Of a DNA stretch of 33,004 bases, positions 1 to 33,004 are shown piece after piece. Both the position numbers and the translations under genes were made by a program. The notes under the pieces are model-generated. The model did not search any database and had not been told where the DNA came from. It saw only the letters and a list, made by a program, of their open reading frames with translations. Position 1 is the stretch's first letter. Every line of letters begins with the position of its first letter. This stretch comes from a virus. The DNA lies in the IMG/VR virus record IMGVR_UViG_3300048023_000163, positions 1-33,004 of that record, one strand, 5' to 3'.

Positions 1-21
1 AGGCTGGATAACTTTGACTAA
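1..21 (+). CDS. 3' fragment of small early gene (alternative copy of the gene at 32415)
   Basis: The first 21 bases read RLDNF-D-stop in the frame of the gene that ends at 32597 (RLDNFA-stop). The following bases also match the region after 32597. This is therefore the tail of a second allele or copy of that 60-aa gene, cut by the window edge. No function is known. Confidence 0.6.
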   Translation, partial: RLDNFD

Positions 22-59
22 CTTGTTTAAACTTTCTTAATGTTTATAGGGAGAGCAAC

Positions 60-230
60 ATGGTACAGCGTTACGCTTACGCAGAGACGGGCGACCAGAT
101 ACGAGACGCGGCAGACGGCTATCTGCACAGCGGAGAGGTCAACGTTTACGAGTTCATTTACTGGTGCGAGCGGTTTGGTCTAGCCAGTGAGGACATTATC
201 GACATACTAAAAGAGGAGCTAGCAGAATGA
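60..230 (+). CDS. Small early phage protein, 56 aa (allele or paralogue of 32636-32806)
   Basis: An ATG at 60 follows a good ribosome binding site (GGGAGA, about 6 nt upstream) and gives a 56-residue acidic protein starting MVQRYAYAETGDQ and ending LKEELAE. Its stop overlaps the start of the next gene as ATGA, so the two are probably translationally coupled. A homologous reading frame at 32636-32806 has the same length and differs at 7 residues, all outside the shared core YWCERFGLASEDIIDILKEEL. Keeping length and frame while drifting in sequence supports a real gene. The protein is soluble and probably helical; I do not recognise a family. It belongs to the early cluster. Confidence 0.65.
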   Translation: MVQRYAYAETGDQIRDAADGYLHSGEVNVYEFIYWCERFGLASEDIIDILKEELAE

Positions 231-553
231 AGACACTACGAGAGAAGATCATCGAGGCTTGCCCTGAGCTGGGCAATTACGAGGTTCAAATCTTGATGGA
301 AGAGCTACGCGTTAATAGTCGCGATGAGAACGTCTATGAAGCGCAGATCAAGGTCACAGCACAGAGCCTATTCGCTGAGATGTACCGATGGCGAAAGGGT
401 GAGACTCTCAAGTCCATCTACAAGGCCGCAGAGCTACTTAAAGAGGCAGACAGTATCCTTGCTGACATTCCTGAGATCAGCGAAGAGGTAGCCATGACAC
501 AGCTAGCTATACGCGACAATGTGACGTACCTTTTCAAAGAGGCCAATAAGTGA
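227..553 (+). CDS. Early phage protein of unknown function, 108 aa
   Basis: This 108-residue, probably all-helical acidic protein begins MKTLREKIIEACPELG. Its start overlaps the stop of the previous gene (ATGA), with GAGGAG upstream as ribosome binding site. The start of a second copy lies at 32803 and runs off the window end. The two copies differ around residues 18-25 (NYEVQILM versus NAEVKLLM) and are identical at DNA level from base 302 on. I see no catalytic motif, membrane segment or zinc ligand. The core (ENVYEAQIKVTAQSLFAEMY, then WRKGETL) looks like a conserved helix pair, but I cannot name the family. A role in the early takeover of the host is inferred from position only. Confidence 0.7.
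   Translation: MKTLREKIIEACPELGNYEVQILMEELRVNSRDENVYEAQIKVTAQSLFAEMYRWRKGETLKSIYKAAELLKEADSILADIPEISEEVAMTQLAIRDNVTYLFKEANK
302..428. repeat. Perfect 127-bp repeat, left copy (assembly closure point)
   Basis: Positions 302-428 are identical to 32878-33004. Upstream of each copy, the sequences 1-301 and 32577-32877 are clearly related but diverged. The last 127 bases of the window are therefore a k-mer-sized overlap with the body of the sequence. Confidence 0.9.
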
Positions 554-738
554 GCGAGCGTTATTACCCGGCGCAGTTAGTGAGGGTGTACTTCAAAACC
601 TGCGCTGTTAAAAAGGTTCAGCCCACATTCGAGGGGATGCACGAGTTCATTGCTGAGGTTCAAGGCGAGCAACAATACAACGGCATCAACATTAAAAGCA
701 TAGGCGAGGTGTTCAATGGCATTCCGTACAAGCGATAA
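550..738 (+). CDS. Small early phage protein, 62 aa, GTG start
   Basis: The start is GTG at 550, overlapping the previous stop as GTGA, with GAGG 8-9 nt upstream. The 62-residue product begins MSERYYPAQLVRVYFK and ends in a basic tail (GIPYKR). It is small, soluble and of mixed charge, with no motif I recognise. Its 3' end overlaps the next gene by 23 bp, which is typical of this compact early operon. Confidence 0.55.
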   Translation: MSERYYPAQLVRVYFKTCAVKKVQPTFEGMHEFIAEVQGEQQYNGINIKSIGEVFNGIPYKR

Positions 739-1024
739 CAAAATTCTTATTCAAATAAACGCAATCGTCCCGGATGACGCGGATGATTTTCATGGAGCTG
801 AGATCGAAGACTTTGACCGCGACAAGCTACAAGCTTTGTTGCTGGTAGACGAGGACGAGATCGAGGCAGATGTAGCAGTACGTCGAGAGGTATTTACCGA
901 TGAGGCATGGGGGCAAGTCGCCGTCTTCACTGAGGAGTTCATTGAAGTCATTAGCTGTAAGTGGAAAGGCTTTCATATCATCAATGCGGAAGACGTTTGT
1001 CAGGAGTTACACCATGAAGTTTAA
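716..1024 (+). CDS. Early phage protein of unknown function, 102 aa, very acidic
   Basis: This 102-residue protein has a strongly acidic middle (DDADDFHGAEIEDFDRD, then DEDEIEAD). It starts inside the end of the previous gene with a GAGG site about 8 nt upstream, and its stop lies 11 bp inside the next gene. Small, very acidic early phage proteins are often inhibitors or DNA mimics, but nothing here goes beyond composition. I do not recognise a domain. Confidence 0.6.
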   Translation: MAFRTSDNKILIQINAIVPDDADDFHGAEIEDFDRDKLQALLLVDEDEIEADVAVRREVFTDEAWGQVAVFTEEFIEVISCKWKGFHIINAEDVCQELHHEV

Positions 1025-1295
1025 AGCACCCAAGGAACTGCCCCTGGATTCATTGGAGCAGTCGCTTCAGATGCTGAAGGGCCTAAAGGTGGTCACTGAA
1101 GTAGACGAGACCCCGGAGCTGGGATCGTGTGAGTTCTACATGAACGATTATCTCGACATGATCGAGCGGGATTACAAGCACGGCTGGTCTGATGCCATGC
1201 GGAACCAATCAAATCTGTGCACGTCTGATGCGTACATGCAGGGTTATCAAGATTGCCGATACGAAAAAGAGTACCTGAGCAGAGATTTCACCTGA
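1014..1295 (+). CDS. Early phage protein of unknown function, 93 aa
   Basis: The frame is open from 900, but the likely start is the ATG at 1014, which has AGGAG 7 nt upstream and overlaps the previous stop by only 11 bp. The product (MKFKAPKELPLDSLEQ... to ...LSRDFT) has 93 residues. It has a C-terminal stretch rich in aromatic and charged residues (YKHGWSDAMRNQ, YMQGYQDCRYEKEY). No family is recognised. It is the last gene of the + strand early run and is followed by a hairpin (1303-1338). Confidence 0.6.
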   Translation: MKFKAPKELPLDSLEQSLQMLKGLKVVTEVDETPELGSCEFYMNDYLDMIERDYKHGWSDAMRNQSNLCTSDAYMQGYQDCRYEKEYLSRDFT

Positions 1296-1302
1296 TAAGA
1301 TG

Positions 1303-1338
1303 AACCGGCCTAAGGCTCCTCTTGCCTGTTGGCCGGTT
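1303..1338 (+). terminator. Hairpin between convergent early (+) and recombination (-) genes
   Basis: AACCGGCC (1303-1310) pairs perfectly with GGCCGGTT (1331-1338). An inner AGGC/GCCT pair (1313-1316 and 1324-1327) extends the fold. It sits 7 bp after the stop at 1295 in a convergent gap. There is no clear U-tract, so termination is inferred from position and stem strength. Confidence 0.5.
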
Positions 1339-1368
1339 GGTCGCATCCCGGTAGGCTAAATTGCGACA

Positions 1369-1551
1369 CTAATTACTCTCCCTTTCTAACGCACCATCAA
1401 TCGCGGCCCTTGTTGTAAAGGGTTTCTCGCTCGCATCCTTAAAGTAATTAATGCCTTGGTCATCCAAGATGCGGATAAGCTTTGGCACCTGATACACCTT
1501 GAAGATGTCGAACAGGTCACGGTAGTAAAGGTATTCAGTTTGATCTGTCAT
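1369..1551 (-). CDS. DUF4224-like small phage protein, 60 aa
   Basis: This 60-residue protein reads YRDLFDIFKVYQVPKLIRIL, then DDQGINYFKD, and ends ...AAIDGALERESN. The layout matches the short DUF4224 phage family: a helix-turn start, an L-x2-xGI-x-[FY] core and a final helix after a basic or aromatic step. The ribosome binding site AGGAG lies just upstream of the ATG. In temperate phages this family is often beside the integrase, where it may act in DNA binding or excision, but no integrase is visible here. It lies downstream of a strong terminator (1566-1588), so it may be expressed by read-through or from a weak promoter of its own. Confidence 0.5.
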   Translation of the reverse strand: MTDQTEYLYYRDLFDIFKVYQVPKLIRILDDQGINYFKDASEKPFTTRAAIDGALERESN

Positions 1552-1565
1552 TTGAATCTCCTATA

Positions 1566-1588
1566 AAAAAGCCCCGCCGAAACGGGGC
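1566..1588 (-). terminator. Rho-independent terminator of the recombination unit
   Basis: On the - strand GCCCCG, loop TTTCGG, CGGGGC is followed directly by TTTTTT. It sits 39 bp after the stop of the gene at 1628-1903 and closes the short leftward unit that starts at about 2540. This is a textbook stem plus U-tract. Confidence 0.85.
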
Positions 1589-1627
1589 AAGGGTATGGGG
1601 AAAGGAACGAAAACCCCACACTGGAAG

Positions 1628-1903
1628 TTACCAAGGGATGTCGTCGTTAGGGACAGGCGCTTGCTTAGGCTGTGCGTTAGCCGTTGGCTTCCACATGTCA
1701 CGCTCTGCGTACAACTTGCCGCCCTGAGACTGCTTGATATCAATGTTAATCCATTCAAGGCTAGGGTCTGCCTTCTTCTGTGCGGCAACCCATGCACCGA
1801 ACTCATCAAGCTTAAGAGAGATCTTCTCCTTAACCCAGTCTGGCGTGCCTTCGGTCTTGTTCTTGATGATCATGCCATCAACAAATACTTTCTCATCATT
1901 CAT
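1628..1903 (-). CDS. Small protein with SSB-like acidic C-terminal tip, 91 aa
   Basis: This 91-residue protein starts MNDEKVFVDGMIIKNK after a GGGAGAG ribosome binding site. The N-terminal 65 residues look like a compact beta-rich domain (VFVDGMIIK, WINIDIKQSQGGKLYAE). A short, disordered Pro/Gln linker (res ~74-84) leads to a last-residue motif PNDDIPW. Bacterial single-stranded DNA-binding proteins end in an acidic tip, DDDIPF, that docks host replication and repair proteins. DDIPW after a flexible linker is a close match. It lies directly behind a putative annealing protein. I infer a small ssDNA-binding or host-SSB-mimic role. The body is too short and diverged for me to confirm an OB fold. 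Confidence 0.55.
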   Translation of the reverse strand: MNDEKVFVDGMIIKNKTEGTPDWVKEKISLKLDEFGAWVAAQKKADPSLEWINIDIKQSQGGKLYAERDMWKPTANAQPKQAPVPNDDIPW

Positions 1904-1905
1904 GG

Positions 1906-2511
1906 TTACTCTCCCATTACTTTTCGTGCGGCATTGAACTCATCGGATTTGAGCGCGGCACGTTCAGCCGTAGTAAATACCCCGCCCTTTGAAGGTGCCA
2001 GCCACAAGGCTTGCTTGTCTTCGTTTGAAATCTCAGCCCATGCTTCAGCCACGCTCTCCCACTTCGGCTCATCCATGTCGATGTACTCCTTGATGAAGTA
2101 GATAGAGCCAGAGTTATTGCGCCATGCTTCGTTGTGAGCAATCAGCTTTTCCATATCTTCCTTGGAGGCTTGGCTACTCTGCTGAGTAATCGCGTTAGCT
2201 ACCTCATCTGCTGAGGCTATCTCGGAGCCACCCAGTCCGAAGAAGGCTAAGGCCCTGCCGACGGCGCTGGTCTCTGCATTCTCTAACGCTGAGGTTCGAT
2301 TAATCTTGCTCGCCGTTCTAACTTCTTCGGCGTAGCCAGTAGCAATGACTTGACCGGCACAGGCTATGGTTGCCTTGACAATAACGAGCACGTCATTAGC
2401 CTCGACTAGCTCGGTCTGAATGGTGAAGTCAGGGTGCTTCTCTCTAAACTCTTGGATACGCAAGGCTACAGTTTTGTACTCCTTGCCATGAATCTTTACC
2501 GTTCCACTCAT
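1906..2511 (-). CDS. Putative single-strand annealing protein (Erf/Rad52-like)
   Basis: The 201-residue protein starts after AAGGAG with MSGTVKIHGKEYKTVALRI. Residues ~9-60 resemble the N-terminus of phage annealing proteins (VALRIQEFREKHPDF, then ELVEANDVLVIVKATI). Residues ~72-96 carry the signature NRTSALENAETSAVGRAL followed by FFGLGG. I associate that signature with the Erf/Rad52-like phage recombinase superfamily. The C-terminal third is helical and acidic and probably a protein-binding tail. Such proteins anneal complementary ssDNA during replication and circularisation. The next gene encodes an SSB-like protein, 2 bp away, as in many phage recombination modules. Superfamily membership is from memory of the motif. 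The exact family is uncertain. Confidence 0.55.
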   Translation of the reverse strand: MSGTVKIHGKEYKTVALRIQEFREKHPDFTIQTELVEANDVLVIVKATIACAGQVIATGYAEEVRTASKINRTSALENAETSAVGRALAFFGLGGSEIASADEVANAITQQSSQASKEDMEKLIAHNEAWRNNSGSIYFIKEYIDMDEPKWESVAEAWAEISNEDKQALWLAPSKGGVFTTAERAALKSDEFNAARKVMGE

Positions 2512-2541
2512 CTCATTCTCCTTTGTTGAAATTTACTGAGA

Positions 2542-2596
2542 TGTAATGAGTGTACTTAAGTTGTAAGAAGATGTAAACATCTGTAAACATTTGTAA
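2542..2596. repeat. Six TGTA boxes phased at exactly 10 bp
   Basis: TGTAA or TGTAC occurs at 2542, 2552, 2562, 2572, 2582 and 2592, each exactly 10 bp from the next. Two neighbouring copies extend to TGTAAACAT. All boxes therefore lie on one face of the helix. The array overlaps the whole leftward promoter and sits in the divergent gap between the recombination and replication units. It looks like a cooperative regulator or iteron array. The protein that binds it is not known. Confidence 0.7.
2549..2577 (-). promoter_or_regulatory. Sigma70-type promoter for the leftward recombination unit
   Basis: On the - strand TTTACA (2577-2572), a 17-nt spacer and TACACT (2554-2549) form a good sigma70 promoter. 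Its start site is predicted near 2542, about 30 bp before the ATG at 2511. The -35 is itself one of the phased TGTA boxes, so a box-binding protein would directly compete with or recruit RNA polymerase. Confidence 0.6.
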
Positions 2597-2612
2597 TCAG
2601 GCGCACTGAGGT

Positions 2613-2641
2613 TTGACAGTTAGCCAAAACTAGAGCAAAGT
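2613..2641 (+). promoter_or_regulatory. Possible rightward promoter (-35 only is convincing)
   Basis: TTGACA at 2613-2618 is a perfect -35, located 58 bp before the ATPase start. The sequence 16-18 bp on (CAAAGT) is a poor -10. Either the promoter needs an activator, for instance one bound to the nearby phased boxes, or the match is chance. Confidence 0.3.
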
Positions 2642-2675
2642 TAGAGACTTTTCTGGAACAAAAAAGGAGATAAGA

Positions 2676-3827
2676 ATGATGGATGATTGGGAATGGTACG
2701 TTCAAGAGCAGAATAAAATCTCAGTACCACTAAGTCAGATACCCCAACCAATAGTAAATGGAGCGACACATCAAAACGGATCTTCGGCTTTATCAAGGCT
2801 GATGTCTGCCTCAGTAAACGGAAGAATCGAAGAGCTAGAAGAGCGCCTCGCGCAGGAGCGGGACGTAATTCCAGGCATGATTACGACTGGCACAGTCACC
2901 TTAGTCTACGCACCCAGCGGCGCAGGCAAGACAGTGTGGATACTGGGCAACTTATTCCAGTCTATTCGCAACAACCTGATACGCGGCTCCGATGTCATCT
3001 ACTTCAACGAGGATGACGGTGCCAAGGGTGTTCTTCAGAAGGCGAAGATGGGTAAGCGTCACGGCATGAACATGATTACCTTGGCTAACTCTGTTGACCC
3101 TAACCTACGCAAGACGGACGACGCGCTTCGCATGCTCGATCAAATACGCATAGAGGGCGAGGCCAACGGCAAGATCGTGATATGCGACACCCTCAAGAAG
3201 TTTGCCCCAGTGTTAAACAAGGGCGACATGCGGGACGTACTGCACGTCTTCCGTGAGTTCGCGGCGGCAGGTGGTACGGTCATCCTGTTAGGCCACTGCA
3301 ACAAGCATCGAAGCATGGACGGTCGATTGATCTACGAGGGTGTTGGAGATCTGAAGTCAGACGTTGACAATATGTTTGGCCTCGACCCAGTGAACGATAA
3401 GTTCGCCGCCTATCAAGAACTTCTAGTAATCAATGAAAAGGATCGTAGCCAGATCAGCTTCGAGGGCGGCTTCAAGTACAAGCAAACTAGCGCAGTTGTT
3501 CAGTACGAAGAGTCCGTAGACTCTGTTGAGTTTATGAGTACCGACGATATCAGCGAGCTTAAGGGCAAGCAGAAAGCGCAGATCAACATTGGTAAGGCTA
3601 TGTCTAAGTACGAGGATGAGTACATTCTACTCAGCAGTGTGATGAAAAGTAACAAGCTATGGGCGCAGTCAGAGTTGTTTGACTTGCTCAGCGATTCAGA
3701 GGTGAATCCCAATGGCTGTACCAAGAAGATGCTACGTAACTGCATCGACTTATTGAAGGGAAACAACCTAACGCTGGAGCGTAGAGGAGCGCACGGCAAG
3801 AAGTTTTATAGATGGAACCCAATGTAG
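2676..3827 (+). CDS. RecA-fold/RepA-like (AAA_25-type) replication ATPase
   Basis: The 383-residue protein is preceded by AGGAG 6 nt upstream. It has a disordered N-terminus (~1-45), a Walker A APSGAGKT at 79-86 and YFNEDDG at 109-115, where the catalytic acid is expected. Walker B IVICD is at 167-171, followed by TLKKFAP, and a sensor-like LLGHCNKH at 204-211. The C-terminal ~80 residues (from SKYEDEYILLSSVM) look like a winged helix. This order fits hexameric RepA/DnaB-core ATPases. Such proteins act as replicative helicase or helicase-loader motors. No primase or polymerase is encoded in the window, so this is probably the only phage-encoded replication motor and must recruit host enzymes. 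The next 130 bp hold an iteron-like candidate origin. Helicase versus recombination-mediator function cannot be decided from sequence alone. Confidence 0.8.
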   Translation: MMDDWEWYVQEQNKISVPLSQIPQPIVNGATHQNGSSALSRLMSASVNGRIEELEERLAQERDVIPGMITTGTVTLVYAPSGAGKTVWILGNLFQSIRNNLIRGSDVIYFNEDDGAKGVLQKAKMGKRHGMNMITLANSVDPNLRKTDDALRMLDQIRIEGEANGKIVICDTLKKFAPVLNKGDMRDVLHVFREFAAAGGTVILLGHCNKHRSMDGRLIYEGVGDLKSDVDNMFGLDPVNDKFAAYQELLVINEKDRSQISFEGGFKYKQTSAVVQYEESVDSVEFMSTDDISELKGKQKAQINIGKAMSKYEDEYILLSSVMKSNKLWAQSELFDLLSDSEVNPNGCTKKMLRNCIDLLKGNNLTLERRGAHGKKFYRWNPM

Positions 3828-3829
3828 AA

Positions 3830-3960
3830 TGCCCAGAATGCCCCGCTAGCCCCTAAAGCCCTTGTTTAACCCCCCACCCTAGCGGGAATCACCACCTAAC
3901 CCGCCCCCTAAAACAAAGGCATTGGGGGATTTCTGGGCAAACTGGGCAAACTGGGCAAAC
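3830..3960. repeat. Nested inverted repeats plus three 9-bp iterons (candidate origin)
   Basis: The gap between the ATPase gene and the NinB-like gene is highly structured. An outer inverted repeat TGCCCAGAA (3830-3838) pairs with TTCTGGGCA (3931-3939). An inner one, CCCGCTAG (3842-3849), pairs with CTAGCGGG (3879-3886). Three perfect tandem copies of CTGGGCAAA follow (3933-3941, 3942-3950, 3951-3959), and the first shares its core with the outer arm. The top strand is strikingly C-rich between the arms. This architecture, next to the replication ATPase, suits an origin or an operator. Confidence 0.5.
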
Positions 3961-3975
3961 TAAATGGAGATCAAA

Positions 3976-4401
3976 ATGACAGACCCATCACATCGCTGGA
4001 TAGTCGATAAGAAAGATAAGCTAGATTTCTTTATTAGCTTCGTGAAAGATCAGTACGAGAGTGGTAAGCACATCCTGTACACAATCAAGGACACCACACG
4101 AAGTGACAGGCAGAACAATGCCATGCACCTATGGTTCAGGCAGATAGCTGAGAAGCTAAATGATGCTGGCTACTGGGTGAGGCATCCGTTTAGTGATAAC
4201 TTCGAGATACCCTTTACTGAGGTGCTGGTAAAGGAGATGCTCTACAAGCCCACTGCAAAGGCCATGTTCAACAAGGAGACGACCACCAAGCTTACCCCCA
4301 GTGAACTCTCAGAGGCCGCTGAGGTGCTTGTACGGTGGCTCTCAGAGCACAAGGGAGTCTATGTACCGTTCCCTCAACAACTGAAGGATCAACTGAAATG
4401 A
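3976..4401 (+). CDS. NinB-like recombination protein
   Basis: The frame opens with an ATG at 3964, but that has no ribosome binding site. The ATG at 3976 has GGAG 6 nt upstream and gives a 141-residue protein, MTDPSHRWIVDKK. The motif DTTRSDRQNNAMHLWFRQIA (res ~39-58) followed by WVRHPFSDNFEIPFTEVLVK resembles the lambda NinB family, which has an RSxxQNxxLW helix and then a conserved W/F-rich step. NinB (Orf) is a recombination mediator that works with ssDNA and SSB to help RecBCD-independent exchange. A NinG-like gene follows two genes downstream, as in the lambda nin region, which strengthens the call. The C-terminal SEHKGVYVPFPQQLKDQLK is not typical of lambda NinB, so this is a distant relative at best. 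Confidence 0.5.
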   Translation: MTDPSHRWIVDKKDKLDFFISFVKDQYESGKHILYTIKDTTRSDRQNNAMHLWFRQIAEKLNDAGYWVRHPFSDNFEIPFTEVLVKEMLYKPTAKAMFNKETTTKLTPSELSEAAEVLVRWLSEHKGVYVPFPQQLKDQLK

Positions 4402-4553
4402 AGGACGACGTAGAGATAGCCATTCAATCGGCAGTGACAATGGCAGAAAGGTCGGGGCGAGACGTGGCTGTTATGCCAGACTTAAGCATCAAGTTTCTCA
4501 AGGATGCAGACCAAGATCCGTTAGAAATAATCAGATACAGCAAAGGGGAATAA
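4398..4553 (+). CDS. Small protein, 51 aa, between NinB-like and NinG-like genes
   Basis: ATG at 4398 overlaps the previous stop (ATGA), giving a 51-residue acidic protein MKDDVEIAIQSAVTMAERSG ending RYSKGE. The open frame extends upstream to 4335, but that part overlaps the NinB-like gene and is not needed. It has one amphipathic helix and then a beta-rich stretch (DVAVMPDLSIKFLKD). Function is unknown. Its position inside the recombination operon suggests an accessory role. Confidence 0.6.
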   Translation: MKDDVEIAIQSAVTMAERSGRDVAVMPDLSIKFLKDADQDPLEIIRYSKGE

Positions 4554-4554
4554 G

Positions 4555-4980
4555 ATGAAGCTTAAAAGAACAGCGGCAGACCACTGGTTCAGCAGGTGCG
4601 TAAGGCTACGCAATGACTTCAAGTGCCAAGGGTGTGGCTCACAGTACGAGTCAAACAGTAGTGGACTGCACTGCTCTCACTACTTCAGCAGGTCAAAGAA
4701 GGGTATCCGGTACGATGCCTTGAATGCCTTTGCCCACTGCTACGGTTGCCACCAGAAGTACGGCAGTAACCCTGATTACTTCGTGCGTCATTATATTGAC
4801 ACCTATGGCGAAGGTGCCTTGGAGTTAATTAGGGAAAAGGCAGAGGACATCAACCTCGGTAAGAGGATGAACAAGGAGCAGAAGCTAATCGCTAAACACT
4901 ATAAAACCGAAGCCGAACGTATGGAGAACGATCGAGCCTCGGGTGTAGCAGGGTGGCTAGAGTTTGTTAGCTGGGATTAA
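4555..4980 (+). CDS. NinG-like (Rap-type) zinc-binding recombination endonuclease
   Basis: The 141-residue protein has a zinc-finger pair CQGC (24-27), then LHCSHYFSR (38-46) and HCYGCHQKYG (61-70). It then reads NPDYFVRHYIDTYGEGALEL. This is the NinG/Rap layout: CxxC, a GHY/SHY-S motif, Cx2C-HxxxGN and a C-terminal helix containing YGxxxxExL. Lambda NinG is a structure-specific endonuclease that cleaves D-loops and branched recombination intermediates. The small protein at 4398 ends 1 bp before it, so they are co-transcribed. Its stop lies inside a bidirectional hairpin shared with the convergent gene. The family call is fairly secure. Confidence 0.8.
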   Translation: MKLKRTAADHWFSRCVRLRNDFKCQGCGSQYESNSSGLHCSHYFSRSKKGIRYDALNAFAHCYGCHQKYGSNPDYFVRHYIDTYGEGALELIREKAEDINLGKRMNKEQKLIAKHYKTEAERMENDRASGVAGWLEFVSWD

Positions 4981-7739
4981 AGAGCCGCCGCTCTTTCCTG
5001 CTCAATCCCTTCTTGCAATTCAACAGGTATGTCTTGAGCCGCGTATATAGCCTTCAAAGTTGATAGGGTCACAGTGCTTTTCAAAGCGTCCGTATAGAAG
5101 GTGCTGATGTCTTTAACGTAGTCTATGGCGCCTGCGCCTTTCTCTCTAACGTACTGCATCATTTCGGTTTTGGGAGGATTGGCAAGCCTTTCAACTACGT
5201 CAGGATCCTTTAGTATCTCGGCAGACTTTACGTAGAACTTTTCTCTTCCCTTCGTTACCGAGGCTTTAGCCACCAAGTTAATAGCCTTTCTTTCTGGGGA
5301 GAGAATTTGATTCCTGAATGTACCAAGGTACTCAGCGGTACTGACGCCAGTTACATCCTGCACTGTGTCCACAACTGGGGATGAACCCATAGAATCGAGA
5401 AGCGTTTTACTTACGTTCTCCATTAGATCTCTAAGACCCGCAAGCTTGTTAATGTTTTTCACATAGCCAGAACCGAAGATGTCGCTTACCGCCTCAACGT
5501 TGCCATTAACGTATTCTTGCATTGATCCTTTAGTGGTAAGGCCCTGAGACAAGAATTCCTGTCGCAAGCCCGACATAACGATTTCTTTTTCTTTTGGGCC
5601 TAGCTTATTTATCTCGCTTATATAGCGCTTTCTGTCGCCAGGGTTGGACTTTATCTTGTTAACTACGGTGTTTAGGTTGTTGTTCTCTATACTTTTAAAG
5701 AAGCTATTAGAAAGCTCTTTAGCCCTCTCGTTGTATGCTTCTTGGTGGCGAACCTCGGTGTTCCGTATGGTGCGAAGTCTTCCGGCAATATCTGCAAACT
5801 CTGCCTCCATGCCGAACTCGCGAATCATTCTCTGGTTTCTTCTAACAAACCTTCCAAGCTGATTTGGTTGAATGTTTCCATCTGGGCCTATGACCCCAGA
5901 CTTTTCTGCATTTAGTCGTATAGCATGACGCACTACAGGCATGCCTTCTGAGCCAACGAAGTTGATGTAGTCCATTGCTTTTTCGTAGTTCATCAAGTCT
6001 GTTGCGGCTTCGGCTGTAAATCTACGAGAGGTAAAGTCTTTCATACCTTCAGCTCGCATCGGCAGGCCAAGCTGTTCGTAATAGAACTTATCCGCGTTAG
6101 CAAGAGAGTTAACAAACTCTGGGTCTGTCGTCCTCATCTTTGCAAGCATATCGTTAACGACGCCCTTAGTTTTGTATAAGCGCTCTATTCTTTGGTCGAT
6201 TTCTGGGCTTCTTGCCCTATTAGAAAGGGTGCTGATCTCAGTGTTTACCGCTTTCTTTAAAGATATCACGTCAGTGCCGGTAGCCTTTGGTATTACCTCC
6301 TTCCCGTCAGCATCTCTAGGCATCCACCTAGCCTCAAGTTGTGAGCCAACTTTACTATTTGGGCCGAAGACATCTGCTAATCGCACATTTCTGAACTGAC
6401 TATAAACATCTTTAACAAGCTCTGGAGCAAGCGCGATCCTATTAGCAATCGCTTTCGTTGAGTCATAAAGCTTATCAGCCTCACCCCTGATTAAAGCCTC
6501 TCGTTTGTTAGATAGCCTTTGTGCCGCTTGGCCTAACGATATGATGTCGCCATCTTCATCTGGTGTTATCCGGGTGGACAGCTTAACCAGTGCCTTATCA
6601 ATGTTTTCTTTTTGCCTTTCAAACTTCTTGATAGAGGCAAGCTCTTGAGCCTTGAATGACTTCCGCGCAATACTTTCCATCTGCGCTCTTGCTACGCTGT
6701 AGTCTTCCGCCTCACCTGTCACCTTGCCTGCAAGGGTTTCAAATCTTTCGGAAAGCTTTTGAGCATCAGACACTAAGATCTCTTCCATTTCTTTTTGGAA
6801 GCCCTTGTTTGCTTGAGTCGTTTTTCTAACCCAATCCCTTACCACTGGATTGTCAGACATCGTTCCCACAATGCCGCCAATTTGCAGACCAGGTATTTCT
6901 TCTTTAAGGGTCGCTAAATTCTCAACAGCTCGAGCCACCTCTTCGGGTCTCGTTGTTTGAGCAATTCTATTAATCTCCGCTCTAACTTGGCTGTTAGCCA
7001 TTGCTTCGGATGCGGGGCCAAAAATATCCGTCTTCTCTCCAGTAATTTTTGTTTTGATATCTCCTGCTACCTTGCCCAACGTCATAATTGCTGGCGCAGT
7101 AACAACATTGGTAGTTGCACCAGCAAGACCGCCTGCTGTTATTGCGGCAAGTTCTTGAGCATATGGACTGGCCCCAGCCTCTGCGGCTAACTGAGAAGCA
7201 GTCATCCCCCCAAGGAGGCCAGCACCCGTGCTAGTTACTGCGGGGATTGCAGTTTTTAAGAACGGAACTACCTGCCGTTGAATGGCCCCCTCTGCAACTT
7301 TCAAGGGCGCTCTAACTCCAATGTAAGAAAGAGGGTCTCCGGCGGCGGCAAACATTTCCTGGGTTAAGGTTAATGGCGCATCAGCAGGTATCCCTGAAAA
7401 CTCTCTAGCTAACCTTTCTTCTCTTTGCATAGGCGTCTCTCGCTCTCTGCCAGAAAACGCAAGGTCGGCATCTCTTTTAAATTCCTCTGCACTCATAAGA
7501 AAAACATCAGGAACAAATTGAATCCCAAACCTAGCGAGGCCAAGCTGAACAAGATCGGCGTTTGTTATTTCATCATCTTTATTTGCAGGGCCAGAGGCAT
7601 CATGCTGGCTAGTTCGCTTTGCTTGTGACGCATTAAGGGCGGCATAGTTTGTTATTTGAAGGTCAGTCCAGCCTTCTGGATGCTCTATAGACACAACCTC
7701 GCCATTGTCTAGTTCTACCCTGCTAATCTTCTTTGTCAT
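4977..7739 (-). CDS. Large putative internal virion (ejection) protein, 920 aa
   Basis: This is the last and second-largest gene of the structural run. The N-terminus (VELDNGEVVSIEHPEGWTDL, ~8-27) resembles short N-terminal modules of phage ejection proteins. Residues ~160-225 form a Gly/Ala-rich hydrophobic stretch (AGLLGGMTASQLAAEAG, ITAGGLAGATT) that could insert into membranes. The rest, ~230-900, is almost entirely predicted helix with many Arg/Glu/Lys pairs. I see no transglycosylase motif (the lysozyme-like module of T7 gp16). Position after the tail genes, size and a long helical rod suggest an internal protein ejected with the DNA. Functional identity is an inference. The stop is shared with a convergent hairpin, and the start overlaps the stop of the preceding gene. 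Confidence 0.55.
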   Translation of the reverse strand: MTKKISRVELDNGEVVSIEHPEGWTDLQITNYAALNASQAKRTSQHDASGPANKDDEITNADLVQLGLARFGIQFVPDVFLMSAEEFKRDADLAFSGRERETPMQREERLAREFSGIPADAPLTLTQEMFAAAGDPLSYIGVRAPLKVAEGAIQRQVVPFLKTAIPAVTSTGAGLLGGMTASQLAAEAGASPYAQELAAITAGGLAGATTNVVTAPAIMTLGKVAGDIKTKITGEKTDIFGPASEAMANSQVRAEINRIAQTTRPEEVARAVENLATLKEEIPGLQIGGIVGTMSDNPVVRDWVRKTTQANKGFQKEMEEILVSDAQKLSERFETLAGKVTGEAEDYSVARAQMESIARKSFKAQELASIKKFERQKENIDKALVKLSTRITPDEDGDIISLGQAAQRLSNKREALIRGEADKLYDSTKAIANRIALAPELVKDVYSQFRNVRLADVFGPNSKVGSQLEARWMPRDADGKEVIPKATGTDVISLKKAVNTEISTLSNRARSPEIDQRIERLYKTKGVVNDMLAKMRTTDPEFVNSLANADKFYYEQLGLPMRAEGMKDFTSRRFTAEAATDLMNYEKAMDYINFVGSEGMPVVRHAIRLNAEKSGVIGPDGNIQPNQLGRFVRRNQRMIREFGMEAEFADIAGRLRTIRNTEVRHQEAYNERAKELSNSFFKSIENNNLNTVVNKIKSNPGDRKRYISEINKLGPKEKEIVMSGLRQEFLSQGLTTKGSMQEYVNGNVEAVSDIFGSGYVKNINKLAGLRDLMENVSKTLLDSMGSSPVVDTVQDVTGVSTAEYLGTFRNQILSPERKAINLVAKASVTKGREKFYVKSAEILKDPDVVERLANPPKTEMMQYVREKGAGAIDYVKDISTFYTDALKSTVTLSTLKAIYAAQDIPVELQEGIEQERAAAL
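4979..4996. terminator. Bidirectional terminator hairpin carrying both convergent stop codons
   Basis: AAAGAGC (4979-4985), loop CGCC, GCTCTTT (4990-4996) is a perfect 7-bp stem. It starts within the NinG-like stop (4978-4980) and holds the last codons of the 920-aa gene on the opposite strand. The stem ends in TTT in both directions, so it can stop transcription both ways, although the U-tracts are short. Confidence 0.55.
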
Positions 7740-8932
7740 TAGTCGATCACCCGTGCAGTGTTGCCGCCATAAACATCAATTATGTTTTGCAATGCCTTTT
7801 GTTCTTTATCAGATGGAGTTACTAGCATCATTCGTCTTGCGCTATTAATGATTCTATTTTTAGAGGCCGCCTCTAGCACATCAATAATTTGATTGTATTC
7901 AGCTCTTGTTTCTTTATCGAGACCGCCGACAAATACCTTAGTTGTAAACTTCTTAATCAAGTCAACAACCTCATCATCAGACCTAAACCTTCCAAGCTCT
8001 TGAACAGCTTTAACATCATTAGGCGCTAGGTTGGTAAGGAGTCTTTCCTTTAAAGATGTTAGACCAGCAACATCCGCCTCTGTTATTTGTTCAAGTGCTC
8101 GATATTTTTCAATATCAAACAAGTCTGTTCTTGCTGTTGCTACGGCAGGGTCTACCTCTAAAAGCTTAAATGAATCTGCCAGACCTAGCGGCTGTCTATC
8201 CTCAAGCATTTGCCCAAGCTCTTTTCCAAGGGATGCGTTTTCAAGCTCAATGAGAGCGTAGTTTCTTGCCGCTCTTATACCGTCATCTGTTGAAAGATCG
8301 GCCTCAAAACCTGAGTCTTTAAGCATTTGGCTTATTGATTTTGTTGCGTCTGCTCCACCATCAGAAGGAGCGCGGCCTATTACATTTTCAAAAGCAGGAA
8401 CTGACGGATTGGCACTGTTCTTGTCGTAAGCAAATCTAACTAAATTTCTTATTCCCGACTTTGGATCAACTATTTCTTTTGTTTCATAGGCATAATCAGG
8501 AGGAGTCTGTCGTCTGACAAAGTCAGCGGTATTGCCTGTTCTTTCGTAATTAGCAATGCTTTCAACGGTAAAGTTTTCTAATAACTTTTCTTTTTGATCC
8601 ACGGTTAGGCGAGGCTTTGGCCTAAACCCTTGCCCTGCTTGAATAGCTTGAGCCGCAACAGCCGGGGACATACCTAGCTCTGCCGCACCACCTAATGTGT
8701 CCTTTAGCATTTCAGGATTAAGCGTACCTGAAGCCCCCAAAGAAAGTAGGTTGGCTTGATACTGACGTTGCTTGGCAAGTTTTTCTTCTTCTTGTTTTTT
8801 AAGTTCTGCCTGACGACGCTCTTCATCTAGCCGTCCACGCAACCCGCCCAGTTCTTTTGCCGCAGTAAACAAGCCTTGCTGGTATGAAGGCTGGGCCATT
8901 GATTGTAAAAATGCTTGCGAAAACTTAGCCAT
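7739..8932 (-). CDS. Putative internal virion protein, 397 aa
   Basis: The protein begins MAKFSQAFLQSMAQPSYQQG and then has a charged coiled-coil (LRGRLDEERRQAELKKQEEE, ~30-50). A Gly/Ala-rich helical zone follows (~65-100), then mixed helical segments to the end. No enzyme motif is visible. It lies between two other structural proteins in a tightly spaced run (10 bp before, 1-bp junction after), like T7 gp14-gp15-gp16. I infer a core or ejection component. Confidence 0.5.
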   Translation of the reverse strand: MAKFSQAFLQSMAQPSYQQGLFTAAKELGGLRGRLDEERRQAELKKQEEEKLAKQRQYQANLLSLGASGTLNPEMLKDTLGGAAELGMSPAVAAQAIQAGQGFRPKPRLTVDQKEKLLENFTVESIANYERTGNTADFVRRQTPPDYAYETKEIVDPKSGIRNLVRFAYDKNSANPSVPAFENVIGRAPSDGGADATKSISQMLKDSGFEADLSTDDGIRAARNYALIELENASLGKELGQMLEDRQPLGLADSFKLLEVDPAVATARTDLFDIEKYRALEQITEADVAGLTSLKERLLTNLAPNDVKAVQELGRFRSDDEVVDLIKKFTTKVFVGGLDKETRAEYNQIIDVLEAASKNRIINSARRMMLVTPSDKEQKALQNIIDVYGGNTARVID

Positions 8933-8942
8933 GATTGACTCC

Positions 8943-10517
8943 TTAAATATTTAAAAGGTCTCTGATGCCGCCACCTATACCACTAAGACCGCCAGCAATC
9001 GTACTAAACAAACCGCCTAAGCTTGAGCTACCACTACCGCCGGGAGCCGCTGAAGCCGCACGTTGTTGGTTAATTAACCCTGATATCACGTTACTGCCAA
9101 CACCGCCAATCAAGTTTGCTCTAGCCTGCTCTGCTAACAACTGAGCCTCGATGCCTGACAGCGCGGTCTCACCAAAGAGTCCGGTGCCAAACTGTTGTGC
9201 TTGCTGTGCAAGCTCTTGCTGAATTAACCCAGGCTGGAGTGCTGACACCAACTGTTGCTGTGGCAAATAACCTGCACCTAAGAATTGTTGTCCTAGTGTT
9301 GCTTGCTGTGCTTGCTCTGCTTGAGCCTGTTGCATAGCAGTCAACATAGAACGATCACGAGCCTCACGCTCCGCTGCACTTAACGCTAAAAGTTCTGGCG
9401 TAGCACCACCATATGCCGCTGAGGACGTCCCTAATCGCCCCTGAGCCGCAAGCCTTTCTTCTAAGGCAAGACGCTGACGCTCTTCTTCAGGGCGTTGTGC
9501 GGCACGCATACGCTCAAATACAGCTTGCTCTCGGCTTGTAGTAGGTTGTACCGCCTGACCAAAAAACCCGCCAGCCCCACTAAGCAACTGTTGTTGTAGT
9601 GCTTGCTCTTGTGGAGATAGCTCCATGCCAATTTCAAGACCGCCAGCAGGCTGTGCAAGTTGAGTAGGCTGTGCCGTTTGAGGAAATGAAATTGTAGGTG
9701 ATATGCCTGCAAAAAAGTTTCTTAGAGATTCGCTAGATTGAATCGGCGCTTGCCTTAAGGGGGCTTCTTTGTAACTCATATTGTCAGGAAGTACGCCAGT
9801 TACCGGCTGTGTGCTCATCCTGTTTCCGCCTTTATCTGGGCCAAAAACCTGAGAAGGCATTGGTGCGCCAGTTACTGGCTGTGTTCCCATTCTATTGCCG
9901 CCTTTATCTGGGCCAAAAACTTGAGAAGGCATTGGCTCACCAACATCTGGCCCTGTTGAAGCAGGCATAGGAAACAATCCGTAACCGCCTGTTGGATCTT
10001 GAAGAAACGGAAGAAACGATTGTTGCCCCAACATTCGACCGGTAGGTTGCATAGGCTGACCACCCATACGCGCCGTAAAGCTTGCACCTGTAGGAGTTGT
10101 AACTGTAAACGGCCTGAACTGCGACTCTGCTTGACCACGTTCAGCAATGCCCATTGCTTCTTGTCTGGCAACATCGCCAATATTACTAAGGCGATCATAA
10201 GCCTCTTTAGTTAACAAGCCGCCAGCCAATCCCATTAGCGCGTTAGGTGAGCCAAGCACTTGCTGTCCAGCACCTAAAAGGCCACCAAAGATGTCGCCTA
10301 TGCCACCAGCAATAGCGCCAAACCCAGAAGTGCCGCCGCCCGTTGCTGTAGCTAAAGCAGGATCAATATTAGCTTGCCCCATGCCAGGAATATTTAAGCC
10401 ACCACCAGTAGTAAATCCTCCACCAGAGCCAACAGTAGAGGCGCCAGGTAAATTTAAGCCACCACCAGTAGTGAAGCCACCACCTGTTCCAGTGTATCCG
10501 GGAATATTTAAACTCAT
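8943..10517 (-). CDS. Gly/Gln-rich putative internal virion protein, 524 aa
   Basis: The N-terminal ~45 residues contain two copies of a GGGFTTGGGLN unit separated by LPGASTVGSG. Residues ~195-245 hold a 24-residue duplication (MPSQVFGPDKGGNRM). Residues ~295-460 are Gln/Ala-rich helix (AQQAQQATLGQQFLGAGY), and a Gly-rich hydrophobic C-terminus follows (SSLGGLFSTIAGGLSGIGGG). Gln/Ala-rich helices with Gly-rich hydrophobic ends are common in podovirus ejection proteins that form a channel through the cell wall. It precedes two other candidate ejection genes. The role is inferred from composition and order; there is no detectable enzymatic motif. Its ATG overlaps the stop of the preceding nozzle-like gene by 4 bp. 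Confidence 0.5.
   Translation of the reverse strand: MSLNIPGYTGTGGGFTTGGGLNLPGASTVGSGGGFTTGGGLNIPGMGQANIDPALATATGGGTSGFGAIAGGIGDIFGGLLGAGQQVLGSPNALMGLAGGLLTKEAYDRLSNIGDVARQEAMGIAERGQAESQFRPFTVTTPTGASFTARMGGQPMQPTGRMLGQQSFLPFLQDPTGGYGLFPMPASTGPDVGEPMPSQVFGPDKGGNRMGTQPVTGAPMPSQVFGPDKGGNRMSTQPVTGVLPDNMSYKEAPLRQAPIQSSESLRNFFAGISPTISFPQTAQPTQLAQPAGGLEIGMELSPQEQALQQQLLSGAGGFFGQAVQPTTSREQAVFERMRAAQRPEEERQRLALEERLAAQGRLGTSSAAYGGATPELLALSAAEREARDRSMLTAMQQAQAEQAQQATLGQQFLGAGYLPQQQLVSALQPGLIQQELAQQAQQFGTGLFGETALSGIEAQLLAEQARANLIGGVGSNVISGLINQQRAASAAPGGSGSSSLGGLFSTIAGGLSGIGGGIRDLLNI
9796..9939 (-). repeat. Two tandem 72-bp units within the Gly/Gln-rich virion gene
   Basis: Two imperfect 72-bp copies encode the 24-residue unit APMPSQVFGPDKGGNRM plus xTQPVTG. 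The copies differ by a few mostly silent changes (for example CCGGCTG versus CTGGCTG). The duplication keeps frame, so it is tolerated or selected in the protein. Confidence 0.8.
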
Positions 10518-12037
10518 AACAATTTACCTATCAAAGCCATTACGTTGATTTCTTGTAGTGATAAGGGTGATCCGTCTATATCGGCTTCGAGACCTACCTG
10601 CACACTGGTTCCATATCCTGTGGTGTTTAAGCTACGCTGACTTGTTAGCTCGCCACCTGTAAATTCGACTGTCGTGTATTCGCTTTCACCGTAGTAACCC
10701 GTGATTTGAGTACCTACCGTAAACTCTGCTGTAGCAAACGTTGTATCAAAGTCATAAGCCCACTTAAGAAATACAGTCGCACTGTTTGCGCCAACCAGTG
10801 TGGGCTTTAGTTTTTTAAGAATCTTAACTCTAGAGCTATCGCCAAACGTTAAGCTTGGGCTGTAATACTTAAAGCGGTAAGCCTCGTCATTGTCTGCATA
10901 GCCCGTGTACTCGCTAATGCCTTGGTTTGTACCAATGTACAACTTGCCATTTTCTAGTCGAGCAAAGGACGTAAAGCTGGTTCCGGGCCATCGAGTCACA
11001 CGGTACGAGCCATTTTCCACCGTGCCACGCACGTCAAAACAAAACGTCGTGTTCTGCTCTGTAAACGCCAGTAAATAAAAACCTTCTTCTGGGCTATATA
11101 CCGATCTAAAAAACTCTGTTTCTGCCTGCAACGAGGCAATAATATCCTTCGTTATGTTTCCTGACAGACTGCTAATTGGCATAGATTTTTCTTGGATTGT
11201 CCTGCCAAAACTTTTGAGACCCGTATGTGATAGGAACAGCACATCTGTACCTGTGTACTGCACGGTGTCTCTATCGACACACCCAACACCTGCTACGGTG
11301 TCTGCTACCGACATAGTAGCCGGAGCTTCTGCACCCTGATACGCAATGATGCTGTGCTTACCAAAGATGATAAGAAGGCCGTTATGTGCGGCTAACGCAA
11401 CAATCTCGTCATAGCCATCAGGCCATACCTTTGAGATATCAATGTTGCCGCTAGTACCGCCAGACCAATCGTGGCCGATTAAGAGATCACTCCAGTAAAT
11501 AGTAGATTTGTTAGAGCTAAAGTCTGCTGTCCACAATCGACCATAAGCCGCTAAGACTTCGTTGCCGTACATGGCACTGGCTACGCCTGCGGCACCTGAC
11601 ACAGTGCTTAATTGAATTACTGAGCCACCAGCATTGTCATAGACCAAAGGCTCATAGCCGCGTTGGAAGAAATAGATCTTGTCGTTGAAGTTAACCATCT
11701 TCCAGTTATTAGCAGTGATTGTGTAACTGCCGGGAGTCTCGTCAACTAATGTAGTTGTTCCACTAATAATCTTGTTGTTGCCAACAGAAAATATCTTAGT
11801 GTTGCCACCGTCATCCCTGAATTCTTTAATTGCACGAATAGACTCCGTGCCAAGTACAGTCTTTGTAGTCGTAATAACATTGTGGCCCTTACGTGCGGCA
11901 ATACGTCCTCGCTTGTCGATTACAGCGTTGTCTGCAATCTCAGCAAAAGACGGATCTTGCGCTAACGGCGAATCCTCGGTGTTAACACCCTTAAAGGCCG
12001 GAGCTACAAGATTAATACTTTGCAGTTGTTGAGCCAT
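10514..12037 (-). CDS. Nozzle-like virion protein (tail tubular protein B-like), 507 aa
   Basis: The frame extends to 12085, but the ATG at 12037 lies 1 nt after the stop of the adaptor gene and starts the conserved part: MAQQLQSINLVAPAFKGVNT. A beta-rich body with repeated short strands follows (KIFSVGNNKIISGTT, VLFLSHTGLKSFGR, LYIGTNQGISEYTG), suggesting a beta-propeller. T7 gp12 starts with a similar INLKGGISQQPD..., VNGWSSETEGLQKRPP pattern. Here it is INLVAPAFKGVNT...DNAVIDKRGRIAARKG. The order adaptor, nozzle, internal proteins is partly kept, with the adaptor directly upstream. It would form the tail tip through which DNA passes. The identity is from pattern and context, not a full match. 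Confidence 0.55.
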   Translation of the reverse strand: MAQQLQSINLVAPAFKGVNTEDSPLAQDPSFAEIADNAVIDKRGRIAARKGHNVITTTKTVLGTESIRAIKEFRDDGGNTKIFSVGNNKIISGTTTLVDETPGSYTITANNWKMVNFNDKIYFFQRGYEPLVYDNAGGSVIQLSTVSGAAGVASAMYGNEVLAAYGRLWTADFSSNKSTIYWSDLLIGHDWSGGTSGNIDISKVWPDGYDEIVALAAHNGLLIIFGKHSIIAYQGAEAPATMSVADTVAGVGCVDRDTVQYTGTDVLFLSHTGLKSFGRTIQEKSMPISSLSGNITKDIIASLQAETEFFRSVYSPEEGFYLLAFTEQNTTFCFDVRGTVENGSYRVTRWPGTSFTSFARLENGKLYIGTNQGISEYTGYADNDEAYRFKYYSPSLTFGDSSRVKILKKLKPTLVGANSATVFLKWAYDFDTTFATAEFTVGTQITGYYGESEYTTVEFTGGELTSQRSLNTTGYGTSVQVGLEADIDGSPLSLQEINVMALIGKLL

Positions 12038-12038
12038 A

Positions 12039-12686
12039 TTAGACCGCCCTAAATACCATTTCTTCTGGATGTTTAGCCGCATCAATTGCTACGGCATCTG
12101 ACAGGTACTGGTTAGCTATCGTAAAGTATTCGGCTGTAGACGTACCGCCTGTTTCTCCGCGTTCACGGGCAAGCAGTGCTATTGCCAAATGAATAACAGG
12201 CGCTGAAGGAATAAGTAGTTTGTCAGTGTTAGTCGTTAGATCGCCTTGCCGCTTAACGACATCAAACCGCAGGCTGTACACGCCATCCGGTGTAGGGCCA
12301 ATCAAGAGTTGAGTATCGCCGTTGCCGTCTAGCCCGTTGTACGTAAAGTATTTTGGGGCGCCTTCTACTGCGTTAGCAATGTATAGCGCATCGTTAAACC
12401 AATCTTTAGTTTGGTATTCCATAAAGCAGTTCTGAGTGTCATTCAGTACTGACATTACTTTTACATTGTCACCGGAGTTAGTTAGTGAGTAGGTATTGTC
12501 CGATGCCGCAGTAGTTACCGTGATAGTTTCACGTAACGCAGACCAATCAGCCGCTTGACTAACTAATGTTTTTGCATCGTTAATAAAGTCACCAACCATT
12601 TTGGCATAGGTAGTGTTAGTAACAGCAGTCACTTCTTCTTCTCGAAGACGACGCAGTACAGCGTTCATTAGGTTTAGATATGTCAT
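12039..12686 (-). CDS. Head-tail adaptor (T7 gp11/tail tubular protein A-like)
   Basis: The 215-residue protein starts MTYLNLMNAVLRRLREEEVTAV, then FINDAKTLVSQAADWSALRE. This is the classic two-helix opening of podovirus gatekeeper/adaptor proteins: an N-terminal helix, a helix with INxA and WDW/ADW, then a beta domain (YSLTNSGDNVKVMSVL, FTYNGLDGNGDTQLLIGPTP). The C-terminal helices begin VIHLAIALLARERGE. It would bind below the portal ring and carry the nozzle. It is immediately followed by the nozzle-like gene. The start overlaps the stop of the giant upstream gene by 4 bp. The family fit is good by pattern. Confidence 0.7.
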   Translation of the reverse strand: MTYLNLMNAVLRRLREEEVTAVTNTTYAKMVGDFINDAKTLVSQAADWSALRETITVTTAASDNTYSLTNSGDNVKVMSVLNDTQNCFMEYQTKDWFNDALYIANAVEGAPKYFTYNGLDGNGDTQLLIGPTPDGVYSLRFDVVKRQGDLTTNTDKLLIPSAPVIHLAIALLARERGETGGTSTAEYFTIANQYLSDAVAIDAAKHPEEMVFRAV

Positions 12687-15600
12687 ACGCTTCTAGCGCC
12701 TCCAGTAAACATGCCGATTCTTAATGGGTCAGCTAACTTACGCCGCGTCAAACCACGTTGAAATTTCTCAAACTCAACAGGCTGTATAGGCGTAGCCGCC
12801 GCTATTTGCCCAGGCATCAATGCTTGTTGTGCCGCAAGACCCATAAGCCCAGCGCCTAAGCCTTGCCCAAGGCCGGCAATGCCCGTCCCAAGACCCTCAA
12901 GACCCTGACCAATGCCACTAACGTTCGATGCCAAGCCACCAATTTGTGTGCCTAGATCTCCAATCTGTCCGCCAATTTGGCCAAACTGTTCTTCAGTACT
13001 TTGCTGAAACGCTTGCTGTGCTTCTGCTTGGCTAATCTGACCAGCTTGAAGGGCGCTAATATCAACATTTACGTCAGAAAAAAGATCAGTAACAGTGCCG
13101 CCAAAGTTTTCAAACTGCTCGCGAGTGGCTTCATCAAGGTCATTAATATCGCCTTGAACATTAAGAACAGCTTGCTGTAGTTCTTGCCGCTCTTCTTGTG
13201 CCGCTGTTTGTCCTGCCGCAACATCTTGTGCCGTTGCAAAACCTGCACCACTTAACGCGGCATCAATGTCTTCTGGTGTTGCAAACCCAGCGTTTGTTAC
13301 AGCAGTAGTGATGTCTTCTGGAGTAGCAAATCCTGCTAATGCTAACGCGCTTCCTAACTGTTCAGGCGTTACATAACCAGCATTAGACAAAGCGGTTGCT
13401 ACATCGTCGGGAGTAGTAAATCCAGCATTTGATAAGGCAGTTACAATGTCTGTTGGAGTAGCAAACCCGGCATTCGCTAGTGCTGTACCTACGTCTTCGG
13501 GTGTAGTGAATCCTGCATTAGCAATAGCGGTGCCTATGTCTTCTGGTGTTGCGAACCCAGCGCTGGCTAAAGCAGTTCCTATGTCTTCTGGAGTAGCAAA
13601 ACCAGCCAAAGCCAATGCGCTTCCCAATTGCTCTGGTGTCACATAACCGGCATTAGAAAGAGCGGTAGCAACATCTTCTGGAGTCGTAAAGCCTGCGCTT
13701 GAAATTGCATTAACAACATCTTCCGGTGTAGCAAAATCTGACGCCGCCAAAGCACTACCTAGTTGTTCGGGTGTTACATATCCTGCGTTGGACAAAGCAG
13801 TAGCAACATCTTCCGGTGTAGTAAATCCAGCATTTGTTAGTGCGGTAGTAATATCTTCCGGGGTGGCAAATCCGGCTTGAGCAAGAGCAGTTCCTATGTC
13901 TTCTGGTGTTGCATAGCCAGCCTGAGCCACTGCATTAGCAACATCTTCCGGTGTAGCAAACGGCGTTTCTGACAAGATGTTTTCAACAATCCCTGTTACT
14001 TCTGCTGAGGTAGTGGCTTCTGGGAACTGAATGTTGCTAATTGCACTGTTTACAATGTCACTAACATTATCGGCAGTAATTCCTTGGGGAAATTCAATAT
14101 TTCCAATAGCACTATTAACTATTTCCAAAACCTGTTCTGATGTCATTCCTTCTGGGAATTCAATGCCGCTAATCGCAGTATCAACTATTGTTTGAACTTG
14201 ATCGGCTGAAGTTCCGGCGGGTATGTTGCCAATAGCTTCGTTAACAATGCCTTCAATTTCGCCTGCCGTAGCAAACCCAGCGCCTTCCAAGGCTTGGTTA
14301 ATATCTTCCGGTGTAGCAAACCCTGCACCAGCTATAGCATTTTCAATGTCTGCCGGAGTAGCAAAGCCTGATGCCGCCAAAGCATTGCCTAATTGTTCAG
14401 GTGTTACATATCCTGCATTAGCTAATGCACTTGCAACATCTTCTGGTGTAGTAAAGCCTGCGCTTGTTACTGCACGAGTAATGTCTTCTGGCGTAGCAAA
14501 CCCGGCTTGAGCAAGAGCAGTGCCAATATCTGCTGGTGTTGCATAGCCTGCGGCGGCTACAGCATCAGCAACTTCTCCGGGCGTAGCAAAAGGTGTGTTT
14601 TCTAATACACTTTCTACAATACCGCGTATTGCCTCTGGATCAGCATCTCTTCCGGGCTCACCTCTTTCGCCTTGTTCACCCCTTTCACCTTGTTCTCCAC
14701 GCTCTCCTTGCTCACCTTGTTGTCCGTCTACTCCATCGCGACCATCTGTTCCATCCCTTCCCGGCGAACCATCACGACCATCTACGCCATCTTGACCGTC
14801 AGCACCATCTATGCCGTCAACGCCGTCTCGACCGGGAGTTCCATCTACTCCATCTCTGCCGTCTACCCCATCACGACCGGGAGTGCCATCCACTCCATCT
14901 ACGCCATCTCTTCCAGGGGAGCCATCAACGCCATCTCTACCGTCCACTCCATCTCTACCATCTTGACCGGGATCACCTCTTGGCCCTTGAACTGGTTCAG
15001 GAGGGAAATACTCGCCAAACATACCCGTTGTAATAGGCGCTTCTTCTTGCGGTGTTGGAGCCGGAGCTGGAGCCGGTTGAGGAGCCGGTTGAGGAGCCGG
15101 TTGGGGTGCAGGTTGGGGTGCCGGAGTTGGTGCCGGAGTTGGTGCCGGAGTTGGTGCCGGAGTTGGTGCCGGAGTAAAACTAGGATCAGGTTGAGTTGTA
15201 GGATCAGGCGATGGGGATGCAGTGCCAGCGTCTCCCGGCGTTTGGTCTTCCTGGTCTACAGGTTCTACAGGTTCTACAGGTTCTACAGGTTCTGGCTCTG
15301 GTGGCGGATCAGGCGTTTCTTCTGGCTCTTGCTCGTACTCAAACGGATCTACTTCTACATCTGTTTCTAATGGAGTGTCTGGAGCTTCTTGTACGTCAAC
15401 TAAAATGTCTCGAATTTCTGAAGAAACCTCACTTGTATCTGTTGGATCTAAAAGAGGATTGTTTTCTGAAGAAGTAGGTGGCGGTATAAATTCTTGATTT
15501 CCAACAAACTCAAGGTTTAACAAGGAATCCTGATCAATGCTTGAATGAATCCCCGATGTTACATTGCTAGATCCCGAAATTAATATGTAAGCACCCGCTG

Positions 15601-17431
15601 AATCTTGAGCCAAAACCAAGTCATTAGCTTTTAAAAGATTACTTAATGCTTGAAGGCTTTCGGTGGTTCCGTCTGCTGAAAGTGTATCGCCTATTAAAAT
15701 TGCTAAAGCATCTTCAGGCAAGCCATGAGCAGACACGCCAGTGGCTGTAGTCCATGCGTTCTTGTCATTAACAAACTGCTCAAGAATTTGCTCAGGTGTA
15801 GCATCTTGGCTAACGCCTACGGGAAATCCAGCATCGTTGTAGTAAACGCCATTAATTAGCTCGTCGCCTTCAAATGGGTTTGTTATCTGTGCCATAGGCT
15901 CAGGTTGTGCAGTTGTATCAGCAGTTAAGTCAGCCGTAGTGTCTGCTAGTTCTGAGTCTGTATCGTCAACTGAGTTAGCCATAAAGTCTTCAACAGAAGG
16001 GCCGCTTGGATCAGGAGATACCGCATAAGCATCTTGATAAATAGCCTGAAGGTTGCCTGACAAGTCTCTTAGTTGATTAGCAATAGCTTCGTTTTGTTGG
16101 TCAGCAATTGCAGTGTTAAGAGTATCATTCATGTTCGAGGTAATTTCCTCAAACGCCTCTTGGTCTAAGCCATCTCTAAGTTCGGCCTGCCTTCTAGCAA
16201 GCTCTTCCATTGCTTCAGGAGAAGCTTCTGTATTTTCTGCTATAAACTGCTGGATTGGCTCTAGGATAAAATCTGCAAGCTCTCTAGCACCAGCAAACAA
16301 ACCAGACGAAACAATTTGATCCATGTCTAGTTCACCATCAAATACCGCTTGGCGAATAGCTGTTTGACCCATTGCGTTTAAAACATTATCTACTTCTTCA
16401 ATGCCTGTTATTTCTGAAAGGTCAATGCCACCTAAAGCACTTTCAATTTGAGGGCCAATAATTTGACTTACGGCTTGACCTAAACCAGCAGTAGCCGCAG
16501 TTTGAAGTAGTTGGTCAGGATCAATAGAGCCAGTAGTAATAGCTTGCGTTATTGCATTGCTAACAACGGCAGAGCCAATACCGCCTAAAGCAGGAGCCAA
16601 TGCACCACCAGACATAATTCCGATAGCAGTAGTAATGCCCATCTTTACAAAGTCAGCAAGTCCGGCGTGATCTTCGTTTACAGTCTTTACATACGCAGAG
16701 CCATTCCATGCAAACTTGTCGCCAGAGTTACTATAAACAACAGGGTTAACACCATATTTCTGTAGCAATGCTTGATTAGCTTCAGAGTTAATCCAGTTGT
16801 TGTAAGCACCTTGTTGAGTGCTAGTTTGTTGCCTGCGTAAGTTCTCTAGGTTTTGGCCGGGGTCACTAGGGTCAATAGTAAGGTCAGCATCACCTTCAAG
16901 AATCATCTCTTGATCTTCGCTAAACCCAGTGTCGGCTTCTGACCAGTTACCTACATCGTAATCACCAGACTGAATTAGTTGCTCACGTTCAGTCATGTAC
17001 GCAAGGTAGTTATCAAACGTACCAAATACTTCAGGCAGTCTGTTTACCTTATCGCTTTTAAAGTAATTACGTAGCTCACTAACTGTTAACTGCTGTACTT
17101 CGCCTTCTTGTCCGTACAAATAGTTTTGTGCCGCATTACCACGCTCTTTGCCTTCAACAAATGTAAAAGTCATTTCTGCAGGTGTTTCTGGAGCAGGAGC
17201 AGAAGGAGGAGTTGTTACAACTGCAGTAGGATCTTCTACTGAACCTGTTACTGATGGTAAAGGCGTAACGTCTGGAGCTGAAGCTGGAGGATTTTCGCCA
17301 GTCAGCATTCCTTGGTTTTGGACTGGCTCAGACGTAATGCGTAAACCTGCCGCCACTAAGTCAGGATTTCTACGTATAAAATCAGTGGCTTGACCAATGT
17401 TTGCAAACTCTCGTGTGCCTATGTAATACAT
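12683..17431 (-). CDS. Giant modular virion protein with collagen and 15-residue FATPEDI repeats, 1582 aa
   Basis: Domains by residue. 1-40: MYYIGTREFANIGQATDFIR, a possible anchoring module. ~85-740: a long helical and mixed region with an Ala/Gly-rich membrane-like zone around 270-310. ~700-800: VEPVEPVEP and PAPTPAP/QPAPQPAP repeats, a stiff extended stalk. 816-929: 38 perfect Gly-X-Y triplets. 948-1067: eight 15-residue units of the form FATPEDIxxALxxAG. 1070-1157: four 20-24-residue units (EFPxGxTxxxVxxIVxSAI). 1158-1409: seventeen more 15-residue units. ~1410-1530: a coiled coil and a Gly-rich helix. A basic C-terminus ends GLTRRKLADPLRIGMFTGGA. Its neighbours are holin-like genes upstream and the adaptor downstream. 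A trimeric fibre, whisker or appendage is likely. I know of no family with this combination. Confidence 0.75.
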   Translation of the reverse strand: MYYIGTREFANIGQATDFIRRNPDLVAAGLRITSEPVQNQGMLTGENPPASAPDVTPLPSVTGSVEDPTAVVTTPPSAPAPETPAEMTFTFVEGKERGNAAQNYLYGQEGEVQQLTVSELRNYFKSDKVNRLPEVFGTFDNYLAYMTEREQLIQSGDYDVGNWSEADTGFSEDQEMILEGDADLTIDPSDPGQNLENLRRQQTSTQQGAYNNWINSEANQALLQKYGVNPVVYSNSGDKFAWNGSAYVKTVNEDHAGLADFVKMGITTAIGIMSGGALAPALGGIGSAVVSNAITQAITTGSIDPDQLLQTAATAGLGQAVSQIIGPQIESALGGIDLSEITGIEEVDNVLNAMGQTAIRQAVFDGELDMDQIVSSGLFAGARELADFILEPIQQFIAENTEASPEAMEELARRQAELRDGLDQEAFEEITSNMNDTLNTAIADQQNEAIANQLRDLSGNLQAIYQDAYAVSPDPSGPSVEDFMANSVDDTDSELADTTADLTADTTAQPEPMAQITNPFEGDELINGVYYNDAGFPVGVSQDATPEQILEQFVNDKNAWTTATGVSAHGLPEDALAILIGDTLSADGTTESLQALSNLLKANDLVLAQDSAGAYILISGSSNVTSGIHSSIDQDSLLNLEFVGNQEFIPPPTSSENNPLLDPTDTSEVSSEIRDILVDVQEAPDTPLETDVEVDPFEYEQEPEETPDPPPEPEPVEPVEPVEPVDQEDQTPGDAGTASPSPDPTTQPDPSFTPAPTPAPTPAPTPAPTPAPQPAPQPAPQPAPQPAPAPAPTPQEEAPITTGMFGEYFPPEPVQGPRGDPGQDGRDGVDGRDGVDGSPGRDGVDGVDGTPGRDGVDGRDGVDGTPGRDGVDGIDGADGQDGVDGRDGSPGRDGTDGRDGVDGQQGEQGERGEQGERGEQGERGEPGRDADPEAIRGIVESVLENTPFATPGEVADAVAAAGYATPADIGTALAQAGFATPEDITRAVTSAGFTTPEDVASALANAGYVTPEQLGNALAASGFATPADIENAIAGAGFATPEDINQALEGAGFATAGEIEGIVNEAIGNIPAGTSADQVQTIVDTAISGIEFPEGMTSEQVLEIVNSAIGNIEFPQGITADNVSDIVNSAISNIQFPEATTSAEVTGIVENILSETPFATPEDVANAVAQAGYATPEDIGTALAQAGFATPEDITTALTNAGFTTPEDVATALSNAGYVTPEQLGSALAASDFATPEDVVNAISSAGFTTPEDVATALSNAGYVTPEQLGSALALAGFATPEDIGTALASAGFATPEDIGTAIANAGFTTPEDVGTALANAGFATPTDIVTALSNAGFTTPDDVATALSNAGYVTPEQLGSALALAGFATPEDITTAVTNAGFATPEDIDAALSGAGFATAQDVAAGQTAAQEERQELQQAVLNVQGDINDLDEATREQFENFGGTVTDLFSDVNVDISALQAGQISQAEAQQAFQQSTEEQFGQIGGQIGDLGTQIGGLASNVSGIGQGLEGLGTGIAGLGQGLGAGLMGLAAQQALMPGQIAAATPIQPVEFEKFQRGLTRRKLADPLRIGMFTGGARSV
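13205..13960 (-). repeat. Second FATPEDI block: 17 units of 45 bp
   Basis: Seventeen 15-residue units encode [FY][AVT]TPE[DQ][IVL]xxALxxAG. Units differ in codon use, so this is an old or drifting expansion, not a recent perfect slippage. Sub-families recur in order (FTTPEDVATALSNAG then YVTPEQLGSALAxAG three times), which suggests duplication in multi-unit segments. Confidence 0.85.
14231..14590 (-). repeat. First FATPEDI block: 8 units of 45 bp
   Basis: Eight 15-residue units follow directly after the collagen segment. The order PGEV, ADIG, EDIT, EDVA, EQLG resembles the start of the second block, so the two blocks probably arose by duplication. They are separated by four EFPxG units (14-kb region 13961-14225). 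Confidence 0.8.
14645..14986 (-). repeat. Collagen-like repeat: 38 Gly-X-Y triplets
   Basis: In-frame 9-bp units encode GRD, GVD, GTP, GER and GEQ triplets with no interruption. Charge is mostly RD/ED and few Pro are in X, so stability would come from charge pairs, as in bacterial and phage collagen-like proteins. Trimerisation of the whole protein is implied. Confidence 0.9.
15040..15178 (-). repeat. Pro/Ala repeat stalk (PAPTPAP / QPAPQPAP)
   Basis: Tandem 12-bp units encode PAPT and PAPQ just before the collagen segment, at residues about 752-797. Such Pro-Ala runs form extended, stiff spacers. A VEP repeat lies slightly upstream, around 15255-15290. Confidence 0.85.
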
Positions 17432-17433
17432 AA

Positions 17434-17778
17434 TTATTTCTTCCAGTTAGCCAGACCACGTAGGCCAAACGATGCCGCAACAGCGGCGCCTAGAAAACCT
17501 TTGTACCACTCAGGCATACTATCAAGAGCAGAAAACCCAGACATTACTACAGGAACCATAGACGGAAAAAACGCAAGAATACATGGAACTGAGAACAAAA
17601 TAGTAAACCACTCGTCTTTCCATGAGTTGTTTGCGTTATTAGCATGGATGTTTTCCCAGTTACTGTCTTGCTTAATTACTTCTAGCTTGCGTTCATGTAC
17701 AGCCTTTTTTTCTTCTGCTTTACGTTGAAGGTGTCCACCAACAAGGTTAACAATAGGGCCGATCAAAGTTTGTATCAT
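17434..17778 (-). CDS. Putative holin (GTA-type 3TM-holin-like), 114 aa
   Basis: MIQTLIGPIVNLVGGHLQ is followed by a charged helix (KAEEKKAVHERKLEVIKQ) and then two hydrophobic segments: WFTILFSVPCILAFFPSMVP (~57-76) and FLGAAVAASFGLRGLA (~95-110). The pattern of an amphipathic N-terminal helix, a WKDEW step, two membrane segments and a PEWYKGFL motif fits phage holins of the gene-transfer-agent 3TM type. It would permeabilise the inner membrane to let the endolysin out. It overlaps the next small membrane gene by 4 bp, making a two-gene lysis pair. Confidence 0.55.
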   Translation of the reverse strand: MIQTLIGPIVNLVGGHLQRKAEEKKAVHERKLEVIKQDSNWENIHANNANNSWKDEWFTILFSVPCILAFFPSMVPVVMSGFSALDSMPEWYKGFLGAAVAASFGLRGLANWKK

Positions 17779-17972
17779 CTAGCAAACTCCAAGATAGCAA
17801 TAGCCATAGTCACGATAATAGCAATAGAAGCAAAACCGCCTGTCATCATGTTTTCAAGCTTATCAAAACGTTTGCTATGCTCGTCAAGCTGTAGCTGAAT
17901 CATTTCGTATCGCAAAGCACACTCAGCTTCGTGTTTGTCTAAACGTGCTATTGCTTGATCTAAAGGAGCCAT
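17775..17972 (-). CDS. Small membrane protein with coiled coil, 65 aa
   Basis: Residues ~1-45 form a charged helix (LDQAIARLDKHEAECALRYE, then DEHSKRFDKLENMM). They are followed by one C-terminal membrane segment (GGFASIAIIVTMAIAILEFA). XhlA-type proteins, which work with holins, have this layout with a coiled coil before one C-terminal transmembrane helix. It is coupled to the holin-like gene by a 4-bp ATGA overlap. A lysis accessory or regulator is likely. Confidence 0.5.
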   Translation of the reverse strand: MAPLDQAIARLDKHEAECALRYEMIQLQLDEHSKRFDKLENMMTGGFASIAIIVTMAIAILEFAR

Positions 17973-17981
17973 AATTACTCC

Positions 17982-18299
17982 TTAGTAAACAAATGACCAG
18001 CTTGTGCGACGACGATTTTCAGTGCCTAGCCTTACTTTACAAGTGCCTGAACCAAAGTCTCCGGTTTTAACGCCAATCTTGTATTCAGTAAACTCTGGTT
18101 CATAACCGTAAGTTTCTGTGTCAGAAGTAAAAGCCTGAACATCAGTAAACGTATCTCCGTCTACTCCTGTTTTTCTTTGTATCGTGACTTCTGTTCCACC
18201 AGCAATTCCAGTAATAGATACATTGAAATAACCTTGTACCTTTAATACATCGCTAAATGTGTTCTGAGCTGTAATACTTTTTGTAACTGCACCTGCCAT
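17982..18299 (-). CDS. Small putative virion protein, 105 aa
   Basis: MAGAVTKSITAQNTFSDVLK starts a compact beta-rich protein with a strand pattern (FNVSITGIAGGTEVTIQRK, YGYEPEFTEYKIGVKTGDFG) ending RTSWSFVY. Small beta-sandwich proteins with this NVSITG/VTIQRK pattern are common beside fibre genes in marine phages and may decorate the virion. I cannot assign a family. It sits 9 bp downstream of the C1q-like protein. Confidence 0.5.
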   Translation of the reverse strand: MAGAVTKSITAQNTFSDVLKVQGYFNVSITGIAGGTEVTIQRKTGVDGDTFTDVQAFTSDTETYGYEPEFTEYKIGVKTGDFGSGTCKVRLGTENRRRTSWSFVY

Positions 18300-18308
18300 G
18301 ATTTACTC

Positions 18309-18833
18309 CTAAATAGTCGTGGTAAGCATTGAGCCTTCAAGAACCTCAATCTCAAACCATGTTGCGTTATTTGCGTTTAAAGTCCTGTTGGTTCCAGAAA
18401 ATATATAAACTTGGAAGTAATCGTTTTGGCTTACTGACAAGATTCCTGTTTCTGCATATCCTGTTTCAGCGCCCGTAGAGGACGTATCAATTTGCGAAGT
18501 TGGTATGTTGTCTTCTGTTCCATTCTTAACGATTTTAAGAATAAATTGATCTGAAGCTGAAGACGTATTTATAGAAGATCTAACTCTTACTTTTGTTACG
18601 CCTGAAGGAATAATAAACTTGCCGTCAGCCAATGTGCTGGTAAGTGCGTTGCCTGTAGACGTATCTTCATCTCTTGTATTAAACGTAGTAACTACCCGCC
18701 AAGCGTCGTCAAGTATGGAAGTATTACTATCCATTGTAAGACGTGCAAATCTTAGCGTTGGCGTATATGTTCCGCCTCCACCGCCTCCACTTGATTGCAC
18801 CCCAAAAATACCGTTTGTCGCAATTATTCCCAT
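18309..18833 (-). CDS. Putative C1q-like jelly-roll tail protein, 174 aa
   Basis: MGIIATNGIFGVQSS is followed by a poly-Gly linker, then a ~145-residue beta domain with strands SILDDAWRVVTTFNTRDEDT, FIIPSGVTKVRVRSSIN, QFILKIVKNGTED and NDYFQVYIFSGTN. C1q/TNF-like domains have such F/Y-rich strands (FxxPxxGxYxF) and often decorate phage fibres as a receptor-binding trimer. The Gly linker would give flexible attachment. A tail adhesin is the best guess. Confidence 0.5.
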   Translation of the reverse strand: MGIIATNGIFGVQSSGGGGGGTYTPTLRFARLTMDSNTSILDDAWRVVTTFNTRDEDTSTGNALTSTLADGKFIIPSGVTKVRVRSSINTSSASDQFILKIVKNGTEDNIPTSQIDTSSTGAETGYAETGILSVSQNDYFQVYIFSGTNRTLNANNATWFEIEVLEGSMLTTTI

Positions 18834-18846
18834 TGGACTATCCCTA

Positions 18847-19314
18847 TTACTTTGTACTACTTGTAAATATAAACATCATTAACATTGATGCTAATCCTGC
18901 TAATACAACTACCAAAAAAGACTCAACAATTGTTTCTTTTAACTCTTGCTGTTTGTAAACATCCCGCTCTCTTTGTGCCGCTATTTGCCGTTTTATGGCT
19001 CTAAACTCATCCAACCCGTCTTTGCCGTAAACCATGCCAATCATTGACAACAATTCTTTCTGTTGAGCTTGCAACTTTTTCTTTGCCGCAAAAGCTCTTG
19101 CCGCCTCAGCCTCTACACTTTTACTAAACACTACCTTTTTAAAAGGGTTTGTATTTCTAGCTTTCTTGTCAGCATATAGCACGTCTGAAGCATGACCGTA
19201 CCATGTGCCCAGTTGAGTCATCGTGTCCTCAACAGACCGCCCTGCTTCCACCATTGCTTTGGTCATAGCATACGCTTTAGACGCCGCCGCAATGGCAGTT
19301 ACAGGGTCTATCAT
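18847..19314 (-). CDS. Conserved-looking phage protein with C-terminal membrane segment, 155 aa
   Basis: MIDPVTAIAAASKAYAMTKA begins a helical protein with a basic Lys/Ala-rich centre (FAAKKKLQAQQKELL). It ends with one membrane helix (FLVVVLAGLASMLMMFIF). I recognise the general type from marine podoviruses but not its role. Position between fibre and C1q-like genes suggests a virion or membrane-associated protein. Confidence 0.5.
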   Translation of the reverse strand: MIDPVTAIAAASKAYAMTKAMVEAGRSVEDTMTQLGTWYGHASDVLYADKKARNTNPFKKVVFSKSVEAEAARAFAAKKKLQAQQKELLSMIGMVYGKDGLDEFRAIKRQIAAQRERDVYKQQELKETIVESFLVVVLAGLASMLMMFIFTSSTK

Positions 19315-19320
19315 ATTTTT

Positions 19321-19530
19321 TTACACAAACACTGCATTGCAAATAGCTTGCACATTAGCAGGCTCAGATGACCAATCGTATTCAGAGTTAATTACATGAC
19401 GGTGATACGACTGTGAAATTACAGCGCCATCCTCAACGATCTTAGTAGCAGTGCGTACCTGAACAACCGTAGTGTCGCCAGCGGTTACTACTTCAATTTT
19501 GTCTGCCGTTGTTTCTTTAGTTAGTGACAT
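19321..19530 (-). CDS. Small phage protein of unknown function, 69 aa
   Basis: This 69-residue, beta-rich protein begins MSLTKETTADKIEVVTAGDT and has VVQVRTATKIVEDGAVISQS and a C-terminal ICNAVFV. Clear AGGAGAT precedes the ATG. It follows the tail fibre gene across a 47-bp gap containing a hairpin. It resembles small proteins encoded after fibres in marine phages; no function is established. Confidence 0.5.
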   Translation of the reverse strand: MSLTKETTADKIEVVTAGDTTVVQVRTATKIVEDGAVISQSYHRHVINSEYDWSSEPANVQAICNAVFV

Positions 19531-19549
19531 TGTTATCTCCTGTTAGTCC

Positions 19550-19571
19550 AGCCCCAGAGTCCACTGAGGCT
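19550..19571 (-). terminator. Hairpin between tail fibre and 69-aa gene
   Basis: On the - strand AGCCTCAG, loop TGGACT, CTGGGGCT forms an 8-bp stem with one G-U pair. There is no U-tract; it lies 6 bp after the fibre stop. It may be a 3'-end stabiliser, a processing site or a leaky terminator. Confidence 0.4.
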
Positions 19572-19577
19572 ATAGGG

Positions 19578-21749
19578 TTATACAAAATAAGTAATTGTTG
19601 CGAACAAATCAGCAGATCCTGAGGTAAAATCTTGCACCTTTATCTGAACATCTGCCGAATTATCTACGGTCTGTCGTAGAGTTAAGTAAGACGAATTTGA
19701 TGTTGAAGAACATACAATACCGCAACAATTTGCGTCCAAGTCAGCCCTATCTAAACGTAACGAACCTTGAGACTGCCCCGTAGCACCGCTTCCTGCTACA
19801 AACGGAAGACCACGAATAAAAATATTATTAGCGCCTGTCATCCCAGTTGTGTCTATGTCTTCGATTTTTATAACAACAACTACTTGTCTACCTATCTTGG
19901 TGTAAAAACCTTCTGCGGTTGTAGCTGTTCCTGTGTTTCCACCGGAAGACGCATCAGCAATAACAGGAGTAAACGTCCCTTCTTCGTAGTCATCTAGCGT
20001 GTTTGCCGCCGCATAAGTGCCGACAGCGGTGCCTAGTGTTATGCCGTTGGGGACGATTAGGTACCCGCTAGAGTTGATCCGCATGCGTTCTGTAGCTGTA
20101 GAACTTCCGTCCCAATGAGCAAACTGCATAGCTTGACCATCAGGTACAGAAAAATCACCAGTGCCACCATCAGCTAAAAAAGAAGGCAATGCATCTGAGC
20201 TTACTGAATGTACCTTTGCAGTAGGAGAATCCGTACCGATACCTACTTTGCCTGAATTTGTAATACGCATCCACTCATTTTCAATAACACGGTCATTGTC
20301 ATTTAGCTTTTCGCCAAAGGCCAAAGCATCGGCTTGGTCTACGGTTATAAAATGAGTATTAACATCAGCAATTAAATCTACATCAAATGCTATAAACTTA
20401 TCGTTACTGCCTGCCGCACCTGCCAATATTAATTGAGTAGCGTCTTGCGTAACATGAACGCCTGCTTGTGGGGCGGTATTTCCAATACCTAACGACTCCG
20501 CAGAAGCATCCCAATAAAACTTATCATCCGTACCAGTGTCCTCACGGAACGAAATATCGCCCGTAGCATGGTCTATAGCTATGCGTGTTTGAGATGTGGT
20601 TCCGACATCGTCGGTGCTTTGGATCTGAAGTGTACCGCCCGTGTTTCTAAACCTAGTGTTTACATCGGTTGTGTCAGACTCAAAAAGTTCAATACGTGGA
20701 GTTGCTCCCCCAATTACGGCTTTAGTGTTTAAAGAAACATCATCAGCAGTCAGTGTGCCACTTACGTCGACGCCTGTGGAGCTGGTGGCTAGTCTTTCTG
20801 CGGCGGCATAATATAGCGTTGTTGCGTTTGGAGCTGATTTAAAAATTATATTATCTGATACATCTCTAAATTGAATGTTTGAGCCGTTTGATTTAAGAAT
20901 CAAGTTTCCTGAACCTGCGTCCTCAACATAACTGCTAGTGCCATCGTGATAAATCTGTAGGTCAGAGCCAGCACCAAAGACAGCCTTAGAGTTGTCTGCA
21001 AACTTCAGGTCTTCATCACTAGCCAGCCATTGAAGTTTTGGAGTCGTGCCAGTGTCTTCGTAGAATTTAATGTCGCCGTTATCAGCAAAAGAAGCACGTT
21101 TAATAGTTGAAACACCATCAGAACTTGTTGCAATGTTTACGCTTCTAGCCGCACTTGTTCTAGGCTGTATTACTAAATGGCCTGCCAACGAAAATATATC
21201 TGAACCACCAGATCCTGTACGATATATTGATGGCTCTGTAGTTGTAGCAAAAGCATTAATACCTTGTCCTGCAATGCCAAGTTTTCCACCAGATAAATCG
21301 CCAATAGTTGCATCACCTTTAACAGTCAAACCATCACTTGTAACTGTGCCGGTTACGTCGATGTTACCTGTGCCAGTAATATTATTACCGTTAAGATCAA
21401 GAGTGCCGCCTAACTGTGGCGTAGAGTCTTCTACAACTTCATTAGTTGCCGCAACAGTAGTATCGACGTACGCTTTTACAGACTGCTGTGTAGGAACTAA
21501 TGTTGCACTGTCGGATGCCATGTTGTCTTCATCGACAAAAGCAGTGACGTTGATAGATCCATCAGAAATAGTTTCAAAGGTCAGGGTTCCGGTAAACGTA
21601 GGCCCTGCTATGTCACTCTTAGTTGCAATAGCAGTAGAGATTGCATCGAACTCTGTCTCGAATTCAGCGCCTTTAATAATCTTGCCGCTGTCCCCAGAGG
21701 GTAACGAATCTTTAGCCGCAAAATCTGTGGTCTTAGTGTAGTTAGACAT
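19578..21749 (-). CDS. Tail fibre / receptor-binding protein, 723 aa
   Basis: The N-terminus (MSNYTKTTDFAAKDSLPSGD, GKIIKGAEFETEFDAISTAI) is the typical anchoring module of marine podovirus tail fibres. It is followed by a beta-repeat shaft (GGTLDLNGNNITGTGNIDVT, TLTADDVSLNTKAVIGGATP, several SxDGVxTIKRA/FxED-TG steps). Repeats with G-T-L-x-N and FREDTGTDDKFYWDAS are characteristic of trimeric fibres. The C-terminal ~110 residues (DDYEEGTFTPVIADASSG) start with the common (L)DDYEEGTFTP motif of phage fibre and spike heads and end in a beta domain that probably binds the receptor. The preceding gene downstream of the promoter is the capsid protein, separated by a strong terminator. Confidence 0.85.
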   Translation of the reverse strand: MSNYTKTTDFAAKDSLPSGDSGKIIKGAEFETEFDAISTAIATKSDIAGPTFTGTLTFETISDGSINVTAFVDEDNMASDSATLVPTQQSVKAYVDTTVAATNEVVEDSTPQLGGTLDLNGNNITGTGNIDVTGTVTSDGLTVKGDATIGDLSGGKLGIAGQGINAFATTTEPSIYRTGSGGSDIFSLAGHLVIQPRTSAARSVNIATSSDGVSTIKRASFADNGDIKFYEDTGTTPKLQWLASDEDLKFADNSKAVFGAGSDLQIYHDGTSSYVEDAGSGNLILKSNGSNIQFRDVSDNIIFKSAPNATTLYYAAAERLATSSTGVDVSGTLTADDVSLNTKAVIGGATPRIELFESDTTDVNTRFRNTGGTLQIQSTDDVGTTSQTRIAIDHATGDISFREDTGTDDKFYWDASAESLGIGNTAPQAGVHVTQDATQLILAGAAGSNDKFIAFDVDLIADVNTHFITVDQADALAFGEKLNDNDRVIENEWMRITNSGKVGIGTDSPTAKVHSVSSDALPSFLADGGTGDFSVPDGQAMQFAHWDGSSTATERMRINSSGYLIVPNGITLGTAVGTYAAANTLDDYEEGTFTPVIADASSGGNTGTATTAEGFYTKIGRQVVVVIKIEDIDTTGMTGANNIFIRGLPFVAGSGATGQSQGSLRLDRADLDANCCGIVCSSTSNSSYLTLRQTVDNSADVQIKVQDFTSGSADLFATITYFV

Positions 21750-21783
21750 CTGAGGTTCCTATGCAAATGGGATACAAAGAAAA

Positions 21784-21799
21784 GCCCCCCGAAGGGGGC
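21784..21799 (-). terminator. Strong UUCG-loop terminator after the capsid gene
   Basis: On the - strand GCCCCC, UUCG tetraloop, GGGGGC is followed by TTTTCTTT. It lies 9 bp beyond the capsid stop at 21809. The GC-only stem with an extra-stable UUCG loop is a classic intrinsic terminator and probably sets capsid mRNA above fibre mRNA. Confidence 0.85.
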
Positions 21800-21808
21800 C
21801 AGGCATCA

Positions 21809-22783
21809 TTACTCAGCGACTGCGAGTACGAAACCAGCTTCAGGACGATATACCTGAATACCGTACAGACAATCAGCCGTGTACAGAGTCGAGAGGTATT
21901 CCTGCTTGTACTGAGTCTGCGAGCGAACTGCTTGCTGTTCTGCCATAACGATAGCGTCAGAGTGGAACAAAAGAGCCGCACGAGTATCAGCCGCTCCAGC
22001 TGTGTTGTCTCCCGCCGCTTCGATAGTACGGCAGTTAGCTGAAACGTATACGTCTACACCGTAGAGGTTACCAATCAAGCCAGAGTTAACAGCTTGGCCC
22101 GATACGAAGTCAGAAGACACGTAACGGTCGATACCCATGATGGTGTTACGAACAGAAGGTGGGATGATGAGTGAACGTCCGTCCATAGGTACGTTGTTGT
22201 CATCAAGCTTCTGAATCATGTCGCGGAAGAACGCATCGGTAAATACGTCAGCAGGAACGATAGTGTCGTCAGTGTACTGAGTAGTTGTACCGCCGTCGTT
22301 GAAGAAACAGCCAGTGTGCTGGTAATCAGTTTCTGCTGGGCTGAATACAACAGCACCACCATCACCAAAACCAGTACCTGCCGCGTGGAGATCGTTATCA
22401 ATCTGCACGGCAAGCGCATAACCAGCATCTTCAGTATAGAACTGACGGAGGCTAGAAAGTGCCTGAACTTCTACGATGTCTTCAATTAGACGTGAGTATT
22501 CGAAGTGACGGTCGATATCAACAGTCAATTCGCCTTCGGTGTTTGCGATGATTGTTACCGCAGTGTCAGCCGCTTTCGCATTCGCATCACCACGTACGGG
22601 CTTAGGAATGTGAAGCTTGTCGCCTTTCTTACCTGACATAGCAAGCTTTTTAACAAGCGGAGCCATCTTCAGGTTCTTTTGGTAAGCGGCAATAATTTCA
22701 TCACTCCAGATTTCTGGAATAAAAGTGCTCGCTTCCGTTTTCGCAGTATTACCGCCTGCGCCGGGGTATGTTGCAGTAGCCAT
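21809..22783 (-). CDS. Major capsid protein
   Basis: The 324-residue protein starts MATATYPGAGGNTAKTEAST, then FIPEIWSDEIIAAYQKNL. It continues KGDKLHIPKPVRGDAN, ...DIDRHFEYSRLIEDIVEVQA and ends with QAVRSQTQYKQEYLSTLYTA, then DCLYGIQVYRPEAG. The N-arm, the E-loop-like segment with HIPKP and a P-domain helix fit podovirus HK97-fold capsid proteins. The C-terminal GIQVYRPEAG motif is typical of T7-like marine capsids. It follows the scaffold gene (17 bp) and precedes a strong terminator. No protease or delta-domain is seen. Confidence 0.9.
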   Translation of the reverse strand: MATATYPGAGGNTAKTEASTFIPEIWSDEIIAAYQKNLKMAPLVKKLAMSGKKGDKLHIPKPVRGDANAKAADTAVTIIANTEGELTVDIDRHFEYSRLIEDIVEVQALSSLRQFYTEDAGYALAVQIDNDLHAAGTGFGDGGAVVFSPAETDYQHTGCFFNDGGTTTQYTDDTIVPADVFTDAFFRDMIQKLDDNNVPMDGRSLIIPPSVRNTIMGIDRYVSSDFVSGQAVNSGLIGNLYGVDVYVSANCRTIEAAGDNTAGAADTRAALLFHSDAIVMAEQQAVRSQTQYKQEYLSTLYTADCLYGIQVYRPEAGFVLAVAE

Positions 22784-22800
22784 GTCAATCTCCTATTGGA

Positions 22801-23616
22801 TTATCTGACTCGACCCTCTGCGTATGCTTGCAGGATTTCACCTGACAAGGATTGGTAACGCGCGGGGTCATCGTTCATTAGTTTAATAATGTCGGCCCTG
22901 CGATATATTTTCTTTGTGGAACTCTCGGCGCTACCCTTGGCTTTACCTGTATTAGCCGCCCTCAGTTGTTGCTTACGCACCTGTTTTTCAACATTAGCGG
23001 TTTGCTGTGCCACTACTTTTCTTTCTTTCCAAAGAGAAAATAGCTCGTCAGCCGCGTCAGCATTGTACTGTTGGTCAGCCTCTACAAATAATTGAGTCCG
23101 GATTTTGGATGCTTTGATCCACTCTGCAAACTTAGGATCGCCAAGAATTGTTTGCATATCTGGGTGTTTGTTACCCAGAGACGATAACGCCGCTTGTTTC
23201 CTATAGTCTTCAGTGTATTTCGCCGCCTCCCTAATCTTAGGATGGTTCTCAATTGCCCTATTAACAGCGCCTTGAGGATCCGTAAAGTAATCAATATCAC
23301 TCTCAGGTTCGACAATTTGCTCAGGTGCTTGCGGTGGTGTTTGATTGCTAATGTAATCATCCACTACCTTACGAAGCTCACCGACTTCAGAAGAGTGTCG
23401 ACTCATCACCTTTTCAACTTCTTGGTGCATCTGAACAACGTCTTTCAGAGATTTACCACGGTAACGCTCTGGAATATCGTTATCAGTGTCTTGCTCTACT
23501 GAGTCTTGAGGTTGCTCAACAGCCTCTTTAGGCTCCTGAATCTCGTTTACTTCAGTTTCAACGTTGTCCACATTCTCCTCTTCGAGGTGGGGATCAACCA
23601 TTGTTGCTCGTGACAT
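22801..23616 (-). CDS. Capsid scaffolding protein
   Basis: The 271-residue protein starts with GGAG-supported MSRATMVDPHLEEE (another Met at 6 is possible). Residues 1-50 are very acidic, then PERYRGKSLKDVVQMHQEVE, a long helical centre and a basic C-terminus (KKIYRRADIIKLMNDDPARY). Acidic N-terminus, PERYRGKSxxD motif and basic helix-turn-helix-like end match gp9-type scaffolds, whose C-terminus binds capsid subunits. It lies just before the capsid gene. Confidence 0.85.
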   Translation of the reverse strand: MSRATMVDPHLEEENVDNVETEVNEIQEPKEAVEQPQDSVEQDTDNDIPERYRGKSLKDVVQMHQEVEKVMSRHSSEVGELRKVVDDYISNQTPPQAPEQIVEPESDIDYFTDPQGAVNRAIENHPKIREAAKYTEDYRKQAALSSLGNKHPDMQTILGDPKFAEWIKASKIRTQLFVEADQQYNADAADELFSLWKERKVVAQQTANVEKQVRKQQLRAANTGKAKGSAESSTKKIYRRADIIKLMNDDPARYQSLSGEILQAYAEGRVR

Positions 23617-23617
23617 A

Positions 23618-23851
23618 TTAAACTCCGTCAGTTGGAGATTTACGTTTCCTGCCAGCGGCTTCGTGTTCCCGTACCCATTTCATATGACGCCCTGGAAAGT
23701 CTCCAGAATGCCCATCGAGTACGCACTTAGGCGCCGACAGCATCTTAGTAGCAGTCAAGCCACAGTCGCACCTACTGACTGTCTCTCCACTGCGTACCAT
23801 CTTTTCAAATATACAACCGCAATCACAGCGAAAGTCATATATTTTATACAT
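23618..23851 (-). CDS. FmdB-like zinc ribbon protein, 77 aa
   Basis: MYKIYDFRCDCGCIFEKMV gives the first Cys knuckle, and SRCDCGLTATKMLSAP the second. The C-terminal tail reads LDGHSGDFPGRHMKWVREHE. This whole layout is a recurrent phage family of FmdB-type zinc ribbons sited between portal and scaffold genes. Function is unproven; a role in late gene control or assembly has been suggested only by context. It overlaps the next gene upstream by 8 bp. Confidence 0.7.
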   Translation of the reverse strand: MYKIYDFRCDCGCIFEKMVRSGETVSRCDCGLTATKMLSAPKCVLDGHSGDFPGRHMKWVREHEAAGRKRKSPTDGV

Positions 23852-24098
23852 CTAGCTCTTCCTGAGCTTCCGCCTCGGCTTGGTCTCGCGCCGCAGAAAT
23901 CGTTCCCTCAAGGTTGATAACTGTAGCTAATGCGGCAACTTGGCCTTTGCGATAAAACAATTCTTCCTGATCTTTGACGGTTTGAAGGTCTGCTAGCTGT
24001 TTAGCGTTGCTACCTAGCTCTTCAATCAACTGTTTAAAACCCGGATGGTTAAACAATGTATTGTAGTTGTCAAAGTACTCCTCAAGTTCAGGTGTCAT
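23844..24098 (-). CDS. Small acidic helical protein, 84 aa
   Basis: MTPELEEYFDNYNTLFNHPG, then FKQLIEELGSNAKQLADLQT and a C-terminal acidic helix (ARDQAEAEAQEELDV). The F-x3-HPGFKQLIEEL phrase is common in small proteins before podovirus scaffold genes. It is the first gene of the capsid unit (candidate promoter at 24128-24156). It is of unknown function, probably a morphogenesis factor. Confidence 0.6.
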   Translation of the reverse strand: MTPELEEYFDNYNTLFNHPGFKQLIEELGSNAKQLADLQTVKDQEELFYRKGQVAALATVINLEGTISAARDQAEAEAQEELDV

Positions 24099-24127
24099 AT
24101 CTCATTCTCTTTTTGGTTGATTTGTGC

Positions 24128-24156
24128 GTTTTAGCATGGTTTTTAAAAAATGTCAG
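24128..24156 (-). promoter_or_regulatory. Candidate internal promoter for the capsid unit
   Basis: On the - strand CTGACA (24156-24151), a 17-nt spacer and TAAAAC (24133-24128) predict a start near 24121, 23 bp before the ATG at 24098. It overlaps the stop of the basic protein at 24153. With the terminator at 21784 it would bound a transcript for zinc ribbon, scaffold and capsid. Confidence 0.4.
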
Positions 24157-24443
24157 GCATTTCTCGTAGTTTTTCTGCGCTTGCCTGATGCCGTCACAGC
24201 ATGAGCAATACGCTTTGGCCCAGTCTTGCGACTAGCTGATGACTTCTTTTCAGCTTTTGTCATCTTAGCCGCTACTGCTTTAGGGCGACAAGAAGGGTAA
24301 GGACGCTCGCTTTTTTTGGCAGATTTACGACCACAAGGCTTACCTGTTTTAACGTCTACCCACTCTTCCTTAAACCATTTAGTTAAACCGCCAGAAGGTT
24401 TTTTTTTAACAACCCGCCGACGGCTTTGATTTGGTTTAGGCAT
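24153..24443 (-). CDS. DUF5872-like basic protein, 96 aa
   Basis: The core GGLTKWFKEEWVDVKTGKPC, then GRKSAKK...RPYPSCRP, is the DUF5872 pattern. The C-terminal ~40 residues are a Lys/Arg/Ser-rich, disordered tail (KMTKAEKKSSASRKTGPKRI). The pair of cysteines and high charge suggest nucleic-acid contact. The start overlaps the end of the 56-aa gene by 8 bp. The family occurs in marine phages and large viruses; no function is established. Confidence 0.75.
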   Translation of the reverse strand: MPKPNQSRRRVVKKKPSGGLTKWFKEEWVDVKTGKPCGRKSAKKSERPYPSCRPKAVAAKMTKAEKKSSASRKTGPKRIAHAVTASGKRRKTTRNA

Positions 24444-24606
24444 AAGTACCGCCTCTACGCTGATACTCTTTAGTTAGCCAAGCAGAAGCATAAGCACTAG
24501 GCCAAACCTTGTACTTTTTTTTAGCCTCCGCTTTAACGCGAGCATATAAAGCCTTGTTTTTAGGAACGGGCTTTTTGCTGGCTGACTTTTTCTTTTTAGT
24601 AGCCAT
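24436..24606 (-). CDS. Small basic protein (KxKYKVWPSAYAS family), 56 aa
   Basis: ATG at 24606 gives MATKKKKSASKKPVPKNKAL, then YARVKAEAKKKYKVWPSAYA, then SAWLTKEYQRRGGTYA. The KxK-WPSAYAxxWLxxEYxxRGG motif recurs beside DUF5872 in marine phages. It is very basic, likely DNA- or RNA-binding or packaged in the virion. It overlaps its neighbours at both ends. Confidence 0.75.
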   Translation of the reverse strand: MATKKKKSASKKPVPKNKALYARVKAEAKKKYKVWPSAYASAWLTKEYQRRGGTYA

Positions 24607-24643
24607 AAGGCTTTTTTACTTTCTTTTTCTTTTTGCCGGGCAT
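24596..24643 (-). CDS. 15-residue lysine-rich peptide gene
   Basis: ATG at 24643, after AAGGAGAGT, starts MPGKKKKKVKKPYGY and then stops. The ribosome binding site is one of the strongest in the window, and the stop overlaps the next ATG by 11 bp. It may be a real micropeptide or a leader that drives translation of the next gene. Similar MPGKK-type peptides occur in marine phages as far as I recall. Confidence 0.5.
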   Translation of the reverse strand: MPGKKKKKVKKPYGY

Positions 24644-24658
24644 AAGACTCTCCTTAGA

Positions 24659-24841
24659 TTACTTGCCAACCATCATAAAGCTATAGGAATCCATTTTGCC
24701 AACGTCTTCCTGATTATCTTTTGAATCGTACTTTGTAGGAATGCCTTGTTTCTGCATTTCTTTAACACGCCTCTTGGAGGTCTCACACATAGAGTAATAC
24801 TCAGTAGGCGTATAGCTAACTGTATGATCTTTGCTTTTCAT
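24659..24841 (-). CDS. Small phage protein of unknown function, 60 aa
   Basis: MKSKDHTVSYTPTEYYSMCE, then TSKRRVKEMQKQGIPTKYDS, ending YSFMMVGK. It overlaps the stop of the preceding gene (ATGA at 24838-24841). It is highly polar, and its C-terminus is mildly hydrophobic. No family is recognised; it belongs to the run of small proteins between portal and scaffold. Confidence 0.5.
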   Translation of the reverse strand: MKSKDHTVSYTPTEYYSMCETSKRRVKEMQKQGIPTKYDSKDNQEDVGKMDSYSFMMVGK

Positions 24842-24990
24842 TTTTTGCCTCCATGAACTTTTTGAACTGCAAAATCTGCTGACTTAGTTGCACCCTTGTG
24901 CGGCTTGTAACCACCCGTAGGGTCTTTCATCAACTTATACTCTTTACCAGATTTCATCCAGTGGTAACCATCAGGTGCTTTAACTTTCAT
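24838..24990 (-). CDS. Small Lys/Gly-rich protein, 50 aa
   Basis: The frame is open from 25122, but the part before 24990 lies inside the next gene. The ATG at 24990, 4 nt after the stop of that gene, starts the part that looks coding: MKVKAPDGYHWMKSGKEYKL, then MKDPTGGYKPHKGATKSADF. The repeated DGYHW/GGYKPHKG phrases are typical of small phage proteins next to the portal. The ribosome binding site is poor; translation may be coupled to the gene upstream. Confidence 0.55.
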   Translation of the reverse strand: MKVKAPDGYHWMKSGKEYKLMKDPTGGYKPHKGATKSADFAVQKVHGGKK

Positions 24991-24994
24991 ACCA

Positions 24995-25279
24995 TTACCA
25001 TTTAACCTTGTTGGCCCAATATGCGGCAGAACACTTACCTTTTGCAATATTCTTTGCATGACGGGCTTTGAATGATTTTCGCCTGGCCTTTTCTTTGGCA
25101 GTTGTTGGATTTTTGCCAGCACCGCTTACGCCTTGCTGACCAAAACGAATTGTCCTAATCGAACCATCTTCGCATTTTGCAACGACAACATGCGATTTAG
25201 TGGGATGGCTGGGGGTTTTCTTCGGCTTGTTGTACCCGCTTACGCCTACGCGTGCGAGGCGCGGATCCTTCTTGCTCAT
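24995..25279 (-). CDS. Conserved basic phage protein, 94 aa
   Basis: MSKKDPRLARVGVSGYNKPK, then KTPSHPTKSHVVVAKCEDGS, then IRTIRFGQQGVSGAGKNPTT and KARRKSFKARHAKNIAKGK, ending SAAYWANKVKW. The RFGQQGVxGAGKxPxTxKxKARRKSFKARHxxNI motif recurs in marine phages beside the portal or DUF5872 genes. It has a basic helix rich in Arg, suggesting nucleic acid binding, perhaps a DNA-compacting virion protein. Its 5' end is overlapped by the coiled-coil gene at 25197. Confidence 0.75.
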   Translation of the reverse strand: MSKKDPRLARVGVSGYNKPKKTPSHPTKSHVVVAKCEDGSIRTIRFGQQGVSGAGKNPTTAKEKARRKSFKARHAKNIAKGKCSAAYWANKVKW

Positions 25280-25388
25280 TGGTTAAAGCCTCCACCTTGG
25301 CCTGGAGTTCCTGCACTTGGCGTTGGAGTGGCTCCATTTGGCCTTGGAACCTCTGGAATATCATTTGGAGTTCTCTGTCGGTTAACAT
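25197..25388 (-). CDS. Overlapping coiled-coil gene in an alternative frame, 63 aa
   Basis: ATG at 25388, with AAGGA 7 nt upstream, gives MLTDRELQMIFQRFQGQMEP, then LQRQVQELQAKVEALTNEQE, then a basic tail PRTRRRKRVQQAEENPQ. The middle is a clean coiled coil with hydrophobic residues in a/d spacing. It covers the last 113 bp of the portal and the first 83 bp of the next gene, each in a different frame. The portal end overlapping it is low-complexity Pro/Gly/Thr (PRPNGATPTPSAGTPG), as expected if it yields to a second frame. Confidence 0.45.
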   Translation of the reverse strand: MLTDRELQMIFQRFQGQMEPLQRQVQELQAKVEALTNEQEGSAPRTRRRKRVQQAEENPQPSH

Positions 25389-27288
25389 TCTCTTTTCCTT
25401 TGATTTGCTTCTCTTTAATTAAACGATCGGCAATCTGCATACGACGTTCAAATTCTTTGTCGTCTTGATCGCCTTCACGCAAGTTTCGGGTAACAGCGTT
25501 AATCCTGTCAATCTCTAGCTCTTGCGGAACTACTGCCGCTTCAGCCGCAAGCTTCTGTGCTCTAGCCGCAGACTCTTGCGCCTGTGCAGATAGTGCCGCC
25601 GTTTGAGATTGCTGGAACGCCATCTGCGCCTGCTGGGCTTGTGCCTGCATTTGCTGTGCCTGCGGGTTCGGTTGCATTGCTTGTTGCATTGCCGCAATGA
25701 GTTCCTCACGGTTAGACAGGTTCATGTTGTCTACTACCGATTGGATAAGCGTTGTATACAGAGGAGAGTCTTTGCCCATCGTCTGTAACAACTGTACTAG
25801 CTGAGTAACTTCGTACTCACGAGCAATAATACCCAGAGTACTGCTAGCGTTAAACTTGTAATCTGCAACGGGGTAAGATTCGGGATCAAACTGCATATAC
25901 CTATGCGCGGCCTTCTTAACGAATGGAATCAAGAAAGACTGTTGGAAGTTAATCAATGTACGTTTGTGACGTTTAATCAGCGCACCCAGAGACATGCTAA
26001 TACCTGCCGCCGTAGATTCACCGTTAACCTGCCCTGCAATACCTGCCGAGTCCACTGCGCCTGTAGCCTGTTGAACCATCTGCTGTAACGCACCAGCCTG
26101 CGCAAAAGTAATCTGATTGACCTGACCAAAGTTAAACGGTTGGAGCACCTCTCTTGGATCTCCGTTAGTCAATATCATTTTACCGGGACGTACTTCTGGT
26201 TTAGCGCCACGAGGTAAGCGAGTGGCATCAATAGCCATCATTGGGTGAATAGTTAAACTTAGTGCGTCGATTCTAGCTCGAAGCTCGGTATCAAGCGCTT
26301 TTTGTGAGTTGTAACCTTTTTCGCAAACGCCTCTTCCCCAAAATCGCCCAGGCACTACATCCCACGGGAATGCTACAACCGGACGATCTTGCATCATGTA
26401 AGGGTTGGCTTCTGCCTTAAGAAGAATTCCGCTGTTAGCAATAACAACAATTGCTTCGACATACTTACCTTCTTCTTCAACTTCCTCATCCATTGCGTCA
26501 CTAAGAAGCTCGCGAGGAACAAGTCCGTAGTATTTAGTAAGACGTACTTTGTCGTCGTTGTAGATTGTAATGTCCTGGTCAGGCTCAAGGTCTGTATCAG
26601 ATGCCGCTGGCCCTACGTATTCATCACGATAAACGCCTTGCTCTTGAAGAAGCTCTACTTGGTGACGGCTAACAAACTCATCAATACAAACGCCCAATGC
26701 CTCATCAACACTTGTAGCAACAGGGTCAATCAAGAAGTTTTGAGGAAGTACGGGTCTAAGTTTAACCTTTACTTTGTCTTGGATGTTAACGCCTACTGCC
26801 TGAAGGTCACCGTCCATTAACGGTTGAGTAGCAGGAGACATCTCTTTCATTTCTTCAATAACAACCTCACCAATGCCTGTACCAAATACGGCGGCATTGA
26901 TAAGACATTCCGCAACAGACTTACGGATCATGCAGTCTTCAAAATCTTCGGTAAGTTTGTTTCTTAGGAAAAGAACGTCTTCTTTTGAAGTGTCACCCAT
27001 GTTGTCAGAGACATCAAACCACTTGCCTCGCCCAAACGTTGCTTCTTCTAACTCAGCAACATTGGACTCAACAGCCTGTTGTAAAGCAGGAGAGATAATA
27101 CGGCTACGCTCACTCCGACGCTCGCTATCAGAAGGATCCCAAATCCCACGCCATAGCCGATAGTATTCTTCAAAGCGGTCTTCATAGTTAGATTCATAGT
27201 AATCACGCCAGTTCTCGCACTTTGTTATAACCCAATCCTCTAAGGATTCTTGGATCATTAAAGGATCTTGTTCGTACAGGTCGCTCAT
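25276..27288 (-). CDS. Portal protein (head-tail connector)
   Basis: The 670-residue protein reads MSDLYEQDPLMIQESLEDWV, then NWRDYYESNYEDRFEEYYRLWRG in the N-terminal wing. It continues with RIISPALQQAVESNVAELEE, a stem (AAVFGTGIGEVVIEEMKE) and ...VAFPWDVVPGRFWGRGVCEK. GVCEKxYxxQKALDxELRARIDAL fits the conserved podovirus portal clip/stem region. Residues ~530-600 are Gln/Ala-rich helix (QAQQMQAQAQQAQMAFQQSQ), typical of the barrel. The C-terminal 40 residues are Pro/Gly-rich and overlap the coiled-coil gene. It lies immediately after the large terminase, as expected. Confidence 0.85.
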   Translation of the reverse strand: MSDLYEQDPLMIQESLEDWVITKCENWRDYYESNYEDRFEEYYRLWRGIWDPSDSERRSERSRIISPALQQAVESNVAELEEATFGRGKWFDVSDNMGDTSKEDVLFLRNKLTEDFEDCMIRKSVAECLINAAVFGTGIGEVVIEEMKEMSPATQPLMDGDLQAVGVNIQDKVKVKLRPVLPQNFLIDPVATSVDEALGVCIDEFVSRHQVELLQEQGVYRDEYVGPAASDTDLEPDQDITIYNDDKVRLTKYYGLVPRELLSDAMDEEVEEEGKYVEAIVVIANSGILLKAEANPYMMQDRPVVAFPWDVVPGRFWGRGVCEKGYNSQKALDTELRARIDALSLTIHPMMAIDATRLPRGAKPEVRPGKMILTNGDPREVLQPFNFGQVNQITFAQAGALQQMVQQATGAVDSAGIAGQVNGESTAAGISMSLGALIKRHKRTLINFQQSFLIPFVKKAAHRYMQFDPESYPVADYKFNASSTLGIIAREYEVTQLVQLLQTMGKDSPLYTTLIQSVVDNMNLSNREELIAAMQQAMQPNPQAQQMQAQAQQAQMAFQQSQTAALSAQAQESAARAQKLAAEAAVVPQELEIDRINAVTRNLREGDQDDKEFERRMQIADRLIKEKQIKGKENVNRQRTPNDIPEVPRPNGATPTPSAGTPGQGGGFNQ

Positions 27289-27289
27289 A

Positions 27290-28543
27290 TTAATATCCCG
27301 CCACTATGTCTAAGATGTCGTGGTCGTCTATTTCGTATTCATAGTCATAAGCCACTTTGGCTAGTTGGTCAATGTAAGCCAATGCGTCTATTAAGTCATC
27401 ATGGGTCAAAGGATCAGGGAATTGGAACAGTTGGTCAAGAAATCTTGAGTTCCATTCGCCTTTGTTTAGGGTGATATACCCATTTTCAAAGCGGCCCTGC
27501 AATGCCCACATGACCCTATCTATTTTCTTTTTGTTGCCGTGGGTGAGTTCTTCTACCCGGAAAAACGTACCGTACTTCTTTTGTAGGTCAACAAGAGGAG
27601 ACATAACCGCTTGCTTGGCTATGCCCCTTTCGATACCCACAGATACAGGTCTATAGTCTCTTACGGCTTGGAAGATTTTGACGGCCGTTTCGTCGAGCGT
27701 CCACCTGCCGTAGATGATGTTTTCGACGTACCAGCCTTCTTCCGAGACGTCGACGACGGCGATCGCGGTTTCGTCGAGCTTCGCGTTTTTGGTGCGCTTT
27801 TTGTTGACTTCTTCAAAGCCGGCGAGGTCGATGGCGATGTAGTAGTCTCCACGGGGCTCTCGATCTGCTTCGACCCGAACCCAATCTTCTTTAAACATTT
27901 CTGAACCACGAGCTTCAAAGCTCGCCATAAATTCTTGACGGAAAGCATAACTAGACATACTCCTTTTAGCAGTATTGATTTCATCTTTATCAAGCAGAGG
28001 ATTATCGTAAGAAGTAAAATGGTAGGCCGTGTAAGTTTCATCATCGCCCAGCTCCGCATACTTATACAATTCGTAAAAGTGATTCCTTCCCATTGGTGTC
28101 CCAATGAACATTGCACATCCCTTTTGATCCGCCAAAGCGGGTCTTAGGATTTGCTCGAATACATCAGGCTTCATATCTGCGTATTCATCGAGAACTAAGA
28201 ACTTGAGACTAACACCTCGCATCGTCTCTGGTCTATCGGCGCCTTTGAGGCTGATGGTTGCTCCATTGACCAGTTTGATTTGGAGATTATTGATGTGACT
28301 ACCAGCGATAACAGGATGACCCAACTCCAAAAGAGTTTGCCACATAATATCCCGCGCTTGTCCCTGCGTCGGTGCAACGTAGAATACATGTCCCCTATCG
28401 GCCTGCAAAGCATTTACTATCAACATCCATGCGGCGAGGCGGGACTTACCCGTACGTCTGCCAGCCGCTACAATTTTAAATCGGGTATCGTCTGCCCAGA
28501 CTTCTTGTTGCCAAGGCAGTAGCTCTATATTGAGATCACTCAT
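27290..28543 (-). CDS. Terminase large subunit
   Basis: The 417-residue protein is a full packaging motor. Walker A AGRRTGKS is at 27-34 and Walker B FLVLDEYAD at 115-123, with E120 catalytic. FIGTPMGRNHF (coupling motif) is at 147-157. The nuclease part has IAIDLAG (D239), GIERG (E305) and THDDLIDALAY (D386), the three acids of an RNase H-like fold. Size is slightly below the 470-600 typical of podovirus terminases, with a short linker. It cuts and pumps DNA into the capsid with the small subunit encoded two genes upstream. The portal gene follows with a 1-nt gap. Confidence 0.92.
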   Translation of the reverse strand: MSDLNIELLPWQQEVWADDTRFKIVAAGRRTGKSRLAAWMLIVNALQADRGHVFYVAPTQGQARDIMWQTLLELGHPVIAGSHINNLQIKLVNGATISLKGADRPETMRGVSLKFLVLDEYADMKPDVFEQILRPALADQKGCAMFIGTPMGRNHFYELYKYAELGDDETYTAYHFTSYDNPLLDKDEINTAKRSMSSYAFRQEFMASFEARGSEMFKEDWVRVEADREPRGDYYIAIDLAGFEEVNKKRTKNAKLDETAIAVVDVSEEGWYVENIIYGRWTLDETAVKIFQAVRDYRPVSVGIERGIAKQAVMSPLVDLQKKYGTFFRVEELTHGNKKKIDRVMWALQGRFENGYITLNKGEWNSRFLDQLFQFPDPLTHDDLIDALAYIDQLAKVAYDYEYEIDDHDILDIVAGY

Positions 28544-28549
28544 AGAAAG

Positions 28550-28903
28550 CTATGATCCATTGAAGTTATTAAACACCGGAGACGCTTCTATCAAGTCAAA
28601 GGTAACAACTACCTCTACGTTACCTGCACTACCACTGGATGCCTTAATAATGTCTCCGGGTTGTAGAACAAACACGGCATTACCATCAATCAGCAAGTTT
28701 TCCTTCGAGGATATGTTAGTGCCGTTGTAGATATACACGTCTGTTGTGGGACTAGGCTTATCTACAAACAGCGTAATGCTATTAGTGGAGTTATGCAGGT
28801 TAGCAATAAACGCCATGTTCCAATGCGCAACGTAACCGTTAGGAATAGTAACAATTTCTTGCGTACTGGTATCTGTTAGATTTTTGTTTTTGGTGTATAG
28901 CAT
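28550..28903 (-). CDS. Small putative virion protein, 117 aa
   Basis: The ATG at 28903 overlaps the preceding stop as TAATG. The frame is open further upstream to 28918, but that part has no ribosome binding site. The protein starts MLYTKNKNLTDTSTQEIVTI and has beta strands ITLFVDKPSPTTDVYIYNGT, ENLLIDGNAVFVLQPGD and VEVVVTFDLIEA. It resembles the short beta-barrel phage proteins encoded next to the terminase in marine podoviruses. It may be a capsid decoration. No family is certain. Confidence 0.55.
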   Translation of the reverse strand: MLYTKNKNLTDTSTQEIVTIPNGYVAHWNMAFIANLHNSTNSITLFVDKPSPTTDVYIYNGTNISSKENLLIDGNAVFVLQPGDIIKASSGSAGNVEVVVTFDLIEASPVFNNFNGS

Positions 28904-29259
28904 TAGGAATATGTCCACATAACAGGGGTTTCCTTTCGGGAATCTACATGCACAAAGGTTTTGGCTACTCCAATTCCGCCAAACCCCATCTTAAGCGCGT
29001 TATGCACAATGTTCATACGCTCAAATCCGTTGGATACGGCAATATCAGCCGCAATTCCTTGGTTGTGGGTGCCAGGCTTTTCTTTTTTTACTTCGTTTGG
29101 GTGTGTTTCGTCCCGATACCCAGAGGTGATTCGGAAGGGAAAGCCACACGCCTCTCGCAAAAAGTCTAATTGCTCCAAAAATTCTGGATTCATTTCGTTT
29201 TTATTGGTATGCGTACAGTTGAACTCTTCTCTTTTAAAGTATTTCACCGTTATCCCCAT
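28903..29259 (-). CDS. M15-family peptidase endolysin (D-Ala-D-Ala carboxypeptidase/L-Ala-D-Glu type)
   Basis: The open frame runs to 29397, but the upstream part lies inside the small terminase gene. Two starts fit: ATG 29259 (MGITVKYFKREEFNC) or GTG 29247 (MKYFKREEFNC) with GGGG 7 nt upstream. Motifs: SGYR (46-49), GTHNQGIAADI (63-73) with His and Asp metal ligands, and FVHVD (102-106) with the second His. These are the M15_3 zinc ligand set. The enzyme cuts the peptide stems of peptidoglycan. It has no signal peptide, so it needs the holin-like proteins at 17434-17972. Placement next to the terminase genes, far from the holin, is a feature of this group. Confidence 0.8.
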   Translation of the reverse strand: MGITVKYFKREEFNCTHTNKNEMNPEFLEQLDFLREACGFPFRITSGYRDETHPNEVKKEKPGTHNQGIAADIAVSNGFERMNIVHNALKMGFGGIGVAKTFVHVDSRKETPVMWTYS

Positions 29260-29719
29260 CAATAATGGTAGGTTGGATAGTATTAGGATCGAAGTCACCC
29301 ATAGTGGAGCCCGCATCCTTAACATCTGCCGTGCCAACCCCAGTAATGTTGATCTGAATAGCAGATTTCCCGCCGTTTTGCACGACATCTTTTTCAAATG
29401 CCGCTACAGGCAGGATTCTATCCATGACTAACTTCCATGCGGCAGACTGATTCTTGTGGTCATCATCTAATGCGGCATCGAATATAGTATCTAACACCAA
29501 CTTAGATTTAGGAGAGGCCAGCATACGAGCTTTGTACTCGTTGATCTTAGCGGCATCACCCTTAGGACGGCCTACTTTACCCCTACCACCTTTGGAATTA
29601 GCGGCTAATGCTTGTCTACTGGGTTTAGTGCGCTTCTTTTCTTCTTTTATCTGCGCTTTACGACGTTGCTTGTAAGTCAAACCATCGTCTTCGGGCACAT
29701 CTACTCTTTTGTCTGTCAT
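29234..29719 (-). CDS. Putative terminase small subunit, 161 aa
   Basis: Residues 1-45 are basic (LTYKQRRKAQIKEEKKRTKP). GRPKGDAAKINEYKARMLA follows at ~48-66, with a helix pair (LDTIFDAALDDDHKNQSAAW). The C-terminal beta part reads SAIQINITGVGTADV. A GRPKG AT-hook-like element followed by a helical KxxxxxxxA-rich zone and a domain with QINITGV is a recurrent small-terminase shape in marine podoviruses. It would bind the pac/cos site, perhaps in the ~500-bp intergenic region just upstream, and present DNA to the large subunit. It is the first gene of the leftward late cluster. Confidence 0.6.
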   Translation of the reverse strand: MTDKRVDVPEDDGLTYKQRRKAQIKEEKKRTKPSRQALAANSKGGRGKVGRPKGDAAKINEYKARMLASPKSKLVLDTIFDAALDDDHKNQSAAWKLVMDRILPVAAFEKDVVQNGGKSAIQINITGVGTADVKDAGSTMGDFDPNTIQPTIIDGDNGEIL

Positions 29720-29757
29720 AAAAATTAAAGGGGTTACTTAACCAACCCTCCCTCCCT

Positions 29758-29786
29758 ATCCTATATATATACTCGGTGGTAAACAA
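29758..29786 (-). promoter_or_regulatory. Candidate late promoter (leftward)
   Basis: On the - strand TTGTTT (29786-29781), a 17-nt spacer and TAGGAT (29763-29758) precede the small terminase ATG at 29719 by about 40 bp. The adjacent TATATATA is also AT-rich and may assist melting. It is a weak match. Confidence 0.35.
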
Positions 29787-30060
29787 CCCTTACCTTACCT
29801 GATAAGAATGCCAATGCAAAACGGTTATAAAAATATGAGGTGAATCAAGGATTTGGCATAAGACTAAAATGACTCTTTTTTGTATCTGGGTGGGTACTAT
29901 ATACACCTAACAACTACAAATACCCCTCCCCCCTCTGTTTTTCTGTCTGTATTTGCATAACTCTAACCGTTTAATCCTACTGACTCCGCTATATGTCTAC
30001 GCTATGGTTGGCGCTAGGGTATTTATGCTGTGAATGTGGGGAAGTGCGGGGCAAGGTGGC

Positions 30061-30088
30061 ACCCATAACCCATAACCCATAAACCATA
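30061..30088 (+). repeat. Four 7-bp repeats (ACCCATA / AACCATA)
   Basis: ACCCATA occurs three times in tandem (30061-30081), followed by AACCATA (30082-30088) and a C-run. It is telomere-like in look only. It may be a binding site or a slippage product in the control region. Confidence 0.75.
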
Positions 30089-30127
30089 ACCCCCCAATTC
30101 CTAACCGATCAGCTCCAAACAAAAACC

Positions 30128-30170
30128 TTTTGTCACATTTCAAAATAAATAAAAAAAGTTTTGTCACATT
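30128..30170 (+). repeat. Two 12-bp direct repeats TTTTGTCACATT, 31 bp apart
   Basis: TTTTGTCACATT at 30128-30139 and 30159-30170 have identical sequence, offset by 31 bp, which is three turns of helix. An A/T-rich spacer lies between. The second copy abuts the candidate early promoter, so a regulator could bind both on one DNA face. Confidence 0.75.
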
Positions 30171-30173
30171 CTG

Positions 30174-30201
30174 TTGTGTCTATCCATTAGATGTCCATAA
30201 T
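30174..30201 (+). promoter_or_regulatory. Candidate early promoter (rightward)
   Basis: TTGTGT (30174-30179), a 16-nt spacer and CATAAT (30196-30201) predict a start near 30208, 28 bp before the first early ATG (30236), which has AGGAG at 30222-30226. It sits directly beside the second 12-bp repeat. Confidence 0.4.
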
Positions 30202-30235
30202 GAATCCATCAACTAAACAAAAGGAGTGTTGATAA

Positions 30236-30538
30236 ATGAAAAGAACATCACCCTGCTACCACGATGACTGCCTCTTTGGAACTGATTCTCGCGGGATGCC
30301 ATTCGCGCAGTATCAGACGGCCGCTGGCGTCCGCTATGTTGTCATTGATGCAAGCGAAGGCTACTGCTCTCGTGGCGTAATTGGCTATCACGCCGAGGTT
30401 CGCCGCGAAATAGATACTGACATTTTGCGAGTCGTGAAATTCGCGAGCGGCAAGCACATCAGCACATCAACGCCAAGCCAACAAACCGTCGAGCGATGCC
30501 GCGAAATTATGTTCACATTCACTGGAGAGGCCGCATAA
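30236..30538 (+). CDS. Early protein of unknown function, 100 aa
   Basis: AGGAG lies 9 nt before the ATG. The protein reads MKRTSPCYHDDCLFGTDSRG, then MPFAQYQTAAGVRYVVIDAS, EGYCSRGVIGYHAEVRREID and ...PSQQTVERCREIMFTFTGEA. Three Cys and two His occur in the first half, which could suit a metal site, but the spacing is not a known ribbon. As the first gene after the early promoter it is a strong candidate for a host takeover or anti-defence protein. No family is recognised. Confidence 0.6.
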   Translation: MKRTSPCYHDDCLFGTDSRGMPFAQYQTAAGVRYVVIDASEGYCSRGVIGYHAEVRREIDTDILRVVKFASGKHISTSTPSQQTVERCREIMFTFTGEAA

Positions 30539-30574
30539 CGCGGCCCATCACTTCAACCAAAAGAGGGTTACAAC

Positions 30575-30895
30575 ATGGAACAAGTAAAATTCGGTATTAC
30601 GTTTCGCATCACTCATTACTGTTACAGCGAGATGGCAAACTTTAAAGAGTGCGCGGGCAACATCGAACCCCAAGAATTGCAAGATCGTTACGTGTCATTT
30701 TTGGACACGTTCAGCGGTAGCAAGAACTCACTAGTTGATGCCGATGTGCTGGCGCTATTCATCGACGACTTAGAGAGCCGAGCGAGTATGGATTACCTAG
30801 AAGGCCATTGGGACGATGATCCCGACATCATGGCCGGAGGTAAGCGATTCTACCAGCGAGCCAAGAAGCTTCGCGCCATCCATTCAAATCTGTAA
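30575..30895 (+). CDS. Early protein of unknown function, 106 aa
   Basis: MEQVKFGITFRITHYCYSEM is followed by acidic helical segments (PQELQDRYVSFLDTFSGSKN, VDADVLALFIDDLESRASMD) and a short basic end (KRFYQRAKKLRAIHSNL). No domain is recognised. It is followed by two hairpins (30909-30946), so it may be expressed at a different level from the next gene. Confidence 0.6.
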   Translation: MEQVKFGITFRITHYCYSEMANFKECAGNIEPQELQDRYVSFLDTFSGSKNSLVDADVLALFIDDLESRASMDYLEGHWDDDPDIMAGGKRFYQRAKKLRAIHSNL

Positions 30896-30908
30896 AGCCT
30901 AGCCGATC

Positions 30909-30946
30909 GGACATCTGCGGGTGTCCTTTCGGGTGCGCTTTGCACC
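30909..30946 (+). terminator. Two tandem hairpins between early genes
   Basis: GGACA (30909-30913) pairs with TGTCC (30922-30926). Directly after, GGTGC (30932-30936) pairs with GCACC (30942-30946). Both stems are 5 bp. There is no U-tract, so a leaky attenuator or mRNA processing element is more likely than a full stop. Confidence 0.4.
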
Positions 30947-30976
30947 ATCAACCCAACAAACAGAGAGAGCTAAACA

Positions 30977-31321
30977 ATGAACAATTTACAAGACTTTGAT
31001 AATTACATTGACTCAATTTGCGACGATATCTGGATCAATTACAAGGCCGATCTAAACGATCAAGATGATTGGCCAGACATCGCTCACGAGTGCGCGGACG
31101 GTAGCCAGTACGTCATCTATTACGGCATGGCGTGGGATCTGGTGACGATGATGCGACAACATGATTTCTCCTCTTTCGATAGCGCAGAGGATGCCGCGTT
31201 CAATTACGGGATTGAGTTTGAGAGCGCAAATCAGATGATGGCATTGATCGCCTACGAGCTCATTTATCAGCACATCATGATGACGCTAAACAATAAGCAC
31301 AACGAGCAGGAGGCCGCATGA
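30977..31321 (+). CDS. Acidic early protein of unknown function, 114 aa
   Basis: MNNLQDFDNYIDSICDDIWI is acidic and helical; DDWPDIAHECADGSQYVIYY is in the middle, then AWDLVTMMRQHDFSSFDSAE and a helical tail. It overlaps the next gene by 4 bp (ATGA). Acidic profile and early position are compatible with an inhibitor or DNA mimic. No family is known to me. Confidence 0.6.
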   Translation: MNNLQDFDNYIDSICDDIWINYKADLNDQDDWPDIAHECADGSQYVIYYGMAWDLVTMMRQHDFSSFDSAEDAAFNYGIEFESANQMMALIAYELIYQHIMMTLNNKHNEQEAA

Positions 31322-31656
31322 TTATTGAACTGACAAGAAAAGAGAAAATCTTTTTATCCGCATACTTTGACGCGCTCGATTTCACGGAGGATTCAGACGG
31401 GCGCGAATTGTGCGAAATCTTCAAGCGTGAGCAGGTTATCGAGTGTCTAGCTTTCTTTGTCTACGCTGAGTGCTACCTGAGTGACGACAACATTGAGCAG
31501 GCTGGGCACGACTTTTGGCTCTCACGTAACGGACATGGCACGGGGTTTTGGGATCGTGACTCCGATTACTACACGCCACATGTGCGCGATTGGTTACAGC
31601 GTAAAGCCGAATCATTTAAAGAGGTAGACGTAATTTATGAGGAGTATGCCGCATGA
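31318..31656 (+). CDS. Conserved phage protein with DFWLSRNGHGTGFWDRD motif, 112 aa
   Basis: MIIELTRKEKIFLSAYFDAL is followed by a helical part and then HDFWLSRNGHGTGFWDRDSD, a motif that recurs in many tailed phages as DFWxTRNGHGxGFWD. It is sharply conserved, with clustered His, Asn, Asp and Trp, so it probably forms a binding or active site. The function is not established to my knowledge. The gene is coupled on both sides by 4-bp ATGA overlaps. Confidence 0.7.
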   Translation: MIIELTRKEKIFLSAYFDALDFTEDSDGRELCEIFKREQVIECLAFFVYAECYLSDDNIEQAGHDFWLSRNGHGTGFWDRDSDYYTPHVRDWLQRKAESFKEVDVIYEEYAA

Positions 31657-32003
31657 TTAACGTGGGAGAGCAGTGCATATACTGCGATCAGAGTGTGGCT
31701 TGGGGCTCCGGTTTGTACGTGAACCGGATTCCCGCTGACGATGGCGAGCGCACCGGCTTCATGTGCGGCGTGTGCGTAGATGACGCGGAGAAACTGGCCG
31801 AAGAATGCAAGCCGGAACTATTCGGCTTCACTGTAATCGACCGCGACGGTGGCGAGATGCACAGCTCCGAACCTGAATATGAGACAGGCCAAGAGGCACA
31901 GACGGCCGGTGAGCACTCACTGTGCGACCTAAACGGCGGGAGTCTCGAGGTGTGGCTGTGGGATGACAGCCTAGAAGACGTAACCAAGACATGGGAGGTG
32001 TGA
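31653..32003 (+). CDS. Putative zinc-binding early protein, 116 aa
   Basis: CIYC (8-11) and CGVC (38-41) form a plausible zinc knuckle with ~26 residues between. A long acidic C-terminus follows (EDVTKTWEV, VWLWDDSLED). The layout CxxC-x26-CxxC is compatible with a small zinc ribbon. No family is recognised. It could be a transcription- or nuclease-targeting protein, but that is inference. Confidence 0.6.
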   Translation: MINVGEQCIYCDQSVAWGSGLYVNRIPADDGERTGFMCGVCVDDAEKLAEECKPELFGFTVIDRDGGEMHSSEPEYETGQEAQTAGEHSLCDLNGGSLEVWLWDDSLEDVTKTWEV

Positions 32004-32005
32004 AC

Positions 32006-32185
32006 ATGTGGAAAGTAAACCTAGTGATAGGCGGTTTAATCGTAGGCACTGCCGCCCACGTCATCATCGCATTTATGGCGGCGATTAACTTCATGTGGTG
32101 GACAGCGGCGCTTGCAAGTGTGGCGTCCCTTGTCGGCTTTTACTTTATTGACCAACTAGAAACCTTAAAAAGAGAGGAGTGGTAA
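32006..32185 (+). CDS. Small membrane protein, 59 aa, two helices
   Basis: ATG at 32006, with GGAGGTG 7 nt upstream, gives MWKVNLVIGGLIVGTAAHVI, then IAFMAAINFMWWTAALASVA, SLVGFYFIDQLETLKREEW. Two hydrophobic stretches (~4-24 and ~28-48) can span the membrane with a short loop. It lies in the early cluster, so it is more likely an exclusion or membrane-active protein than the late holin. Confidence 0.65.
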   Translation: MWKVNLVIGGLIVGTAAHVIIAFMAAINFMWWTAALASVASLVGFYFIDQLETLKREEW

Positions 32186-32187
32186 AG

Positions 32188-32415
32188 ATGGGCCCAAGAA
32201 TTGATAGAAACGTGGAGATGCCAGAGCGAGTAGACATGCCCGGCAAGTGGAAGGATTTAGCCAGGCAAATGGAGGTGGGCGACAGCGTATTTTTTGAAGG
32301 CGCTAAGTCAATTGATGACCACCCGCGAAGTCTCAGAAGGGCGGCTGTATCGCTGGGGATGAAGGTTAAATTCTTCGCGATGGATGGTGGCGTTCGCGTA
32401 TGGAGGATCGAGTGA
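32188..32415 (+). CDS. Small phage protein with VGDSVFF...RVWRIE ends, 75 aa
   Basis: The frame also allows GTG at 32179, but ATG at 32188 has GAGAGGAG 8 nt upstream. It reads MGPRIDRNVEMPERVDMPGK, then WKDLARQMEVGDSVFFEGAK, ending AMDGGVRVWRIE. The pattern MxVGDSVFF, basic R-x-A helix, then GGVRVWRI recurs in phages as a short unnamed family. Basic middle and beta ends suggest nucleic acid contact. TGATGA couples it to the next gene. Confidence 0.6.
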   Translation: MGPRIDRNVEMPERVDMPGKWKDLARQMEVGDSVFFEGAKSIDDHPRSLRRAAVSLGMKVKFFAMDGGVRVWRIE

Positions 32416-32597
32416 TGAACTTCGACAATCATTATGAGGCGTTTGTCTCAGGCCTTCTGTTAGCTGTTAACGCACCCACTGAGGAGCAATCCCAAGAGGC
32501 GTTAGCACTGGCGGAGTCCATCGCCGGACACCTAACAGCCGATCAGGTAGAGCAGGCGAAGTCCGATACGGTCAAAAGGCTGGATAACTTTGCTTAA
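32415..32597 (+). CDS. Small acidic helical protein, 60 aa
   Basis: The ATG at 32415 sits in TGATGA with the preceding stop. The product starts MNFDNHYEAFVSGLLLAVNA, then PTEEQSQEALALAESIAGHL, ending TVKRLDNFA. It looks like a small two-helix protein. A second allele of its last six codons opens the window at 1-21. It has no motif I recognise. Confidence 0.6.
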   Translation: MNFDNHYEAFVSGLLLAVNAPTEEQSQEALALAESIAGHLTADQVEQAKSDTVKRLDNFA

Positions 32598-32635
32598 CTT
32601 GTTTAAACTTTATGGATGTTTAGAGGGAGATCAGC

Positions 32636-32806
32636 ATGGTGCAACGTTACTCTTACGGAGAGACGGGACAGCAGATTCGCGACGCGGCAGACAATTATCT
32701 GCACAGCGGAGAGGCTAACGTTTACGGGTTCATTTACTGGTGCGAGCGGTTCGGTCTAGCCAGTGAGGACATAATCGACATTTTAAAAGAGGAGTTATCA
32801 GAATGA
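32636..32806 (+). CDS. Small early protein, 56 aa (second copy of 60-230)
   Basis: This frame repeats the gene at 60-230 with 7 residue changes (A6S, A8G, D12Q, G20N, V27A, E31G, A55S). GGGAGA precedes the ATG. It overlaps the next gene by 4 bp (ATGA), as at 227. It is either the true copy in a circular genome or a tandem paralogue. Confidence 0.6.
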   Translation: MVQRYSYGETGQQIRDAADNYLHSGEANVYGFIYWCERFGLASEDIIDILKEELSE

Positions 32807-33004
32807 AGCCACTACGAGAGAAGATCATCGAGGCTTGCCCTGAGCTGGGCAACGCTGAGGTTAAGCTACTAATGGAGGAGCTACGCGTTAATAGTCGCGA
32901 TGAGAACGTCTATGAAGCGCAGATCAAGGTCACAGCACAGAGCCTATTCGCTGAGATGTACCGATGGCGAAAGGGTGAGACTCTCAAGTCCATCTACAAG
33001 GCCG
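32803..33004 (+). CDS. 5' part of second copy of the 108-aa early protein
   Basis: This frame repeats the gene at 227-553 (MKPLREKIIEACPELGNAEV) and runs off the window at 33004. From 32878 the DNA is identical to 302-428. If the molecule is circular, the gene continues at 429-553 and yields the full 108 residues. Confidence 0.6.
   Translation, partial: MKPLREKIIEACPELGNAEVKLLMEELRVNSRDENVYEAQIKVTAQSLFAEMYRWRKGETLKSIYKA
32878..33004. repeat. Perfect 127-bp repeat, right copy (assembly closure point)
   Basis: This is the same 127 bases as at 302-428. It ends exactly at the window end, which suggests a circular path of 32,576 bp that rejoins at 302. Confidence 0.9.

Follow-up and report, generated by a model that had tools for sequence, protein, structure and literature searches.

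How does a phage come to encode a protein of 1582 residues in which collagen triplets stand beside 25 copies of a 15-residue unit, and what might such a protein do? The question is raised by the gene at 12683-17431 of the window, that is, the whole stretch of 33,004 nucleotides analysed here (IMG/VR record IMGVR_UViG_3300048023_000163, positions 1 to 33,004). We favour, with about an even chance, the answer that a marine phage with a short tail carries the protein on its virion as an elongated appendage, rod-shaped over most of its length, and that this is most likely a tail fibre or whisker attached at the adaptor or neck.

Gene and module organisation

The open reading frame is real, starts with ATG, belongs to a family present in more than 100 loci and lies on the minus strand, as do all the features of the protein given below; the strand was absent from the first-pass annotation. 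The Pro-Ala stalk, the uninterrupted collagen, the 8 + 17 repeat units, the coiled coil and the Gly-rich basic end which that annotation had described were all found again. At the N-terminus, an optional small beta-beta-alpha domain (aa 1-40, 17312-17431; pLDDT about 90), missing from some relatives, precedes a GMLT peptide (aa 41-44, 17300-17311, with its GM[LF] part at 17303-17311) and a second ordered domain (aa 85-255, 16667-17179; pLDDT mostly 80-95). Foldseek comparison of the N-terminal domain models with the PDB gave nothing significant, hence no fibre-docking fold was seen. There follow a hydrophobic Gly/Ala-rich segment predicted as helical, mostly with low confidence (aa 256-345, 16397-16666), a cassette domain that is exchanged among relatives (aa 523-645, 15497-15865) and a Pro/Ala-rich stalk (aa 746-815, 14987-15196) that carries a middle GMF peptide (aa 803-805, 15017-15025) immediately N-terminal of the collagen. 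The latter consists of 38 Gly-X-Y triplets (aa 816-929, 14645-14986) and scores 63 bits with Pfam Collagen (PF01391), whose cut-off is 27.2.

The 15-residue units keep exact register and start at aa 948 and at aa 1158, with eight of them in array 1 (aa 948-1067, 14231-14590) and 17 in array 2 (aa 1158-1412, 13196-13960). The final unit of each array is degenerate (FATAGEI... and FATAQDV...), has no proline and merges into the next module, which leaves 23 canonical units of the 25. Between the arrays stand EFPxG-type helix units of 22 residues each, which end in IPAG, EFPEG, EFPQG and QFPEA (aa 1075-1157, 13961-14209). Array 2 is followed by a long-helix, coiled-coil-like segment (aa 1413-1500, 12932-13195; predicted helices at model residues 349-375 and 382-400) and by a Gly-rich hydrophobic repeat with a basic C-terminal tail (aa 1501-1582, 12686-12931), in which a last GMF peptide is found (aa 1573-1575, 12707-12715). 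The window matched a degenerate DNA pattern that describes two units in tandem 11 times, versus 0 times in 100 shuffles.

The 15-residue unit and its predicted structure

Across 167 distinct units from 47 arrays, conservation is 97% or more at T3, P4, A10 and G15, 87% at A14 (otherwise serine) and 79% at D6, while position 7 (I/V/L) and position 11 (L/I/V) together make one hydrophobic stripe. A Thr N-cap, a first turn of Pro-Glu-Asp, and a Gly followed by Phe/Tyr as C-cap are the textbook marks of a capped helix. AlphaFold2, run on the monomer only with an alignment of 35 sequences, predicted exactly one helix of 10-11 residues per unit of the 17-unit array (pLDDT about 87-90) and a helix of 13-14 residues in each of the 22-residue units. 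The model thus bears out the earlier suggestion that each unit is a short capped helix, and where a repeat without order would have told against that suggestion, a helix was predicted in every unit. The array is predicted to be all-helical rather than beta-structured; this distinguishes it from adenovirus-like triple beta-spiral fibres, which also have 15-residue repeats, but beta ones.

With one helix per repeat, each chain of the appendage might also fold by itself into an alpha-solenoid that serves as a spacer or a binding surface. The monomer model is locally confident (pTM 0.56), and the best Foldseek matches of the array were alpha-solenoids and designed helical repeats. No match in the PDB or among viral proteins (BFVD) was significant, however, and TM-scores were low; moreover, the helices of a solenoid commonly pack on both sides, and the unit helix has a single hydrophobic stripe; the array also lies between collagen and a coiled coil, which would keep three chains together. 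We therefore regard the solenoid as possible, if on balance unlikely. Collagen and the helical coil are both usually in-register trimer folds, with the chains parallel in comparable phage proteins (PMC3368898), and it is the single stripe of each unit, together with the place of the units between collagen and coil, that leads us to favour a three-chain rod; the modelled structure being a monomer, the trimeric array is proposed by analogy.

The first-pass annotation had also said that it knew of no named family with the repeat. This stands insofar as no credible match was found, but two NCBIfam models formally exceed their curated cut-offs on the protein and so in form give the family match that was to count against it: c-di-GMP_motif (NF053729; 60.5 bits, cut-off 38) and the NusA repeat (TIGR01954; 57.6 bits, cut-off 48.15). 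We give almost no credence to an array of c-di-GMP-binding (MshEN) or NusA-type repeats. Both scores are sums of many short sub-threshold stretches, no single one of which passes alone; the MshEN motif begins with an essential RLG (PMC5013675), which is absent from the protein, and the unit has 15 residues, not 24. Because of the summed weak stretches and the missing RLG signature, we set both matches aside. The weak Pfam, PHROG and NCBIfam matches on the arrays as a whole (UBA, 3HCDH, HHH, NusA, c-di-GMP) were likewise rejected as summed short stretches. Repeat-rich proteins can thus be misnamed by automatic annotation, as NF053729 and TIGR01954 on 12683-17431 illustrate. The unit profile had no convincing match among PDB sequences, and the repeat was not found in a literature search beyond whose reach most subscription journals lay.

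Distribution and gene neighbourhood

No relative was found among named phages by tblastn against INPHARED (50,697 phage records), and when portal proteins are compared the closest named phages, which include Puniceispirillum phage HMO-2011, Roseobacter CRP phages and Pelagibacter HTVC phages among others, share only about 22-26% identity. A tandem-unit scan of 84,980 GTDB species genomes gave 7 stretches and no real array: most lie in unrelated open reading frames, L219 and L222 have no visible open frame carrying the pattern, and L224 (a lake MAG contig, L224:1-327) holds a different 14-15-residue repeat (RLATPEDVIKAPAQV), unrelated by pattern. In IMG/VR, 60 stretches carry the FATPEDI pattern and 55 the tandem pattern, and homology to either end of the protein retrieved 99 distinct sequences. 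A relative lies immediately upstream of the gene of an SU10-type tail adaptor in more than 100 contigs of uncultured marine viruses. One contig of 58,241 bases, IMGVR_UViG_3300046167_000364 (L115, L134, also L005), has two stretches encoding array proteins and a near-identical portal region; it possibly represents two joined phages or a true duplicate.

In the window, the end of the gene overlaps by 4 bases the gene of the SU10-type tail adaptor (12039-12686, minus strand; PF24175, 7.7e-15), which is adjoined by a tail protein gene at the place of the nozzle (10514-12043, minus strand). In 109 distinct loci the gene adjoins a relative of this adaptor on the upstream side, and 102 of the 109 open reading frames taken there end in the C-terminal peptide of the family, with or without 15-residue units. 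The PHROGs matches of the collagen part are mostly to tail and tail-fibre families. From this gene context we infer the label of virion protein that the first-pass annotation had used. As the SU10 adaptor carries the long tail fibres, which are encoded beside it (PMC9509320), a position adjoining such an adaptor favours a tail or neck appendage.

The C-terminal part of the protein co-varies with the adaptor and the tail protein (Mantel-type r about 0.4, against about 0.1 for the N-terminal parts). Two neighbouring genes beyond the adaptor, of 524 aa and 397 aa, reach about the same value (0.37-0.38), so that linkage explains this correlation and a special coupling to the adaptor was rejected. 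Three further features of the window may be mentioned: a 72-base tandem duplication (90%) at 9794-9935, inside the 524-aa Gly/Gln-rich gene 3' of the tail genes; a 7-base repeat, ACCCATA, in 4.6 copies at 30061-30092, between the leftward structural and the rightward genes, which is a possible control element; and the gene at 19578-21749, likely that of the true tail fibre, with the first about 100 aa mostly 78-92% conserved among relatives and the remainder highly variable.

A gene adjoining the adaptor and tail genes might also encode a central needle or plug, a single long trimer that would close the nozzle and pierce the outer membrane. The family ranges from 904 to 1730 aa and, to our knowledge, all phage needles are far smaller than this; no beta-prism tip was recognised. 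SU10 does have a trimeric coiled-coil needle (PMC9509320), and no other needle gene was recognised, but in SU10 the needle gene follows that of the nozzle, and we hold this explanation to be highly improbable.

Conserved ends and exchangeable modules

Of 48 complete relatives, 41 have the motif GM[LF] within the first 150 aa and 45 within the final 25 residues (102 of 109 when partial ones are counted); in total, 121 occurrences compare with about 12 expected from composition. Among the main window proteins, which were scanned for it, only the 1582-residue protein has the motif, at aa 41, 803 and 1573. We infer that these are docking or recognition peptides.

Between such ends, the middle of the protein varies among relatives: collagen of about 10 to 56 triplets, coiled coil, and units of 22 or of 15 residues are combined in different ways, and these modules substitute for each other, so that the genes are strongly mosaic. 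Identity in the cassette at aa 523-645 falls to 17-28% in some relatives with the flanking modules still at 59-96%, as determined pairwise by segment (automatic clustering had included the flanks); to judge from the sequences, other versions, distant or unrelated, have taken the place of the cassette there. Sliding DNA comparison with related contigs mapped the mosaic of the window gene. The end of the collagen and array 1 are nearest to L145/L093 (94-100%), whereas aa about 1060-1170, with the 22-residue units, are nearest to L112/L085 (90-97%). Array 2 has, in order, units of L108/L118 type, a three-unit block nearest to L114/L140 (aa 1278-1322, 13466-13600), a part nearest to L118/L137 and then L141/L108 types. 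This pattern indicates that the 25 units, a record, come from recombination between two array-bearing lineages. Thus, the earlier claim that the units arose by duplication in multi-unit blocks holds for the blocks themselves, but not for the two arrays together, which were joined by two-lineage recombination and not made by local duplication alone. A chimeric assembly is a possible source of the mosaic, but most segments differ in sequence from the contigs to which they are nearest.

High mosaicism is also found in ejected phage proteins. The short GM[LF] peptide common to both ends and the hydrophobic Gly/Ala-rich segments would suit such a protein as well, which would be stored in the head, with GM[LF] as packaging signals, and form a channel through the envelope after ejection. 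Nevertheless, three other large genes that follow the tail proteins (8943-10517, 7739-8932 and 4977-7739) occupy the place where, to judge from T7 and SU10, ejection proteins are usually encoded; a rigid collagen some 33 nm long would be unusual within a head, and no transglycosylase or other ejection-protein domain was found with Pfam, PHROGs or NCBIfam. This makes an internal head protein improbable in our view.

Unit number and three-unit steps

Unit identity within arrays peaks at lags of 3 and 6, and strains differ by whole triads, in line with the multi-unit blocks that had been proposed. The length variation predicted between strains was also found: in one clade, near-identical strains carry 8, 14 or 17 units. 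Of the units of L118, numbers 1-6 and 10-17 correspond to the 14 units of L108, and numbers 1-3 and 13-17 to the 8 units of L085. Orthologous units mostly share 87-100% DNA identity, against at most 82% between triads inside one array, which makes assembly collapse an unlikely source of these differences in whole three-unit (45-aa) blocks. Triads within the window array differ at pS 0.53-0.81 versus pN 0.07-0.125; synonymous differences near saturation with few nonsynonymous ones indicate old duplications and purifying selection on the protein. Arrays of other clades have 5, 6, 7, 9 or 15 units, counts with no clear period of three, and a strict structural period was therefore not accepted. 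On sequence grounds, we read the triad as a unit of recombination and not yet as a structural one.

Proposed role

In the virion appendage that we favour, three parallel chains would probably associate, and a collagen triple helix of about 33 nm would lead to a segmented helical rod. Each 15-residue unit in the rod would form a helix of three turns, capped at its N-terminus by Thr-Pro-Glu-Asp and at its C-terminus by Gly, with Phe/Tyr next, and bearing an I/V-A-L-A stripe; the EFPxG units of 22 residues would be a longer form of the same helix-plus-turn, and the coiled coil and the Gly-rich tail would close the rod. Collagen, the two kinds of helix unit and the coiled coil might thereby be spacers that can stand in for one another, and when units recombine in register, three-unit blocks would be gained or lost, so that the length evolves with the ends kept. 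Trimerisation, location on the virion, a receptor role, the spacer role and GM[LF] docking are all putative at this stage. Several observations speak against a fibre: the small, conserved C-terminus does not resemble a tip that binds a receptor; another gene, more typical of a fibre, is present at 19578-21749; the hydrophobic Gly/Ala segments at aa 256-345 and 1501-1550 would fit a protein that is membrane-active or ejected as well; and the N-terminal domains match no solved structure. A still more specific proposal, a new fibre architecture in which a parallel trimeric rod of stacked three-turn helices, each spanning 15 residues with its turn, changes length in recombinational three-unit steps and is looped, fibritin-like, with both ends tethered by GM[LF], is in our opinion unlikely as a whole.

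If the rod is true, abundant uncultured marine short-tailed phages build appendages from interchangeable spacer modules, one of which is an unnamed, regular helix repeat whose count shifts in clean steps among near-identical strains. It would then be testable how phages tune fibre length and how modular rods recombine with the register kept. Moreover, the repeat is a simple and strongly conserved building block for protein design.

Comparison with known systems

A modular phage fibre that contains collagen is a kind already known, and no described family is matched by the repeat of 15 residues. EPclA, a collagen protein from E. coli phage, forms a trimer that combines collagen and coiled coil (PMC3368898); like EPclA-type fibres, the window protein is a large phage protein with collagen beside alpha-helical coiled coil, a trimer by analogy, but its 15- and 22-residue helix units are not described for EPclA. 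The PfN and PfC end domains of EPclA were not found, and no Pfam, PHROG or NCBIfam match went beyond collagen and the summed weak repeats. Another collagen-like phage virion protein, SPP1 gp12, differs in having only 64 aa, a place on the capsid surface and no helix repeats (PMC6316719).

Like the long tail fibre gp12/gp13 of SU10, which sits on adaptor gp11, the protein has a PF24175-family adaptor as gene neighbour; its gene lies upstream of the adaptor, in contrast to those of SU10, which are downstream (PMC9509320). No sequence or fold match to the SU10 fibre was found: the N-terminal region, compared with the PDB by sequence profile and by fold as a candidate adaptor-docking part, had no match there. 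T4 fibritin (wac) is a segmented trimeric coiled coil that forms the neck whiskers and attaches to the particle by both ends (PMC3004832). Neither sequence homology to fibritin nor a foldon was found with Pfam or NCBIfam. The likeness to fibritin lies in the helical segments, predicted here, that are separated by turns and in the conservation of both ends, whereas the window protein has regular 15-residue Thr-Pro-capped segments, contains collagen and is several times longer (PMC3004832).
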